Of a DNA stretch of 64,000 bases, positions 1-64,000 are shown in pieces. Position numbers and translations under genes: made by a program. The stretch's first letter is position 1. Every line of letters begins with the position of its first letter. The notes under the pieces were generated by a model that did no database searches, was not told the DNA's origin, and was given only the letters and a program-made list of their open reading frames with translations. The DNA is from Idiomarina fontislapidosi (GTDB lineage Bacteria; Pseudomonadota; Gammaproteobacteria; Enterobacterales; Alteromonadaceae): positions 124,001 to 188,000 of the forward strand of contig NZ_QJST01000001.1 of assembly GCF_003226255.1 (NCBI RefSeq). Direction: 5' to 3'.

Positions 1-2084
1 AACCGTTTGCACTACATAGCGACAGTAAAGAACTCTATCTGGATTGCAATGCCACCACCCCCGTGCTTCCGCAAATTGCAGAAGCGGTGTCGCATACCAT
101 GGAGACCATCTTTGGCAACCCGAGTAGTAGCCATGTTACCGGGCTGAAAGCGCGCTATATCCTCGATACAACACGACAGCTGGCACGACGCGTGGTGGGC
201 GCCTCGTCCGGTAAGCTTATTTTCACCAGTGGTGCGACCGAGGGCATTCAAACGGCTGTTGTGTCTGCTATTCGCGCAGCGGTGAATAATCCCGATGCGC
301 CGCGGACTTATTTGCTATACGGCGCGACGGAACATAAAGCGGTTCCGCAAGCGCTACAGCATTGGAATACGCTACTGGGATTGAATGCTGAGCTCAAAGC
401 CATTCCAGTTGATCAACAAGGCATCCTCGATCATCAATTTATTGCGGATCACGTGGGTGAATCTGCCATGATATGCACGATGGCCGCTAATAATGAAACC
501 GGTGTAAAGCAAGATCTCAAAGCGCTCGAACAGGTGATTCGCACACATGCCCCTGAGATACCTTGGATGGTTGATTGTGTGCAAGCGCTCGGCAAATTAC
601 CGCTTGCACTTGATGATATGTCGATTGATTACGCGCCGTTTAGCGGACATAAATTGTATGGTCCCAAAGGTATTGGATTCATGGCGGTTCGTGAGTCGGC
701 GCCGTTTACACCGCTTATTATTGGTGGTGGGCAAGAGTCAGGTCACCGGTCGGGTACCGAGAACCTGCCGGGTATCGCTGCGTTGCATGCGCTGTTTGAG
801 TTGATGTTGGATGAGCAACAATCGGTATTTGCCGATACGCAAACGCTTGAACGTTATCGCGACCAATTGGTTACGGCGTTGCAGACAGCTTTCCCCAGTA
901 TTGTTTTTAATCATGACTTTTCGGTTTCGGTACCGACGACACTTAACTTTTCAGTCAAAGGCGTGTCGTCAAAAGATATTATGGACGTTTTAGATGCCAG
1001 CCATATCCGTGTTAGCTCGGGATCGGCGTGTAGCTCAAAGGTAACACGAAGCTTTGTTCTTGATGCGATGGGGCTAAGTGATTGGCAAAGTGAATCAGCG
1101 ATTCGCATGTCCTTTGGTCCCGCCACGACGCAAGATACTATTGATAAGGCGTGTGAGCGCATTCAGTTGGTCGCTCAGGCGCTGCAACAGTCCTGTTTAA
1201 TCGTGGCTGATACCAATAACGATCACGATGCGAAGCTCGATGGTGTGGTGCAGTTAAAATACGACGACCACTGCTGCTATGTGTTGATTGATCGGGATGC
1301 GAGTGAAGTGGCGATTATCGATCCGCACCCGGCGTTGGCCGGCCGTTTGGAGAACCTCGTACAGTGCCAACAGTACGATGTCAAAGGCGTGTTGGTGAGC
1401 TCTGATGACGACGACGTACAACAAGCGGCTGCAATGTTAAGGGCAATGCTGATACACACCGAGCAAACTACCGATAATTGGGGCTGGCCTGCTACTGCGG
1501 TGGCGAGCTGTGATGCGGTGCCGGCTGAGTGCGACTGCGGCGTTAAAGGCTGTTTGTCGGTGGGTGAACGTCGTCTGTTTAAGCTCGGTGACCATCAACC
1601 TACCTTCTTACTGAGTGAACCGGTCAAAGCAACTGAGCGGCTCCGCGTGGATTTCGCCTTTTTGGGCGCGCATCAATCAATTAAAGATATTAAACACTGC
1701 ATTAGTGAGGCAACATTAGTCTGCCCACGTAAAGATGCCGACCACCAACTTGTGCTCGCTGAACCGATGCAACAGGGTGTGGCTAATGTGGTCGATGACG
1801 TAAGTGCATTTTGGCAGCGCGAGGATATTACCATTATTGATGTGCGCGAACGTCAAGAGCACGTAGTGGATGACTTACCTGCTCATGCTCAGGTAATTAA
1901 TGTGCCACTGACCGAGGCGATCCAGTTTATCCATGAGCATCCGCAGCTAAAATCAGAACCGCTCGTGTGTGTCTGTCGTTCGGGTCAACGCAGCGGCGTA
2001 ATGGCCAATGCATTGACACGACTCGGTTTTACTAAGGTACAACATTTGTCTGGGGGGCTTGCTCTGGCTTCCACACCAGTTTAG
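1..2084 (+). CDS. Fused cysteine desulfurase / degenerate MBL-like / rhodanese protein (5' end outside window)
   Basis: The frame is open from nt 3 and reads LYLDCNATTPV before the first possible internal start (GTG at 63), so the true start lies upstream of the window. The N-terminal ~380 residues are a NifS/IscS-type class V PLP fold: the PLP lysine is in SGHKLYGPKG (codon 651-653) and the persulfide cysteine in SSGSACSS (codon 1029-1031). A middle part (about nt 1225-1780) looks like a metallo-beta-lactamase fold: YVLIDRDASEVAIIDP resembles the first strands of persulfide dioxygenases, but SSDDDD stands where HxHxDH is expected. A Cys cluster (CDAVPAECDCGVKGC) follows. The C-terminal ~90 residues are a rhodanese with an intact CRSGQRS loop (Cys codon 1974-1976). 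Inferred role: sulfur released from cysteine is handed to the built-in rhodanese. Desulfurase and rhodanese calls are firm; the middle domain is tentative. Confidence 0.88.
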   Translation, partial: PFALHSDSKELYLDCNATTPVLPQIAEAVSHTMETIFGNPSSSHVTGLKARYILDTTRQLARRVVGASSGKLIFTSGATEGIQTAVVSAIRAAVNNPDAPRTYLLYGATEHKAVPQALQHWNTLLGLNAELKAIPVDQQGILDHQFIADHVGESAMICTMAANNETGVKQDLKALEQVIRTHAPEIPWMVDCVQALGKLPLALDDMSIDYAPFSGHKLYGPKGIGFMAVRESAPFTPLIIGGGQESGHRSGTENLPGIAALHALFELMLDEQQSVFADTQTLERYRDQLVTALQTAFPSIVFNHDFSVSVPTTLNFSVKGVSSKDIMDVLDASHIRVSSGSACSSKVTRSFVLDAMGLSDWQSESAIRMSFGPATTQDTIDKACERIQLVAQALQQSCLIVADTNNDHDAKLDGVVQLKYDDHCCYVLIDRDASEVAIIDPHPALAGRLENLVQCQQYDVKGVLVSSDDDDVQQAAAMLRAMLIHTEQTTDNWGWPATAVASCDAVPAECDCGVKGCLSVGERRLFKLGDHQPTFLLSEPVKATERLRVDFAFLGAHQSIKDIKHCISEATLVCPRKDADHQLVLAEPMQQGVANVVDDVSAFWQREDITIIDVRERQEHVVDDLPAHAQVINVPLTEAIQFIHEHPQLKSEPLVCVCRSGQRSGVMANALTRLGFTKVQHLSGGLALASTPV

Positions 2085-3105
2085 CTAAGTAGCCTTCTTT
2101 ACCGGCGAGCCAACAGGCGGCGTCACCATGACACTGGATGTTCCAAATGTTGGCATCGCTGAGCTTATGCCAAGTTTCGCTTTGTATATGATAAGCGGCG
2201 GCGCCCGATGGATTCGAAGTCAACAACCAATCCCCTTGGTGGCTGACTTTCGCAAGGCTATATAATGCGCCTGCGAGCGGCGCCTCAGGCAATGCGGTAA
2301 ATTCGCCTGACTGATAGTGCCACAGACGAGATTTTTCATTTTGCTCGGCTTCGAGATGACCACCAGCAATGTAAAAGTCATCTTCGTCCTCTGGGTACAC
2401 GGCAAAAATCCCAGCGCCAGGGCCCGACTGCATGGGAGTGTCAATGACATCAAAACGAATGCCAAATCGCGCTTTAATCAACACCCGTGCGACGTCCGCG
2501 TTACCGGTTCCCATTATCCATGTGTCGTTCGCGTACCGCACACAACTGCCGCTCGAGGCAAAACCACCTTCATTACTCTGCGGTTTCTCACTCACGGCAC
2601 TGTTGGTTTTTATCCAATTACGGCCGCTGGGGCTGCGCACTATACGCCATTGATCGCCGACACTGTCACCTGCCACCCATGCTTCACCCAATGGCGAGAG
2701 TGCCATGCAATTTAAGAACGTATCGCTAGACGCGCCATAACGTAACCGCCAGTCGCCGCCACCGTTTTCGGTGAAATAGATACGTGACTGACCGTTGTCG
2801 CCAATACTTAATGCATAGGCACGGCGGTCATCGATTGCTTCGATGTCGCGAAATTGCAGGTCGCCTGGACCTGGTTGCGAATATTGCCAACTTTGCCCTG
2901 CATCCGTACTGCGGGCAATGCGACCGTTCACGCCAGATACCCACAATGTATTGCGACTCACCGCGCTAATGCCAATCCATTGTTGTGTCTCAATGGATGT
3001 TACCACCTCGACTTTGGGCGGCTCGGGTGCCTCTGCTTGTGCGTTAACCGCGAAGCTAGATAGGGCGAATACTACAGTCGAACCTTTTGCTATCGAAGCA
3101 ATCAT
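2032..3105 (-). CDS. Exported YCF48/BNR-repeat beta-propeller-like protein
   Basis: The product has 357 residues with a signal peptide (about residues 1-25, cleavage near NAQA/EA). The mature part has several repeats of the type RSTDAGQSW, YFTENGGGDWR and VRSPSGRNW, as in BNR/Asp-box and YCF48-like seven-bladed propellers. Such bacterial proteins are exported and mostly of unknown function; some relatives are annotated as photosystem assembly-like or glycosyl hydrolase-like, but no catalytic residues can be recognised here. The 3' end overlaps the convergent desulfurase-rhodanese gene by 53 bp. yciK lies 17 bp upstream on the same strand, so the two may be cotranscribed. Confidence 0.72.
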   Translation of the reverse strand: MIASIAKGSTVVFALSSFAVNAQAEAPEPPKVEVVTSIETQQWIGISAVSRNTLWVSGVNGRIARSTDAGQSWQYSQPGPGDLQFRDIEAIDDRRAYALSIGDNGQSRIYFTENGGGDWRLRYGASSDTFLNCMALSPLGEAWVAGDSVGDQWRIVRSPSGRNWIKTNSAVSEKPQSNEGGFASSGSCVRYANDTWIMGTGNADVARVLIKARFGIRFDVIDTPMQSGPGAGIFAVYPEDEDDFYIAGGHLEAEQNEKSRLWHYQSGEFTALPEAPLAGALYSLAKVSHQGDWLLTSNPSGAAAYHIQSETWHKLSDANIWNIQCHGDAACWLAGKEGYLAKLVWKPEQAPQTNVVP

Positions 3106-3122
3106 ATAAACCTCAGGTTGAA

Positions 3123-3875
3123 TTACTGTGCATCAAAGCACAGGTTATTCTCATTTTTACTGTCATCGCCCATCAGATACAAATACGTAGGCATAATATC
3201 TAACGCCGTTTTCAGTGTTTTTGGATCTTCAGCAGGATATGCTTTAGAGCGCATTTTCGTGCGTGTGGCACCAGGGTTGATAACATTGGTGCGAACCGAT
3301 GTTGTTTCATATTCATCGGCGATCACTTGTGCGAGGCCCTCAGTGGCAAACTTTGATACCGCGTAGCTGCCCCAGTAGGCACGTCCTTTACGACCTACGC
3401 CCGATGATGTGAATACAACTGAGGCCGAGGGCGCCTTTTCGAGTACGGGCATCAGTGCTTGAGTCATCAACATTGGACCCGTGACATTGATTTGTAAAGC
3501 ATCGTTCCAATCATTTTCTTCGATATGCGAAAAGGGTGAGAGTATCGAGAGTATACCTGCGTTATGTAATACACCATCGAGATGACCAAACTGATTCTCA
3601 ATGGTCGATGCCATATCTTTGTAATGTCGCGCAGTGGCGCCTTTAAGATCGAGCGGTACAATCGCGGCTTGTGCGTATCCTGCCGCTTCAATCTCATCAT
3701 ATACGGCTTCGAGTTTCGCCGTAGTCCGTCCTAATAAAATGACGGTGGCACCGTGCTGAGCGAAGCTTAACGCAGCCTGGCGGCCAATGCCTTCGCCTGC
3801 CCCTGTAACCAGAATCGTTTTGCCAGCCAGCAGATCGGCGGGCGCCTGATAGTCATGTACCTTTTTGATTTGCAT
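3123..3875 (-). CDS. yciK: YciK-type short-chain dehydrogenase/reductase
   Basis: This is a 250-residue classical SDR. It has the cofactor loop TGAGEGIG at residues 24-31, NAG near residue 106, serines at about 157-158, and the catalytic pair Tyr171/Lys175 in SYAVSK. The opening YQAPADLLAGKTILVTGAGEG and the overall length match the YciK family, a cytoplasmic NAD(P)-dependent oxidoreductase whose substrate is not established. In E. coli yciK is the divergent neighbour of sohB; here a lipase gene lies between them. The start ATG at 3875 leaves a 182 bp divergent promoter region shared with the lipase gene. Confidence 0.87.
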   Translation of the reverse strand: MQIKKVHDYQAPADLLAGKTILVTGAGEGIGRQAALSFAQHGATVILLGRTTAKLEAVYDEIEAAGYAQAAIVPLDLKGATARHYKDMASTIENQFGHLDGVLHNAGILSILSPFSHIEENDWNDALQINVTGPMLMTQALMPVLEKAPSASVVFTSSGVGRKGRAYWGSYAVSKFATEGLAQVIADEYETTSVRTNVINPGATRTKMRSKAYPAEDPKTLKTALDIMPTYLYLMGDDSKNENNLCFDAQ

Positions 3876-4057
3876 ATTTATTTGATTCCATTGGACTGTT
3901 TGTAGATCGTTAAGCTATTGTACGTATATTCGAGTAACTTCTCAGCAAACGAATAGAATTTCTGGAAAAAACCTTTCATATTGATTCATACAGGTGTATA
4001 AAAATCGTTAAGCTGAAAGCGAATAACAATAATGCAAAAAAGGACTGGGGAATCCAC
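3876..4057. promoter_or_regulatory. Divergent yciK/volA intergenic region with an 11-bp direct repeat
   Basis: The 182 bp contain the direct repeat ATCGTTAAGCT at 3906-3916 and 4004-4014, which could be a regulator site. A TATAAA at 3997-4002 is the best -10 candidate for the lipase gene; no convincing -35 precedes it. The binding-site idea is inference from the repeat alone. Confidence 0.35.
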
Positions 4058-6451
4058 ATGAAAAAATTATTACTCCCATTGGCGATAGGCAGTGCACTGG
4101 CACTAGTCGGCTGTGGTAGCGGTGACAGTGCACCGATTTCTGAGCAAGAAGTAAGTGTAGCAGCGACACGTGTCGCATTTGACCCATCTAACAGTGTCAT
4201 CCCTGTACCCAGCAATATTCTTCTTAGCGGTACAGTCGATGGTACCTTAAATATTCCCGTTGCAGACGCGTCTGACATCAGTGATCCACAGGTTGCTTTG
4301 AATGGTCTCGATGGCTGGGGAACGCACTCAACGTTGACCTTTGACTTTTCTTTGCCTGTTGACGAAAACGGCGACCGTGTCACTGTTGCGCCGGCAAGTT
4401 TAGAAGCGCAAGGTGCCATTCGTATCTTTGAAACCGTGCAGGGCGGTAGTGATGTTTCTGCAAGCTGCGCGGCTGCAAGTCCTGCTGCTGCGTGCGCGGT
4501 AGTGGGTGAATTAGAGTACGGTACCGACTTTGCTGTCTCGGCGGTTGACGGTAACACCGTGGCGATTGTTCCATTGCGCCCGCTTAAGCCAAAAACAGGC
4601 TATATCGTCGCATTGACCAGCAACATTCAAGATTCATTGGGTCGCGATGTGAAAGCGTCACAAACCTATACGTTGATGAAACGCAATGCTGATGAAGATC
4701 CTGTTTCAAGTGATCCGTCTGCGGTCTCACTACAGCGCTTGGTAAATAGTTATGAAGGCGCGCTTGCGCAGTTTGGTGTCGATACGGAAAGTGTTATTTA
4801 CACGTCGAACTTTACTACGCAATCGGTTGGCGATGTACTGGGTGTGACTAAGCAGTTATTAGCACAACAAATTGCTGCGCAAAATCCGCCTGTGCTGGTC
4901 GCGCAGGATCAAGGCATCTCGCTTGCGCAATTGCTACAAGGTCAAGGCATCGATGATCAACAAACATTGCAAATCGCAGCCGCGGCGCGCGTGTATGGTG
5001 GTCAAGTCACCTTACCTTACTATTCACCTTTACCTTCACAGGCTAATCCACAAGCACCCGTTAATGGCCGCTGGCGTGCGGCGTGCGATAGCCCCGCATC
5101 TATCTTAGGTGCGATTGAGCAAGGTGTTATTGATCCAGCTGGAGCGGGCATCCCGGCCGGCGCTATTGAAGATCCAAGTTTATTATTGCCGCCTAACGCC
5201 TGTTTTGATTTCCCAGGTGTTGATGAAGAGCGTCACCTCACTAAGTTCAACCCTGTGCCAGCGAAACAAGGCGACGTTGATGTCCCAGCATTCGTGACTA
5301 TTCCTGACCTAGCTGTGGTTAATCAGATTCGTCAGAGTCGTGGGATGGAAACCCTAGACGGTGTGCCTGCCGGTGGTTGGCCTGTAGTGATTTTCCAACA
5401 CGGCATTACGGGTGATAAATCAAACGCCGCGGGTATTGCAGGTTCATTGGCTGCGGCTGGTTTTGCAACCGTAGCAATTGACCATCCACTGCACGGTGAC
5501 CGTGGTTTTGATTTAAACAATGATGGTACTGATGAAATCAACGCATCGGACAACGTTACTGCGTACATGAATCTGTCTAACTTGTTAGCCGCGCGTGATA
5601 ACGTGCGTCAGTCGATTGCTGATTTAATGGGACTGCGCGTGAGCTTGAATTACTTCCAAGCTAATGATGGTTCGCAAATCAATGGTCAGCAAGTGTACTT
5701 TGTCGGTCATTCTTTAGGTGCTATCGCGGGTGTCGGTTTTACTGGCTTAACCAATACGGCATTTGCTGAGGAATCACCACTGAGCGCGTTGAACGGTCAG
5801 TTTGCTGTGCAAGCGGCTTCGTTAGGCATGCCAGGTGGTAGCGTAGCGAATTTCTTACTTGCATCGCCTGCATTTGAAGGCACGATTAAGAGCCAACTGT
5901 TGTATGCCGGTAGTGAAGAATTCGCTGCAGCGGTTAACGCACAAGCTGAACAAGCGGGTGTCGTGCCAGGCGGCGAAGGGTTCGATGAGCTATTAATTCA
6001 AGTCTATGAGGGTTTCATCGCACAAGCGTCTGAGGCTGAACGCGCAGCCATTAACTCGACCTTTGAGCAGTTTGCTTTTGCAGCGCAATCGGTACTTGAT
6101 TCAGCCGATCCGGTTAACTATGCCTCAGCGGTTGTCGCTAATGGTTCGCCAGTGCATCTGATTGAAGCTGTCGGCGACGCGGTGATTCCGAATGCAGTAG
6201 AAGGTAAACCGCTTGCAGGTACTGAACCGCTTATCCGTTTGATGGGCTTGCCGAGCGTTTCGGCGACAGTCACCTCAGAAGACGGTGAACCTGTATCGGG
6301 TGCGGTGCGCTTCCCAGAAGCTGACCACGGTTCGATTGTGAGCCCTGCCGCTTCACCTGCATCAACACAAGAAATGCAAACGCAGATCTTTAGTTGGTTC
6401 GGTTCGGGTATGCTGCAATTACCAGTGACTAACGAAGAAGTGGTACAGTAA
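4058..6451 (+). CDS. volA: VolA/Pla-1/cef-family surface lipase (lipoprotein)
   Basis: The 797-residue protein begins with a lipoprotein signal (MKKLLLPLAIGSALALVGC, Cys19), so it should be lipid-anchored and probably outer-membrane exposed, as shown for Vibrio VolA. The N-terminal half (about 20-400) fits the bacterial virulence-factor lipase N-terminal domain. The C-terminal half is an alpha/beta hydrolase: FQHGITGDKS strand, nucleophile Ser552 in GHSLG, a likely acid in VGDAVIPNAV, and the histidine in EADHGS near the C-terminus. VolA-type enzymes release fatty acids from lysophospholipids so they can be imported. The ATG at 4058 is supported by the lipobox; a weak GGGG lies 10 nt upstream. 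A terminator at 6501-6532 ends the unit. Confidence 0.85.
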   Translation: MKKLLLPLAIGSALALVGCGSGDSAPISEQEVSVAATRVAFDPSNSVIPVPSNILLSGTVDGTLNIPVADASDISDPQVALNGLDGWGTHSTLTFDFSLPVDENGDRVTVAPASLEAQGAIRIFETVQGGSDVSASCAAASPAAACAVVGELEYGTDFAVSAVDGNTVAIVPLRPLKPKTGYIVALTSNIQDSLGRDVKASQTYTLMKRNADEDPVSSDPSAVSLQRLVNSYEGALAQFGVDTESVIYTSNFTTQSVGDVLGVTKQLLAQQIAAQNPPVLVAQDQGISLAQLLQGQGIDDQQTLQIAAAARVYGGQVTLPYYSPLPSQANPQAPVNGRWRAACDSPASILGAIEQGVIDPAGAGIPAGAIEDPSLLLPPNACFDFPGVDEERHLTKFNPVPAKQGDVDVPAFVTIPDLAVVNQIRQSRGMETLDGVPAGGWPVVIFQHGITGDKSNAAGIAGSLAAAGFATVAIDHPLHGDRGFDLNNDGTDEINASDNVTAYMNLSNLLAARDNVRQSIADLMGLRVSLNYFQANDGSQINGQQVYFVGHSLGAIAGVGFTGLTNTAFAEESPLSALNGQFAVQAASLGMPGGSVANFLLASPAFEGTIKSQLLYAGSEEFAAAVNAQAEQAGVVPGGEGFDELLIQVYEGFIAQASEAERAAINSTFEQFAFAAQSVLDSADPVNYASAVVANGSPVHLIEAVGDAVIPNAVEGKPLAGTEPLIRLMGLPSVSATVTSEDGEPVSGAVRFPEADHGSIVSPAASPASTQEMQTQIFSWFGSGMLQLPVTNEEVVQ

Positions 6452-6500
6452 ACCACTGGTGATGTATCGATTAAACTGAACGCAGACATTTGCGTATAAT

Positions 6501-6532
6501 AAAGGCCAGCAGATTTGCTGGCCTTTTGTTTT
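6501..6532 (+). terminator. Rho-independent terminator after volA
   Basis: Stem AAAGGCCAGCA / TGCTGGCCTTT with a 4-nt loop is followed by TGTTTT. It lies directly before the sohB ribosome-binding site, so sohB must use read-through or a promoter close by; TATAAT at 6495-6500 is a candidate -10 but has only a poor -35. Confidence 0.85.
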
Positions 6533-6548
6533 GGACATAGGAGAGGGT

Positions 6549-7544
6549 ATGGAGTTTCTCGCCGATATTGGTGGCTTTATTATAAAAGCAGGTGTCATTG
6601 TTTTAGCCTTGGTGATTGTGCTCGGCGTGGTCGCGCAGACTGCACAGAAGCAGAAACGGGGTAAAGGCGCGTTAGATGTCTCTGACGTGTCGAAAGAATT
6701 GAATGAGATGCGTGATCACCTGCGCATTGAGTTGCTCGATGGTAAGGCACAAAAGAAAGCGCAGAAAGCGCTTAAGAAAGCACGTAAAGGCGAGCATAAT
6801 CCAGAGTCAAAACTGTTCGTGATTGACTTTAAAGGCTCAGTCGATGCTAAAGAAGTCGACAGTCTGCGGCGTGAAGTGAACGCTATTGTCAGTATTGCGA
6901 CGGATCAAGATGAAGTGTTAGTTCGCTTGGAGAGTGGCGGCGGCGTCGTGCATGGCTATGGTTTGGGCGCGGCACAGTTACAACGGCTGACCGATCATGG
7001 CTTAAAAGTGACAATTGCGGTCGACAAAGTGGCGGCTAGCGGTGGTTATATGATGGCCTGTGTCGGTCAAAAAATTCTATCGGCTCCGTTTGCGTTTATT
7101 GGCTCGATTGGGGTGGTTGCGCAATTGCCGAACGTGAATAAGTGGCTTAAAAACCATGATATCGATATTGAGCAAATTACCGCGGGTGAGTACAAGCGTA
7201 CATTAACGGTACTGGGCGAGAACACCGAAGAGGGGCGCCGTAAATTCAAGCAAGATCTGGAATCGATCCATGCTCAGTTTAAGGCGCATGTGCAGCGCCA
7301 CCGTCCAGCATTAGATATTGAAAAAGTCGCCACAGGTGAAGTCTGGACAGGCACTGAAGCGCTTGAACTTGGGCTGGTGGATGAGGTGGTTACCAGTGAT
7401 GCGTGGCTGTTAAAGCAATTGGATACGCATCGTATTCTTAAAGTAGAGTATAGTATTAAGAAGCCATTCAGTGAACGCTTTGCCAAAGGCACAGCGACGC
7501 TCGTCAATACGTTGAAGTCAACTTTTACACGCAGCGACGTGTAA
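6549..7544 (+). CDS. sohB: SohB inner-membrane peptidase (S49 family)
   Basis: I place the start at ATG 6549, preceded by AGGAG at 6539-6543; a longer frame from TTG 6531 would begin inside the terminator T-tract. The 331-residue product has an N-terminal membrane segment (about 8-30), a charged linker rich in Lys, and the S49 signal-peptide-peptidase core. The catalytic dyad is visible as Ser164 (KVAASGGYMMA) and Lys216 (GEYKRTLTVLG). SohB is anchored in the inner membrane with its peptidase domain in the periplasm, and is thought to degrade membrane or envelope peptides. A remarkably long hairpin (7551-7586) follows the stop codon. Confidence 0.93.
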   Translation: MEFLADIGGFIIKAGVIVLALVIVLGVVAQTAQKQKRGKGALDVSDVSKELNEMRDHLRIELLDGKAQKKAQKALKKARKGEHNPESKLFVIDFKGSVDAKEVDSLRREVNAIVSIATDQDEVLVRLESGGGVVHGYGLGAAQLQRLTDHGLKVTIAVDKVAASGGYMMACVGQKILSAPFAFIGSIGVVAQLPNVNKWLKNHDIDIEQITAGEYKRTLTVLGENTEEGRRKFKQDLESIHAQFKAHVQRHRPALDIEKVATGEVWTGTEALELGLVDEVVTSDAWLLKQLDTHRILKVEYSIKKPFSERFAKGTATLVNTLKSTFTRSDV

Positions 7545-7550
7545 CCATTC

Positions 7551-7586
7551 GGGTGTTGCTGTGCGTTCAACGCATGGCAACTACCC
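7551..7586. repeat. Long perfect-with-wobble stem-loop between sohB and the symporter
   Basis: GGGT-GTTGCTGTGCGTT pairs with AACGCATGGCAAC-(T)-ACCC, about 17 base pairs including two G-T wobbles and one bulged T, around a minimal loop. No T-run follows, so it is not a standard terminator. It could stabilise the sohB mRNA end or attenuate read-through. Confidence 0.55.
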
Positions 7587-7652
7587 CTTAATTTGCTTTT
7601 CTGCTAGGCTATGGCGGTTTTTCTAGTCCGATAGACAACAAAAAGGACGCTT

Positions 7653-8937
7653 ATGAGCGATAATAAAAAATTAAGTCTAACGACCCGAATTGTCATCGGT
7701 ATGGTGGCAGGTATTGTGCTGGGTATGGCGCTGCGTTACTTTGCTGGCGACTCTGCATGGGTCGATAGTTATTTGACCAATGGTTTGTTCAATGTCATTG
7801 GTCAAATATTTATCACATCATTGAAGATGTTAGTGGTACCTCTTGTGTTGGTTTCTTTGGTGGTGGGCACCTGCTCGCTCAGCGACCCAAGTAAGCTCGG
7901 TCGTTTAGGCGGTAAAGCGGTGGGCATGTACCTGGTGACCACAGCGATCGCTATTTCGATTGCTATTTTCTCGGCCATTATTATCCAGCCGGGCAGTGGC
8001 GTTGAGCGTTCAAGTGATGCAACCTTCGAACCTTCGGAAGCACCGTCACTTTCGCAGGTGATTATCGATCTATTCCCGGATAACCCAATCACCGCGATGG
8101 CTGAAGGCAATATGCTACAGATTATCGTGTTTGCGTTATTGCTCGGTATTGCGATGGCGTTGGTTGGCAAGCCGGGAGAGCGCGTTAAAGGATTATTTGA
8201 AGACTTTAACGAAGTCATCATGAAGTTGGTGGTGATTTTAATGAGCATTGCCCCTTACGGTGTCTTTGCTTTGATGGCCAAACTGTTTACCGAAACCGGT
8301 CTGGGTATGATATCCAGTTTGGCAAAATACTTCTTCTTAGTGCTTGTTGTGCTGTTAATTCATGGATTGATTATTCATCCGTTCCTGCTCGGCGTGTTAG
8401 CGCGCGTTAAGCCTGGCATCTTCTTGCGTAAGATGCGCGACGCGCAACTGTTTGGCTTTAGTACCGCCAGCAGTAACGCCACCATGCCTATCACTCTTGA
8501 GACCGTGACTAAGCGTTTAGGCGTGAGTAATTCGGTCGGTTCGTTTACCGTGCCGCTCGGCGCCACCATTAACATGGATGGTACTGCCATCATGCAGGGT
8601 GTCGCGACGGTATTCATTGCTCAAGTGTATGGTCTTGATCTGTCAGTTGCCGATTATCTGATGGTGATTCTGACCGCAACACTGGCTTCTGTGGGTACTG
8701 CGGGTGTGCCGGGCGTTGGCTTAATCATGCTCGCGATGGTTCTACAGCAGGTGGGTCTTACCCGTTGAAGGTATTGGTTTAATTATCGGTGTCGACCGTT
8801 TACTGGATATGACCCGCACGGCGGTGAATGTCACGGGGGATGCCATGGTCAGCTGCGTCGTTGCCAAGTCAGAAGGCGACTTCGACGAAGACGTGTTTTA
8901 CGACAAAGAAGCTGGCAAGAAATTGGAAGAACTGTAG
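7653..8937 (+). pseudogene. Dicarboxylate/amino acid:cation symporter, frameshifted near its 3' end
   Basis: The frame from ATG 7653 (AAAAGGA 7-13 nt upstream) encodes a DAACS/SLC1-type transporter with many membrane segments, the serine-rich stretch FGFSTASSNATMP and the motif NMDGTA. It stops at TGA 8766-8768 after 371 residues. The family's C-terminal end continues in the +1 frame from 8761 ([19 protein letters not shown], then NVTGD) to TAG 8935-8937, 58 further residues. Removing one base, most simply the A at 8760, restores a protein of about 428 residues. The lost part holds the DxxxDMxRTxxNVxGD segment that binds substrate in this family, so the truncated form should not transport. 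This is either a real 1-bp insertion or an assembly error. A GC hairpin directly follows 8937, marking the original gene end. Confidence 0.88.
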
Positions 8938-8956
8938 GTCGCGCCTAAGGCGCGAC
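8938..8956. terminator. GC-rich hairpin between convergent symporter and miaE
   Basis: Arms GTCGCGCC and GGCGCGAC form a perfect 8-bp stem with a TAA loop, starting one base after the restored stop codon of the symporter. The T-tract is poor on both strands, so termination is likely but not certain. Confidence 0.5.
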
Positions 8957-8977
8957 AACCCGTTTCATTGAAATCGA

Positions 8978-9751
8978 TTAAACGGGCATTCCACTGTGAA
9001 ATTTAAAGTCGCCGTCTGGCGACTTTATTAAATCCGCTTCAACGTCTGCAAAGAAGGCAATACGCTCACTAATATCCTCACTGGCAATCTGCTGCGCTAA
9101 GGTTAAATAATCTTGATAATGACGCGCTTCAGAGCGCAGTAACGAGATATAAAAATCGGTCAGTGGTTGGGGTAGGTGCGGTGCGAGTGCGGCAAAGCGC
9201 TCGCATGAGCGTGCTTCGATATACGCACCACAAATTAATTTATCGACCAATGCAGCCGGCTCGTAGGTGCGTACATGACTGAGTAATCCACGCGCATAGC
9301 GGCTCGAGGTAATTTTGTCGTACTCAATATTCATGGCGTGCGCAATTTCAAGAACCTGATAAAAGTGATGTAACTCCTCTTTTATCAACAGCACCATTTT
9401 ATCAATCAACTCTTCGCTGTAAGGCTTATCGGCTTTGGGCACCATACGCTTATTGAGTTTGTTATGTTCAGCCAGTGCTTGCCAGTCACCCACAAGACGG
9501 TAGGTGTAGTCTTCATAAGGCTTCAGCCATGCCAACAACGCCTGACCACTGGCTTCATCGACCGCATAGCGGCGGATGAGCAACATAGCACTTTGAGCAG
9601 CTTTGAGTTCGCACACCATGTGGTCACGCAGAAGCACGGGCAGTTGCTCGGGGTCTTGAGCCTTTTCTATCCACGCTTGTGGTGTGGCGCAGGGCAAAAA
9701 AGCGTTAATTGGCTCGAGCAACTTGGCAATATCGGAACTCATTTGTGACAT
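8978..9751 (-). CDS. miaE: tRNA-(ms2io6A) hydroxylase MiaE
   Basis: This 257-residue protein is a ferritin-like di-iron enzyme that hydroxylates the isopentenyl group of ms2i6A37 in tRNAs reading U-starting codons. Iron-ligand motifs are visible: CELKAAQSAM, KEELHHFYQVLE (ExxH), EARSCERFAAL and SEARHYQDY (ExxH). The C-terminal end FKFHSGMPV is typical of the family. ATG 9751 and ATG 9742 are both possible starts, differing by three residues. The gene is convergent with the symporter remnant. Confidence 0.92.
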   Translation of the reverse strand: MSQMSSDIAKLLEPINAFLPCATPQAWIEKAQDPEQLPVLLRDHMVCELKAAQSAMLLIRRYAVDEASGQALLAWLKPYEDYTYRLVGDWQALAEHNKLNKRMVPKADKPYSEELIDKMVLLIKEELHHFYQVLEIAHAMNIEYDKITSSRYARGLLSHVRTYEPAALVDKLICGAYIEARSCERFAALAPHLPQPLTDFYISLLRSEARHYQDYLTLAQQIASEDISERIAFFADVEADLIKSPDGDFKFHSGMPV

Positions 9752-10066
9752 GGTAATGGCTGTACTTCGTTACGGAATAAAAGCAGTATTTTACGTGCTT
9801 AGGCGGGAAACGAAAACCACAACTTGAGCTGGATCGATTTTTGTTAAAAAAACGTATTAAAAAGTGACGGTACGATCTTGACAGTATGAGAAATGTTCTT
9901 GATATTAGTGTAAAGCGTTGAATTTTTAGCCATATCAAGCGTCTAACTGTTTACCTAAACACTAAAAGCTTAGGCAGCAATAACAACGCAACAATAACAA
10001 AATGGTATGGCGTGTTTTTTCGACGCAAGTTCCGAGGCACAGGCCTTAACACAAGGGGAAGCGATT
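9752..10066 (+). promoter_or_regulatory. 315-bp gene-free region between miaE and the Yip1-like gene, with sigma-70 promoter at 9878-9906
   Basis: TTGACA (9878-9883), a 17-nt spacer and GATATT (9901-9906) form a good sigma-70 promoter pointing at the Yip1-like gene. It predicts a leader of roughly 150 nt. The leader has a small hairpin (CCTAA/TTAGG) but I recognise no riboswitch. The remainder nearest miaE is AT-rich and should hold the miaE promoter, which I cannot pin down. Confidence 0.55.
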
Positions 10067-10666
10067 ATGTTACTTAATCATATTTGGGGTTTGTATGCTC
10101 ACCCAATGGAAGAATGGAAAACAATTGATGCGCGTCATGAGAGTTTCAGTCACTCGTTCACGCATTTATTGTTTGTTGCGCTACTACCTTGCTTAGCCGC
10201 TTATTATTCATCGGTTCATATGGGGTGGAGTATTGGCGCGCGGGAGTCGATATCACTCACGCAAGGCAGTGGCGTGATGCTTGCCGTCGCTATGTATGTA
10301 GGCATTCTTGCTGCTGCATTTGCGTTGGCTTATTTGGTATTTTGGATGGCGAAAACTTTTGGTGCCGATCCGACCTTTACACAGTCACTTGAACTAGCGG
10401 CGTATACGGCGACTCCCGTTATCATGTCGGGTATTGGTGCGCTGTATCCAGAGCTGTGGTTCGTATCGCTGGTATTTTTAGCCGGAGTGGGTTATTCGGT
10501 TTACTTGCTGTACGCGGGCATTCCTGTACTCATGCATATTCCTGAAGAACGTGGCTTTTTATACGCCAGCTCGGTGGTCACTGCGGGTTTAATTTTGATG
10601 GTGATTTTGATGGTCGCCACTGCGATCCTATGGACCAACGGTTTTGGACCGCGGTTTATATCGTAA
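10067..10666 (+). CDS. Yip1-family inner-membrane protein
   Basis: I choose ATG 10067, which has AAGGGG at 10053-10058; the frame extends upstream to 10007 without a better start. The 199-residue product has about five hydrophobic segments and the Yip1-like opening MLLNHIWGLYAHPMEEWKTI. Bacterial Yip1-domain proteins are polytopic membrane proteins without an assigned function. It is monocistronic, with its own promoter and a terminator at 10696-10722. Confidence 0.78.
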   Translation: MLLNHIWGLYAHPMEEWKTIDARHESFSHSFTHLLFVALLPCLAAYYSSVHMGWSIGARESISLTQGSGVMLAVAMYVGILAAAFALAYLVFWMAKTFGADPTFTQSLELAAYTATPVIMSGIGALYPELWFVSLVFLAGVGYSVYLLYAGIPVLMHIPEERGFLYASSVVTAGLILMVILMVATAILWTNGFGPRFIS

Positions 10667-10695
10667 CGACCAACGCCGACTTACTATTGATTGAT

Positions 10696-10722
10696 AAAAA
10701 AGAGCCTACGGGCTCTTTTTTT
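10696..10722. terminator. Bidirectional terminator (Yip1-like gene / lpxH)
   Basis: AAAAAGAGCC / GGCTCTTTTT with a TACG loop; T-runs on both strands serve the two convergent genes. Confidence 0.88.
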
Positions 10723-11441
10723 TATGCCATGTAAATACCGACATAGGTGTTTTGCTGCTGAATTTTTTGAGCATCATACCAGTCGCCCAGCACAATACGT
10801 TTAGCAGGTCGCTCGGGCGCGAGCTCAAAGCAGTGGATCGCGGCGCGGTGGGTGTGGCCGTGGATCAGCTGTTGTACTTGGTGGTTATTCATGACTTTCA
10901 CGACCGCAGGGTGTTGTGCATCCATCTGCTGTAAACGCGCATGCGATAACTGTTGTTGCGTGCCCGAGTTGGCGCGGAGCTTTTTGGCAATGCCCATACG
11001 GGTCTTGAGCGGTAAGCGAGCGAGTAAAAAGCGTGTAATCGGATGCTGAATCACTGCCCGGTAACGCAAATAGTCTTGGTCCGCGGTACAGAGCGTATCA
11101 CCATGCATCAACAGCGTTCGCACACCGTTGAGCTCTATCACGGTTTCGTCTTTAAGTAGTGTCAGGCCAACTTCGCGGGCAAACTTTTTGCCCAGCATGA
11201 AATCTCGATTGCCTGGCATGAAATACACATGTACACCGTGGTCTACGAGTTGTTTAAGCAATGCCTTAATGTGCGTTGCGAATGCACTCGGGTCGTCATC
11301 GCCTAACCAAGCCTCGAACAGATCACCGAGAATGTAGAGCTTGTCTAAACACACATTGCGTTCACAAAAAGCCTCGAACGCCGCGGTAATATCCGGGCGT
11401 TCAGGACTTAAATGAAGATCGGCAATGAATGCGGTGGTCAT
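10722..11441 (-). CDS. lpxH: UDP-2,3-diacylglucosamine diphosphatase LpxH
   Basis: The 239-residue calcineurin-like phosphoesterase hydrolyses UDP-2,3-diacylglucosamine to lipid X, the fourth step of lipid A synthesis, at the inner face of the inner membrane. All metal-binding blocks are present in order: [24 protein letters not shown] and HGHTHR. Its ATG overlaps the ppiB stop (ATGA), so the two genes are translationally coupled, the usual ppiB-lpxH arrangement. Confidence 0.95.
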
Positions 11442-11941
11442 GCGTTCTCTTGAACGGTGACGCTTTTGATGACTACGTCTTCAACAGGAACGTCGGCATG
11501 GAAGCCGGCGGTTGAGGTTTTGACACCTTTGATGTTGTTGACCACGTCCATACCTTCGACGACTTCAGCAAATACACAATAACCAAAACCGTTAGGTGTT
11601 TCGTTTTGGAAATCAAGGAAGTGGTTGTCGTTAACATTAATAAAGAACTGTGACGAAGCTGAGTGTGGATCGGGTGTCCGTGCCATAGCAACCGTGCCAG
11701 TGCGGTTAGGTTGTGCTGTTTTGGCCTCGTTTTCGATAGTGCCACGGGTGTCTTTTTGCGACATGCCAGGTTCGAACCCGCCACCTTGCACCATGAAGTT
11801 ATCGATCACACGGTGAAACAGTGTGTTCTCATAAAAACCGTCACGTGCATACTGAAGAAAGTTTTCGACGGTCTTAGGCGCCGTCTCAGTGTGCATAGCT
11901 AACGTGATATCACCGTAATTGGTATGTAAAACAACCTGCAT
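11438..11941 (-). CDS. ppiB: Cytoplasmic peptidyl-prolyl isomerase B (cyclophilin)
   Basis: This 167-residue single-domain cyclophilin has no signal peptide. The active-site blocks [14 protein letters not shown] and [10 protein letters not shown] are intact. It catalyses cis-trans isomerisation of proline peptide bonds in the cytoplasm. It is the first gene of a ppiB-lpxH operon and is divergent from cysS across a 138-bp region with an inverted repeat. Confidence 0.95.
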
Positions 11942-11966
11942 TTTTGATTCCTTAATACTACGACTA

Positions 11967-11997
11967 AACGGTCGCTAGTGTACCAGAGCCGACCGTT
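11967..11997. repeat. 8-bp inverted repeat in the ppiB-cysS divergent region
   Basis: AACGGTCG (11967-11974) and CGACCGTT (11990-11997) are perfect inverted arms separated by 15 nt. The site is close to the ppiB start and may be an operator or a leader hairpin for ppiB. Regulatory meaning is inference. Confidence 0.4.
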
Positions 11998-12079
11998 CAG
12001 TGGTATCATTAGTGGTTGAATCCTATAAACTGAATCGGTTTATTCGTTTTGTCGATTAAAGCCAAATTACGGAGATACT

Positions 12080-13462
12080 ATGGCACTGACACTGTTTAAT
12101 ACCCTGACCCGCGAAAAAGAGACGTTTACACCAAGAGAAGCCGGCCGTGTGGGTATGTACGTGTGTGGCGTCACCACATACGACTTGTGTCATATCGGGC
12201 ATGCACGCACCTACGTGGCGTTTGATGTCGTCGTCCGTTATTTGCGAAAGATCGGCTATGACGTAACCTATGTGCGTAATATCACCGATTTAGACGATAA
12301 AATTATTAAGCGTGCGGCAGAAAACAGTGAGCCTTTTGATGCCCTAACGCAGCGCTATATTGACGAGATGCATCGTGATTTTGCCGCTTTGAACTTACTT
12401 GAGCCCGATATCGAGCCGCGTGTGACACAACATATGGATGAGATTATTCGTATGATTGAGTCCTTAATTGAGCAAGGCTACGCCTATCAAGCGGACAATG
12501 GCGATGTCCTGTTTGATGTGTCGACGTTTGACGACTATGGTCGTTTGAGTCGCCAAAACTTGGAGCAATTGCAAGCAGGCGCGCGTGTTGACGTGGAAGC
12601 CAGTAAATTGGATCCGTTAGACTTTGTGTTATGGAAAAAAGCGAAGGCGGGCGAGCCAAGCTGGAATTCACCTTGGGGTGAGGGGCGTCCTGGTTGGCAT
12701 ATTGAGTGTTCAGCAATGAATAAAGCGCACCTTGGCGAGACCTTTGACATCCATGGCGGCGGTTCTGACTTGACCTTCCCGCATCACGAGAATGAAATTG
12801 CGCAAAGTTGCTGTGCTAACCAAACCGACTATGTGAACTATTGGATGCATAGCGGTATGGTGCAAGTTGATGATGTGAAGATGTCGAAATCGTTGGGTAA
12901 CTTCTTCACCATCCGAGATGTGTTGAATGCATACGATGCTGAAACTGTGCGTTACTTCTTATTATCGAGTCATTATCGTTCACAATTGAATTACACACAG
13001 GATAACTTAGAGCAGGCGCACGCAGCACTTGAGCGACTGTACACAGCGTTGCGTGGGATCACGCCAGAGCAACCTGAGGAAAATCTGCGCTTGCCTTACT
13101 GGAACCAGTTTACCGCAGCGATGAACGATGATTTTAATGCGCCCGAGGCGATGAGTGTGTTGTTTGAGTTGGTACGCGAAATAAACAAAGCGCGCGATAC
13201 TGACACGCAACGTGCCGCACAACTGGCCCATGTGTTAGTTGAGCTTGCCAGTGTATTGGGACTTTTACAGCAGTCACCAGAAAGCTTCCTGCAAGGCGGC
13301 GCTGATGACGAAGTTGCGTTGATCGAGGCGTTGATTGCACAGCGTAATAAAGCAAGAGCAGAAAAAGATTGGGCCGCTGCCGATGATGCCCGTGACCGTC
13401 TCACAGAGATGGGGATTGTGCTTGAAGATGGCGCAAATGGCACGCAGTGGCGACGTTCATAA
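12080..13462 (+). CDS. cysS: Cysteinyl-tRNA synthetase
   Basis: The 460-residue class I enzyme charges tRNA-Cys. HIGH-type motif CHIGHAR lies at about 37-43 and KMSKS at 267-271. The zinc ligands that select cysteine are visible: VCGVT near the N-terminus, WHIECSAM, and HHENEIAQS. Length is normal. The ATG at 12080 follows GGAG by 6 nt. The M17 aminopeptidase gene follows after 15 bp, so cotranscription is likely. Confidence 0.97.
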
Positions 13463-13477
13463 CTAAGAGAGGGAATT

Positions 13478-15022
13478 ATGGCATTTGCAACCTTGCATTG
13501 TGTTGATGAACTTCAGCAAGCCATTGAGAACGAACAGACCGATGCGCTGATTGTTATTGGTCACTTTGCACATATTGAAAACACCCAGTTAAGCGAAGCG
13601 ATTCGCGCGGCACAGGGTACTGACCAACGCGTTGGTAAAGAGACTCTACTGATAAGTGCTAACGGTGTCCCAGGTAACCGCATGGTGGTTGCACCAACAG
13701 GACCTTTAAACCGTGACTATGACGATGTTCGTCAGGTTTTTGATGCGGCGCACAAAGCGGCGAAAATAGCGCAGGATGCCGGCGCGCGTCACCCTGTTAT
13801 TTTGCTTAATGGCGTTAACGTTGAAGACGAACGTTATCAGCAGGCTTTTCTCGCCGCTTATTTAGGCTTCTGCCAAGCGCTCTATCAGCCGCTCGAAGCG
13901 CGTGAGCACCATGGTGATGATGAAATCGAGCCGACTCGTGATGTAACGCTAGTGGGTGCGTTGGATGCTGAGTGGGCGATGGCGATTGAAGCGGGTAAAC
14001 GTGTTGCGCGTGACTTGGCGGGCACTGAGCCAGAACGCATGGCGCCTCCTCGTTTTGCGGAATATTGCCGTAATGCGTTTGCACATACCGCGGTTAAAGT
14101 GACGGTAATCGATGATTTTCAGCAACTCGAGCATGAATATCCTCTGGCGGCAGCGGTTGGGCGCGCATCGGTGAGCGTTGAACGCCACCGTCCGTGTGTT
14201 ATCCGTTTGGAATATAAAGGCAGCCAACCCGAGCGTCAGGTGATGTTTGCTGGTAAAGGTATTGTTTACGATACCGGCGGCGCCGATCTGAAAGTCGGTG
14301 GCCACATGGCCGGCATGAGCCGCGATAAAGGTGGTGCTGCGGCGGTCGCAGGATTTGTTAAAACGGTGGCTGAGTTAGAGCCTGCTCATCTGCATGTGAT
14401 TGCGGAAATTGGTGCTGTTCGTAACAGTATCGGTTCGGATGCTTTTGTTGCCGATGAAATCATTACTGGTCATAGCGGTAAGCGTGTGCGTATTGGTAAC
14501 ACCGATGCCGAAGGTCGCTTAGTGATGGCTGATTTACTCTCGCATCTGCGTGAAGAAGCGGCAGCCAGTGACTTGCCGAGCGAACTCTACACCGTCGCTA
14601 CGTTGACGGGGCATGCTGCGTTAGCTAAAGGCCCTTACACGGCGTTGGTACCGAATGGGCCTGCGCGTCGCCAGCAGTTGGCGCAACAGCTGTTTGACGC
14701 GGGTGAAGTCTACGGTGACCCAGCAGAAATTTCTTGGTCGCGCCGTGAAGACTTTGATTTTGTTAAAGGGCATACCCTGTGTGATGATTTATTATCATCT
14801 AATAATGGTCCGTCAGCGACGACTGCTCGTGGACATCAGTTCCCTATGGCGTTCTTGGTTGGTGTAGCAGGGTTGGATGCGCATGGTATTGATAGCGATA
14901 AGCCGCTTAGCTATGTGCACGTTGATATTGCAGGCAGTGGTGTTGAAGGGGGCGACTGGCAACACGGCAAGCCGACCGCTGCACCGGTGACCTGTTTGTC
15001 AGCGCATTACCTGAAGCGTTAA
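13478..15022 (+). CDS. M17 leucyl aminopeptidase family protein
   Basis: The 514-residue protein has the M17 catalytic domain in its C-terminal half: GKGIVYDTGGADLK supplies the metal-binding Lys/Asp, MSRDKGGAA another Asp, and NTDAEGR (341-347) the signature motif. It removes N-terminal residues from peptides in the cytoplasm using two metal ions. The N-terminal ~200 residues are poorly conserved relative to PepA, so I give no gene symbol. SD AGAGGG precedes the ATG. A terminator at 15048-15075 closes the cysS unit. Confidence 0.9.
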   Translation: MAFATLHCVDELQQAIENEQTDALIVIGHFAHIENTQLSEAIRAAQGTDQRVGKETLLISANGVPGNRMVVAPTGPLNRDYDDVRQVFDAAHKAAKIAQDAGARHPVILLNGVNVEDERYQQAFLAAYLGFCQALYQPLEAREHHGDDEIEPTRDVTLVGALDAEWAMAIEAGKRVARDLAGTEPERMAPPRFAEYCRNAFAHTAVKVTVIDDFQQLEHEYPLAAAVGRASVSVERHRPCVIRLEYKGSQPERQVMFAGKGIVYDTGGADLKVGGHMAGMSRDKGGAAAVAGFVKTVAELEPAHLHVIAEIGAVRNSIGSDAFVADEIITGHSGKRVRIGNTDAEGRLVMADLLSHLREEAAASDLPSELYTVATLTGHAALAKGPYTALVPNGPARRQQLAQQLFDAGEVYGDPAEISWSRREDFDFVKGHTLCDDLLSSNNGPSATTARGHQFPMAFLVGVAGLDAHGIDSDKPLSYVHVDIAGSGVEGGDWQHGKPTAAPVTCLSAHYLKR

Positions 15023-15047
15023 TCCGGTACTCAGAACCGTGAGTGGT

Positions 15048-15075
15048 AAAAGGTGAGCATGGGCTCACCTTTTTT
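15048..15075 (+). terminator. Rho-independent terminator after the M17 aminopeptidase gene
   Basis: AAAAGGTGAGC and GCTCACCTTTT form an 11-bp stem followed by TT. Confidence 0.88.
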
Positions 15076-15148
15076 ATGTCCAATAATTCATCAATTCGTC
15101 ACAATTCAGCGTTAGCCTTTACCCATGTTGCACATGGAGGCACCTGTT

Positions 15149-16855
15149 ATGTTAAACGTTGAACAAGTCGTCAAAGAACGACTTCCCAAGCTTGAAAGCA
15201 AGCCTTGGCTATATAAACCGACCACCTGGCTACTAAAAAACTTACTCCACGAAAGCGATATTAAAGATTTCAGTCAGCGTTACCCCAATTTACAAGGCAT
15301 CGATTTTGTCGAGCAAGTGCTCGATTACTTCAACTTTACTTACTCCTACCGCAGCGCAGAACTCGATAACATTCCCACCACGGGACGCGTGGTGATCATT
15401 GCCAACCACCCGATTGGTTCGCTCGATGGACTTGCTTTGTTGAAAATGGTCAGCGAAGTCCGCAGTGATGTGAAAATCGTCGCCAATGATTTGTTAATGA
15501 AGCTACCCCCGTTACAAAGCATGTTGTTGCCGGTGCGGGTCTTTAACGGTCGCACCAGCCGTGATGATGTCAAAGCGATTCACCAACACTTACATGATGA
15601 GGGCGTTGTCATTGTATTCCCATCAGGCGAGGTGTCTCGCCTACGCCCACAAGGTGTGCGCGACACTCAATGGCAGGCGGGCTTCTTGAAGTTAGCTAAG
15701 GCAACTCAATCTGACATTTTGCCGATCCGCCTCGAAGCTCATAACTCGGCGCTGTTTTACACCGCATCAATGGTGTATAAGCCGCTCGCGACCTTGCTCT
15801 TGGTGAAAGAGATGTTTCGCCAGCAAACCAAACAAGTGAGTTGTCGTATCGGTCAGTTGATTCCGCATAAGACGATTACGCAACACCAACACCTGGCAAT
15901 GAAGCAGCAAATAAAGCTGTTTAAGAAACATTTATATCGGGTGGGTACGGCGAAACCGGCTATCTTACCCACGTTAACACCGATTGCGCGGCCAGAACCT
16001 CGACAGGCGTTGAAGCAAGCCATCGAAGCCTGTGAACACTTAGGAGACACGCCGTGTGGCAAGGCGATTTATTGTTATCGCTTTGACGGCAGTTCACCCC
16101 TGTTGCGCGAGATTGGACGTTTGCGAGAAGTCGCGTTTCGTGCGGTCGGTGAGGGGACATGGCAGCGCCGTGACCTTGACGACCATGACTTATATTACAT
16201 GCACCTTATCGTTTGGGATCCGGAAGATTTAGAAATCGCAGGCGCTTACCGACTCGGTGAATGCGCGAAAATCATTCAAAAAGTGGGTCCCAAAGGTCTT
16301 TATAGCCGTCACTTCTACCAATTCGAGCGCGGCATGGATGACATCTTTGCAGAAGGTTTGGAGTTGGGACGTTCGTTTGTACAGCCGCGCTACTGGGGTA
16401 AACGAAGCCTCGAGTATCTTTGGATGGGCATTGGTGCGTTATTGAACCAGCACCCAGAGTATCGCTATCTGTTTGGTTCTGTGAGTATCAGTAATGCCTT
16501 GCCAGAGCCTGCGAAACAAGCGTTAGTTGCGTTTTATCGTCACTACTTCCCGGCCCAGCAACGACTGGCGATCGCTAATCATGCGTTCCGTGTGACCGAG
16601 CATCCAGGCTTTGAACTTAAAGGTGATAGTTATGATGATGACTTTAAAGCATTAAAATCATACTTAGGTACCTTGGGAGCGAGCGTGCCGACCCTGTATA
16701 AGCAATACTCTGACTTATGCGAAGCGGGTGGTGTGCAGTTCTTAGAATTTGGTGTCGACCCTGACTTTAGCGACTCAATCGATGGTTTGGTGTTGGTGGA
16801 TATTAGCCGCTTAAAAGCACGTAAACGCAAACGCTATTTGGGCGAGGGTGCATAA
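15149..16855 (+). CDS. olsF: Bifunctional acyltransferase resembling ornithine-lipid synthase OlsF (PlsC + GNAT)
   Basis: I choose ATG 15149, 9 nt after GGAGG (15136-15140), giving 568 residues; ATG 15125 and 15134 are in frame upstream. The N-terminal half is a lysophospholipid acyltransferase-like (OlsA/PlsC) domain with NHPIGSLD (His87, Asp93, an HX5D spacing as in the haemolysin-like branch) and FPSGEVSR. The C-terminal half is an OlsB/GNAT-like N-acyltransferase (IGRLREVAFRAVGEGT, AGAYRLGEC, FELGRSFVQPRYWG-like region). OlsF of Serratia and Flavobacterium has this order and makes ornithine lipid alone: the C-terminal domain N-acylates ornithine and the N-terminal domain adds the ester-linked chain. 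Substrate is inferred; a related amino-acid lipid is possible. Confidence 0.75.
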   Translation: MLNVEQVVKERLPKLESKPWLYKPTTWLLKNLLHESDIKDFSQRYPNLQGIDFVEQVLDYFNFTYSYRSAELDNIPTTGRVVIIANHPIGSLDGLALLKMVSEVRSDVKIVANDLLMKLPPLQSMLLPVRVFNGRTSRDDVKAIHQHLHDEGVVIVFPSGEVSRLRPQGVRDTQWQAGFLKLAKATQSDILPIRLEAHNSALFYTASMVYKPLATLLLVKEMFRQQTKQVSCRIGQLIPHKTITQHQHLAMKQQIKLFKKHLYRVGTAKPAILPTLTPIARPEPRQALKQAIEACEHLGDTPCGKAIYCYRFDGSSPLLREIGRLREVAFRAVGEGTWQRRDLDDHDLYYMHLIVWDPEDLEIAGAYRLGECAKIIQKVGPKGLYSRHFYQFERGMDDIFAEGLELGRSFVQPRYWGKRSLEYLWMGIGALLNQHPEYRYLFGSVSISNALPEPAKQALVAFYRHYFPAQQRLAIANHAFRVTEHPGFELKGDSYDDDFKALKSYLGTLGASVPTLYKQYSDLCEAGGVQFLEFGVDPDFSDSIDGLVLVDISRLKARKRKRYLGEGA

Positions 16856-16874
16856 CCCATCGCACCGTGGACAC

Positions 16875-16904
16875 AAAAAAGCCTCGCATTCGCGAGGCTT
16901 TTTT
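16875..16904. terminator. Bidirectional terminator (olsF-like gene / M28 peptidase)
   Basis: AAAAAAGCCTCGC / GCGAGGCTTTTTT with an ATTC loop, between convergent genes. Confidence 0.9.
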
Positions 16905-16920
16905 CATTTAGGTGACCGTC

Positions 16921-18573
16921 TTAGTCTTTAAACTGCTTACCGAAATAAGAGTCTTCTAACCAACGCGGACGCTGCGCATCATTAGCGATTTCTTTACCGA
17001 TTTCGTAGTTAATATCAGTAAAGCGTGTCGCTGATTCGTAGTTCACCTCTAGGTTGTGAAGGTCATCACTTGGACGGTGATAGTTTTCAGCGAAGAACTT
17101 ACCCCACACTTCGCCACCATCTTCACCTTCGGTACGTGAAGTGAAGCCTGTCATTAAGAATACCGCAGGGATACCTTTCTTAACGAGCGTGTAGTGGTCT
17201 GAACGAGTGAAGATCGCTTGCTCAGGCATTGGGTCAGGACTTTGCTCGATATTGAACTTAGCCGCTGCCTTTGACACGGTGTCGCCTAATGTTGAGTGCG
17301 ATGCACCAAAGGCAATAACGTCGGCAAAATCATACAACAAGACCGGCATGTCTAAGTTAACGTTAGCGACGATGCTATTCAGTGGTACTGTTGGGTTGTT
17401 GGCAAAGTAGTCAGCACCGAGTAAACCTTTCTCTTCTGCTGTAACCGCCAAGAACATGATAGAGCGCTTGTTGTCTTGCTCGGACTCAACGAACATACGC
17501 GCGGTTTCTAACATCACTGAAACGCCCGATGCGTTATCCATCAAACCGTTGTTGATGGTGTCATCACTGCTTAAGTCTTTAACAACGCCAATGTGGTCCG
17601 CATGAGCGGTATACACTACATATTCGTCTTTTAACTTCGCATCGGTGCCTGGCAATACGGCCGCGACGTTAGGGCTTGTTGTTTCTTCGTGGTTAGACTC
17701 TTTTGCCAACGACACTGAACCATTTAATGCGAAGCCTTTTGGCGATGCATTTGGATCTTCTTCGATTTGTTTAAAGATGGCGTCTAATGGCTGCTCAGCA
17801 CCTTCAAACAAGGCTTTACCTGCGTCGATATTAACGTAAGCTGAGCCCATCAACTGCTGCTCTTCACCTTGTGGCAAACCGTTTGGACCAATCCACGTCA
17901 TACGTGGTGTTTTAGTGTAATAAACACTGGTCTCGAATTCGCGCACTTTTTCACGCTCTGGCGTGTGCAACGTGATAATACCGACAGCGCCTTTTTCACG
18001 CGCAATATCGCCTTTGATATTGGCAAGGTGAGCACCTTCTTCGCTTGGCAAGTCAGCAGGGCGACCTGTCAGCATGACTACAATTTTGCCTTCAACATCA
18101 AGACCCGCGTAGTCGTCTAAGCCAAATTCAGGCGCTTCCATACCGTAGCCAACAAACACTAACGGAGCGGTTACTTCGCTCAATTGGCTGTAGTGGCTTG
18201 GGCCGGTGATGAACTGTTTACCAAAGGTTAGTTCGGTGGTTTCACCCTCGACGGTATACGACATTTTGGCACTGTTCGGTACCAAGGTACTGATTCTAAA
18301 CGGGATACGTTGGAAATAAGTCCCTTCTTCACCCGCAGGTTCCAAGCCCATTTGCTTAAACTCTGAGGCGATATATTTTGCAGCGATCTCATGACCACGG
18401 CTGCCGGTTTCACGGCCACGTAGGTCGTCACTTGCCAAGAACTCAAGATGCGCTTTGATGTTCTGTTTTTGCGCGCTAACCTCAGTTGCTTGAGAAGCAC
18501 TTGTATCCTGACCACCACATGCAGCGAGCGATGCAGCTAACAGCGATGGTATGAGCAAGCGTGTTACTTTCAT
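16921..18573 (-). CDS. M28-family zinc aminopeptidase, lipoprotein
   Basis: The 550-residue protein has a lipoprotein signal (SLLAASLAAC, Cys19). A PA-type insert domain (about 120-260) precedes and is embedded in the M28 fold. Candidate zinc ligands and catalytic residues are seen in TAHADHIG, MDNASGV, TAEEKGLLG, VNLDMP and RSDHYTL. Enzymes of this type are envelope-bound aminopeptidases working on oligopeptides. It is divergent from the TonB receptor gene, so its promoter region contains the Zur-like site. Confidence 0.9.
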   Translation of the reverse strand: MKVTRLLIPSLLAASLAACGGQDTSASQATEVSAQKQNIKAHLEFLASDDLRGRETGSRGHEIAAKYIASEFKQMGLEPAGEEGTYFQRIPFRISTLVPNSAKMSYTVEGETTELTFGKQFITGPSHYSQLSEVTAPLVFVGYGMEAPEFGLDDYAGLDVEGKIVVMLTGRPADLPSEEGAHLANIKGDIAREKGAVGIITLHTPEREKVREFETSVYYTKTPRMTWIGPNGLPQGEEQQLMGSAYVNIDAGKALFEGAEQPLDAIFKQIEEDPNASPKGFALNGSVSLAKESNHEETTSPNVAAVLPGTDAKLKDEYVVYTAHADHIGVVKDLSSDDTINNGLMDNASGVSVMLETARMFVESEQDNKRSIMFLAVTAEEKGLLGADYFANNPTVPLNSIVANVNLDMPVLLYDFADVIAFGASHSTLGDTVSKAAAKFNIEQSPDPMPEQAIFTRSDHYTLVKKGIPAVFLMTGFTSRTEGEDGGEVWGKFFAENYHRPSDDLHNLEVNYESATRFTDINYEIGKEIANDAQRPRWLEDSYFGKQFKD

Positions 18574-18690
18574 CAGTTAATTTCCCATAGTTGTCTTTGT
18601 TATTACAGCGATCACAGTGTACCCCACGTTGTACAGAATCACTACCAACACGATAAACAAGAGTGTTGCAAAACGTAAACCATACATGTA

Positions 18691-18707
18691 ATGTTATATT
18701 ATTACAT
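18691..18707. promoter_or_regulatory. Candidate Zur box upstream of the ZnuD-like receptor
   Basis: ATGTTATATTATTACAT differs at one position from the gammaproteobacterial Zur palindrome as I recall it (ATGTTATANTATAACAT). It also lies inside a longer imperfect inverted repeat (ATGTAAT...ATTACAT, 18686-18707), 40 bp before the receptor start. A zinc-repressed promoter fits the His-rich receptor downstream; the divergent peptidase, a zinc enzyme, could be affected too. Confidence 0.7.
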
Positions 18708-18746
18708 AAAACGATAGAAACTCCCGAGTAAAAAACAAGAGTAGGT

Positions 18747-20942
18747 ATGTCTATGAAGTCGTTCAATGCAGTTACACTGGCTGTCTTAGCAGCACTCCCC
18801 GCAACTAACGCGCTCGCTCAAGCGCAACAGACGGGCGACCCAGCTCGGTCAAAAAAGGTGGATGAGACCATTGTTATTCAAGCGAGTCCGCTTAATAAGA
18901 CGGCGCTCGAGAGTACTCAGCCAGTTAATATTATCTCGGGTGATGAGCTTAAACAGAAGCAAGCTCACAGCCTGGGTGAAACCCTTGCGTTGGAACCGGG
19001 TATTAACAACACGCATTTTGCCACGGTCGCGGGTAGTCCGATTATTCGTGGTTTGGGTGGGGCGCGCGTAAAAGTGACGCAAAATGGCCTCGATACTGGC
19101 GATGTATCGCGTGGCAGTCCTGATCACGCGGTTACTACTGAGACCAGCACTGCAGAACAAATCGAAGTGATGCGTGGCCCAGCAACCTTATTGTACGGCA
19201 GCGGGGCGATTGGTGGTGTGGTCAACGTGGTTGACCAACGTATTCCATCAGCGCCGGTTTACGGTATCGAGGGCGGTGTCAATGCCAGTTATGACAGCGT
19301 AAATAATGGACGTAGCGGTTCGTATGACATGACCGTCGGTAACGGCGAATGGGCGCTATATGTCGATGCGCATCGCCGTTTGTCGGACAACTATGACACG
19401 CCTGACTTTGTTAATGATGAAGGTGACGTGTTAGATGAAGTTGAAAATAGCTTTGTCGACTCGAAAGGTGGCACTGTAGGGGCTTCTTATCAGTTCGATA
19501 AGGGTTACTTTGGTATCTCTTACCAGGGGCTTTATCAAGAATACGGTATCCCGGGCCATGAACATCACCATCATGAAGAAGAAGGCCATGATGAAGGCCA
19601 TGAAGAGGAAGCTCATGATGAGGGTCATGAGCATGCTGAAGAGGCGGGGCCATTTGCTGATTTAGAACAGCAACGTTGGCAGATTGCAGGCGAGCTACGC
19701 GATCCGTTCGCAGGCTTCGAAGCGGTCGAAATGCGTGCTGCTATCACTGATTATCAGCACAGCGAGATCGAAGGCGAGACGGTTGGTACGCAGTTTAACA
19801 ACCAGCAAAAAGAAGTCCGTGTTATTGCCAAACACGCGCCCTTAGCAGGTTGGACAGGTGCCGTGGGTTTCCAGTGGGATATTTCTGACAAGACCGCCAC
19901 AGGCGAAGAAGCATTTACACCGGACACGCAACGCCGTAGCCAAGGTGTTTTCTGGGTTGTCGAGCGTGAGGTTGGCGATCACCATGTTGACTTAGGTATT
20001 CGTCAAGAGCGAACTGACTTGAGCAGCACGGATGTCACATTAGATACCTTTAATGCGACATCGCTGTCGGCAGGCTACATGTATCATATCGACGATGCGA
20101 GCTCGTTCTCAATTAATGTCTCTCACTCTGAGCGTGCGCCGAGTGCAACTGAGGTGTTTTCGAACGGCGAGCACTTCGCGACTCGCACTTATGAGTTGGG
20201 TACCTTGTATGAATTGCATGACGAGGGCAATGGTGAATACCACTTGCACCAAGAAAATGCCGATATGGAGTTAGAGACCTCAAACAACATTGATTTGGGT
20301 TATCACTACGAGACTGAACGTTTCCACTTGCAAGCGAACGTGTTCTATAACCGCGTCGACGATTTCATTTACGAACGTTTCACGGGGATCAGCTCGACGG
20401 CTATCCATACTGATGAACATCATGATGAAGAGCACGAAGGGCATGAAGAGCACGCCGGTGAGGAAGCCCACGACCACGAGGAAGAAGGGCTCATGGTTGT
20501 TCAGTTCTCACAAGCTGACGTTAATCTTTATGGTTACGAGCTCGAAGCGGACTACCGTTTAACGGATGCTTGGTCAGTGCATGGCTTCAGCGACTACACC
20601 CGTGCTGAACTGCGTGATGGGGGTGACTTACCCCGTATTCCTGCGCAGCGTGTCGGTACTGAGGTGCGTTATCAAGCGACTCACTGGGACGGTGCCATTG
20701 GTTATACCCGTTATATGACGCAAGATAAGATTGCGGCTAACGAAACAGAAACGGATGGCTTTGGTTTGCTGAATGTACGTGCGAGCTTTTATCCTAACTG
20801 GCTAGCTCAATACGGTGCGACGGTGTACCTGAAGGGTGAGAACTTGACTAATCAGTTGGGTCGCGTGCATAGCTCATTCTTGAAAGACGATGCACCTATG
20901 GCAGGACGTAACTTTAAAGTCGGTGTGTCAGTGACCTTTTAA
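18747..20942 (+). CDS. znuD: ZnuD-like TonB-dependent outer-membrane zinc receptor
   Basis: The 731-residue protein has a signal peptide (ends near ALA/QAQ), a plug domain (about 40-160, with QPVNIISGDEL and GLGGARVKVTQNGLD) and a 22-strand-type barrel ending in the outer-membrane signature FKVGVSVTF. Two loops are extremely rich in His, Asp and Glu: from about residue 270 (EHHHHEEEGHDEGHEEEAHD) and from about 552 (DEHHDEEHEGHEEHAGEE). ZnuD of Neisseria uses such loops to capture zinc and is Zur-repressed. The candidate Zur box upstream supports the same role. ATG 18747 or ATG 18753 may be the start. Confidence 0.86.
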   Translation: MSMKSFNAVTLAVLAALPATNALAQAQQTGDPARSKKVDETIVIQASPLNKTALESTQPVNIISGDELKQKQAHSLGETLALEPGINNTHFATVAGSPIIRGLGGARVKVTQNGLDTGDVSRGSPDHAVTTETSTAEQIEVMRGPATLLYGSGAIGGVVNVVDQRIPSAPVYGIEGGVNASYDSVNNGRSGSYDMTVGNGEWALYVDAHRRLSDNYDTPDFVNDEGDVLDEVENSFVDSKGGTVGASYQFDKGYFGISYQGLYQEYGIPGHEHHHHEEEGHDEGHEEEAHDEGHEHAEEAGPFADLEQQRWQIAGELRDPFAGFEAVEMRAAITDYQHSEIEGETVGTQFNNQQKEVRVIAKHAPLAGWTGAVGFQWDISDKTATGEEAFTPDTQRRSQGVFWVVEREVGDHHVDLGIRQERTDLSSTDVTLDTFNATSLSAGYMYHIDDASSFSINVSHSERAPSATEVFSNGEHFATRTYELGTLYELHDEGNGEYHLHQENADMELETSNNIDLGYHYETERFHLQANVFYNRVDDFIYERFTGISSTAIHTDEHHDEEHEGHEEHAGEEAHDHEEEGLMVVQFSQADVNLYGYELEADYRLTDAWSVHGFSDYTRAELRDGGDLPRIPAQRVGTEVRYQATHWDGAIGYTRYMTQDKIAANETETDGFGLLNVRASFYPNWLAQYGATVYLKGENLTNQLGRVHSSFLKDDAPMAGRNFKVGVSVTF

Positions 20943-21026
20943 GGTGGTTTGTTGACCGCATAGGCTGAACATTGCGCGGCATCTTTGGTATTCTTGTCCG
21001 GTAGAAAATAAGACAGGAATTCAAAG

Positions 21027-23267
21027 ATGCTGCGTTTTTCATTTTTATCGGCTGGTGTGATACTGGCCTCAGCGGTTATGCAACCGCACGCTGAGAGTAA
21101 AGAGCTGACTATTGAACGAATTTTTAGCTCTCCTTCATTATCGGGCGACTCAATGCGCGCCTTACGTTTCTCGCCAGATGGTCAGCAACTGACTTATTTA
21201 AAAGGGCGTGAAGATGATGCGAGTCACTACGACTTATGGTCCTACAACCTTGCGAGCGAAAAACACCAACGCTTAGTGAATGCCGATGACGTATTTGCTG
21301 GCGAAGAAGTGTTGTCAGATGAGGAAAAAGCGCGTCGTGAACGCTTGCGCTTAAGTGGTTCGGGTATCGTCAGTTATCAATGGTCTGCGCAGTCTGATGC
21401 GCTGTTGTTCCCCCTTGCCGGTGACGTTTACTACTACTCGTTAGCCACCGGTGAAGCGCGTCAAATTACTAACACCGATGCATTTGAGACGGACGCCAAG
21501 CTCTCGCCTCAGGGTCGCTATGTCTCGTATATTCGTGAGCAAAACTTATATGTTTACTCATTAGAAACGGGCAAAGAACAAGCGATTACAAGCAGTGGTG
21601 CGGATACCATTAAATACGGTATGGCCGAGTTTGTGGCGCAAGAAGAAATTGATCGTATGACCGGTTATTGGTGGTCGCCTAACGAGCAAAAAATCGCATT
21701 AACACGGGTCGATGAGTCGCCCGTTGATATTGCTGTGCGTAGCGAAATTTACGCAGACCATATTGACATGATCGAGCAACGCTATCCGTTTGCGGGCACC
21801 CCGAATGTGAATGTTGACCTGGGTGTTGTGGACCTTGATTTCAGTGGTGAAAAGAACCTTGAAGCGTCGATTGAATGGCTAGGTTTAGATGAATTGGGCG
21901 ATGGTTACCTTGCGCGAGTTAAGTGGCTAAAAGACGGCGAGCGTTTTAGTTACCAGTGGCAAAGCCGTAACCAACAAACACTCGATTTGCACATTGTTGA
22001 TGCCAATAAGCAGACGGATCAGGTGATTCTGACCGAAACCAGTGATAGCTGGGTCAACCTCAACGATGATTTGTATTTCTTGAACGACAATAAGCATTTT
22101 ATCTGGGGTTCTGAGCGTAGTGGTTATAAGCACCTTTATTTGTATCGAGTTGATGGCGGCTTAATTCGTCAACTGACTTCAGGTGATTGGCAAGTGGATG
22201 AGCTGGCAGCGATTGATGAGAATACCGGCGTGTTTTACTTTACCGGTCGCGAGAAGTCGCCGCTTGAGCTGCATCTATACCGTAATCAGCTCAATACAAC
22301 ATCGCCAGCGACCCCGAGCCGTATCACTGAGCAAGAGGGGATGCACCATATTCAGTTTGCCGCTGATGCAAGTTCGTATGTGGATACCTTTGAATCCTTT
22401 AAGCAACCACCGCAAATCAGTTTGAATGGGCCGACGGGTAAACGACTGACGTGGTTGAAACAGAATGCCATCGATGAACAACATCCGCTCAAACCATTCT
22501 GGCGTGATTGGCTGTACCCAGAGTTCGGCACATTGGAGGCCGAGGACGGACAGACCCTCTACTATCAATTAACGAAGCCTGCCGACTTTGATTCCAGCAA
22601 AAAGTATCCGGTCATGGTCTATGTTTACGGCGGTCCAGGTGCTCAGGTCGTGACCAAAGGCTGGGGTAACTACTTGGTGCAGTACATGGCGCAGCAAGGT
22701 TATGTCGTATTTAGCGTCGATAATCGTGGCTCATTTAATCGCGGAAAGGCATTTGAGGCGCCGCTATACAAAAATATGGGAACACCTGAAATTGCGGACC
22801 AAATTCGCGGTGTCGAGTTTTTACGTACCTTGGATTATATCGACCCTGAGCGCATCGGTATTCACGGGCACAGCTACGGCGGCTATATGACGTTAATGGC
22901 GATGTTTAAAGCACCAGAGTACTTTGCTGCGGGAGTATCGGGCGCGCCTGTTACTGATTGGGCACTTTATGATACCCATTACACCGAGCGTTATATGGGG
23001 ATGCCACAGCAAGGGGATGCCTACCAAAAAGCATCGGTGTTTCCGTATACGGATGGCTTAGCTGGTGATCTGATGATTTACCACGGTATGGCGGATGATA
23101 ACGTCTTGTTTACCCATAGCACGAAGCTATACAAGCAGTTACAAGATAACGCACAACCGTTTCAAATGATGAACTATCCGGGTAAGAAGCATTCTCTTAA
23201 CGGAAAGAATACTCAGATCCATCGTTACCAGTTAATTGCCAACTTTTTTCAACAAACGTTGAAGTAA
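21027..23267 (+). CDS. Dipeptidyl peptidase IV (S9B), exported
   Basis: The 746-residue protein has a signal peptide (to about residue 23), an eight-bladed propeller region, and a C-terminal alpha/beta hydrolase. The nucleophile is Ser616 in GHSYGGY, with Asp in HGMADDNVLF and His in GKKHSL. The motif EFVAQEEIDRMTGYWWSP carries the paired glutamates that hold the substrate N-terminus in DPP IV enzymes. It should release X-Pro dipeptides from peptides in the periplasm. The thioesterase gene follows after 53 bp. Confidence 0.92.
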   Translation: MLRFSFLSAGVILASAVMQPHAESKELTIERIFSSPSLSGDSMRALRFSPDGQQLTYLKGREDDASHYDLWSYNLASEKHQRLVNADDVFAGEEVLSDEEKARRERLRLSGSGIVSYQWSAQSDALLFPLAGDVYYYSLATGEARQITNTDAFETDAKLSPQGRYVSYIREQNLYVYSLETGKEQAITSSGADTIKYGMAEFVAQEEIDRMTGYWWSPNEQKIALTRVDESPVDIAVRSEIYADHIDMIEQRYPFAGTPNVNVDLGVVDLDFSGEKNLEASIEWLGLDELGDGYLARVKWLKDGERFSYQWQSRNQQTLDLHIVDANKQTDQVILTETSDSWVNLNDDLYFLNDNKHFIWGSERSGYKHLYLYRVDGGLIRQLTSGDWQVDELAAIDENTGVFYFTGREKSPLELHLYRNQLNTTSPATPSRITEQEGMHHIQFAADASSYVDTFESFKQPPQISLNGPTGKRLTWLKQNAIDEQHPLKPFWRDWLYPEFGTLEAEDGQTLYYQLTKPADFDSSKKYPVMVYVYGGPGAQVVTKGWGNYLVQYMAQQGYVVFSVDNRGSFNRGKAFEAPLYKNMGTPEIADQIRGVEFLRTLDYIDPERIGIHGHSYGGYMTLMAMFKAPEYFAAGVSGAPVTDWALYDTHYTERYMGMPQQGDAYQKASVFPYTDGLAGDLMIYHGMADDNVLFTHSTKLYKQLQDNAQPFQMMNYPGKKHSLNGKNTQIHRYQLIANFFQQTLK

Positions 23268-23280
23268 TAATAGGTTATAC

Positions 23281-23321
23281 TAGCGACTCTGAAACGAACA
23301 TAAACTGTTGAGGAGTCGCTA
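23281..23321 (+). promoter_or_regulatory. Inverted repeat covering the ribosome-binding site and start of the thioesterase gene
   Basis: TAGCGACTC (23281-23289) and GAGTCGCTA (23313-23321) are perfect 9-bp arms. The right arm contains most of the SD (AGGAG, 23311-23315) and the A of the start codon. In transcripts coming from the peptidase gene it could hide the start site. TATACT at 23276-23281 could alternatively be a -10 box, whose transcript would lack the left arm. Confidence 0.5.
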
Positions 23322-23713
23322 TGCGCTTTTTATCTCGCCGTTTGGTCATGCCTAATGACCTTAACTTTGCTGGTTCTTTATTCGGTGGTCGTATCCTTGA
23401 GTGGATCGATGAAGAAGCTTATATCTTTGCCAGTTGCCAACTGGGCGCGAAAAGTTTGGTGACTAAGCACATTGGTGCAATTACTTTCGAAACCTCAGCT
23501 TTTCAAGGGGATGTAGTCGAGTTTGGTTTGCAAGTAAAATCAGCTGGTCGTACATCGCTTAATATCACTTGCGTGGTCCGTAACAAGCATACCAAGCAAA
23601 ACATCTGTACCGCGGATGATATTGTGTTTGTTCATATCGATCCTGAAACACGTCAGCCAACGCCGCACGGCAAAACCAAAGCCGAGCTGGACGAGTTTAA
23701 CTTCGAAGGCTAA
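23321..23713 (+). CDS. Hotdog-fold acyl-CoA thioesterase (YciA-like)
   Basis: The 130-residue protein is a single hotdog domain: MPNDLNFAGSLFGGRILEWIDEEA matches the active-site helix of acyl-CoA thioesterases of the YciA/BACH group, which cleave acyl-CoA to free acid and CoA in the cytoplasm. The AGGAG SD is 5 nt before the ATG and is part of an inverted repeat. A terminator follows. Confidence 0.87.
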   Translation: MRFLSRRLVMPNDLNFAGSLFGGRILEWIDEEAYIFASCQLGAKSLVTKHIGAITFETSAFQGDVVEFGLQVKSAGRTSLNITCVVRNKHTKQNICTADDIVFVHIDPETRQPTPHGKTKAELDEFNFEG

Positions 23714-23725
23714 GTGGTGCGACTC

Positions 23726-23761
23726 AAAAAAAAACGGCGCAGGATATGCGCCGTTTTTTTA
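23726..23761. terminator. Bidirectional terminator (thioesterase / metalloprotease)
   Basis: AAAAACGGCGC and GCGCCGTTTTT with a 7-nt loop; T-runs on both strands between convergent genes. Confidence 0.9.
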
Positions 23762-23780
23762 TACCTGAAACTCGTGCAAA

Positions 23781-26183
23781 CTAAATAGGTGAGCCAGGCG
23801 GAAGGGCCGCTGGCGCGTATCCCTCTGGCCATTCGCCATCGCTAAGATAACGCTTAAGTTGTTCTGCCAGGGCTTCAGTGACCACATGACCGTTGAGCTT
23901 ATTCGCCACCGTTGTCGTCGCTTGACGTAAGGCAAGACGCACTTCCGGCGCTAGGGCTTCATTTTGCATGGCATCAACTAGAGTGTCCGCCGCGGTGATT
24001 AAAATACGTTGATTTACCGGGTCATCTGGCTGTGCTTTCGCATCATCAAGCAGCGTGTTGAACAAGGTATTAACGATAGCCTCAGGCGATGGCACCTCGT
24101 TGTTGATTGCATGCTGCTGACTTAAACGATTAAGGCGCTCGGCATTGAACATCAGATTTAAGCTAAAGCCTGATGCACTCGCGGCCATGCTGACCGGATC
24201 AGGGATTAAGCCGGTGCGACCGTCAAAACGTTCGCGGTTGTCCGAATAGCCATAAGCCAAAGGCACTAATAGTTTATGGATGTGTGACGGCACACGGACT
24301 GTATTCGCACGTACCGTCTCAATCAGTTGGCTGAGCGCACGTTTTTGCGTGGATGGGCTTACCGGGCCGTAGTCATTCGGTTTTTCGTCATTCATGTAAT
24401 AACGGTAATTGACACCGCCTAACCATTTAACCGCCGCTTCGGTTTGATAGCGGTGCATTAAATAAATAGGAACAAAGACTTCCTGCAAGTCGCTTAGTGC
24501 CGCGTCAGGTCGCAATTGCTGTTGACCAAAGTCGGCAAGCACTTGTTTGCGCACATTAAGTAAGCGTTCAAGTTCGGTGACAGCATCACTCCCATTGTCC
24601 CACAAATGTGCGGTTGGATGAGCGCCGCCGACTGGACGTGCGTCGCGATCGGAGATGAATGCTAAACCGAGCGACTGATTTTTCTGCAAAATTCTGTCGA
24701 GCTGTTCTTGCTCACTTGGCATGCCTCCAAAGTCACTATAACCATAGGCGACGACTTGCTTATCCCACTCGCCGATGCCTGTATCGTACGCATCGTTGAG
24801 ACTGATTTCTCCCGCTGTGGTGAGTGTTACCAGCGGGTGAGGGTAGTCCATTACCGAAGCGCGGTTGTCAGCGCTTGCGGCAAAATTGTGTGCAATACCT
24901 AAGGTATGACCTACCTCGTGGGCACTTAACTGGCGAATACGTGCCAATGCCATTTGCTCAATGCTTTCTTTTAGTTCTTCGCTGTTTTGTTGGCTGAAAG
25001 GACCTATCAAGCCCTCAGCAATTTTCATGTCTTGACGCACGCGGAGTGAACCCAGCGTGACATGGCCCTTGATGATTTCACCCGTACGCGGGTCAATCAC
25101 TGACGAGCCATATGACCAACCGCGCGTTGCACGGTGTACCCACTGAATAACATTATAACGGACGTCCATCGGGTCGGCGTCTGCCGGCAGCATTTTTACT
25201 TGAAATGCATTTTCGTAGCCAGCTGCGGCAAATGCTTGTTCCCACCAAGCTGCGCCCTCAAGCAAAGCCGATTTCACTGGCTCCGGCGCACCTGGGTCGA
25301 GGTAATAGATAATCGGCTGTTGCGGCTCACTGCTAGAAGCGATCGGGTCCTTCTTGGCAAGACGATGGCGTGGAATCACGCGCTGCGCGAGCGGCTCACC
25401 CAAAGGTGCCGAATAGTCATAATAGGTTTGCGCCCAAAAGCCACTATTCGGGTCAAACTGACGTGGACGATATTTGTCATCAGGTAATCGAATAAACGAG
25501 TGATGCAAGTGCAAGGTCATTGTATCAGCGTTAGGTAAGATCTCGTTTACGTAGCGGCCTTCTCCTTTGCCGACAAAGGTGACAGTGGCCTCGAGTTCGG
25601 TATTATCGGGAAAGCTCTTGGTGCGAGCAGGGTATACAACAGAGCGTTCACTATCAATGCTGAATTGGCCTTGCCCTGTTTGTTGTAAGCGCTCACTCAC
25701 CCCGTGCACATCGGTCAGTAGGAATGGCGTGTAATCAATTAAGACGCCATTTGGATGATGGGCGACCACGTTAAAACCAAATAATGTACTATCGGCAAAC
25801 GCTTGCTGAACACTGGCATGTTCGGCGGGGTTCTTTTCTGCAGCGCGATACTGTGTATTCTCGGCAATCAGCAGCACGCGGTTACCTTGAACCTTAAAGT
25901 GCGCCAGTTGTGTTTGCCCAAGTTGACCTCGGTCTAAGCCGACATCGTTTGAACCTAATCCCCAAGGTAGACTGGTTTGAAAGATAAAAGATTGTTGGGT
26001 GTTTGGCACCAACAGGTAAAATTTACCGTGTTCGGTATCGTGATAAAGATCAAAAAAGCCTTCTGCTTTTTCCATCGATTGCGTGAACTCTGCAACACTC
26101 GGGGTCGGTTCAGTGGCGGCTGTGGCTATACTCGCTTGTAGCAGCGCAATACTGACCCATACAACGCGAATAACATTTCGCAT
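23781..26183 (-). CDS. Secreted zinc-dependent metalloprotease (DUF5117/DUF4953 type)
   Basis: The 800-residue protein has a signal peptide (ends ATA/ATEPT). The metzincin-like zinc motif HEVGHTLGIAHN starts at His422, giving HExxHxxGxxH, followed by VMDYP, a Met-turn-like element. The N-terminal region fits the DUF5118/DUF5117 modules and the C-terminal region DUF4953. Its substrates are unknown. Together with the nearby M28 enzyme and DPP IV it suggests protein and peptide breakdown outside the cytoplasm. Confidence 0.86.
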   Translation of the reverse strand: MRNVIRVVWVSIALLQASIATAATEPTPSVAEFTQSMEKAEGFFDLYHDTEHGKFYLLVPNTQQSFIFQTSLPWGLGSNDVGLDRGQLGQTQLAHFKVQGNRVLLIAENTQYRAAEKNPAEHASVQQAFADSTLFGFNVVAHHPNGVLIDYTPFLLTDVHGVSERLQQTGQGQFSIDSERSVVYPARTKSFPDNTELEATVTFVGKGEGRYVNEILPNADTMTLHLHHSFIRLPDDKYRPRQFDPNSGFWAQTYYDYSAPLGEPLAQRVIPRHRLAKKDPIASSSEPQQPIIYYLDPGAPEPVKSALLEGAAWWEQAFAAAGYENAFQVKMLPADADPMDVRYNVIQWVHRATRGWSYGSSVIDPRTGEIIKGHVTLGSLRVRQDMKIAEGLIGPFSQQNSEELKESIEQMALARIRQLSAHEVGHTLGIAHNFAASADNRASVMDYPHPLVTLTTAGEISLNDAYDTGIGEWDKQVVAYGYSDFGGMPSEQEQLDRILQKNQSLGLAFISDRDARPVGGAHPTAHLWDNGSDAVTELERLLNVRKQVLADFGQQQLRPDAALSDLQEVFVPIYLMHRYQTEAAVKWLGGVNYRYYMNDEKPNDYGPVSPSTQKRALSQLIETVRANTVRVPSHIHKLLVPLAYGYSDNRERFDGRTGLIPDPVSMAASASGFSLNLMFNAERLNRLSQQHAINNEVPSPEAIVNTLFNTLLDDAKAQPDDPVNQRILITAADTLVDAMQNEALAPEVRLALRQATTTVANKLNGHVVTEALAEQLKRYLSDGEWPEGYAPAALPPGSPI

Positions 26184-26202
26184 GTTGGCTTCCTTCTTGT
26201 CG

Positions 26203-26727
26203 TTATAGTTGATCCGCTATTTCTTCGAGAATCTGTGTTGTCCATTGCTCGATACGATCTTCAGATAAGTCGTACTGGGTGTCTTCGTCAAGAGATAAAC
26301 CGACGAAGTACTGCTCATCTTCGGTGAGCGCCTTGGATGCAGCAAAGTCATAACCTTGGTTCGGCCAAAAGCCGATACGCTTACAGCCCTTATCAGCGAT
26401 GGCATCATGCAACATGCCTAAGGCGTCTTGGAACCAGTCGGTATAGCCTTCTTGGTCACCCATGCCGTAAAGAGCAACAATTTTGCCTTGCAAGTTGAGC
26501 GGCGTAATATCATCCCAGTGGCTTTCCCAATCTTCTTGAAGCTCGCCAAAATCCCAGGTCGAGATACCAAAGATGAGAATATCAAATTGCTCGGCGTCTT
26601 TAAGTGGCGTGTCTTTAATATCAAATATCGAGACAATGTCTTCGCCAATAGCTTGCTGAATTTTTTCAGCCGCAATTTCTGTATAGCAAGTAGTTGAGCC
26701 ATAAAACAGGCCGATTTGCAACGACAT
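26203..26727 (-). CDS. fldB: Flavodoxin FldB
   Basis: I place the start at ATG 26727 (MSLQIGLFYGSTTCYTE), as in E. coli FldB; a longer frame to 26760 has no SD. The 174-residue protein has the FMN phosphate loop GSTTCYTE and the flavodoxin blocks FGISTWDFGE and GMGDQEGY. It is a long-chain flavodoxin that carries electrons in the cytoplasm. It is divergent from yfcL. Confidence 0.92.
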   Translation of the reverse strand: MSLQIGLFYGSTTCYTEIAAEKIQQAIGEDIVSIFDIKDTPLKDAEQFDILIFGISTWDFGELQEDWESHWDDITPLNLQGKIVALYGMGDQEGYTDWFQDALGMLHDAIADKGCKRIGFWPNQGYDFAASKALTEDEQYFVGLSLDEDTQYDLSEDRIEQWTTQILEEIADQL

Positions 26728-26815
26728 AACAACCCCGTTGGATAGTTTCGATGGGTGCATTGTAACAAAAACATCGTTAAAATGACGTCTCAGTAATGCG
26801 AAAAAAGGTGATTAG

Positions 26816-27091
26816 ATGTCGTTTAATGCGGTAATTGAGCAGTTAGAAAGTGTCTTCGATCAGGTTTACGTTGATGGATCCGATGATGAGTTGTTCGCCA
26901 GCGGATATCTGCGGGGCCATTTTGACCTTGTCGTTGCCCGCATGGAGATGAACGATGAAACCGATGCGCAGGCAATCATCCCTAATTTAAAAGCGGCGGT
27001 CGAGCATGCTAAACATGAGCTCGCACCCGCGGATCAAACGCACGTGAATAACCTCGTCGAGCAACTTGATACCGTGGTGCGTAGCGTTTAA
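26816..27091 (+). CDS. yfcL: YfcL-family small protein
   Basis: The 91-residue protein shares the DGSDDELFASGYLRGH block with E. coli YfcL. Its function is unknown. As in E. coli it lies beside mnmC; here the two stops face each other one base apart, with no terminator between. SD AAGGTG precedes the ATG by 6 nt. Confidence 0.88.
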   Translation: MSFNAVIEQLESVFDQVYVDGSDDELFASGYLRGHFDLVVARMEMNDETDAQAIIPNLKAAVEHAKHELAPADQTHVNNLVEQLDTVVRSV

Positions 27092-27092
27092 T

Positions 27093-28907
27093 TTAAGTCA
27101 TTAGACGTTGCGGTTGGACACGTGACCGGGCGTCTTTTGTTAACGGAACCACGCCGCCACTCAGTTGTTCAGCAAGCAGCTCCGCCAACACCGGGGCCGC
27201 CGTTAAGCCTCGTGAACCTAATCCGGTAAACAGCATCAGCTGGGGTTCTAAATAGCCAGCGGCGGGTTGATGATCAGGCGTGGTTGCTCTGATACTGACA
27301 CGGTGCCCGGTCACCGTAAGTCCGTCGCTCCAACGCTGTTGTGCACAAGCTGCCAGCGATTCACAATTGGCCTCATCAGCGCTTGACGAGGCATCGAGAT
27401 CGGCTTGATTGCGCTCGAATGTCGCACCAATGCAATGCTCACCTTGCTGAGCGGGAACCATATAGCCCTTGTAACACAGCACTTTGCTCAAGCCCACAGT
27501 CTCCGTCGTTGCTCGCACCATAGAGATCTGACCTTTTACCGGTGTGATCTTGAGTGTCTGGTTGGTTAATGCAGGCGATGCATGACCTCCCGCCAACACC
27601 ACCCGTGCCGCTGAGTAGGTTGCCTTAACTCCAACAACCGACCACGCATTTTGGGTTGGTTCGAGTTGTTTGACTGTATCGGTGACCCATTCATGAGCGT
27701 GCTCGGCGAATAACCCGTTGACCATTTCCTTTGGATTTAACCAGCCCGCCTCGGGATACAATAAGCTCGGCTGTTCAATCGCGAGGTTCGCCGTGCTAGA
27801 ACTCTGCTCGGGGGTCAGGGGTTGTACCGTCGCCTCGCTGTATTCGCATGCCGCCAGTTTATCCATGCGTTCAACCCGAGCACTGTTAAAGGCGGGTTGC
27901 ATGACTCCGGTGGCGAACCAATAACGGTCACGCCAGGGCGCATAATAGCTCAGTGCTGTTGAGGTTGCTTGTAAGTAAAACCGGCTCAGTGGTGTGCGCT
28001 CCGCGTGCAACAGTGGATACACTGCACCTTGCGGGTTGCCCGACGCACCATCGGCTTTGCCTTGACTGATAACTCGGCAGGGAATGTGACGTTGTTGTAG
28101 CGCCTGCACTAGACAAGCACTGGCAATACCGCCGCCGATGATGGTGACAGGGGTTTGATTGCGGCTGGGTTTTATCGTTGCGCTGGGGTACTCGCCCCAG
28201 AGCATTTCACGCTTGCGCCCAAATCCTTTGACTTTATGGATGTTGAATCCAGCAGCACTGAGGCCTCGTTTAACGATGCCTGCCGCCGTAAAAGTGGCAA
28301 AGGTGGTGTGCGCGTGCGCGCTGCATGCCATCGTTTCGAACAAGGCGGATTGCCACATCGCTGGGTTCTTGGCTGGCGCAAAGCCGTCTAAGAACCAGGC
28401 ATCGACACGCTCAGCCAAGCAGCTTTGCCATTCGTCCAAGGTATCCTCGATATCGCCTATCCATAAGTCGAGCACTACTCGTCCCTGGTCGAATAGTAAA
28501 CGGTGACAGCCAGGTTCAGTCGCCGGGTATTGCTCAAGCAGACTGTTCGCTACGTCGCTTACGGCGGGTAACGTGGCGAGTGCCTGTGTCAGCTGTTGTT
28601 TGCTCAGTGGGTACTTCTCGATGGAAACGAAATGCAAGCGTGTGCAGTGTTTTGCATGCGCACGGAAGTTCAGCCATGTCAGTAAAAAGTTCAGCCCCGT
28701 ACCAAAGCCTGTTTCTGTCACAACAAAGTCATATTGCGGTGGCAAGCTAGCCCAACGTTCGGGTATTCCGTTATGTTTAAGAAACACGTATTGGCTTTCA
28801 TCAATGCCACTGTCGACAGAAAAGTAAATGTCGTCAAACGCCTGTGAAACGGGCACGCCCGACGCGTTGAATTGAATTTTTGCATGATTTGGCATGCTGA
28901 ACACCAT
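27093..28907 (-). CDS. mnmC: Bifunctional tRNA 5-methylaminomethyl-2-thiouridine biosynthesis protein MnmC
   Basis: The 604-residue fusion has an N-terminal SAM-dependent methyltransferase domain (FVVTETGFGTGLNFL, DAWFLDGFAPAKNP) and a C-terminal FAD oxidoreductase domain (VTIIGGGIASACLVQAL). The FAD part turns cmnm5s2U34 into nm5s2U34, and the methylase part turns this into mnm5s2U34 at the wobble base of several tRNAs. Both domains look intact. The start may be ATG 28907 or ATG 28895; the latter gives an N-terminus closer to E. coli. It is divergent from fabB, as in E. coli. Confidence 0.94.
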   Translation of the reverse strand: MVFSMPNHAKIQFNASGVPVSQAFDDIYFSVDSGIDESQYVFLKHNGIPERWASLPPQYDFVVTETGFGTGLNFLLTWLNFRAHAKHCTRLHFVSIEKYPLSKQQLTQALATLPAVSDVANSLLEQYPATEPGCHRLLFDQGRVVLDLWIGDIEDTLDEWQSCLAERVDAWFLDGFAPAKNPAMWQSALFETMACSAHAHTTFATFTAAGIVKRGLSAAGFNIHKVKGFGRKREMLWGEYPSATIKPSRNQTPVTIIGGGIASACLVQALQQRHIPCRVISQGKADGASGNPQGAVYPLLHAERTPLSRFYLQATSTALSYYAPWRDRYWFATGVMQPAFNSARVERMDKLAACEYSEATVQPLTPEQSSSTANLAIEQPSLLYPEAGWLNPKEMVNGLFAEHAHEWVTDTVKQLEPTQNAWSVVGVKATYSAARVVLAGGHASPALTNQTLKITPVKGQISMVRATTETVGLSKVLCYKGYMVPAQQGEHCIGATFERNQADLDASSSADEANCESLAACAQQRWSDGLTVTGHRVSIRATTPDHQPAAGYLEPQLMLFTGLGSRGLTAAPVLAELLAEQLSGGVVPLTKDARSRVQPQRLMT

Positions 28908-29103
28908 GAATTCTTTATCAATGATCGCTATAATAACAACTTTGAAACTAATCGTTGACGACTTTTAACGCGTTATTGATGACACTGTGGTCGATAAGAA
29001 AAATTTCTCGACAAAGCAGACCACCTGTTGACCCGTTGTTCGTTACCATACAACATAAGAAAAGTTTTAATTTATCGGCCCATCGCCAATACAGGAATAA
29101 GTA

Positions 29104-30318
29104 ATGAGAAGAGCTGTGATTACCGGCCTCGGTATCGTATCGAGTATCGGAACCAATCAGAAAGAAGTCCTTGAATCGCTTCGCACCGGCAAATCGGGCA
29201 TTGAGCGTTCAGAATCCTTTGCAGAAATGGGACTACGTTGCCAAGTCTGGGGTCCTGTTCGCCTAGACGTCAAAGACCATATCGACCGTAAAGCGTTGCG
29301 TTTTATGGGTGATTCGGCTGCTTATGCCTACATTGCAATGCAGCAGGCTATCGAAGACGCAGGCTTAACCGAAGAAGAAGTATCCAACCATCGTACAGGT
29401 TTGGTCGTCGGTTCAGGTGGCGCATCAGGCGAGCACCAGGTTGCGGCTGCGGACACGCTGCGTGAGCGTGGCGTTAAACGTGTGGGTCCTTACATGGTTC
29501 CGCGTTGCATGGCGTCGACCACGTCGGCATGTTTGGCAACGCCGTTTAAAATTAAAGGCACCAACTATTCAATCAGCTCAGCGTGTGCGACGTCAGCGCA
29601 CTGTATCGGTCACGCACTCGAGCTTATTCAGTTCGGCAAGCAAGACCGCGTATTCGCAGGTGGTGGTGAAGAACTGCACTGGACCTTAGGTATGGAATTC
29701 GATGCCATGGGCGCATTGAGTACTAAGTATAACGATACGCCTGAAAAAGCGTCGCGCACGTACGACCGTGATCGTGATGGTTTCGTGCCTGCTGGCGGCG
29801 GTGGTATTCTCGTCATCGAAGAACTCGAAGCGGCAAAAGCACGTGGTGCGAAAATTTACGCGGAAATCGTTGGTTACGGCGCAACTTCAGACGGCTATGA
29901 CATGGTTGCCCCTTCGGGCGAAGGCGCTATTCGCTGTATGAAGATGGCGATGGAAACTGTCGATTCACCGATCGATTATTTGAATACGCACGGCACCAGC
30001 ACACCGGTTGGCGACGTGAAAGAACTTGAAGCCATCCGTGAAGTGTTCCCAGAGAAGACCCCGTTTATCAGCGCGACCAAAGCTATGACCGGTCACGCTC
30101 TAGGTGCGGCGGGTGTGCACGAGGCTATCTACTCTTTATTAATGATGAAAAACGGCTTTGTAACACCGAGCATTAATATCGATAACCTTGACGACGCCGC
30201 TGAAGGCATGAACATCGTTCGTGAGCCGACTGAGGCTAAGTTGCGTACGGTGATGTCGAACAGTTTCGGGTTTGGTGGTACCAATGCATCGTTGGTACTA
30301 CGTGAATACCAAGATTAA
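29104..30318 (+). CDS. fabB: 3-oxoacyl-ACP synthase I (FabB)
   Basis: The 404-residue condensing enzyme elongates acyl-ACP and is needed for unsaturated fatty acids. The triad is complete: Cys161 (SSACATSAH), His296 ([11 protein letters not shown]) and His331 ([10 protein letters not shown]). ATG at 29104 follows AGGAA by 5 nt. No clear FabR or FadR site was recognised in the 196 bp upstream. pdxB begins directly after its stop. Confidence 0.96.
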
Positions 30319-31488
30319 TTGACGTTGAATCGGTCCCAGCGTATCCATATCGTTGCCGATCAAAATATTCCTGCGTTGCCTGAGCTACTAGGCAACGTAG
30401 GAAACCTCTCTTGCTACACAGACAGAACCCCACCGCCTGAATTACTCAGAACTGCGGACGCACTCTTGGTTAGGTCGATCACTCAGGTCGATGAAACCTT
30501 ACTGCAGCACGCACCACAGCTTAAGTTTGTTGCGACAGCGACGATAGGCAAAGAGCATTTGGATAGCGTGGCACTTGCGGCTCGAAATATCCAGTGGACC
30601 AACGCGCCAGGCTGTAACGCCGATTCGGTGGGCGAGTATGTATTGGCAGCGGTGTTGCATGTGTTACGTGAGCAAAACCGACTTAACGATGTATTGGATT
30701 TGGATGTTGCTATCGTGGGCGCTGGTCATACGGGAACAGCAACCGGACAGCGATTAGCCGCGTTGGGGATGAATGTACATTATTATGATCCCCCCTTAGC
30801 GGAGCAAGGCGATACTCGGGCACATGCGCATTGGCAACGGGTGCTGACTTCCGACATTATAAGTTTACACGTACCGCTGACACATGATGGTTTGTATCCA
30901 ACGCATCACCTTATCGACATTGAGACTTTGCAGTCATTGCACCCAGGACAACTGCTGATTAATGCCTGTCGCGGTGCCGTGGTCGATAATCAAGCCGTCG
31001 TGCGTCGCTGTGAGCAAGGCGAATGTCCAACACTGGTCTTTGATGTATTTGAACACGAGCCTGCGATCGATGCAGCGATGCTACCGCACCTTGCCATTGC
31101 TACTCCTCACATTGCGGGGCATAGCTTAGAAGGCAAGGTCGGCGGGGCTCACCAAGTGACCACCGCATTATGTAAGCACTTTGGCATTGCGTTTGAAATG
31201 TCACTCAGTGATGTGCTTCCTTCCGTTGATTGGCGTACGCTAGGCGCCGTGAGTATTCAGCGACTGCCTGATTTAGCTGAGCTCATTCTATCGCTCTATC
31301 CCATCATTGAAGATGACCGTCGTTTACGCGTTGATAGCGTTACGGCAGCGGGTTTTGATCACCTGCGCAAGAACTACCGTAAAGATAATCCTCGGCGACA
31401 ACTCAACAATCAGCGTATTGCGTGTCATAATGCAGCACAGGTTATTCGATTTAGACAACTTGGTTTTAACGCATACCAAGTTTGTTAA
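30319..31488 (+). CDS. pdxB: Erythronate-4-phosphate dehydrogenase (PdxB)
   Basis: The 389-residue D-2-hydroxyacid dehydrogenase catalyses the second step of pyridoxal 5'-phosphate synthesis. RIHIVADQNIP matches the PdxB N-terminus, VAIVGAGHTGTATGQRL is the NAD loop, and the catalytic Arg, Glu and His are in NACRGAVVD, DVFEHEP and TPHIAGHS. No ATG or GTG precedes the conserved start region: the candidates are TTG 30319, abutting the fabB stop, or TTG 30325. There is no clear SD, so translation is probably coupled to fabB. Confidence 0.93.
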   Translation: MTLNRSQRIHIVADQNIPALPELLGNVGNLSCYTDRTPPPELLRTADALLVRSITQVDETLLQHAPQLKFVATATIGKEHLDSVALAARNIQWTNAPGCNADSVGEYVLAAVLHVLREQNRLNDVLDLDVAIVGAGHTGTATGQRLAALGMNVHYYDPPLAEQGDTRAHAHWQRVLTSDIISLHVPLTHDGLYPTHHLIDIETLQSLHPGQLLINACRGAVVDNQAVVRRCEQGECPTLVFDVFEHEPAIDAAMLPHLAIATPHIAGHSLEGKVGGAHQVTTALCKHFGIAFEMSLSDVLPSVDWRTLGAVSIQRLPDLAELILSLYPIIEDDRRLRVDSVTAAGFDHLRKNYRKDNPRRQLNNQRIACHNAAQVIRFRQLGFNAYQVC

Positions 31489-31503
31489 GCTTTAGGAGTG
31501 AAT

Positions 31504-32520
31504 ATGGCAGAAGGTTTTCGCGTCGCCGTTTTAGGGGCGACAGGTCTTGTTGGTCAACAAATGATCGATATTTTGCAGCAGCGCGACTTCCCCGTTGCAC
31601 AGCTTTTTCCGTTAGCCAGCGCTCGTTCGGCGGGTGCCACGGTTAGCTTTAAAGGCGAAGACATCGAAGTCATTGATGCAGACACCTTTGACTGGAGCGA
31701 GGCGGATATTGGTTTCTTCTCGGCGGGTGGTTCGATTTCAAAGGTTTTTGCACCCAAAGCAGCTGAAGCAGGCTGCGTGGTCATCGATAATACATCCGAG
31801 TTTCGATACGAGCCCGACATTCCACTAGTGGTGCCAGAAGTGAATGGGTGGGCATTGGCAGATTTTAGAAATCGTAACATTATTGCCAACCCTAACTGCT
31901 CGACTATTCAGATGATGGTCGCGTTAAAGCCGTTGCACGATGCGGTGGGTATTGAGCGTATCAACGTCGCGACATATCAGTCGGTGTCAGGCGCCGGTAA
32001 AGAAGCGATGGAAGAGCTGGCGAAGCAGACGGCCGAGTTATTAAACGCGAAAGAGCCGACGGTCAGCCAGTTCAGTCGTCAGATCGCGTTTAACTGTATC
32101 CCGCAGATTGATGTATTCCAAGATAATGACTACACCAAAGAAGAGATGAAAATGGTGTGGGAAACGCAGAAAATCTTGAATGATCAAAGTATTCGCGTTA
32201 ACCCTACAGCGGTACGTGTACCCGTATTCTTTGGTCATGCCGAGGCCATTCACATTGAGACACGTCAGCCAATTACTGCTGAGTACGCAAAAGATTTACT
32301 GCGCGACGCTCCAGGTGTAACACTGTGTGAAGATAGACAAGATTTTCCGACCCAAGTTGGCAATGCAGCAGGCAAAGATGATGTCTTTGTCGGTCGTATT
32401 CGCGAAGACATCAGTCATCCTCAAGGGCTGAATTTATGGGTAGTCTCGGACAATATTCGTAAGGGAGCGGCGACTAACTCGATTCAGATTGCTGAGCTAC
32501 TTATTAAAGAGTACTGGTAA
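31504..32520 (+). CDS. asd: Aspartate-semialdehyde dehydrogenase
   Basis: ATG 31504 is preferred, 5 nt after TAGGAG; a GTG at 31498 overlaps the SD. The 338-residue enzyme has the NADP loop VLGATGLVGQQM, the catalytic Cys in NPNCSTIQ and His in FFGHAEAIH. It reduces aspartyl phosphate to the semialdehyde that feeds lysine/diaminopimelate, threonine and methionine synthesis. It lies between pdxB and fimV, in a gene order common in gammaproteobacteria. Confidence 0.94.
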   Translation: MAEGFRVAVLGATGLVGQQMIDILQQRDFPVAQLFPLASARSAGATVSFKGEDIEVIDADTFDWSEADIGFFSAGGSISKVFAPKAAEAGCVVIDNTSEFRYEPDIPLVVPEVNGWALADFRNRNIIANPNCSTIQMMVALKPLHDAVGIERINVATYQSVSGAGKEAMEELAKQTAELLNAKEPTVSQFSRQIAFNCIPQIDVFQDNDYTKEEMKMVWETQKILNDQSIRVNPTAVRVPVFFGHAEAIHIETRQPITAEYAKDLLRDAPGVTLCEDRQDFPTQVGNAAGKDDVFVGRIREDISHPQGLNLWVVSDNIRKGAATNSIQIAELLIKEYW

Positions 32521-32634
32521 TCGCTCGGTGGTTTAGCGTAAAGTTTTATCATTAACTGCCGTTAAATAGACCAATGGAATGTGGGTAAGAGAACGAACAT
32601 GAATGTTTCCCAAACAAATGATAATAAAGGGATT

Positions 32635-35010
32635 ATGGCATTGATTAAGCATCTAAAACGAGGCTTGATTGCGTCGAGCGCAATCGCAGTCTTGTCATTT
32701 GCTCCGTTGTCTGCCCACGTTTATGCGCAAGATGGGACCATTATCAAAGGTCCTAAAGGCGCAGAGTCTACTGATGTTCGTATGGGGGACGAGCGCTACG
32801 GTCCTATCCAGTCTTCAGATACGTTATGGTCGATCGCCTCTGAATACCGACCGCACTCGAGCGTTACTGTTTATCAAACCATGGCTGCAATTGTGCAAGC
32901 CAATCCCCGTGCATTTGTTGATGGCAATATGAACCGTATGCTCGACGGTTTTTATTTGCGCATACCCAGTTTACAAGAAATTAAAATGGTTAACCCTGAG
33001 GCCGCGCGTCGACAGGTGATGGCCGATGAGTCGTTAGAAGAGAAGCAACAACGGCTTGCTGAGATAGAGCAGCAAGCGCAACAGACACAAGCCGACCAAC
33101 AACAGTTGCTCGAACAAGCGCGAGAAAAAGCGGAACAAGCGATTCAACAAGTTGAGTCGCGGCAGCAGAATAATTTTGCCGACTTGCAGGCGCGGGTTGA
33201 TGACTCCATGAGAGCGGTTGAGCAAGTCTATGCAGAAAACGAGTCGATTCAGCAGCGTTTAGATGACCTTGCTGAGCGTATTGCGTCTCTGTCTGAGCAA
33301 CTTAAGCAAACAGATGTGCTCGAATCTCAGTTTGAGCAGTTGCTTGAACAACAAGAAGCGTTGTTGAATCAAAAACAAGAGGCTGAAACTTCGGGGGTCT
33401 CTGAGTGGCTTCAGAATCCTCTCAATATTGCCTTACTCTCGATTGTACCTGCGTTACTGATATTTGGAGTCATATACTTCTTATTCTTCTGGCGGAAAAA
33501 AGCTGATGCTGAAAGTGCAGACTCGGGTGAACAAAAGCAAGAGCTAACGGAAGAGCAAGCAGCCGAGCAACTTGATCGTGAGCTAATGGGGGGGACCGCC
33601 ACCCAAAACGATGCAAGTGATGGCTTATTTGACTTGGATGATAGCAGCGAGCTCGATGATGATGACGATGAAGGTGATGATCTCAGTGACTTAGAGGCCG
33701 AACTGGCAAATTCAAATGCTGCATTGGATGATGACTTTAGTATTCAGCTCGATGATGATGAGTCGGATGATGAAGCCAGCCAAGAAGGTGAAACCGATGA
33801 GTTGGATGAGCAAGTACTGCCAGGGAGCGAAGAACCCGAAGCCGTTGAGCAAGATGAATCCGAAGAAGCCGATAAAGACGATGACGAAACTGATTTAGAC
33901 GCCGAGCCGGATGAGGACGATAATGAAGCGAGTTCAGAGTTATCGCAGGAAGAGCTGGATAGGCTATTTGGTGAAGCGGAAGCTGATGAGGAACCAGCGC
34001 TTGATCTTGACTTAGATGAGGCTGATGAATCATCAGCACAAGCTGAACAGGAGTCCGCGCCCGAGTCAGAACCAGAACCCGAGTCAGAACCAGAACCCGA
34101 GTCAGAACCAGAACCCGAGTCAGAACCAGAACCCGAGCCAGAGCCAGAACCCGAGTCAGAACCAGAATCAGAGCCAGAGCCAGAATCAGAACTCGATGAA
34201 GCTGACGATGGCGATCAACCCGATGAGACTGAAGCAGACGACGTCGATGAAGCTTCGAGCCAAGAGTCGAGTGAAGATGCGGCTAGCGATGATGAGCTCG
34301 TTAGCGAAGATATTTTTGATGAGCAAGAAGCGGCTGCTGCTACCGATGAGGAACCTGAACAAGAAGCGTCAGATGAAGCACCGCAATCTGAATCAGAAGA
34401 GGAGACCTCGGGTACCGAATTTGATGATGGCGAGCATGATAATCCGCTTGATGATGCACTAGCCCAATTGGGGATCGAGCCGGATGAACAAGCTGACGAC
34501 GAAATTGAAGATGTTTCAGAAGAAGACATGGATCAGTTGTTATCAGAATCAGCAGAAGTTGAGCAGTCTCTGAATGATATCGCTGAGGATGAAACGGAAT
34601 CCGAAGGCGAACAACAGCGTGATGAGTCAGCGGACCCAGAGCCGAGCGAACCTGACTTAGTTGAGCAAGATAATCGTGAATCGGCTGAGGAACCTGAGCA
34701 AGCTGCGTCAGATAATGAGTACGTTGATATTGATGATTTGATGGAAGAGGCGGATAACGAGGAAGAAACAGACAATTATACGTCTGAGAACGTCGGCCGT
34801 GTGCTCGGCGATGAAGATGGCTCGCAAACCGAGCAATCATCTACCGATGACGCTGATGAAGAACGGTTAGGTCAGCTTGACCTCGCACGCGCCTATATTG
34901 ATATGGACGAGAAAGAAGACGCGGAGCAGATACTTGTGGGCTTATCAGAAGGTGATGATGAGATCGCGGATGAAGCTCGCACTTTATTAAAACGTCTACA
35001 GTCGGAATAA
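32635..35010 (+). CDS. fimV: FimV/HubP-family polar landmark protein
   Basis: I prefer ATG 32635 (AAGGG just before; the signal peptide follows at once, ending VYA/QDG), 791 residues; ATG 32599 and GTG 32581 are in frame. Order: signal peptide, FimV LysM-like domain (YGPIQSSDTLWSIA), coiled coil (about 115-240, Gln/Glu-rich), one membrane helix (about 266-290, ending FFWRKK), a very acidic cytoplasmic region with SEPEPE repeats, and the C-terminal FimV TPR-like domain (GQLDLARAYIDMDEKEDAEQ). FimV/HubP proteins bind peptidoglycan and organise the cell pole, including type IV pili and flagella. The asd-fimV-truA order supports the call. Confidence 0.92.
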   Translation: MALIKHLKRGLIASSAIAVLSFAPLSAHVYAQDGTIIKGPKGAESTDVRMGDERYGPIQSSDTLWSIASEYRPHSSVTVYQTMAAIVQANPRAFVDGNMNRMLDGFYLRIPSLQEIKMVNPEAARRQVMADESLEEKQQRLAEIEQQAQQTQADQQQLLEQAREKAEQAIQQVESRQQNNFADLQARVDDSMRAVEQVYAENESIQQRLDDLAERIASLSEQLKQTDVLESQFEQLLEQQEALLNQKQEAETSGVSEWLQNPLNIALLSIVPALLIFGVIYFLFFWRKKADAESADSGEQKQELTEEQAAEQLDRELMGGTATQNDASDGLFDLDDSSELDDDDDEGDDLSDLEAELANSNAALDDDFSIQLDDDESDDEASQEGETDELDEQVLPGSEEPEAVEQDESEEADKDDDETDLDAEPDEDDNEASSELSQEELDRLFGEAEADEEPALDLDLDEADESSAQAEQESAPESEPEPESEPEPESEPEPESEPEPEPEPEPESEPESEPEPESELDEADDGDQPDETEADDVDEASSQESSEDAASDDELVSEDIFDEQEAAAATDEEPEQEASDEAPQSESEEETSGTEFDDGEHDNPLDDALAQLGIEPDEQADDEIEDVSEEDMDQLLSESAEVEQSLNDIAEDETESEGEQQRDESADPEPSEPDLVEQDNRESAEEPEQAASDNEYVDIDDLMEEADNEEETDNYTSENVGRVLGDEDGSQTEQSSTDDADEERLGQLDLARAYIDMDEKEDAEQILVGLSEGDDEIADEARTLLKRLQSE
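34063..34188 (+). repeat. 18-bp tandem repeat inside fimV (in-frame VNTR)
   Basis: The unit GAGTCAGAACCAGAACCC occurs four times without change (34063-34134), then three times with base changes (34135-34188). Each unit codes for ESEPEP. Copy-number changes would keep the frame and only alter the length of the acidic linker. Confidence 0.93.
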
Positions 35011-35031
35011 TTAAGTTCGTAAGGGAGTTGT

Positions 35032-35817
35032 ATGCGAATTGCATTAGGACTGGAGTACGATGGGCGCGCCTATTATGGATGGCAACGCCAACGTGAAGTA
35101 GACTCGGTACAGCAGCGCTTGGAAGAGGCGCTTAGTAAAGTGGCCGATGAACCAGTCGAAACGGTCTGTGCAGGACGCACCGATGCGGGGGTTCATGCGA
35201 CCAACCAAGTGGTGCATTTTGATGTATCGAACCAACGCAGAGCGGCGGCTTGGACACTGGGCGTAAACAGTCATTTACCCGCAGACATCGCTGTGCGATG
35301 GGCGCAGGAGGTCGATGATAGTTTTAGTGCTCGGTTCAGTGCGACGGCGCGTCGTTATCGTTATATCATCGCCAATAATCCACTCAGACCCGGCATCCAC
35401 AGCCACGGTGTAAGCCACTATCACCACCCGTTAGATGTTGACGCCATGCAGGCGGCAACCCCAGCTTTGCTCGGTGAACATGACTTTAGTGCGTTTCGTG
35501 CGGCGCAGTGTCAATCGCACTCGGCTCATCGTGAAGTCACCCATCTTAACGTTCATCGACGGGGCGACTTTATTATTGTTGATATCAAAGCCAATGCCTT
35601 TTTACATCATATGGTGCGTAATATTGTCGGTAGTCTGATTGTGATTGGGCGTCACCAACAACCCCCTAGCTGGCTTGGTGAGTTGTTAGCTGGCAAAGAT
35701 CGGACCTTAGCGGCGGCGACCGCTAAACCGGGTGGCTTGTACCTGGTTGAAGTGGACTATCCAGCGCCTTGGCAACTCCCTCAAGCGGAGCCGGGTCCGC
35801 TTTGGTTTACAGAGTAA
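35032..35817 (+). CDS. truA: tRNA pseudouridine(38-40) synthase TruA
   Basis: The 261-residue enzyme isomerises uridines 38-40 in the anticodon stem. The catalytic Asp51 is in [14 protein letters not shown] 35032 follows AAGGGAG by 6 nt. It lies 21 bp after fimV, in the usual order. Confidence 0.95.
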
Positions 35818-35848
35818 GAAAAAACAGCGACTGTTACGACCTCTTTGC

Positions 35849-35876
35849 TTGACCCATTTGTGCTACCATGTAATCT
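35849..35876 (+). promoter_or_regulatory. Candidate sigma-70 promoter for accD
   Basis: TTGACC, a 16-nt spacer and TAATCT lie 40 bp before accD. The -35 is good and the -10 weak. Confidence 0.35.
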
Positions 35877-35915
35877 ATTCAAAATTTTTTATCAGAGCTG
35901 ATTAAGCGGACCATT

Positions 35916-36797
35916 ATGAGCTGGATTGAACGTATTCTTGCTAAACCTAAAGTCAACAAACGTCGCAATGTTCCAGAGGGTGTTTGGAGCAAATGTGCAG
36001 CCTGTGATGCGATTTTGTATCGCAATGACTTAGATCGGAGTTTAAATGTCTGCCCTAAATGCGGGCACCACATGCGCTTGACCGGCCGTGAACGTTTACG
36101 CATCTTTTTAGATGAGTCTGGTGTTTCGGAGATTGCTGCCGATCTTGAGCCTAAAGATATTCTCAAGTTTAAAGACTCAAAGAAATATAAAGACCGTATT
36201 TCTGCGGCCCAGAAAAGCAGTGGCGAGAAAGATGCCTTAATTGCTCAACGCGGCACCGTACTGGGTGTGCCTGTGGTCGCTGTGGCGTTCGACTTTAACT
36301 TCATGGGCGGCTCTATGGCGTCAGTGGTGGGCGCTAAATTTGTGCAAGCGGCTGAACTGTGTCTTAAGCACAACCTACCGCTGGTATGCTTCTCGGCATC
36401 GGGCGGCGCACGCATGCAAGAAGCATTGATGTCATTGATGCAGATGGCAAAAACGTCGGCCGCATTGGCGAAGATGAGTGAAGCGGGTTTACCCTATATC
36501 TCGATATTGACCGATCCGACCATGGGAGGCGTCAGCGCCAGTTTAGCGATGCTTGGTGATGTGCATATCGCAGAGCCCAAGGCATTGATTGGCTTTGCGG
36601 GCCCGCGCGTTATCGAACAAACTGTACGTCAAACCTTGCCGGAAGGCTTCCAACGTGCAGAGTTTCTGCTTGAACACGGTGCGATAGACATGATTGTTGA
36701 TCGTCGCGAAATGCGTGCCACGGTAGCCCGGTTACTGGCGAAGTTTCAAAACCTCGAAAGCCCAGCGCAAAGCGAAATGGAAGCAGCTGATTTGTGA
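35916..36797 (+). CDS. accD: Acetyl-CoA carboxylase carboxyltransferase subunit beta
   Basis: The 293-residue subunit joins AccA to transfer the carboxyl group from biotin to acetyl-CoA, the first step of fatty acid synthesis. The N-terminal four-Cys zinc ribbon is intact (CAACDAI...CPKCGHHM) and the crotonase-like core carries [10 protein letters not shown] and [12 protein letters not shown]. Its stop overlaps the folC start (TGATG). Confidence 0.96.
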
Positions 36798-38074
36798 TGA
36801 GCGAGTACATAGTAGCCCCGACAGCGGCAAGTTCGCTGTCGGAGTGGCTAGCCTACCTTGAAAAAATACACCCCACCGAAATTGATCTCGGTTTAGCGCG
36901 TACAGATGAGGTGCGCCAGCGTGCATCCATCAGCCGACCGGGACGGTTTACGATTACGGTTGCGGGTACTAATGGCAAGGGCAGCACGGTTGCCATGCTG
37001 TCATCGATTCTGCAACAAGCGGGCTATAAAGTCGGTGTATATACCTCGCCGCACTTAGTCGATTACCGTGAACGTCTGCAGATAAATGATAGCATGCTAA
37101 CGGAAGCTGACCATGCGGCGGCGTTCGCTGCGATTAACGATGCACGACAGAACACCTCGCTGACGTACTTTGAAATGGGTACGCTTGCGGCCTTGTGGCT
37201 GATGCAGCGCGCCGAGCTTGATGTTGCCATTTTAGAAGTGGGGTTAGGCGGGCGCTTAGATGCCGTCAATGTGGTCGATCCCGATGTCGCGGTGGTGACA
37301 AGTATTGGCATTGACCATGTGCAGTTCTTAGGTGATAACCGAGAGAAAATTGGCTTTGAAAAAGCCGGTATTGCCCGCTCGCAACGTCCGTTAATCTGCG
37401 GTGATACGTATCCACCCAAAAGTATTGCGGCACATGCAACGTCAATCAGCGCCGATCTTAAGCAGGTTGGACGAGATTTCTCCAGCAAACGGTATGATGA
37501 CCATTGGCACTATTACGGCATTAACGTTAACTTATTTGATCTGCCGTTGCCGCAACTTCCTTTGTTAAATGCAGTCACGACCCTAGCCGCGTTGGAGTGT
37601 TTACCACTGGCAGTCAGCGAGCTAGCGATCAAAGAGGGGTTGTCACGAGCGTCGTTGATGGGCCGTATGCAACGTTTACACTATCAGCAGGTTGAAGTAC
37701 TGTTGGATGTTGCCCACAATGGTCACGCAGCGAACTACGTAGCGCAGCAGCTGGCACGAGCTCCTCACCAGCGGATTATCGCTGTCGTGGGCATGCTAAA
37801 AGATAAGGACGCCAATACAGTATTTGAAGCGTTACTGCCTCACATCGATGAGTGGGCGCTAGGTACTTTGCATGAGCCGCGCGGCAATAGCGCGAAGCAA
37901 CTGGCGCAATGTGAAGCGCTGGATAAGGCTCAAGTAAATTGCTTTGATAGTGTTGAGCAGGCGTTTGATTACGCTGTTGAACGCGCGCAGCAAAAAAACA
38001 CACTGGTTTTCGCGTTTGGCTCGTTTTACACTGTAGGGCATATCTTCGCAAAAATTACTTCGTGCAACGAATAG
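36797..38074 (+). CDS. folC: Bifunctional dihydrofolate / folylpolyglutamate synthase
   Basis: ATG 36797 overlaps the accD stop. The 425-residue Mur-ligase-like enzyme adds glutamate to dihydropteroate and then to folates. The ATP loop TVAGTNGKGSTVAM and the block VGLGGRLDAVNVVDP are intact. It is translationally coupled to accD, and dedD follows after 9 bp. Confidence 0.95.
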   Translation: MSEYIVAPTAASSLSEWLAYLEKIHPTEIDLGLARTDEVRQRASISRPGRFTITVAGTNGKGSTVAMLSSILQQAGYKVGVYTSPHLVDYRERLQINDSMLTEADHAAAFAAINDARQNTSLTYFEMGTLAALWLMQRAELDVAILEVGLGGRLDAVNVVDPDVAVVTSIGIDHVQFLGDNREKIGFEKAGIARSQRPLICGDTYPPKSIAAHATSISADLKQVGRDFSSKRYDDHWHYYGINVNLFDLPLPQLPLLNAVTTLAALECLPLAVSELAIKEGLSRASLMGRMQRLHYQQVEVLLDVAHNGHAANYVAQQLARAPHQRIIAVVGMLKDKDANTVFEALLPHIDEWALGTLHEPRGNSAKQLAQCEALDKAQVNCFDSVEQAFDYAVERAQQKNTLVFAFGSFYTVGHIFAKITSCNE

Positions 38075-38083
38075 GAGTTCAAC

Positions 38084-38617
38084 TTGGCAAGTCGGTTGCA
38101 GAACAGAATTGTGGGCTCCCTGATTTTGGTCGCACTCGCGGTTATTATTTTGCCGGACGTACTGGACGGTAAAAAGACCGAGGCGGTCGAGGATTTTGAG
38201 ACAATTCCTCTTAAGCCAGCGCAGACAAGTACTTTGCAGGAACCCACTGAGTTTGAGCCACAGCCTGTCAACACGCGTGCAGCCGCGGATGATCAGGTTA
38301 CCTCCGATAATGCGCCAACGGTGGATGCACAGAAACAAGTCGAAGCGCCTAAACGTGACATTAAGTCGGTCACCGTCAGTGGCGATGCTTACGTGATTCA
38401 GCTAGGAGCCTTCAGTAATCGAGACAGTGTCTTGGCTTTGCAGAAACAGTTGCAAGCGAAGGGCTTTGCAGTGTTCATTGAATCAGGCGGTAGTCAGGGT
38501 CAGCTGACTAAACTGATGGTCGGACCCGATGCATCCAAGCAGGCTCTGGAGCAACAACTCGATGCGCTTAAAGATTTAACGGGGCTTCAAGGCAAGGTCT
38601 TGAGCTACCAACCGTAA
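38084..38617 (+). CDS. dedD: DedD-like SPOR-domain protein
   Basis: It starts at TTG 38084, 6 nt after AGGAG. The 177-residue protein has one N-terminal membrane helix (about 9-24), a proline-rich linker, and a C-terminal SPOR domain (YVIQLGAFSNRDSVLALQKQL) that binds denuded glycan at the septum. DedD assists cell division. Position between folC and cvpA is the standard one. Confidence 0.9.
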   Translation: MASRLQNRIVGSLILVALAVIILPDVLDGKKTEAVEDFETIPLKPAQTSTLQEPTEFEPQPVNTRAAADDQVTSDNAPTVDAQKQVEAPKRDIKSVTVSGDAYVIQLGAFSNRDSVLALQKQLQAKGFAVFIESGGSQGQLTKLMVGPDASKQALEQQLDALKDLTGLQGKVLSYQP

Positions 38618-38691
38618 AGAAATAAAAAAAGCCGCATTTTTCATTGGATTCTGTTAAAATCTGCTCACTTTTTCAGTGCGACTGAGTGCTT

Positions 38692-39186
38692 ATGCTCTGG
38701 ATAGATTACGCAATCATCATCATCATCACCATTTCAACCTTGGTGAGTTTGGTTCGAGGCTTCGTCAAAGAAGCGGTGTCACTGGTTATTTGGATAGCCG
38801 CGTTCGTTATCTCGAGTCAATTCTACAAAGATTTAGCCGTATATTTTACTGAAATCCAAGATCCGCTTGTCCGAAATGCGGCTGCAATCGCCGCCTTGTT
38901 TGTTGCTACGCTGATTATCGGCGCCATCCTCAACTACATTCTCTCGAAACTTGTTCAACATACTGGCTTGTCCGGTACAGACCGAGTGCTTGGCTTAGTG
39001 TTTGGGGCGCTCCGCGGCGTGTTAATTGTCAGCGCATTGCTGTTCTTCATGGACTCGTTTACCACGCTATCCAATAGTACTTGGTGGCAGGAGTCGATAT
39101 TGATACCGCATTTTGGCGTATTTATTCAGTGGTTTTTTGAATATCTAGAAAGCAGTTCAAGTTTTTTAGTCCCGCAATCAGTTTAA
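38692..39186 (+). CDS. cvpA: CvpA-family inner-membrane protein
   Basis: ATG 38692 gives [12 protein letters not shown], matching the E. coli N-terminus MVWIDYAII; a GTG at 38686 is less likely. The 164-residue product has four predicted membrane helices. It is named for its role in colicin V production and its exact function is unclear. purF follows after 15 bp. Confidence 0.91.
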
Positions 39187-39201
39187 GAGGGTCGTAAAGT
39201 T

Positions 39202-40719
39202 ATGTGTGGTATCGTTGGTATCGTCGGCAAACAGCCGGTCAATCAAGCGCTGTATGACGGCTTAACCATGCTCCAACACCGCGGACAGGATGCTGCTGGC
39301 ATCATGACGGTGGATGAGTACAATACATTGCGCTTACGCAAGGCTAATGGTCTGGTGCGTGATGTGTTTCATACACGGCATATGCATCGCCTAGCGGGTA
39401 ACGTGGGGATTGGTCACGTGCGCTATCCAACTGCGGGTAGTTCAAGCTCTGCCGAAGCGCAGCCATTTTATGTCAACTCACCGTTTGGTATCGCTATGGC
39501 GCACAACGGTAATTTGACTAACGCTGCGGATGTGCATGCGCATCTATTTAAAACCGCACGTCGTCATATTAATACGACATCGGATTCTGAGATCCTGCTG
39601 AATGTCTTTGCCAATGAGCTCGACAAAAACGATAGCCTTGAACTCAGTGCAGACGATGTATTTAGAACGATTACTGCGGTGCATCGTAAAGTGCGTGGTG
39701 CGTATGCGGTTGTGTCGATGATCTTAGGTCATGGCTTGGTTGCATTTCGTGACCCATGGGGTATTCGTCCACTCGCGCTCGGTAAACGTGAAACGGCCGA
39801 AGGCGATGAATATATTGTTGCCTCAGAAAGTGTCGCTATCGATGGTACAGGCTTTAAATACGTGCGTGATGTGGAGCCGGGTGAAGCGATTTATATCACT
39901 AACGATGGGCAGCTGTTCTCACGTCAGTGTGCCGATAAACCTAAACACTGCCCGTGTATTTTCGAATATGTGTATTTCGCACGCCCTGATTCGTTTATCG
40001 ATGGTATCTCAGTCTATGCGTCACGCGTGAACATGGGTCGTAAGTTGGGTGAGAAGCTTAAGCGCGATTATGCCGACTTAGACATCGACGTGGTGATTCC
40101 TATTCCTGAAACCAGCTGTGATATCGCGCTTGAGATCGCCAGTGTGCTTGATCTGCCGTATCGCCAAGGCTTCGTTAAAAATCGCTACATTGGCCGAACC
40201 TTTATCATGCCAGGTCAAACACAGCGCCGTAAGTCAGTGCGTCGTAAGCTCAACGCAATTAGCGCCGAGTTTAAGGGCAAAAATGTGCTGTTAGTTGATG
40301 ATTCAATTGTACGTGGCACAACCTCTGAGCAAATTATTGAGATGGCGCGTGAAGCCGGCGCTAAGCGAGTTTACTTTGCTTCGGCGGCTCCTGAAATTCG
40401 TTTCCCGAATGTGTACGGGATCGATATGCCAAGTGCCAATGAATTGATTGGACATGGGCGCGAAAGTAACGAAATTTGCGAGATGATAGGCGCTGATGGC
40501 TTAATTTATCAGGAGTTAGACGATCTGGTCGCGGCTGTTGGTGAAGAGAACCCGAACGTACAACGTTTCGAAACCTCGGTCTTTAGTGGTGAATACATCA
40601 CAGGTGATATCAACCAAGACTACCTTGATGAACTCGATGCTGCTCGTAACGATATGGCGAAAGCACAACGTGATGGCGGTGAGGATGCGAACCTCGAGTT
40701 ACACAACGATAATGATTAA
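39202..40719 (+). CDS. purF: Amidophosphoribosyltransferase
   Basis: The 505-residue enzyme makes 5-phosphoribosylamine, the first step of purine synthesis. The N-terminal nucleophile Cys2 follows the initiator Met directly (MCGIVGIVG). The phosphoribosyltransferase motif [17 protein letters not shown] is intact. It is the last gene of the fabB-to-purF block and is followed by a terminator. Confidence 0.97.
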
Positions 40720-40736
40720 GAAATTCGGTCATTAAC

Positions 40737-40763
40737 AAAGGGGCGCTTTGAGCGCCCCTTTTT
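40737..40763. terminator. Bidirectional terminator (purF / astB)
   Basis: AAAGGGGCGCT and AGCGCCCCTTT with a TTG loop and a T-run. Confidence 0.9.
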
Positions 40764-40779
40764 AGTATGGGTGTTAACG

Positions 40780-42126
40780 TTAGTCTTGCTGGAACGGGTA
40801 CACCGAACCAAGCTTTAAGATCTGCGTCAACTCGTCTAACGCTGAACGTGACTCTTCTAGTAACGCTGGGTCACGCAGGTCGTCGACTGCAAGTTCTTCG
40901 CGATAATGCTTATCAACCCACTGAGTTAAGCGTTTGTAGAGGCTGTCGCTCATTAAACAGTTCGGGTTCGCGGCTTTAAGCTCTTCGTCGTTTAACGCAA
41001 CACGTAAGCGCAAACACGCAGGACCACCGCCGTTACGCATGCTTTGCTTCACATCAAAGAACTTCACCCGTTTAATTGGATTGTCGCGCTCTACCAATGA
41101 ATCCAAATACGCTTTTACGCGTGGATTTTCTTCACACTCGGTCGGCGCAATGATTGTCATAATACCATCGGGTGGGGTAATCAGCTGGGTATTAAACAAA
41201 TAGGTTGATACGGCGTCTTGTACGCTGACCTCACTGGTTTTAACTTCAATGAAGTGTACTGGGTTATCGCCGAACTTTTGTTGGATTTCAGCGAATTTCT
41301 GCTCGGTATCACGGAATGCTTGCTCGTGGTAGAACAAGACGTTTTGGTTACCGACAGCAATCACGTCATTGTGAAAAACACCCTGATCAATCACATCTGG
41401 GTTTTGCTGAATATACACGGTGTTGTCGTCGGTCAAGCCGTGCAAACGCGCAATGGCTTGTGATGCCTCAAAGGTCTGACGCGCTGGGAATTTTTGTGGT
41501 GCTGGTTGCGAGCTATCAAACGCGTACCGACCATAGGTAAAGATCTCTACGCCCGCGTGACCGTATTGTTCACATAAACGGGTATGGTTGGCAGCACCCT
41601 CATCACCAAAATGCTCGTTGTCTGGCAGGTGAGTGTGATGCTCAAAATAACGTTCGTGAGCAAACATCGCTTTGAGAATATTGCCGCTGGTGACCGGCTC
41701 TAAAGAGCGGTGGAACTTATTCGTTAAGTTCGCTGGCGTGAAATGAACTTTACCATTGGCTGTATCCGCACTGGGTGATACGGTGGCGGCGTTAGCTGTC
41801 CACATGCTTGATGCTGAGCATACTGCTTGAAAAATAGCCGGTGCTTCGGTGGCCGCTTTGTACAATACTTCACCGTCGGTGCCGGTAAAGCCTAAGCGGC
41901 GAAGCGCATAAATATCTGGACGCTCTTGTGGCGCTAATACGCCTTGCTTCATGCCCAAGTCATGCAGCGCTTTCATTTTCATCAGCCCTTGCAGGGCGGC
42001 GCTTTTAGGGCTAGAAACGGCCTTTGCGTTTGCCAGTGAGGCGACATTGCCAAATGACAAACCAGCGTAATTGTGAGTCGGTCCGACTAGACCGTCATAA
42101 TTCACTTCAAAGTGTTGCATAGTCAC
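40780..42126 (-). CDS. astB: N-succinylarginine dihydrolase
   Basis: The 448-residue enzyme hydrolyses N2-succinylarginine to succinylornithine, CO2 and two ammonia in the arginine succinyltransferase pathway. [20 protein letters not shown] and the Cys block [12 protein letters not shown] are family hallmarks. The likely start is GTG 42126, 9 nt after AAGGAG; ATG 42120 is the alternative. The other ast genes are not in this window, so astB stands alone here. Confidence 0.93.
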
Positions 42127-42352
42127 GTATTCGCGCTCCTTTCGGGGGGCTATCGTTTAGCCAAATATGATCGAATTAGAGATATTATACGTTGTTAGTA
42201 ACGGCTTGTAAGCCTTTATTTTCGTGGGCTTATAGAAAATTCACAGAGTCTGACTGAATATCTAAATTGTGCGAATTTTTATCAAATGCACAGGTTATGG
42301 TTGTTTCTTATGAAAATAACCGATATATCTTAAAAAAGGCAGAATCATCGGG

Positions 42353-42380
42353 TTGCCACTTGTATTCGAGTGGATATGAA
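42353..42380 (+). promoter_or_regulatory. Candidate topA promoter in the astB-topA region
   Basis: TTGCCA, a 16-nt spacer and TATGAA precede topA by about 42 bp. The rest of the 296-bp divergent region (42127-42422) is AT-rich, and I recognise no other element in it. Confidence 0.35.
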
Positions 42381-42422
42381 CCTATATCGTCTGACAGTTA
42401 AAGAAAAGAGAAGCTAAACTCT

Positions 42423-45041
42423 ATGGCGAAATCGCTCGTTATTGTCGAGTCCCCGGCAAAAGCCAAAACAATTAATAAATACCTAGGCAACGATTTTATC
42501 GTTAAGTCTAGCGTAGGGCACGTGCGCGACCTTCCTACCAAAGCGGTAGAAAAGGTACCTAGCAAATCTGCGGCAGAAGTTCGCAAAATGTCGCCAGAGG
42601 AAAAAGCGGCATATCAGCAGCAACGTGACTTTAAACGTTTGGTTGCGCGGATGGGCATCGACCCTGAGCATGATTGGGATGCGCATTATGAAGTGCTGCC
42701 TGGCAAGGAAAAGGTGGTTAAAGAGCTGACCCAACTCGCCAAAAAATCAGACAAAGTCATCCTCGCGACGGATTTGGACCGCGAAGGGGAGGCGATTGCG
42801 TGGCACTTGCGTGAATTGATGGGCGGCGATAACGACCGTTATCAACGTGTGGTGTTTAACGAGATTACTAAAAATGCGATTCAAGATGCGTTCTCGCACC
42901 CCGCACAGCTGAATTTAGACCGCGTTAACGCACAGCAGACACGGCGCTTCTTAGATCGTGTCGTGGGCTTTATGGTGTCGCCGTTGCTGTGGAAAAAAAT
43001 CGCACGAGGGCTTTCGGCCGGGCGTGTTCAGTCGGTCGCGGTTCGCCTTGTGGTCGAGCGTGAACGCGAGATCAAAGCATTTGTGCCAGAGGAATACTGG
43101 GATGTGCATGCTGACCTCGCAACGCAGGCGAAAGATGACTTGCGCATGCAAGTGGTTAAGCAAGCGGGCGAACAATTCAGACCATCAAATAAAGAGCAAA
43201 CTGACGCGGCATTAGCGACGCTGAAAGACGCGCAGTATGAAATTACCGCACGCGAAGATAAGCCAACATCGAGCAAGCCTTCGGCGCCGTTTATTACTTC
43301 GACTTTACAGCAGTCGGCGAGTACGCGGTTAGGCTTTGGTGTTAAGAAAACCATGACGCTCGCGCAACGGCTTTATGAGGCCGGTCACATCACCTACATG
43401 CGTACTGACTCGACCAACCTCAGTGCCGATGCAGTGAGCGCTTGCCGAGATTATATTGAGCAAAGTTTTGGTGCGAATTACCTGCCTAAGCAACCCAATC
43501 GTTACGGATCGAAAGAGGGCGCACAAGAGGCGCACGAGGCGATTCGTCCTTCGGATGTGAATATCAAAGCCGATAAGTTGGGTAGCATGGACCGTGATGC
43601 TCAGCGCCTGTATGAATTGATTTGGCGCCAGTTTGTGGCGTGCCAAATGGTACCCGCAAAATACGACAGCACGACACTGATTGCGCAAGCGGGTGAGTTT
43701 GAGCTTAAAGCACGTGGTCGCGTGATGCGTTTTGCGGGTTGGACCAAGGTGCTACCGCCCTCATCGTCGAAGAAAGACGGTGATATGACCTTACCTGATA
43801 TCGGTAAAGGTGAGGTCCTTGCGCTTAACCAATTGGATCCGCAACAACACTTCACCAAGCCACCTGCGCGTTACAGTGAGGCATCGTTGGTAAAAGAGCT
43901 TGAGAAGCGTGGCATTGGCCGCCCTTCAACCTATGCATCGATTATCTCAACGATTCAGGACCGCGGTTACGTTAAAGTCGAGAATCGACGCTTTTTCGCC
44001 GAAAAAATGGGTGAAATCGTTAACGATCGACTCATTGAAAACTTTACCGAGTTAATGAATTACAACTTTACCGCGGAGATGGAGCAGGCGCTCGATGACA
44101 TCGCTGCTGGCAAACGTAATTGGAAAGAAACGCTGGATAAGTTTTATGAGGACTTTAAAGGAAACCTCGAACAAGCCGAGCGCGATCCGAATGAAGGTGG
44201 GATGCGCGGCAACCAAATGGTGATGACCGATATTGAGTGTCCTAAATGTGGTCGTGAAATGGGCATTCGCACGGCATCAACGGGTGTTTTCTTAGGCTGT
44301 TCAGGTTACAACTTACCGCCGAAAGAACGCTGTACTCAAACGCTCAACCTGACGCCAGGCGAAGAGGCGGTGAAGGTTACCGACGAGGATGAACGCGAGA
44401 CTGAAGCACTGCGTGCTAAAAAGCGTTGTGCTAAATGTGGTACAGCGATGGACAGTTACTTGATTGATGAGAAGCGTAAGTTACATGTGTGTGGTAATAA
44501 CCCCACCTGTGATGGCTACCTGATTGAACAAGGTGAGTTTCGCATTAAAGGCTATGACGGACCGACCATTGAGTGCGACAAGTGTGGCTCGGAAATGCAG
44601 CTTAAAACAGGTCGATTCGGTAAGTATTTTGATTGCACCAGTGATGACTGCAAAAATACACGTAAACTATTGCGTAACGGGGAGCCTGCGCCGCCTAAAG
44701 AGGATCCGGTGCCGTTGCCTGAGTTACCGTGCGAAGATTCCGATGCGTATTTTGTGCTGCGTGATGGTGCTTCAGGCATTTTCTTATCAGCCAATACGTT
44801 CCCGAAATCGCGTGAAACGCGTGCTGTAAAAGTAAAAGAACTGGCTCGCTTTAAAGATCGTTTGCCAGCTAAGTTTAAGTATCTAGCCGAGGCGCCGCAG
44901 GAAGACGATGACGGTAACGAAGCCATCGTACGTTTCTCACGCAAGAACAAAGAACAGTATGTGGTGACAGAAGTCAATAAAAAGCAAACAGGCTGGAAGG
45001 CACATTACAAGAGCGGTAAATGGGTGATTGATAAAAAATAA
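42423..45041 (+). CDS. topA: DNA topoisomerase I
   Basis: The 872-residue type IA enzyme relaxes negative supercoils. The Toprim domain opens with [15 protein letters not shown]. The active-site tyrosine is Tyr325 in [11 protein letters not shown]. Three C-terminal four-Cys zinc fingers follow ([24 protein letters not shown]), then a zinc-ribbon-like tail. Length is normal. It ends in a terminator, after which the pilus operon begins. Confidence 0.97.
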
Positions 45042-45059
45042 TCCATTACTTACTTAAGA

Positions 45060-45088
45060 AAGGGGCGATAAGTTATCGCCCTTTTTTT
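45060..45088 (+). terminator. Rho-independent terminator after topA
   Basis: GGGCGAT and ATCGCCC with a 5-nt loop, followed by seven T. Confidence 0.88.
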
Positions 45089-45101
45089 GTGCGCTTTATA
45101 A

Positions 45102-45128
45102 AGTTTTAGCCATTATGATAGCTAAACT
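45102..45128 (+). promoter_or_regulatory. Palindrome over the -10 box of the type IVb pilus operon
   Basis: AGTTTTAGC (45102-45110) and GCTAAACT (45121-45128) are inverted arms with one extra T on the left. The 10-nt spacer plus the first base of the right arm contains TATGAT (45114-45119), the best -10 candidate before the operon. No good -35 is seen, which suggests control by a DNA-binding protein at the palindrome. Inference from sequence only. Confidence 0.45.
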
Positions 45129-45139
45129 GAGTAAAGTTT

Positions 45140-45535
45140 ATGACCCTGCGAAAGTCGTTTTTTTACCTTGCCTTCTTGGTTGTGTCATACATAGGCATGG
45201 GTTCAACCAGTATTGCACAAGATTGTTTACCGCTTGATCTCGGCCCTGCTGAATACGAGCGTCCACTCGAGTGGCAATCTCAGCCTCATGGGGTTTCCGC
45301 TATGGTTCGTGCTGGCTTACTGGAGCCGCAGGTTATTCGGCTGTTAAAACAGCATTTGGCAATCAAAGTCGTTGATTGGCAGGCGTCTCACCATCATCAA
45401 TGGCCGACTGATTATTTGCTTGAGGCAGATTCTTGGCAGGCATTTTTTACCCGCTTACTGAAGCCGTTTGGCTTGCAACTGGTGCTGTACGCAAACCAAG
45501 GCGCGGTGGTGCGTTATCAGGAACCGCCGCTGTGA
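45140..45535 (+). CDS. PilL/TcpQ-like periplasmic protein of the type IVb pilus operon
   Basis: The 131-residue product has a signal peptide (cleavage near SIA/QDC). The C-terminal half (YLLEADSWQAFFTRLLKPFG, then LQLVLYANQGAVV) resembles the TcpQ/PilL C-terminal domain that assists the secretin of type IVb pili. R64 PilL is longer; only this part is present. Its stop overlaps the GTG of the secretin gene (GTGA). Identification rests on weak similarity plus position directly before pilN. Confidence 0.55.
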   Translation: MTLRKSFFYLAFLVVSYIGMGSTSIAQDCLPLDLGPAEYERPLEWQSQPHGVSAMVRAGLLEPQVIRLLKQHLAIKVVDWQASHHHQWPTDYLLEADSWQAFFTRLLKPFGLQLVLYANQGAVVRYQEPPL

Positions 45536-47001
45536 ATTACTTACGTTGGATGCTGATCTGGGTTTGTGGTTGTGTGAGTGCTGCCTGTAGTTATGATCCG
45601 GCCGCGTTGATCGCACAAGCGGATGCGCTAGCGCAACAGCAGCAGCAAAGTTTAGCTGAACAGTATCACTATCAAGTGGCACCGGAATCCCCTGAAACCG
45701 TTATTAAGAGCGAGCAGTTCTATGTCCCTGAGTTGGCAAAAAGCTCAGCAGACAAACCGATTTGGTATAGCCAGCCGTTACAAACACAACTGACTAAAGT
45801 ACCCCTGCTACAGGCGTTACAAACGGTGTTTACGCCGTTAAATGTTGCTGTATTACTCGACCCTGAAATAGCGAAAGATACACTGATATCGAGCGACTTT
45901 TCGGGAACAGTTGGAGAATGGCTTGCTTGGTTGAGCAACGGCCAGCAATTGTTTATCGAATATGAGCCTTATGCGGTGCATCTAAAGCGCTATCAAGTAA
46001 AACGTTACGATCTCGCCTTTCTTGCTGGCTCAACGCAGTTTTCATTAAATGAGCAGGGGAGTCAGCATGTCGGAGCAGATAAGGCTGGGCAACTGGGTTT
46101 TAAATCAGCGGAGCTATCGGTTTGGAATGAGCTGGAAAAATCCGTGTCACTGATGCTTTCAGCCAATGGCGAAATGGCGTTGAATGCTAATGCCAGTGCT
46201 TTGTTAATTAAAGATACGCCCAGTGTAATCAAACACATCGATCGTTACATTGGACAATTAAACGCAAGCTTAACGCGCCAAGTTGCGTTAGATGTGCAAG
46301 TGATTGAGGTGCGGTTTAGTGACAACGAACAATACACTGTTGATTGGTCGAGTGTGCGAAGAAACAGTCAAGGGGCGCCCTGGCTTTCATCACAAAGTGG
46401 TTCTGAAAGCTGGCTACAACAGGCGGCAGGGCAGTTCATTTTGAGCCCGTTGAGCGGTCCGAGAAACTCCATTGACGTGCTTGTACAGGCGTTGCAACAG
46501 CAGGGCCAGGTAAAAGTCAGCCACCACCCGCGTATTTTAACATTAAACCATCAGGTCGCTCAGTTATTAGTGGAAGAACAACAAGCATACTTGGCTGAAT
46601 CAGAAGTGAGCAGCACGCCTTACGTAGGACGACAACAACGCTTAAAACCAGGCAGCGTAACAACAGGCTTTAGACTTTTTGTGTTGGCGAATATATTGCA
46701 GCGTGACGTGTTGCTGCACTTATCATCACAAATGAGCGCGTTAAAAGGTATGAGCCTTGTACAATCGGGCGACAACATGATTCAAACGCCACACACGTCG
46801 CGTAAGCACTTCTTCTTAAAAGCGCTGGTTGGACACTCTGAAACCTTGTTACTCACTGGGTTTCGTAATCAGCACACAGAAGCGGGTCAGACGCGCTCTG
46901 GAATTAGTTGGTTACTCGGTGGCGGTCAACAACAAACCCAAGAAAATAGCGAGACGTTACTTTTAATTACTCCACGAATAGTTGGCGTTAATGATGACTG
47001 A
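45532..47001 (+). CDS. pilN: PilN-type secretin of a type IVb pilus
   Basis: I place the start at GTG 45532 (or ATG 45550); the frame is open further upstream but overlaps the preceding gene. The 489-residue product has a signal with an imperfect lipobox (CVSAAC, Cys19). The C-terminal half is a secretin: ALDVQVIEVRFSDNEQYTVDW, VKVSHHPRILTLNHQVAQLL, and the terminal strand ETLLLITPRIVG. It should form the outer-membrane ring through which the pilus passes. It is coupled to genes on both sides: GTGA with the preceding gene and an 11-bp overlap with the next. Confidence 0.85.
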   Translation: MNYLRWMLIWVCGCVSAACSYDPAALIAQADALAQQQQQSLAEQYHYQVAPESPETVIKSEQFYVPELAKSSADKPIWYSQPLQTQLTKVPLLQALQTVFTPLNVAVLLDPEIAKDTLISSDFSGTVGEWLAWLSNGQQLFIEYEPYAVHLKRYQVKRYDLAFLAGSTQFSLNEQGSQHVGADKAGQLGFKSAELSVWNELEKSVSLMLSANGEMALNANASALLIKDTPSVIKHIDRYIGQLNASLTRQVALDVQVIEVRFSDNEQYTVDWSSVRRNSQGAPWLSSQSGSESWLQQAAGQFILSPLSGPRNSIDVLVQALQQQGQVKVSHHPRILTLNHQVAQLLVEEQQAYLAESEVSSTPYVGRQQRLKPGSVTTGFRLFVLANILQRDVLLHLSSQMSALKGMSLVQSGDNMIQTPHTSRKHFFLKALVGHSETLLLTGFRNQHTEAGQTRSGISWLLGGGQQQTQENSETLLLITPRIVGVNDD

Positions 47002-48118
47002 GTGGGTCACACAAAGCTTTCGCTTGCGCCTGGGAACCAAGCGTCCATCCCGCAGACAGCTTTTAACGGTCATTGCTGAATGGAACTACCCCTACTGTGG
47101 ACTTATCTTTTTTATGCGCCAATGGTGGCTGAGTCTCAGTCATCAACCGGGGCTGGATATCCTGTTTTGTGAGCGCGGCCAGGACCAACACTCAGCTCAC
47201 TGTGGCTGGATTATTGCCGACACTCAGCCTGCCCGTCTCGTGGTTTGGCGAGACGGGCGGCTCGCTGCTATCGAGCAAGGGGACGTAGGCCATTTGCTGG
47301 GCCGAATAAACGCTTGGCAAGCTGAATACTCCGATTTGAACGAACCCCGGGCGTGGTTTTGGTGCTCACAGCAACCTGCTCCAGCACTATGGTGTGGCAA
47401 TGTCCTTTCCGCAAAAGAATGCTTTGACAGCTTTGTTCGCTTGCTGCCTGTTGAGCACTATACTCAGCGCTCCTCAGCTTCTGTGAAATGGGGGATCGGC
47501 ATAGTCGTTATCGTCAGTCTCGCAGCGGCATGGGGCATTGCTGTGGTTAGCAGCCCAGCGAACGAAACTGAACAGGCTAACTCAAAACAGATGATTAAGC
47601 GCATCGACAGCGCTGCGTTAATTAACCAGCTTGGCATGTTAATGAGCCATCCCTTTTATCAGTGGCAGCGCCTAACGCGTATTGATGTGACGCCCGCAGG
47701 TATGCGCCTCACTTGGCAAAAGCCCAACCGGTTGGGGGACGCCAATCAGGGCAGCTCGCGTGTAGAAATGCGTCAAATTCCCCTCGCTTCGCATACTGAT
47801 GTGTCATTCAGCCGTACAGCTTCGAACAGTGCGTTGCTGAGTGATTACCGTCAGCAGTTTTTCGATGCGCAGATAGCGCAACAGGGCGCATCGCAGTGGA
47901 TGCTCAGCCTGGACATGATGTCATTCCGCCATTTGGAAACACTGCTACGTTGGCTACGCGAACATCCTTACTTTTCACTTTCATCGTTAACAATGAGGTA
48001 CCAACATGGTTATTGGTCTGTGCAGTGGACGCTGGAAAATACGCTGGGTCAGTCAGGTGAGTTTGATGGTCATATTGATAAGCCCAGTAGCGGCTCAGCA
48101 ACAGCACAATCAGAATGA
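46991..48118 (+). CDS. PilO-like inner-membrane assembly protein (type IVb pilus)
   Basis: The start is ATG 46991 or 46994, inside the secretin end. The 375-residue product has a soluble N-terminal part of about 160 residues, one membrane helix (WGIGIVVIVSLAAAWGIAVV, about 166-185) and a C-terminal periplasmic part. This is the layout of PilO of R64-type pili. Sequence similarity is not obvious by eye; the call depends on topology and on its place between secretin and ATPase. Confidence 0.6.
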   Translation: MMTEWVTQSFRLRLGTKRPSRRQLLTVIAEWNYPYCGLIFFMRQWWLSLSHQPGLDILFCERGQDQHSAHCGWIIADTQPARLVVWRDGRLAAIEQGDVGHLLGRINAWQAEYSDLNEPRAWFWCSQQPAPALWCGNVLSAKECFDSFVRLLPVEHYTQRSSASVKWGIGIVVIVSLAAAWGIAVVSSPANETEQANSKQMIKRIDSAALINQLGMLMSHPFYQWQRLTRIDVTPAGMRLTWQKPNRLGDANQGSSRVEMRQIPLASHTDVSFSRTASNSALLSDYRQQFFDAQIAQQGASQWMLSLDMMSFRHLETLLRWLREHPYFSLSSLTMRYQHGYWSVQWTLENTLGQSGEFDGHIDKPSSGSATAQSE

Positions 48119-48422
48119 TGATTTAGCCGATTCTCAAGCCTGGCACCCAGAGTTACAAGCATACCAACGTTGGCAATCGGCTATGGAACAAAAGAAGCGC
48201 GATTTAGCCTTCGCAGAATTGCAACTGAACTGGTTAAAGAAGCAAGTTGAGATAGCGCACCAACAACGCTTGTTGAAGCCCTCGGCGGTAGCCGTAGCAC
48301 GCGAACCGGTTAACTGTATTCGAATTGCCGATGATGACTGGCGGTTGACCGGTGATGTTAAGCATTGGTCATGGGGAACTCGCGTGGCTACACAAGTTAA
48401 GCAACAAACAGGGTGCTTTTAA
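48006..48422 (+). CDS. PilP-like small exported protein (type IVb pilus)
   Basis: The start at ATG 48006 provides a complete signal peptide (basic GRWKIRW, hydrophobic core, cleavage VAA/QQQ), although it overlaps the preceding gene by 113 bp; a GTG at 48057 would leave almost no basic region. The 138-residue protein has a helical coiled-coil-like segment (about 55-88) and a C-terminal part with two cysteines. PilP of R64 is about this size and sits at the same place. Function is inferred by position. Confidence 0.55.
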   Translation: MVIGLCSGRWKIRWVSQVSLMVILISPVAAQQQHNQNDDLADSQAWHPELQAYQRWQSAMEQKKRDLAFAELQLNWLKKQVEIAHQQRLLKPSAVAVAREPVNCIRIADDDWRLTGDVKHWSWGTRVATQVKQQTGCF

Positions 48423-48424
48423 TT

Positions 48425-49822
48425 ATGGACGACATGCTGCAACTTGATGCAAAGGCGCTATATGGATGCACTATCCACCCAGTTATTTTTCAGTATTGCG
48501 AGAAGCTGTTAAATCAATGGCACGCAGAGGGGTGTGATGACAAAGCGATGTTAGCGACTGAGTCAGGACTGTTGGTGTGCTCGCCAAAGGCATTTAAACA
48601 TGCAGCGCTTGAGCGCGAGAACCTAGCCAAACTATTACGAGATTACATACAGCAACCAGCGCAGTGTGCGCTTGCCGATGCAGGTGTAATTCGTGCGGCA
48701 ATACTGACTTACCGAACAGGGCGACCTCAAGCCGAACAACAAGACTCAGTTGCTGACCAGACGCATGCCCAACAGTTATTGTCTGATCTTGTTGCTGAGG
48801 GTTTAGCTAAAGGGGCCTCGGATATTCATCTACGCTTTAGTAAATATTTTTGCCGGACCTGTTTTCGTGTGAAAGGGTTGCTGGTTGATCACCACCAACG
48901 CAATCGAGAGGCAATGACAGAGGCAATCGCAGCAGCACTGAACACACGTAGTCACGACTATAATGAAGTGTTTAACGAACAAAGTAGCGACAGTGCGAGT
49001 TTGTTAGTACCAGTAAGACGTGATGGCAGTCCCGTATCTGAGCTAAAAGTGCGATTGCAGAAATCCCCGCTTAGCGATGGTTTTGCTGTCACTTTGCGTT
49101 TGCTGGCTACTGAGATCACAAGTCAATTATCATTACAATCGCTTGGGTTTGAGTCAGATATTATTAATGGTATCGATTGCATGTTGGCTCAGCGGAGCGG
49201 TCTTATTCTCATCGTTGGCCCTACCGGTCAAGGTAAAACAACGACATTAGCGGCGTTGCATCAACGCTTTAGCGAGGCAAAAAAAATCATTTCACTCGAG
49301 GATCCGGTGGAGTTAAAGCAGCCGAATGTTGAGCAGCGCTGGATAGACTCATCAAAGCAGGAGAATGGTTTTGCGACAGCAATAAAAATCGCACTGCGTG
49401 AGGATCCAGATGTCATATCTGTCAGTGAAATTCGTGATGGGCTCACTGCAGCTGCTGCCATTCGCGCGGCACTGACGGGGCATTTAGTCACGGCTACGCT
49501 GCACGCTAGTGATTCGTTATCGGCGCTTGAACGGCTTAGAGACCTTGGTTGTGGATTAGAGCAACTACTTACGCCTGGCGTGTTACGAGGTGTTATTGCG
49601 CAACGTCTGACCTTTCAACGGGGTCAGCCCTCACTGATTGCTGAGTATATTGTGATTGATCAAGTTGCTCGTCAGTTTGCTTTAAGTAACGACTATCAGG
49701 GGTGGCGTGCGCATTTAAAACGCTGTGGTTGGCGCGGTCTAACGGAACGAGGCGTTACACATTTATTGGCTGAAACGCCGCGAGAGTATCACTATTCAAG
49801 CACAGGACCGACAGCCAAATGA
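48425..49822 (+). CDS. pilQ: PilQ-type pilus assembly ATPase (GspE/PulE family)
   Basis: The start is ATG 48425; a GTG at 48413 overlaps the preceding gene. The 465-residue secretion ATPase has Walker A GPTGQGKT (265-272), the Asp box IISLEDPVELKQPNVEQ, Walker B DPDVISVSEIRDG, and the His box TATLHASDSLSALERL. The N-terminal segment GASDIHLRFSKYFCRTCFRVKG is typical of the family. In R64-type systems PilQ powers pilus extension; no retraction ATPase is encoded nearby. The stop overlaps the next start (ATGA). Confidence 0.9.
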   Translation: MDDMLQLDAKALYGCTIHPVIFQYCEKLLNQWHAEGCDDKAMLATESGLLVCSPKAFKHAALERENLAKLLRDYIQQPAQCALADAGVIRAAILTYRTGRPQAEQQDSVADQTHAQQLLSDLVAEGLAKGASDIHLRFSKYFCRTCFRVKGLLVDHHQRNREAMTEAIAAALNTRSHDYNEVFNEQSSDSASLLVPVRRDGSPVSELKVRLQKSPLSDGFAVTLRLLATEITSQLSLQSLGFESDIINGIDCMLAQRSGLILIVGPTGQGKTTTLAALHQRFSEAKKIISLEDPVELKQPNVEQRWIDSSKQENGFATAIKIALREDPDVISVSEIRDGLTAAAAIRAALTGHLVTATLHASDSLSALERLRDLGCGLEQLLTPGVLRGVIAQRLTFQRGQPSLIAEYIVIDQVARQFALSNDYQGWRAHLKRCGWRGLTERGVTHLLAETPREYHYSSTGPTAK

Positions 49823-50838
49823 TGGGTATGGGCAGACAGCGTCAATGGCAGTGGGTTGAGGACTACTGTGTTTGGCTCGAGGATGGCAGCGGTCCGCGCG
49901 AAGCGGCCGAAGCGATGCGAACTCAGGCGGCGTATTTTAAACTTGATGCTGAACAGAAGTTGGCGGAGCGGCTGCAGATTGGCTTAAGGCGTGGTCAAAC
50001 CATTGCCCGGGCATTGCGCGGCGAGCTTAAGCAAGATTTACTCGAACTGTTCCTGATAGGTCAACAGTACCATTGCTTAACCGATTTACTTAACGACTAT
50101 CGTGACGTGACCGTAGAGTTACAGCACTTACGTTGGCTGTTTTATAAACAGCTGCTTTACCCTGTTTCTATCTTGCTGACCGTATTGCTGGCATACGCCT
50201 ATGCTGCAAGTAGCTATTTACCGAAATTATTAAGTTATACCGAATCGAAGACATCGGACTGGACGGTGGCGTGGGTGCTTAGTGTGGGAAACAACATTGC
50301 GTCTGGCTGGTGGTGGTGGCTGGTATCCATCGCAACTGGATTATTTTGTTGGCGTTGGACAGCTCAAAACTGGACGGGCGCGTATCGGACACGGTTAGAG
50401 CGCTATGGGATATTTGCTCAGTATCGCGCATTAAATGCGTTGTGGCTGACGCGTTTAGTGGCTGTTCTCATGCATCACAGAGTCGCGCTGGATACTATTT
50501 TTGCAGTGCTGAAACGTGTTGCTTCACCTTATGCTCGCTGGCACTTAACGCAAATGCAGAGACGCTTGGCGCAAGGGCGGGTGAGTTTAGCGATTGTGCT
50601 CGACACGGGCTTGCTGCTTCCTCGGCAGTTATTCCGAATAAGTCACCGGCAACAATTTAGTGGTCAGCGGGAGGCGCTTATTAAGGTTGCGCAGCGCAGT
50701 TATATCGATATTCAGCGCAGCATCGCCTACCAGCAGCGTCTCTGGTTAGTGTTGTGCTATCTCGTGATTACCGGCTTGTTGTTACTGCTGCTTAGCGCCG
50801 TGGGTAACACGATGATGCGCGTCATGATGTCGATTTAA
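49819..50838 (+). CDS. pilR: PilR-type inner-membrane platform protein (GspF family)
   Basis: The 339-residue protein has the GspF/TadC-like layout: a soluble helical domain (about 1-105), membrane segments at about 110-135 and 150-190, a second helical domain (about 195-300, with HHRVALDTIFAVLKRV) and a last helix near the C-terminus. It should anchor the ATPase at the base of the pilus. It is coupled to pilQ by ATGA overlap. pilS follows after 21 bp. Confidence 0.83.
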   Translation: MMGMGRQRQWQWVEDYCVWLEDGSGPREAAEAMRTQAAYFKLDAEQKLAERLQIGLRRGQTIARALRGELKQDLLELFLIGQQYHCLTDLLNDYRDVTVELQHLRWLFYKQLLYPVSILLTVLLAYAYAASSYLPKLLSYTESKTSDWTVAWVLSVGNNIASGWWWWLVSIATGLFCWRWTAQNWTGAYRTRLERYGIFAQYRALNALWLTRLVAVLMHHRVALDTIFAVLKRVASPYARWHLTQMQRRLAQGRVSLAIVLDTGLLLPRQLFRISHRQQFSGQREALIKVAQRSYIDIQRSIAYQQRLWLVLCYLVITGLLLLLLSAVGNTMMRVMMSI

Positions 50839-50859
50839 TCTTTTCAAGGAGCGATTAGG

Positions 50860-51303
50860 GTGCGAGTAAAAGTTAAAGGATTCACATTTATCGAAGTGTT
50901 AGCAGTGCTGAGCATTATTGCTATTGCTTCGCTGGGGACATTAGTGCTGCGTGATTGGGCGGTTGGGAATGCTCGAGTGTCGGAGGCTAAAAATCTCATT
51001 ACAACGTTACAAGCAGGCGCACAAATGTGGAAGCCGGCAAGCGGTGAGTTTACTGGTATTAGTATGACCGAGCTCAGTAATATAGGTGCTGTGCCTTCTG
51101 ACTGGGCGGATGGTGTGGGTAAAAATCCATGGGGTGGTGATATCATGATCGGCCCAGATACGGTCGATGCATCTAAATATATTATACGACTTACTAATGT
51201 TGGAAGCGCTGAGGAAGGGCAGCGATTGGTTCGTGACTATACAGATATATCTGCTCTGACATCTTATGCGGATGGCGACTTCACTGTAACTTTCCAAGGT
51301 TAA
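50860..51303 (+). CDS. pilS: Type IVb major prepilin (PilS-like)
   Basis: It starts at GTG 50860, 9 nt after AAGGAG. The 147-residue product has a 7-residue leader ending KG, then FTFIEVLAVLSIIAIASLGTL, a prepilin N-terminal helix with Glu5. The mature part has PilS-like blocks (SEAKNLITTLQAGAQMW, NPWGGDIMI). The leader is much shorter than usual for type IVb, and no cysteine is present, so there is no C-terminal disulfide. A strong own SD fits high expression. Confidence 0.85.
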   Translation: MRVKVKGFTFIEVLAVLSIIAIASLGTLVLRDWAVGNARVSEAKNLITTLQAGAQMWKPASGEFTGISMTELSNIGAVPSDWADGVGKNPWGGDIMIGPDTVDASKYIIRLTNVGSAEEGQRLVRDYTDISALTSYADGDFTVTFQG

Positions 51304-51707
51304 TGCGTAATCACGGCTTTAGCCTATGGGAAGTCGTATTAGCCGCAGTGATACTAGCCGGTGTGTGGCAGGTATCATTTGCGGCGTGGCGTTGGCAAGC
51401 TCACGTGCAAACGCGACTCCAATGGCAGCAACAACTGATCATGTTGATTCAAGCACAGCGCGAGCATTATCAACGGTTTGGCGCGTTTGCGCTGACCGAA
51501 GCGCAACTGGCTCGGCAAGGCCGATACGTAATACCCGTGTGGCCCTTCGCTACACGTTGGCGGTTTATCCCCGATCCCTATTACAACGAACAATTATTCA
51601 TGCGCTCACCGCTCGAAGGGGTAGAGCCCGCGCTTTTACTTGGCAAACACTTACCTTTTGAACAGCAGGGCAATGAGGTCACTATTCGTGTTATGGGGAC
51701 GCCTTAA
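51303..51707 (+). CDS. Minor prepilin-like protein
   Basis: The start codon overlaps the pilS stop (TAATG). The 134-residue product begins MRNHG/FSLWEVVLAAVILAGVW, a prepilin cleavage signal with Glu at +5 and a hydrophobic helix. The rest is basic and aromatic, without recognisable domains. It could be a minor pilin that primes or tips the fibre, in the place where PilV occurs in R64, but it is far shorter and has no shufflon. Confidence 0.65.
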   Translation: MRNHGFSLWEVVLAAVILAGVWQVSFAAWRWQAHVQTRLQWQQQLIMLIQAQREHYQRFGAFALTEAQLARQGRYVIPVWPFATRWRFIPDPYYNEQLFMRSPLEGVEPALLLGKHLPFEQQGNEVTIRVMGTP

Positions 51708-52350
51708 CAAGCATCACCGGCAGAGCGGGCAAAGCTTGGTCGAAGCCGTGGTGGTGTTGCCGTTTATGCTGTTATTTGGTTTGTTATTGGCTCAATTACT
51801 TTACCTATGGTGGGCCCAGCAAACATTATTCGTAGCCACGCAGTACGCAGCACGCGTCGGTGCCATCAATCATGGCGAAAAACGGCCAATGCGAGTGATT
51901 TTAGCGGCGACAATGGCAAGCTTAGCGCCAAAAGATAAGGATATTGAAAGCTGGCAAAATATGCTTAAATCTGTTGCGGCGCAACAGCTGCATGGGCTGC
52001 AGTTTGCCGAGATAAGCATCAAACAACCCACCGACGAAATGTTTAGTCTGTTTAAAGAGCGCTTTTACGATCAGGAAGCGCAAACATGGATTGAAGAAAT
52101 TCCTGTTGATCATTATTGGGCGCGGCGGCAAGCCGCCGAGGACGAAGAGGCTTATGTTGCAGCAACGACCTTAAAAATTGAAGTGACTTGGTGCCTAGCG
52201 TTAAAAGTACCGTTAGCTGATCGCGTACTATCGGAGCTGGCGCCATTTTCAGCGCGTTGCGAGATGGCTAATCAAATGACGGGAGATAATTATTGGCCGC
52301 TCACAGCAACCGCTGAACACAGAATGCTCAGCGGTTACCGTAAGCGGTAA
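51673..52350 (+). CDS. TadE-like pseudopilin at the end of the type IVb pilus operon
   Basis: I choose ATG 51673 (CAGGG just before), overlapping the preceding gene by 35 bp; the frame is open to 51640. The 225-residue product has HRQSG/QSLVEAVVVLPF followed by a long hydrophobic helix, the hallmark of TadE/TadF pseudopilins, with a G/xxxxE cleavage site. A soluble C-terminal domain with two cysteines follows. TadE proteins normally belong to Tad/Flp pili, so its presence here is unusual. The stop lies within a small hairpin. Confidence 0.72.
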   Translation: MRSLFVLWGRLNKHHRQSGQSLVEAVVVLPFMLLFGLLLAQLLYLWWAQQTLFVATQYAARVGAINHGEKRPMRVILAATMASLAPKDKDIESWQNMLKSVAAQQLHGLQFAEISIKQPTDEMFSLFKERFYDQEAQTWIEEIPVDHYWARRQAAEDEEAYVAATTLKIEVTWCLALKVPLADRVLSELAPFSARCEMANQMTGDNYWPLTATAEHRMLSGYRKR

Positions 52351-52351
52351 C
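52334..52351. repeat. Hairpin at the end of the pilus operon
   Basis: GTTACCG and CGGTAAC around TAAG overlap the last codons and stop of the TadE-like gene. There is no T-run on either strand, so at best it is a weak terminator between the pilus operon and folD. Confidence 0.4.
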
Positions 52352-52355
52352 AGCG

Positions 52356-53216
52356 TTATACCTTGTCGTGATAATCGACACACGCTTGTAGGGTGTTCTC
52401 AATAAGCGACGCGACCGTCATCGGACCAACACCGCCCGGCACCGGGGTAATCCATCCGGCACGTTGAGCCGCGGTTTCAAACTCGACATCACCTGTCAGA
52501 CGTCCGTCGTGCAACCGATTCATGCCGACATCGATAACGATAGCACCTTCTTTAATCCAATCTCCCGGAATAAACTCAGGTTTACCGACGGCGACCACAA
52601 CAATGTCCGCCCGCCGTACATGCTTTTCTAAATCATTGGTGAAGCGATGACACACCGTGGTGGTCGCCCCTGCGAGGAGTAACTCTAAGCTCATTGGGCG
52701 ACCAACAATGTTTGACGCGCCCACAACAACCGCGTTGAGGCCGTGCAAATCAACCTGCGTACTCTCAAGCAGGGAAATAATGCCTTTGGGTGTACACGGT
52801 CTGAGTGCCGGAATGCGCTGCGCGAGGCGACCGACATTATATGGGTGAAAACCATCGACATCTTTATGCGGATGGATACGCTCAAGAATCGGCGTTGCAT
52901 CTAAGCCCGCGGGCAGTGGTAACTGCAACAGGATGCCGTCAATCTCAGGATTGTCGTTGAGCTCATCAATTAGTTGCTCGAGTGCTGCCTGCGAGGTATC
53001 ACTCGGCATGTCATAATCAAACGAGCGAATACCGACTTGCTCACACGCGCGTCGTTTGTTGCCCACGTAGACTTCCGATGCGGGATCTTGTCCAACCAAA
53101 ACGACCGCCAAACCTGGCGCGCGCTTCCCTGCGCTGAGTCGTTCGTCAATTTGCGTTTTTACGGATGCTCTGATGTTTGCAGCGATTGCTTTACCATCAA
53201 TTAGCTGTGCAGGCAT
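52356..53216 (-). CDS. folD: Bifunctional methylene-THF dehydrogenase / methenyl-THF cyclohydrolase
   Basis: I choose ATG 53216 ([16 protein letters not shown]), 8 nt after AAGGG; the frame extends to 53237. The 286-residue enzyme interconverts methylene-, methenyl- and formyl-tetrahydrofolate. Active-site Lys lies in [13 protein letters not shown], and the blocks [10 protein letters not shown] and [13 protein letters not shown] are intact. Confidence 0.95.
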
Positions 53217-53370
53217 ATAGGGACCCTTGCTTGTCAATGAAATTAGAATTGAAAAAGCTTTGAATGGCTTAGTAGTTTACCGCTATTTGAGGTGAAATGT
53301 CACTGATTGTCGGAATTATGGTCAGCTTGGCGCAAAAGTAGCCAAACGACCGGTTTTTGCCAAAAAAAGT

Positions 53371-53410
53371 TTGACGCACGGGAAACTTATGGGTAATATT
53401 CGCCCCCGTT
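53371..53410 (+). promoter_or_regulatory. tRNA-operon promoter with GC-rich discriminator
   Basis: TTGACG (53371-53376), a 17-nt spacer and TAATAT (53394-53399) are followed by TCGCCCCCG. A G/C-rich discriminator directly after the -10 is the mark of stringently controlled stable-RNA promoters. Confidence 0.7.
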
Positions 53411-53448
53411 GTCAGGCAGCATTGCTTGGCACCGCCATTAGTCAAAAT

Positions 53449-53525
53449 CGGCGAGTAGCGCAGTTTGGTAGCGCACTTGGTTTGGGTCCAAGGGGTCGCT
53501 GGTTCGAATCCAGTCTCGCCGACCA
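53449..53525 (+). tRNA. tRNA-Pro (UGG)
   Basis: 77 nt with encoded CCA. The acceptor stem CGGCGAG/CTCGCCG and anticodon arm CTTGG-TTTGGGT-CCAAG give anticodon TGG. It is identical to the copy at 53769-53845. Confidence 0.96.
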
Positions 53526-53557
53526 TTTTGACTCTAGGGTAGCAGGAATGTTCGATT

Positions 53558-53634
<77 letters not shown>

Positions 53635-53661
53635 GAACGCGCCATGAAGATTCAATACAGT

Positions 53662-53738
53662 GGTGGGTGTAGCTCAGTTGGTAGAGCCCCGGATTGTGAT
53701 TCCGGTTGTCGTGGGTTCAAGTCCCATCATCCACCCCA
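53662..53738 (+). tRNA. tRNA-His (GUG)
   Basis: 77 nt including the extra G at position -1, which faces C73 as required for HisRS, and the encoded CCA. The anticodon loop TTGTGAT gives GTG. Confidence 0.95.
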
Positions 53739-53768
53739 CTTCTTCTCTTCTAAATCCTTTTTTAAAAT

Positions 53769-53845
53769 CGGCGAGTAGCGCAGTTTGGTAGCGCACTTGG
53801 TTTGGGTCCAAGGGGTCGCTGGTTCGAATCCAGTCTCGCCGACCA
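53769..53845 (+). tRNA. tRNA-Pro (UGG), second identical copy
   Basis: Same 77 bases as 53449-53525, with the preceding AAAAT also shared. The order Pro-Arg-His-Pro indicates a local duplication around the Arg and His genes. Confidence 0.96.
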
Positions 53846-53886
53846 CGCTTTAACTAAATAAATCTTAATCAATCCTTTTAAAGATA

Positions 53887-53913
53887 CGTGCGATGATCGG
53901 CACGCGTTTTCTT
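53887..53913 (+). terminator. Probable terminator of the tRNA operon
   Basis: CGTGCGAT... pairs with ATCGGCACG with one bulge, followed by CGTTTTCTT. Confidence 0.5.
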
Positions 53914-53941
53914 CGCTGCGTTGGCACTCCAGAATTCACTC

Positions 53942-53970
53942 TCGACTATTCGCTATTGACTCGCTATAAT
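53942..53970 (+). promoter_or_regulatory. Candidate sigma-70 promoter for tig
   Basis: TCGACT, a 17-nt spacer and a perfect TATAAT (53965-53970). It predicts a leader of about 125 nt before tig. Confidence 0.55.
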
Positions 53971-54103
53971 GCTGCGTCATTTTTAAAGGATAACGCCGTT
54001 GTTTGCGTTCAAGGTGATTTGGCTTACAGCCTTATAGGTGTGAACTGAATGAGCTTTTAAAAGCAAGCAACACTTCACTGATTGAAACCGAGGTAAAAAG
54101 GCA

Positions 54104-55402
54104 ATGCAGGTTTCTGTAGAGACAACACAAGGTTTAGAACGTCGTGTGACGATTACGGTACCGGCGGACGTTATTGATAACGAAGTAAAACGTTTATTAA
54201 AAGAAGAATACCGTCACCGCCGTGTGAATGGATTCCGTAAAGGAAAAATTCCTCCACACGTATTGCAGAAGCTATTTGGTCGCGAAGCACGCTCTCGTGC
54301 CGCTTCTGGTGTAATGCAGAGCAAATATTATGAAGCCATCATGCAGGAAAAAATCAATCCTGCGGGTGCGCCGGCGATCGAGCCTAAAGTCAACGAACCT
54401 GGTAAAGACTTAGAGTTCACTGCGACTTTTGAAGTTTACCCAGAAGTTGAGGTTAAAAACCTCGACAAGATTGAAATCGAGAAGCCAACCGTTGAAGTGA
54501 CTGACGCGGATGTTGAAAGCATGCTTGAGACGTTGCGTAAGCAACACGCTGGCTGGAAAGAAGTTAAGCGTAAGTCAAAAGATGGCGACCGTGTAACGAT
54601 GGACTTCGTTGGTTCAATTGACGGTGAAGAGTTTGAAGGTGGTAAAGCCTCTGACTTTGCACTTGAGCTGGGCGAAGGCCGCATGATCCCTGGTTTTGAA
54701 GACCAAATCAAAGGTATTAAAGCAGGTGAAGAGAAAACCATCGAGGTGACTTTCCCTGAAGACTACCATGCGGAAAACCTGAAAGGTAAAGACGCACAGT
54801 TCGTAGTAACCGCGAAGAAAGTCGAAGAACGCGAGCTACCTGAGCTTGATGACGAGTTTGTTGCCTTGTTCGGTGTTAAAGAAGGCGGTGTTGACGCGCT
54901 TAAAGCTGAAGTTCGTAAGAACATGGAGCGTGAGCTAAGCAACACGGTTAAGAGCAAGGTTAAAGAGCAAGTATTAAAAGGTATCGTTGAGCAAAACGAA
55001 GTTGAATTGCCAAAAGCAATGATCGATCAAGAAATCGACGCATTGCGTAAGCAAGCAGCACAACGTTTTGGCGGTAATGCAGAACAGATGCCAGACTTAC
55101 CTGCTGAACTGTTCGAAGAACAAGCTAAAGAGCGCGTTAAAGTCGGTCTATTGTTGGGTGAAGTGATTCGCACCAACGAAATGAAGCCAGAAGACGAGCG
55201 CGTTGATACTATCATCGCTAACGCAGCTTCTGCTTACGAAGATCCGCAAGAAGTCATTGAGTACTACAAGTCAAACAACGACATGATGCAGCAAATTCGC
55301 AATGTCGCGCTTGAAGAACAAGCCGTTGAGTTTGTACTTGAGCAAGCAAAAGTGACTGAGAAGAAAGCGAGCTTCGATGACATTATGAACCCTAAGCAGT
55401 AA
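54104..55402 (+). CDS. tig: Trigger factor
   Basis: The 432-residue ribosome-bound chaperone and prolyl isomerase has all three domains: the ribosome-binding signature [12 protein letters not shown] near residues 43-54, the FKBP-like isomerase domain ([19 protein letters not shown] onward), and the helical C-terminal arms. It heads the tig-clpP-clpX-lon cluster. Confidence 0.97.
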
Positions 55403-55432
55403 TCTATCCGCAAGGATAAATCGACGGAGTCC

Positions 55433-55462
55433 TTGACGAGCTCCGTCTGTGCTTGGTTTAAT
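55433..55462 (+). promoter_or_regulatory. Candidate clpP promoter abutting the tig terminator
   Basis: TTGACG (55433-55438), an 18-nt spacer and TTTAAT (55457-55462). Transcription would start inside the terminator stem at 55463-55487, so such transcripts would lack its 5' arm and escape termination. Confidence 0.5.
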
Positions 55463-55493
55463 GGCTCGTATGTAACTCATACGAGCCTTTTTC
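55463..55493 (+). terminator. Rho-independent terminator between tig and clpP
   Basis: GGCTCGTATG and CATACGAGCC with a TAACT loop, followed by TTTTTC. Two smaller hairpins (55405-55418 and 55423-55447) precede it after the tig stop. Confidence 0.88.
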
Positions 55494-55514
55494 TTATTAG
55501 GAGCTTTATCATTC

Positions 55515-56132
55515 ATGTCTAACGATATTCAGGATCCCATGGCACAGCTCGTCCCGATGGTCGTGGAGCAAACCTCAAAAGGTGAACGTTCCTACGATAT
55601 TTACTCGCGACTGTTAAAAGAGCGTGTCATTTTCTGCTGTGGACAGGTCGAAGACCACATGGCTAATTTGATTGTTGCCCAATTACTATTTTTGGAATCA
55701 GACAATCCTGATAAAGACATCTATCTCTATATCAACTCTCCAGGTGGTGTAGTGACCGCGGGTATGGCGATTTACGACACCATGCGTTTTATTAAACCTG
55801 ATGTCAGCACGGTGTGCATGGGACAGGCAGCGAGCATGGGCGCATTCTTACTGGCGGGCGGCGCGCAAGGTAAACGCTATTGTTTGCCTAATTCACGCGT
55901 GATGATTCACCAACCCTTGGGTGGCTTCCAAGGACAAGCGTCTGATTTCGAGATTCATGCGAAGCAAATTTTGGATCTGAAAGAGCGCTTAAACCGTATG
56001 TTAGCTGAGAACACTGGACAAGATTACGAGAAAGTGGCGCGTGATACGGATCGTGACCATTTCTTAACTGCGCCGGAAGCAGTCGATTACGGACTAGTCG
56101 ATGGTATTTTGAATAAGCGCGGCGAAGAGTAG
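55515..56132 (+). CDS. clpP: ATP-dependent Clp protease proteolytic subunit
   Basis: The 205-residue serine peptidase forms the 14-mer chamber of ClpXP and ClpAP. Ser107 ([11 protein letters not shown]) and His132 ([11 protein letters not shown]) are visible, and the third residue Asp lies near position 181. SD AGGAG precedes the ATG. clpX follows after 12 bp. Confidence 0.97.
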
Positions 56133-56144
56133 TAGGAGAGTCGA

Positions 56145-57422
56145 ATGACCGATAAAACGCAAGGCGACGGTGACAAGCCGCTCTATTGTACGTTCTGCGG
56201 CAAAAGTCAGCACGAAGTGAAAAAGCTGATCGCTGGGCCTTCGGTATTTATTTGTGATGAGTGTGTCGACTTATGTAACGATATTTTGAAAGAGGAAATT
56301 CAGAATATTGCGGCGGCACCTGAGCACGATAAGTTACCCGTGCCTAAAGAGATCCGTAAGCACTTGGACGATTATGTGATTGGTCAAGAACGTGCGAAGA
56401 AAGTGCTATCTGTAGCGGTTTATAACCACTATAAGCGCTTACGTAACGCGGGTAAGGGCAAAGACGACGTTGAACTAGGCAAAAGTAACATCTTGCTGAT
56501 TGGTCCTACGGGTTCGGGTAAAACGTTCCTTGCCGAAACCATGGCGCGCTTTTTGGATGTGCCATTTACCATGGCTGATGCAACGACACTGACTGAAGCC
56601 GGCTATGTCGGTGAAGATGTCGAGAACATTATTCAGAAACTGTTGCAGAAATGCGATTACGACGTTGAGAAAGCTGAGCGCGGTATCGTATATATTGACG
56701 AAATCGATAAGATTTCACGTAAGTCGGAAAACCCATCCATCACCCGCGATGTCAGTGGTGAGGGTGTGCAGCAGGCATTACTGAAATTGATCGAGGGCAC
56801 CGTTGCGTCGGTACCTCCACAAGGGGGGCGGAAACACCCTCAGCAAGAATTCTTGCAAGTGGATACCTCAAAGATCTTGTTCGTTTGCGGCGGTGCATTT
56901 GCGGGTCTTGAACGCGTGATTGAGCAACGTCTTGCAACCGGCACTGGCATTGGCTTTGGCGCACAAGTGAAGAGTCCTAATAGTGCCGCGCAAAGCGAGA
57001 TCATCAGTCAAGTCGAGCCAGAAGACTTGGTTCGTTATGGCTTGATTCCTGAGTTCATTGGTCGCTTGCCTGTTGTTGCGACCTTGGACGAGCTGAACGA
57101 AGATGCGCTCGTTGAGATCTTACGAGAGCCTAAAAACGCACTGACGAAGCAATATTCAGCGCTGTTCGAGATGGAAGATGTTGAGCTTGAGTTCCGTGAA
57201 GATGCGTTACGTGCTATCGCTAAAAAGGCGATGAACCGTAAAACGGGTGCTCGGGGTCTACGTTCGATCGTCGAAGGCGTTTTATTAGGTACCATGTATG
57301 ATCTTCCTTCGATTGAAGGCGTATCTAAAGTCGTAGTGGATGAATCCGTTGTGGCTGGCGAGTCAGACCCCATTTTGATTTACTCCAATCAATCGGATGA
57401 GAAACACGCATCAGGCGAATAA
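56145..57422 (+). CDS. clpX: ClpX ATPase subunit of ClpXP
   Basis: The 425-residue AAA+ unfoldase has its N-terminal zinc-binding domain ([11 protein letters not shown]...CDECVDLC), Walker A GPTGSGKT, Walker [11 protein letters not shown], and a [13 protein letters not shown] block. It selects and threads substrates into ClpP. A terminator follows. Confidence 0.97.
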
Positions 57423-57449
57423 GCGGGTGTGTTCAGCCCAAAGTTGACA

Positions 57450-57475
57450 AAAAGGGCCGGTTGGGCCCTTTTTTT
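57450..57475 (+). terminator. Rho-independent terminator after clpX
   Basis: AAAAGGGCC and GGGCCCTTTTTTT around a short loop. Confidence 0.88.
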
Positions 57476-57485
57476 ATGCAAACCG

Positions 57486-57512
57486 TTGAACTTTGCCATA
57501 CAGACCACATAT
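57486..57512 (+). promoter_or_regulatory. Candidate heat-shock (sigma-32) promoter for lon
   Basis: TTGAAC, a 13-nt spacer and CCACATAT resemble the sigma-32 consensus (CTTGAAA, 13-15 nt, CCCCATnT). lon is a known sigma-32 target in E. coli, and the site lies 31 bp before the gene. Confidence 0.55.
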
Positions 57513-57542
57513 TAAAGATAGAACTAAGGTCAGGAGAATTTG

Positions 57543-59879
57543 ATGAGCGAAGAACGTACAGAGCAATTAGACATGCCTGTTCTCCCATTACGTGATGTAG
57601 TGGTTTACCCCCATATGGTGATTCCACTGTTTGTGGGTCGCGAAAAGTCTATCCGTTGTTTAGAAGCGGCGATGGACGGTGACAAACGCGTATTTTTAGC
57701 TGCACAGAAAGATGCATCAGTTGATGAGCCGACTGAGGATGATATTTATCGCGTCGGTACAGTCGCTACCATTTTACAGCTATTAAAACTGCCCGATGGC
57801 ACAGTAAAAGTGCTGGTCGAGGGTCAACAACGCGCCGAGCTTGATGAATTGAAAGATAGCGAGGAATATTTCCAAGCGAGTATTCATTATTTAGCCTCGG
57901 AAACGTTGCCAGAAAAAGAAGAAGAAGTACTGGTTCGTTCGGCGATGAACCAGTTCGAAGGCTACGTCAAGCTGAATAAGAAGATACCACCGGAGGTGTT
58001 AACGTCACTTTCTGGTATCGATGAGTGTGACCGTTTAGCCGACACGATGGCAGCACACATGCCGCTCAAACTTGCCGATAAGCAACACATCTTAGAAATT
58101 ACCGACGTTCGCGAACGTCTTGAATACCTGATGGCGCTGATGGAAAGCGAGATTGATATTCTGCAAGTTGAAAAGCGTATCCGTAGTCGTGTCAAAAAGC
58201 AGATGGAAAAGAGTCAGCGCGAGTATTATCTGAATGAGCAGATGAAAGCCATTCAGAAAGAGCTCGGCGAGAGCGAAGGTGGCGTTGATGAGTTTGAACA
58301 GCTGCAACAAAAGATCGATGACGCGAGCATGCCGGCAGAAGCGCGTGAGAAAGTCGAAGCTGAATTGTCTAAGTTAAAGATGATGTCGCCGATGTCTGCG
58401 GAAGCGACCGTAGTGCGTGGCTATATCGACTGGATGGTGTCCATTCCATGGAAGAAAAAGTCACGCATTAAGAAAGATTTAGGTAATGCGGAACGCATTC
58501 TCGACGAAGACCACTATGGTCTTGAGAAAGTCAAGGAACGCATTATTGAATACCTTGCGGTGCAGCAACGTACCTCCAAGGTAAAAGGCGCTATTCTTTG
58601 TCTTGTGGGACCACCGGGTGTGGGTAAAACCTCGTTGGGTCAATCGATCGCTAAAGCCACGGGTCGAAAATACGTACGTATGGCGCTCGGTGGTGTGCGT
58701 GATGAGGCCGAAATTCGTGGCCACCGCAGAACCTATATTGGTTCGATGCCAGGTAAGCTGATTCAAAAGATGTCTAAAGTCGGTGTGCGCAACCCGTTAT
58801 TCTTGCTCGATGAGATCGACAAAATGTCATCGGATATGCGTGGTGATCCGGCGTCTGCGTTACTCGAGGTATTAGACCCCGAGCAGAACGTAAACTTCAA
58901 CGATCACTATATGGAGGTCGATTACGATCTGTCTGATGTAATGTTCGTTGCGACATCGAACAGTATGAATATTCCAGCGCCGTTGTTAGACCGCATGGAA
59001 GTGATTCGCTTATCGGGCTACACCGAAGATGAAAAACTGAACATTGCAAAACGCCACTTGTTGCCAAAGCAGATTGATCGCAATGGCTTGAAGAAGAAAG
59101 AGATTCAGGTCGAAGACAGCGCCATCATGGGCATTATCCGTTACTACACGCGTGAAGCGGGTGTACGTAACCTTGAGCGTGAGCTTTCGCGTTTATGCCG
59201 CAAGGCGGTGAAAACCATCTTGCTTGATAAGTCGATTACTCAGGTTACGATTAATCAAGACAACCTCAGTGACTTCTTAGGTGTGCAACGCTTTGATTAC
59301 GGTAAGGCAGAGGAAGCGAACCAAATCGGTCAAGTGACTGGCTTAGCTTGGACCGAGGTCGGTGGTGATTTGTTGACTATCGAAGCGACGAACGTCGCGG
59401 GTAAAGGCAAAATCACCTCTACTGGTTCACTCGGCGATGTCATGCAAGAGTCGATTCAAACGGCATTGACGGTGGTTCGAAGCCGCTCAGATAAACTCGG
59501 CATTGCAGAAGACTTCCACGAAAAACGCGACATCCACGTGCACGTGCCAGAAGGCGCAACACCGAAAGATGGTCCGAGTGCCGGTATTGCGATGGTGACC
59601 GCGTTGGTGTCATCGTTGACTAAGATTCCGGTGCGTTCTGAAGTCGCTATGACTGGTGAGATCACGCTACGCGGTGAAGTATTAGCGATTGGCGGTTTGA
59701 AAGAAAAGCTACTCGCGGCTCACCGAGGTGGTATTAAGCATGTGCTGATTCCAAAAGACAACGAGCGAGATTTGAAAGAAATCGCCGATAACGTTAAACA
59801 AGATCTAAAAATCCAACCTGTTAAGTGGATTGATGAGGTACTTGAGGTAGCGTTAGAGCGGAATCCAACAAAAGCTTAA
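57543..59879 (+). CDS. lon: ATP-dependent protease Lon
   Basis: ATG 57543 is preceded by AGGAG at 57532-57536. The 778-residue protease has the N-terminal substrate-binding domain (LPVLPLRDVV-type start), AAA+ module (Walker A GPPGVGKTS, Walker B PLFLLDEIDKM) and the C-terminal Ser-Lys peptidase domain with Ser679 in KDGPSAGIAM, the same number as in E. coli. It degrades misfolded and regulatory proteins. Confidence 0.97.
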   Translation: MSEERTEQLDMPVLPLRDVVVYPHMVIPLFVGREKSIRCLEAAMDGDKRVFLAAQKDASVDEPTEDDIYRVGTVATILQLLKLPDGTVKVLVEGQQRAELDELKDSEEYFQASIHYLASETLPEKEEEVLVRSAMNQFEGYVKLNKKIPPEVLTSLSGIDECDRLADTMAAHMPLKLADKQHILEITDVRERLEYLMALMESEIDILQVEKRIRSRVKKQMEKSQREYYLNEQMKAIQKELGESEGGVDEFEQLQQKIDDASMPAEAREKVEAELSKLKMMSPMSAEATVVRGYIDWMVSIPWKKKSRIKKDLGNAERILDEDHYGLEKVKERIIEYLAVQQRTSKVKGAILCLVGPPGVGKTSLGQSIAKATGRKYVRMALGGVRDEAEIRGHRRTYIGSMPGKLIQKMSKVGVRNPLFLLDEIDKMSSDMRGDPASALLEVLDPEQNVNFNDHYMEVDYDLSDVMFVATSNSMNIPAPLLDRMEVIRLSGYTEDEKLNIAKRHLLPKQIDRNGLKKKEIQVEDSAIMGIIRYYTREAGVRNLERELSRLCRKAVKTILLDKSITQVTINQDNLSDFLGVQRFDYGKAEEANQIGQVTGLAWTEVGGDLLTIEATNVAGKGKITSTGSLGDVMQESIQTALTVVRSRSDKLGIAEDFHEKRDIHVHVPEGATPKDGPSAGIAMVTALVSSLTKIPVRSEVAMTGEITLRGEVLAIGGLKEKLLAAHRGGIKHVLIPKDNERDLKEIADNVKQDLKIQPVKWIDEVLEVALERNPTKA

Positions 59880-60185
59880 TTTTTGACTCAGATTTTTGCT
59901 ATAGAAACGGACAAATGCGGTCTCGAGCATCGAAATTGCTCTACAGACCGCATTTTTTCGTTAAAAATTTAGCAAAAAAGGGTTTTCAATTGTTACGACT
60001 GTGGTAGCCTAAGGTTTAAAGCTTATACCGGTGTTGTAATCGTTTGCCGGGCAGCTTCTATGGTCACATCGTTCGGTAAATGGTGTTGAAGATAGTTAAT
60101 AAGCTTGATATAACAAATTCGGACCATTGACAAATCCGAATGGAACCACGGAAACTTGATAATAACAATCGAAGGGGATGATACT
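59880..60185 (+). promoter_or_regulatory. 306-bp lon-hupB intergenic region
   Basis: It contains the lon terminator at 59913-59957, then an AT-rich stretch where the hupB promoter must lie (no single convincing -35/-10 pair), then an inverted repeat at 60117-60141 (ATTCGGA and TCCGAAT, 11-nt spacer) in the hupB leader, and the SD AAGGGG at 60172-60177. I see no gene. Confidence 0.5.
59913..59957 (+). terminator. Rho-independent terminator after lon
   Basis: AAATGCGGTCT and AGACCGCATTT with an inner GAGC/GCTC pairing, followed by a T-run. Confidence 0.85.
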
Positions 60186-60458
60186 GTGAACAAGTCTCAG
60201 TTAATTGATAAAATCGCTGCAGGTGCAGATATCTCTAAAGCTGCTGCGGGTCGTGCATTGGATTCAATGATCGACGCAGTAACTGAAGCATTGAAAAAAG
60301 ATGACCAAGTGGCACTGGTTGGCTTCGGTACTTTTAGTGTTCGCGAGCGTTCAGCACGTACTGGTCGTAACCCACAAACAGGTGAGACTATTCAAATCGC
60401 TGCGGCTAAAGTACCTTCTTTCAAAGCAGGTAAAGCTCTGAAAGACGCAGTAAACTAA
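60186..60458 (+). CDS. hupB: DNA-binding protein HU-beta
   Basis: The start is GTG 60186, 8 nt after AAGGGG; it yields the standard N-terminus [14 protein letters not shown] and 90 residues, the normal HU length. A longer frame to 60156 is spurious. The DNA-binding arm ([20 protein letters not shown]) is intact. HU compacts and bends DNA and acts as a homo- or heterodimer. It follows lon, as in E. coli. Confidence 0.96.
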
Positions 60459-60460
60459 TT

Positions 60461-60486
60461 AAAGGCGCTCTTGAGGCGCTTTTTAT
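60461..60486 (+). terminator. Terminator 1 after hupB
   Basis: AAAGGCGCTC and GAGGCGCTTTTT with one bulge and a TT turn. Confidence 0.7.
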
Positions 60487-60500
60487 TTGTCATTACGAGT

Positions 60501-60531
60501 AACCCGAAGCCGACGCTTCGGGTTATTTTTT
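60501..60531 (+). terminator. Terminator 2 after hupB
   Basis: AACCCGAAGC and GCTTCGGGTT with a CGAC loop, then ATTTTTT. It stands in tandem with the first terminator. Confidence 0.85.
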
Positions 60532-60609
60532 GCTTTAAGGGATGCGATTTATAGCGGTTTAGATATAATACTGCACCGTTAAAATGAGCGATTGAAGGAA
60601 GTCCTGATT

Positions 60610-62484
60610 ATGTTAGAGCGGATAAGAGAAGGGTCGCAGAGTTTTACTGCGAAAGCCGTTCTGGTCCTGATTATATTGACCTTTGCCTTGGCTGGGGTTG
60701 GTAGCTATGTTACCGGAGGCGCGACGACCACGGTGGCGGAAGTCAACGATGCTGAAATCAACCAGCAGGCGCTGGACCGTGCTTACGAAAATGAACGTAG
60801 CCGTTTGCAAGAGCAATTTGGAGATATGTTCGAGGCTGTGAGTTCTCAACCCGGTTACATGCAGTCAGTGCGTGCCAACGTGTTGGAGCAACTCATTCAG
60901 CAAGAATTGCTGGTTCAGTATGCGCGTGACAATGGCATGCGAGTGTCTGCGGAACGTGTCAAACAAGAGATCCGTGATATTCCGGCGTTTCGCTCAGCGG
61001 GTCAGTTTGATAACGACATTTACTTAATGGCGTTGCGCAACGCTGGATATACACCAGAGCAATTCGCCGCTGTGTTACGTGATGATCTTATTAGAAGCCA
61101 AATTGCTCAAGCGATTGGCGCAACTGAGTTTGCATTATCTGCTGAAGCGCTTGCTTTGCAGCGGCTGCAACAGCAAACCCGCAGTGGTGCATATATCATT
61201 GCTGAAAATCAGAACTTTGTTGATCAAGTCGAGCTAACGGATGATGACATTCAAGCTTATTACGACAACAATCAACAGCAGTTCCAAACCCCTGAGCAAT
61301 TAAAGGTCGCGTTTGTTCAGCTATCTAAAGCCGAACTTTATAATCAGGTGAATATCAGCGACGAAGAAGTGCGAGAGTACTACGACGCGTCTAGCGACCA
61401 GTATCGTACCGACGAGGAACGTCGTGTCGCTCACATTCTGATTGAGAATGGCACAGAAGATGCTCAAGCGAAGGCCGAGCAGGCACTTGCTGAATTAAAT
61501 GAAGGTGCGGATTTTGCGGCGGTAGCCGCTGAATACTCAGACGATACATTTTCTGCTGAGCAGGGCGGTGATTTGGACTGGATTACCAAAGGCTCAATGG
61601 ATGAAAATTTTGATAACGCTGCGTTTGCGCTTGAAAATGTAGGTGACGTGTCTGGAATCGTTGAAACGTCTTTTGGTTTCCACATTATTAAATTACTCGA
61701 TTTGCGGGCGGGTGAAGTTACGCCATTCGAAGAAGTCGCGGGTGATATTCGTCAACGATTGAAATCACAGCAAGTCGATGACAAATATTTTGAGTTACAA
61801 CAAAAGCTCGCGGAAGTCAGCTTCGAACAGCCAGATACGTTAGAGCCTGCCGCAGATGCGATCGGCACGAGCGTTCGTACGTCTGACTTGTTTACTCGTC
61901 AGAATGCACCTACAGCACTGAGCGATGAAGCGACGCTTAACCGTATTTTCAATCCTGATCTGATTGATGAGAAATTGAATAGTGACGTCATCGAAACAGC
62001 GGATGACCGTTCATTGGTCGTGCGTGTGTTAGAACATAAACCGCAAGCGGTTAAACCGTTGGACGATGTGAGAAGCCAGATTGTTGAACAGCTGCGAGTT
62101 GAAAAAGCACAAGCCTTGGCGCTTGAGCAAGCGGAGACGTGGAAGCAGCAATGGGCCGAGCAAGGTGAGCCAGAAGCGGATTACTTGACGCTCGACGCGG
62201 TGTCTATGGATAGTCAAAGTCACCCTCGTGCTATCTTACGTGCGTTGTTTTCAGAAGCACCTGCAGCGGATGGCTCAGCGGCATTGACGACGATTGAAAT
62301 GCCAAATGGTGATGCAGCAGTGGTGGCACTGACGCAAGTTAATGAGGCGTCGATCGAAGGCGTTGAAGCAAACCAACAGCTCGTTGAGCAGCTACAAAAT
62401 CGCCAGTCGCAGTTGATGCTGCAAGCGTTTGTAGAAACTTTGGTTGAACAAGCGTCTATCACACGCATGCAGTCTGAAGAATAA
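60610..62484 (+). CDS. ppiD: Periplasmic folding chaperone PpiD
   Basis: ATG 60610 (MLERIREGSQSFTAK) matches the family start and follows AAGGAAG by 9 nt. The 624-residue protein has one N-terminal membrane helix (about 16-36), a SurA-N-like helical region, one parvulin domain (RRVAHILIENGTED to FGFHIIKLLD, about 270-370), and a long C-terminal part. It is anchored in the inner membrane and helps proteins leaving the Sec channel. Position after hupB is standard. Confidence 0.94.
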   Translation: MLERIREGSQSFTAKAVLVLIILTFALAGVGSYVTGGATTTVAEVNDAEINQQALDRAYENERSRLQEQFGDMFEAVSSQPGYMQSVRANVLEQLIQQELLVQYARDNGMRVSAERVKQEIRDIPAFRSAGQFDNDIYLMALRNAGYTPEQFAAVLRDDLIRSQIAQAIGATEFALSAEALALQRLQQQTRSGAYIIAENQNFVDQVELTDDDIQAYYDNNQQQFQTPEQLKVAFVQLSKAELYNQVNISDEEVREYYDASSDQYRTDEERRVAHILIENGTEDAQAKAEQALAELNEGADFAAVAAEYSDDTFSAEQGGDLDWITKGSMDENFDNAAFALENVGDVSGIVETSFGFHIIKLLDLRAGEVTPFEEVAGDIRQRLKSQQVDDKYFELQQKLAEVSFEQPDTLEPAADAIGTSVRTSDLFTRQNAPTALSDEATLNRIFNPDLIDEKLNSDVIETADDRSLVVRVLEHKPQAVKPLDDVRSQIVEQLRVEKAQALALEQAETWKQQWAEQGEPEADYLTLDAVSMDSQSHPRAILRALFSEAPAADGSAALTTIEMPNGDAAVVALTQVNEASIEGVEANQQLVEQLQNRQSQLMLQAFVETLVEQASITRMQSEE

Positions 62485-62498
62485 CTCTGCGTGCAAAC

Positions 62499-62533
62499 AA
62501 AAAAACCTGACATTTCGATGTCAGGTTTTTTTT
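62499..62533. terminator. Bidirectional terminator (ppiD / batD)
   Basis: AACCTGACAT and ATGTCAGGTT with a TTCG tetraloop and long A and T runs on either side. Confidence 0.92.
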
Positions 62534-62562
62534 TGGCTATCGTTAAGCGCTTACCGCGCTTT

Positions 62563-64000
62563 TTAATTGATAGGGTACATTGGTGGCAGAGGAGATGAAG
62601 CTGTCCTCGTACTCGACTGCTGTTGCGCGTTTCGAATCGCTTGGTAGAGTTGTTTACCCCGTTGCCAACGGGCACGCTTTTTAGCTGCGTAAAGGGCCGT
62701 TTGAAGCTGATTCAATTCGCTGCGTATGGCACTATCATTGGTAGCATTAAGCAACTTTGCTACGTCGCTAAGTGTGTTTACGCGCTGCTGGTACTTTTGA
62801 TTAGCCCAACGCTTTAGGCTTTGCGTTGCCTGCTGCGGTTGGTTTTTCGCGCAGGCTTGCTGAAACGCTCGCCATGCTTCGCTTTTCGTCACTGGGTGAG
62901 TCGCGTCAGTGGAGGTATTACTAACGTGAGCGACGCGACGCTTGTATAGCCATAGGTTGATCCCTAGGCTAATAAGGAGTGCGACGGCCAGTGCTAAAAC
63001 GACCCACAGCCAGTTATTGGGCTCTTGTTCGGTCGATTTTTGTTGTGTTGGCTCTGGTTTAGCTTCCTGTGTTTGGGGGCGAGGTTGTTCAGGCTGTTCG
63101 GGGATAGCTTTCTGCTGCGATTGGCTCATAGCAATCCCTTCGACATCAAACGAAAGCTCATCGGTGGTAGCGACGGCTCGCTGTTGGGTTTTGGTATTGA
63201 ACCAAGGCACGTCGATGCCTGGCAAGGTGATGTTTCCAGGCTGTTGCGGCACGATCGCGTATTTAATGGTTTTTTGCGCAATATTCACACCATTGCGAAC
63301 AAACTGATCGGTGTTCTCGTTGTCTGGATAAACACGTACGCTGTCTGGATAGTCATAGTCAATATCAGGCAATTGCTCCGGCTTCACGCCGACTGCTGTT
63401 AGCATCAGTGAAATCGAGATGGGTTCACCGACGTCGTATGTTTGTTTTTCAGGTGTAACGGTCTGGCTTATAGTGACTAATTCACTCGGCAACCAATGCC
63501 CCGTCCAATTTTGTGGAATGGGTTTGACCTGAACAGACTTTGTTTCTGCGATGGCGCTGACGGGTTGAGTATTTGAAAATGACGAGAAAATTGAGCGCTG
63601 ACCCGAGGCATAAACTTCACCATCAAAGCGTGCGCCCTCGATCTCAAATTCACCTGATTGGTTTGGGGTAATTTGATAGGTGCGTTGATAGACACGGTAG
63701 CGGCGACCGTTATTCATTTCGCTATATTCTTCGTCTTTACCGATTTGACGAATGTCTGCATTTTCCATCTCGGGTGGAATGAGGTTACCTTTATTCAGGT
63801 CTGCAGCAAGGTACAGCCTCACGATATAGTGAATAGGCTGCTGTAAGAATACACTCGAGGTATCTAGCGATGCATCGACAAAAGCCATTTTATCACTGCG
63901 CTTTGCTGCATCGGAGTCAGGCGCCACAACAGTCATCGTAATGGGATCAGAGTTAGCACCATCAAGACTGAAACTCGGTATTTGATAGTCCCCGGGCGTT
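62563..64000 (-). CDS. batD: BatD-like oxygen-tolerance protein (5' end outside window)
   Basis: The frame stays open to the window end: before the ATG at 63936 it reads GDYQIPSFSLDGANSDPIT, typical of BatD, so the true start lies beyond 64000. The visible part (478 residues) holds Ig-like beta domains with repeated HYIVRLYLAAD-, YQRTYQITPNQSGEFEI- and ISISLMLTAVG-type strands. A proline/glutamine-rich linker, one membrane helix (NWLWVVLALAVALLISLGI) and a basic helical tail follow. BatD is an envelope protein of the Bacteroides-aerotolerance (Bat) group encoded with MoxR ATPases and VWA proteins; those partners would lie upstream, outside the window. Confidence 0.85.
   Translation of the reverse strand, partial: TPGDYQIPSFSLDGANSDPITMTVVAPDSDAAKRSDKMAFVDASLDTSSVFLQQPIHYIVRLYLAADLNKGNLIPPEMENADIRQIGKDEEYSEMNNGRRYRVYQRTYQITPNQSGEFEIEGARFDGEVYASGQRSIFSSFSNTQPVSAIAETKSVQVKPIPQNWTGHWLPSELVTISQTVTPEKQTYDVGEPISISLMLTAVGVKPEQLPDIDYDYPDSVRVYPDNENTDQFVRNGVNIAQKTIKYAIVPQQPGNITLPGIDVPWFNTKTQQRAVATTDELSFDVEGIAMSQSQQKAIPEQPEQPRPQTQEAKPEPTQQKSTEQEPNNWLWVVLALAVALLISLGINLWLYKRRVAHVSNTSTDATHPVTKSEAWRAFQQACAKNQPQQATQSLKRWANQKYQQRVNTLSDVAKLLNATNDSAIRSELNQLQTALYAAKKRARWQRGKQLYQAIRNAQQQSSTRTASSPLPPMYPIN

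Follow-up and report, generated by a model that had tools for sequence, protein, structure and literature searches.

Type IVb and Tad pili are treated as separate classes of different origin in the available text of PMC6668835, so a part that served both would be notable. The locus considered here lies in the window, that is, the whole stretch of 64,000 nucleotides of Idiomarina fontislapidosi DNA that was analysed, and consists of nine genes, named L, N, O, P, Q, R, S, V (gene 8) and E (gene 9). It resembles the thin pilus system of R64 and the IncI plasmids (pilL-V) in its gene order L-N-O-P-Q-R-S...V, with a PilN secretin, a PilQ ATPase and a PilR platform protein, in the predicted type IVb fold of its pilin, and in the Shufflon_N-like motif of PilV, which is found in the long relatives. 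It differs from R64/IncI in having no PilM, lytic transglycosylase PilT, PilU peptidase or shufflon recombinase; besides, its S has a short leader and no Cys, its V is shortened in the clade of the window, and E stands last. The earlier note had also pointed to a missing retraction ATPase, which is correct but not distinctive, because the one IncI-type pil operon read here has none annotated either; that operon carries a lytic transglycosylase gene after its pilin gene.

R64-type operons without PilU are described for PAPI-1 and for Burkholderia Tfp7, with a peptidase in trans for PAPI-1 and, as suggested, for Tfp7, and in Tfp7 PilL is missing, with TcpQ possibly in its place (PMC3984277, text available in part). 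With these precedents, the missing parts of the Idiomarina operon are not new in themselves. The PAPI-1 and Tfp7 operons keep PilM, unlike the Idiomarina locus, and the available part of PMC3984277 makes no mention of a TadE-family gene in them. In the Tad/Flp (type IVc) system the counterpart is the minor pilin TadE: E is a full-length homologue of the gene after tadD at 8 loci, but unlike these it is the last gene of a type IVb operon at topA-folD, outside the tad locus, with the host tadA about 119 kb away on the same contig. A further relative is the plasmid pilus operon of Shewanella aestuarii (NZ_CP050315), which has L, N, O (weak), Q, R and S in the same order, but which differs in an extra prepilin and a very large PilV-like protein; no match to E was found within the 23-kb stretch read. 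Judged from titles and abstract openings among the matches listed, the literature holds no description of the nine-gene locus.

The nine-gene locus and its parts

The nine ORFs occupy positions 45140-52350 on the plus strand, all of them open, with ends that overlap or nearly abut, and are flanked by topA on one side and folD on the other (Table 1). The tight spacing and the gene order given by the earlier note are thus real, and the genes are intact. When the window sequences of L, O, P and gene 8 were searched alone, no HMM match above the curated cut-off was obtained. A promoter and terminator scan gave no more sites than were found in shuffles. Beyond folD, positions 53449-53845 of the window hold a tRNA cluster, Pro(TGG)-Arg(TCT)-His(GTG)-Pro(TGG), in which the two tRNA-Pro share an anticodon.

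Table 1. Features of the locus and its flanks, in positions of the window
Feature	Position	Strand	Description
topA	42423..45041	+	Upstream flank, conserved
L	45140..45535	+	131 aa, PilL/TcpQ position, STN-like; ORF
N	45532..47001	+	PilN-type secretin; GTG start 45532 inside the end of L, overlapping the L stop
O	46982..48118	+	PilO position, very divergent; assigned by position and a weak IncI PilO2 match
P	48006..48422	+	Small protein, PilP position; assigned by position only
Q	48413..49822	+	Assembly ATPase; PF00437 3.9e-56
R	49819..50838	+	Platform protein; T2SSF PF00482 4.2e-6
S	50860..51303	+	Major pilin; N_methyl and PilS_N
Gene 8 (V)	51303..51707	+	PilV-like prepilin, 134 aa
E (gene 9)	51676..52350	+	TadE-family minor pilin; PF07811; ATG 51676 (start inferred) inside gene 8
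folD	52356..53237	-	Downstream flank, conserved

L has a signal peptide by eye and one Cys that is invariant in 43 aligned rows. It had been described as a PilL reduced to a TcpQ-like piece, which our searches do not bear out. TcpQ (PF10671) is not among the 11 families listed for the 43 members (E up to 10), while the control, IncI PilL, matches TcpQ at 7.3e-15; profile comparison with one IncI operon gave no PilL match either, and the STN Pfam family is matched by 11 of the 43 members, at best with 2e-4. An L homologue (1.2e-4) lies directly 5' of the secretin on the Shewanella plasmid. N matches the PilN family TIGR02520 at 1e-54, though under the equivalog cut-off, and the Secretin family PF00263 at 4.6e-14; the HMM of its family matches IncI PilN at 9.7e-57. 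For O, which has one membrane helix by eye, the match to IncI PilO2 is weak (family HMM 5.8e-3; hhalign 14%), and hhalign gives P against PilP of the single IncI operon compared 1%.

Q and R belong to T2SSE and T2SSF, both over their cut-offs, and Q has the Walker A sequence GPTGQGKTTT. A tetracysteine pattern is found in Q at 37 of 45 loci; it is absent from L019-L025, from L059 and from the window itself, the motif having been lost in the window's clade. S carries N_methyl and PilS_N (PF08805, 22.1 bits with a cut-off of 22), a short leader (in the window, 7 residues ahead of the cleavage site as called) and the residues G-1, F+1 and E+5. Type IVb pilins have a long leader and a C-terminal disulphide loop; no Cys occurs in mature S at any of the 45 loci, and the structural model of S predicts a type IVb fold. 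Leader length, according to the available text of PMC10191384, is no discriminating feature. S turned out to be the most conserved protein of the operon, unlike most surface-exposed major pilins, which are usually variable. Between S and V, a motif scan found a prepilin of 70-92 aa at 19 of 45 loci, which is absent in the window.

Taken by its genes L-N-O-P-Q-R-S-V, the locus is an R64-type operon for a type IVb pilus, located on the chromosome. In such a machine, S would be the major pilin and V the PilV-type pilin of the tip, Q and R would form the motor and platform, and N and L the channel through the outer membrane. As the earlier note had it, the pilus locus holds no prepilin peptidase gene, and the sole PF01478 match in the whole genome is at C4:112173. 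The source genome has gene sets for T2SS, MSHA, type IVa-like, Tad and type IVb systems (C4, C8, C1; L014-L018), plus PilT. With a single PF01478 match among five gene sets, one PilD presumably serves all of them, and the type IVb pilins would be cut by this enzyme encoded elsewhere in the genome.

Conservation of the operon in Idiomarinaceae

To see how far the nine-gene order extends, as the earlier note had proposed, we searched it in other genomes, and found it at the topA-folD position of 6 additional genomes, selected by Q, and at all loci (45 of 45) of a set selected by S. In a second set of 42 loci (25 from the genus Pseudidiomarina, 16 from Aliidiomarina and 1 from Idiomarina), which overlaps largely with the first in species, 37 loci have the complete operon. 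Such agreement shows that the arrangement is not due to chance. The possibility raised earlier that the operon is a decayed remnant is also ruled out, as the window ORFs are all open and the order is kept in both sets. The L-to-V operon of Idiomarinaceae is best explained as a complete, vertically inherited type IVb pilus operon of R64 type.

The 45 loci are what remained of 55 after ten weak ones (L064-L073) were set aside. A contig end truncates L040 within L, and in L054 gene O is broken across two frames; both loci were left out of the identity means of L, N, O and topA. The operon loci of G779 and G796 were left out too. Alignments A6, A7, A8 and A9 comprise 43, 38, 29 and 26 rows of about 46. 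The topA/folD tree has 55 rows (L040 had no topA), and in it the nearest named relative of the window is Idiomarina sp. MD25a.

Gene 8 as a putative PilV

Gene 8 had been taken for a second prepilin standing in place of PilV. In most relatives, the homologue is 236-427 aa long, and three of the six relatives scanned match Shufflon_N weakly (best 6e-6, 26.4 bits with a cut-off of 27.5). The family profile matches IncI PilV at 1.6e-10 (hhalign 86.8%), and a W..C...G(G/K)C tail is conserved at the end of most long forms. These matches of the long relatives rule out gene 8 as a novel prepilin and make it a relative of PilV instead. In the window and in L019-L025, which belong to the same clade, gene 8 measures only 134-135 aa, and in the window the Shufflon_N-like region is gone. 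By sequence, gene 8 thus appears to be a shortened PilV whose tail was lost in the window's clade. A pattern scan found no Gly-x4-Glu prepilin motif in gene 8 of L022-L025, which suggests further decay of PilV in that clade.

Identity of gene E

E encodes a pilin-like protein of 224 aa that matches TadE (PF07811) with 26.2 bits, over the cut-off of 22.9, in agreement with the TadE-like character ascribed to it before; six E relatives divide evenly, three over the cut-off and three below. In an alignment of 46 rows, E+5 is invariant, G-1 is conserved at 90% or more, and two Cys are invariant. The model of E has a pilin-like fold with a long N-terminal helix (residues 5-64, mean pLDDT 92). No other TadE match in the genome passes the cut-off, the second one (0.048) being below it and carrying a stop.

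To find relatives of E, we ran an order-wide profile search over 295 genomes, of which 34, including that of the window, had any match. Outside the host's GTDB family there were 8 strong matches from five families (4.8e-18 to 2.9e-35), while the remaining ones were short and covered mainly the N-terminal helix. All 8 strong homologues turned out to be encoded in Tad loci, each as the next gene behind the TPR gene (tadD); these loci were found through the E that they carry, and the Pfam check covered two of them. With the E HMM, these copies from outside Tad loci reach 72-121 bits, and the one homologue compared in full gave 99.4% in hhalign, with 30% identity over 210 columns. On this evidence, E is a homologue, over its full length, of the minor pilin encoded after tadD in the Tad loci of other families. 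A relationship to a gene of the MSHA locus was considered and rejected (BLAST 28%, 1e-4; profile only 0.18).

When the reading frame of E is taken at its longest, it overlaps or touches V at 43 of 45 loci, which makes joint expression with the type IVb genes probable. Of 360 genomes sampled across the class as a control, 87 had a PilN-like secretin match at 1e-25, a threshold that also admits MshL-type secretins, and 52 had a TadE match; comparing the lists by eye, we found no other genome with both on one contig, although draft contigs could hide such linkage. One reading is a true hybrid, in which E is a dedicated minor pilin of the type IVb pilus and acts with PilV. The family-wide operon order and the E/V coding overlap speak for it, as does the position of E as the genome's only TadE match over the cut-off; the full-length relatives of E outside the family, however, are genes of Tad loci, and we consider the hybrid improbable.

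The Tad locus of the host

The host genome has a Tad locus of its own, in the order Flp, TadG-like, TadF-like, CpaB, secretin, TadA, TadB, TadC, DUF192 and TPR, which is also how the 8 outside Tad loci are arranged. By BLAST, nine of these ten core genes, DUF192 included, are found in 8 of 8 outside loci, and the TadF-like gene in 5 of 8. All ten genes are present in 43 of 43 Tad loci of Idiomarinaceae, and TadA was found in 61 of 62 genomes. A full-length E was found in none of the 43 Idiomarinaceae loci, where the best match reached 20 bits. The host Tad locus also encodes other proteins that look like pilins; a recent origin of E by copying from this locus is unsupported, there being no full-length E in it.

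Retention of E without the pilus genes

Within the three genera, E is present wherever it was looked for by profile or synteny, namely in 26 of 26 and 17 of 17 genomes of two genera and in 10 of 10 operon-less Idiomarina. It is an ORF at 41 of the 42 fetched loci, the exception being at a contig end, and six of the 43 profile matches hold one stop codon.

Two lineages have lost pilus genes from the locus. In Idiomarina (GTDB genus g1), S was found in 9 of 19 genomes, and the ten operon-less genomes all have the order topA-E-folD, with a complete E of 37-39% identity to that of the window. They form a single clade (SH-aLRT 81), so a single loss suffices. Within it, dN/dS of E is 0.04-0.11 in 8 pairs. 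At five of the 42 loci of the second set (L154-L158), all from Aliidiomarina, the order is topA-L-N-E, with L and N intact and O-V gone at the locus; four of them have E overlapping the stop of N, with folD next, and the fifth contig ends in E. These genomes also form a single clade (SH-aLRT 100) and have a complete Tad locus, which includes a secretin gene of its own. A homologue of L is present at all 42 loci. For most comparisons of operon genes with the nearest relatives, and for most pairs within the L-N-E clade, dS was saturated; the one L-N-E pair with unsaturated dS in all three genes gave a dN/dS of 0.09 (N), 0.15 (L) and 0.08 (E). In the measurable pairs, E is under purifying selection.

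The order of retention, with E kept longest, then L and N, then O-V, shows that E is independent of the type IVb pilus. As to the hybrid of an R64-type machine and a Tad-type pseudopilin drawn in the earlier note, the operon and its TadE-like end gene are confirmed, but a hybrid machine is weakened by the persistence of E, which is retained under constraint at loci that no longer have the pilin, motor and platform genes.

L, N and E might instead be an independent unit that works for a different machine of the cell, be it a filament or a secretion system, the type IVb genes being a separable neighbour. The five topA-L-N-E genomes, with N full-length and E overlapping its stop at four, fit this, but E stands without L and N in ten Idiomarina, the Tad loci of the L-N-E genomes own a secretin, and the absence of O-V applies to the locus only, as these genes could sit elsewhere in the five genomes. 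We give this explanation little credence.

One genome, G753, has neither a TadA match nor the pilus operon, and yet its E is retained, 98% identical to that of its neighbour G759; the two differ at four amino acids, of which one change falls on the G753 branch. In G753 (L121), the Tad stretch of its close relative G759 is replaced by other sequence, and E is still found at topA-folD.

Possible partners of E

Given the Tad ancestry of E, the empty slot in the Tad loci and the persistence of E, the gene is most simply read as encoding, in trans, a minor pilin of the Tad pilus. TadE, TadF and TadG are proposed to form tip complexes of the Tad pilus and to prime its assembly, according to the available text of PMC12075869. 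We favour, at slightly better than an even chance, the explanation that E is a displaced Tad minor pilin, presumably moved from a Tad locus into the type IVb operon, which serves Tad in trans and possibly both pili. E would most likely be processed by PilD and then enter the tip or initiation complex of Tad, and it may serve the co-encoded type IVb pilus as well. Against a purely Tad role stand its co-encoding with the type IVb genes, the presence of E in G753 without TadA, and the retention of L and N.

A stronger form of sharing would have E prime or tip type IVb and Tad pili alike, so that Tad still needs E after the type IVb pilus is lost. Consistent with this, E shares the operon of the type IVb genes at 45 of 45 loci and yet is kept without them, and it is absent from 43 of 43 Tad loci. 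We compared evolutionary rates across 34 genomes and 65 branches, leaving out G102 (a near-copy), G772, G028 and the five reduced genomes. The covariation of E was similar with both systems, 0.081 with type IVb and 0.106 with Tad, and the difference of -0.02 has a 95% interval of -0.16 to 0.165, which spans zero; the covariation was 0.030 between the systems and 0.123 and 0.140 within them. This favours neither the Tad nor the type IVb partners of E. The covariation is weak and its interval wide, however, and we regard such sharing, in which E would be incorporated into both filaments, as unlikely. If true, it would make pilus tips exchangeable parts between filament classes, E being encoded in the operon of one machine, absent from the locus of the other and retained after loss of the first.

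If the preferred explanation is right and E is a Tad minor pilin out of its place, the locus shows how misleading the label TadE can be when the gene stands in a pilus operon: gene order points to a hybrid and comparative genomics to a displaced Tad part. The Idiomarinaceae are a rare natural experiment, in which pilus genes were stripped to two depths (O-V and L-V) in two lineages and E was kept under selection. The full operon, L-N-E and E alone form a natural deletion series for proving tip sharing, and both the machine that E serves and its sharing between pilus classes are directly testable in these environmental marine strains.

In three operon-less Idiomarina (L105, L109 and L114), the longest frame of E has as its start an ATG preceded by a strong GGAGG site, and it crosses a terminator-like hairpin (CCCGCTGC...GCAGCGGG, followed by a T-run) ahead of the cleavage site. 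The hairpin could be an attenuator, or the start could be wrong.
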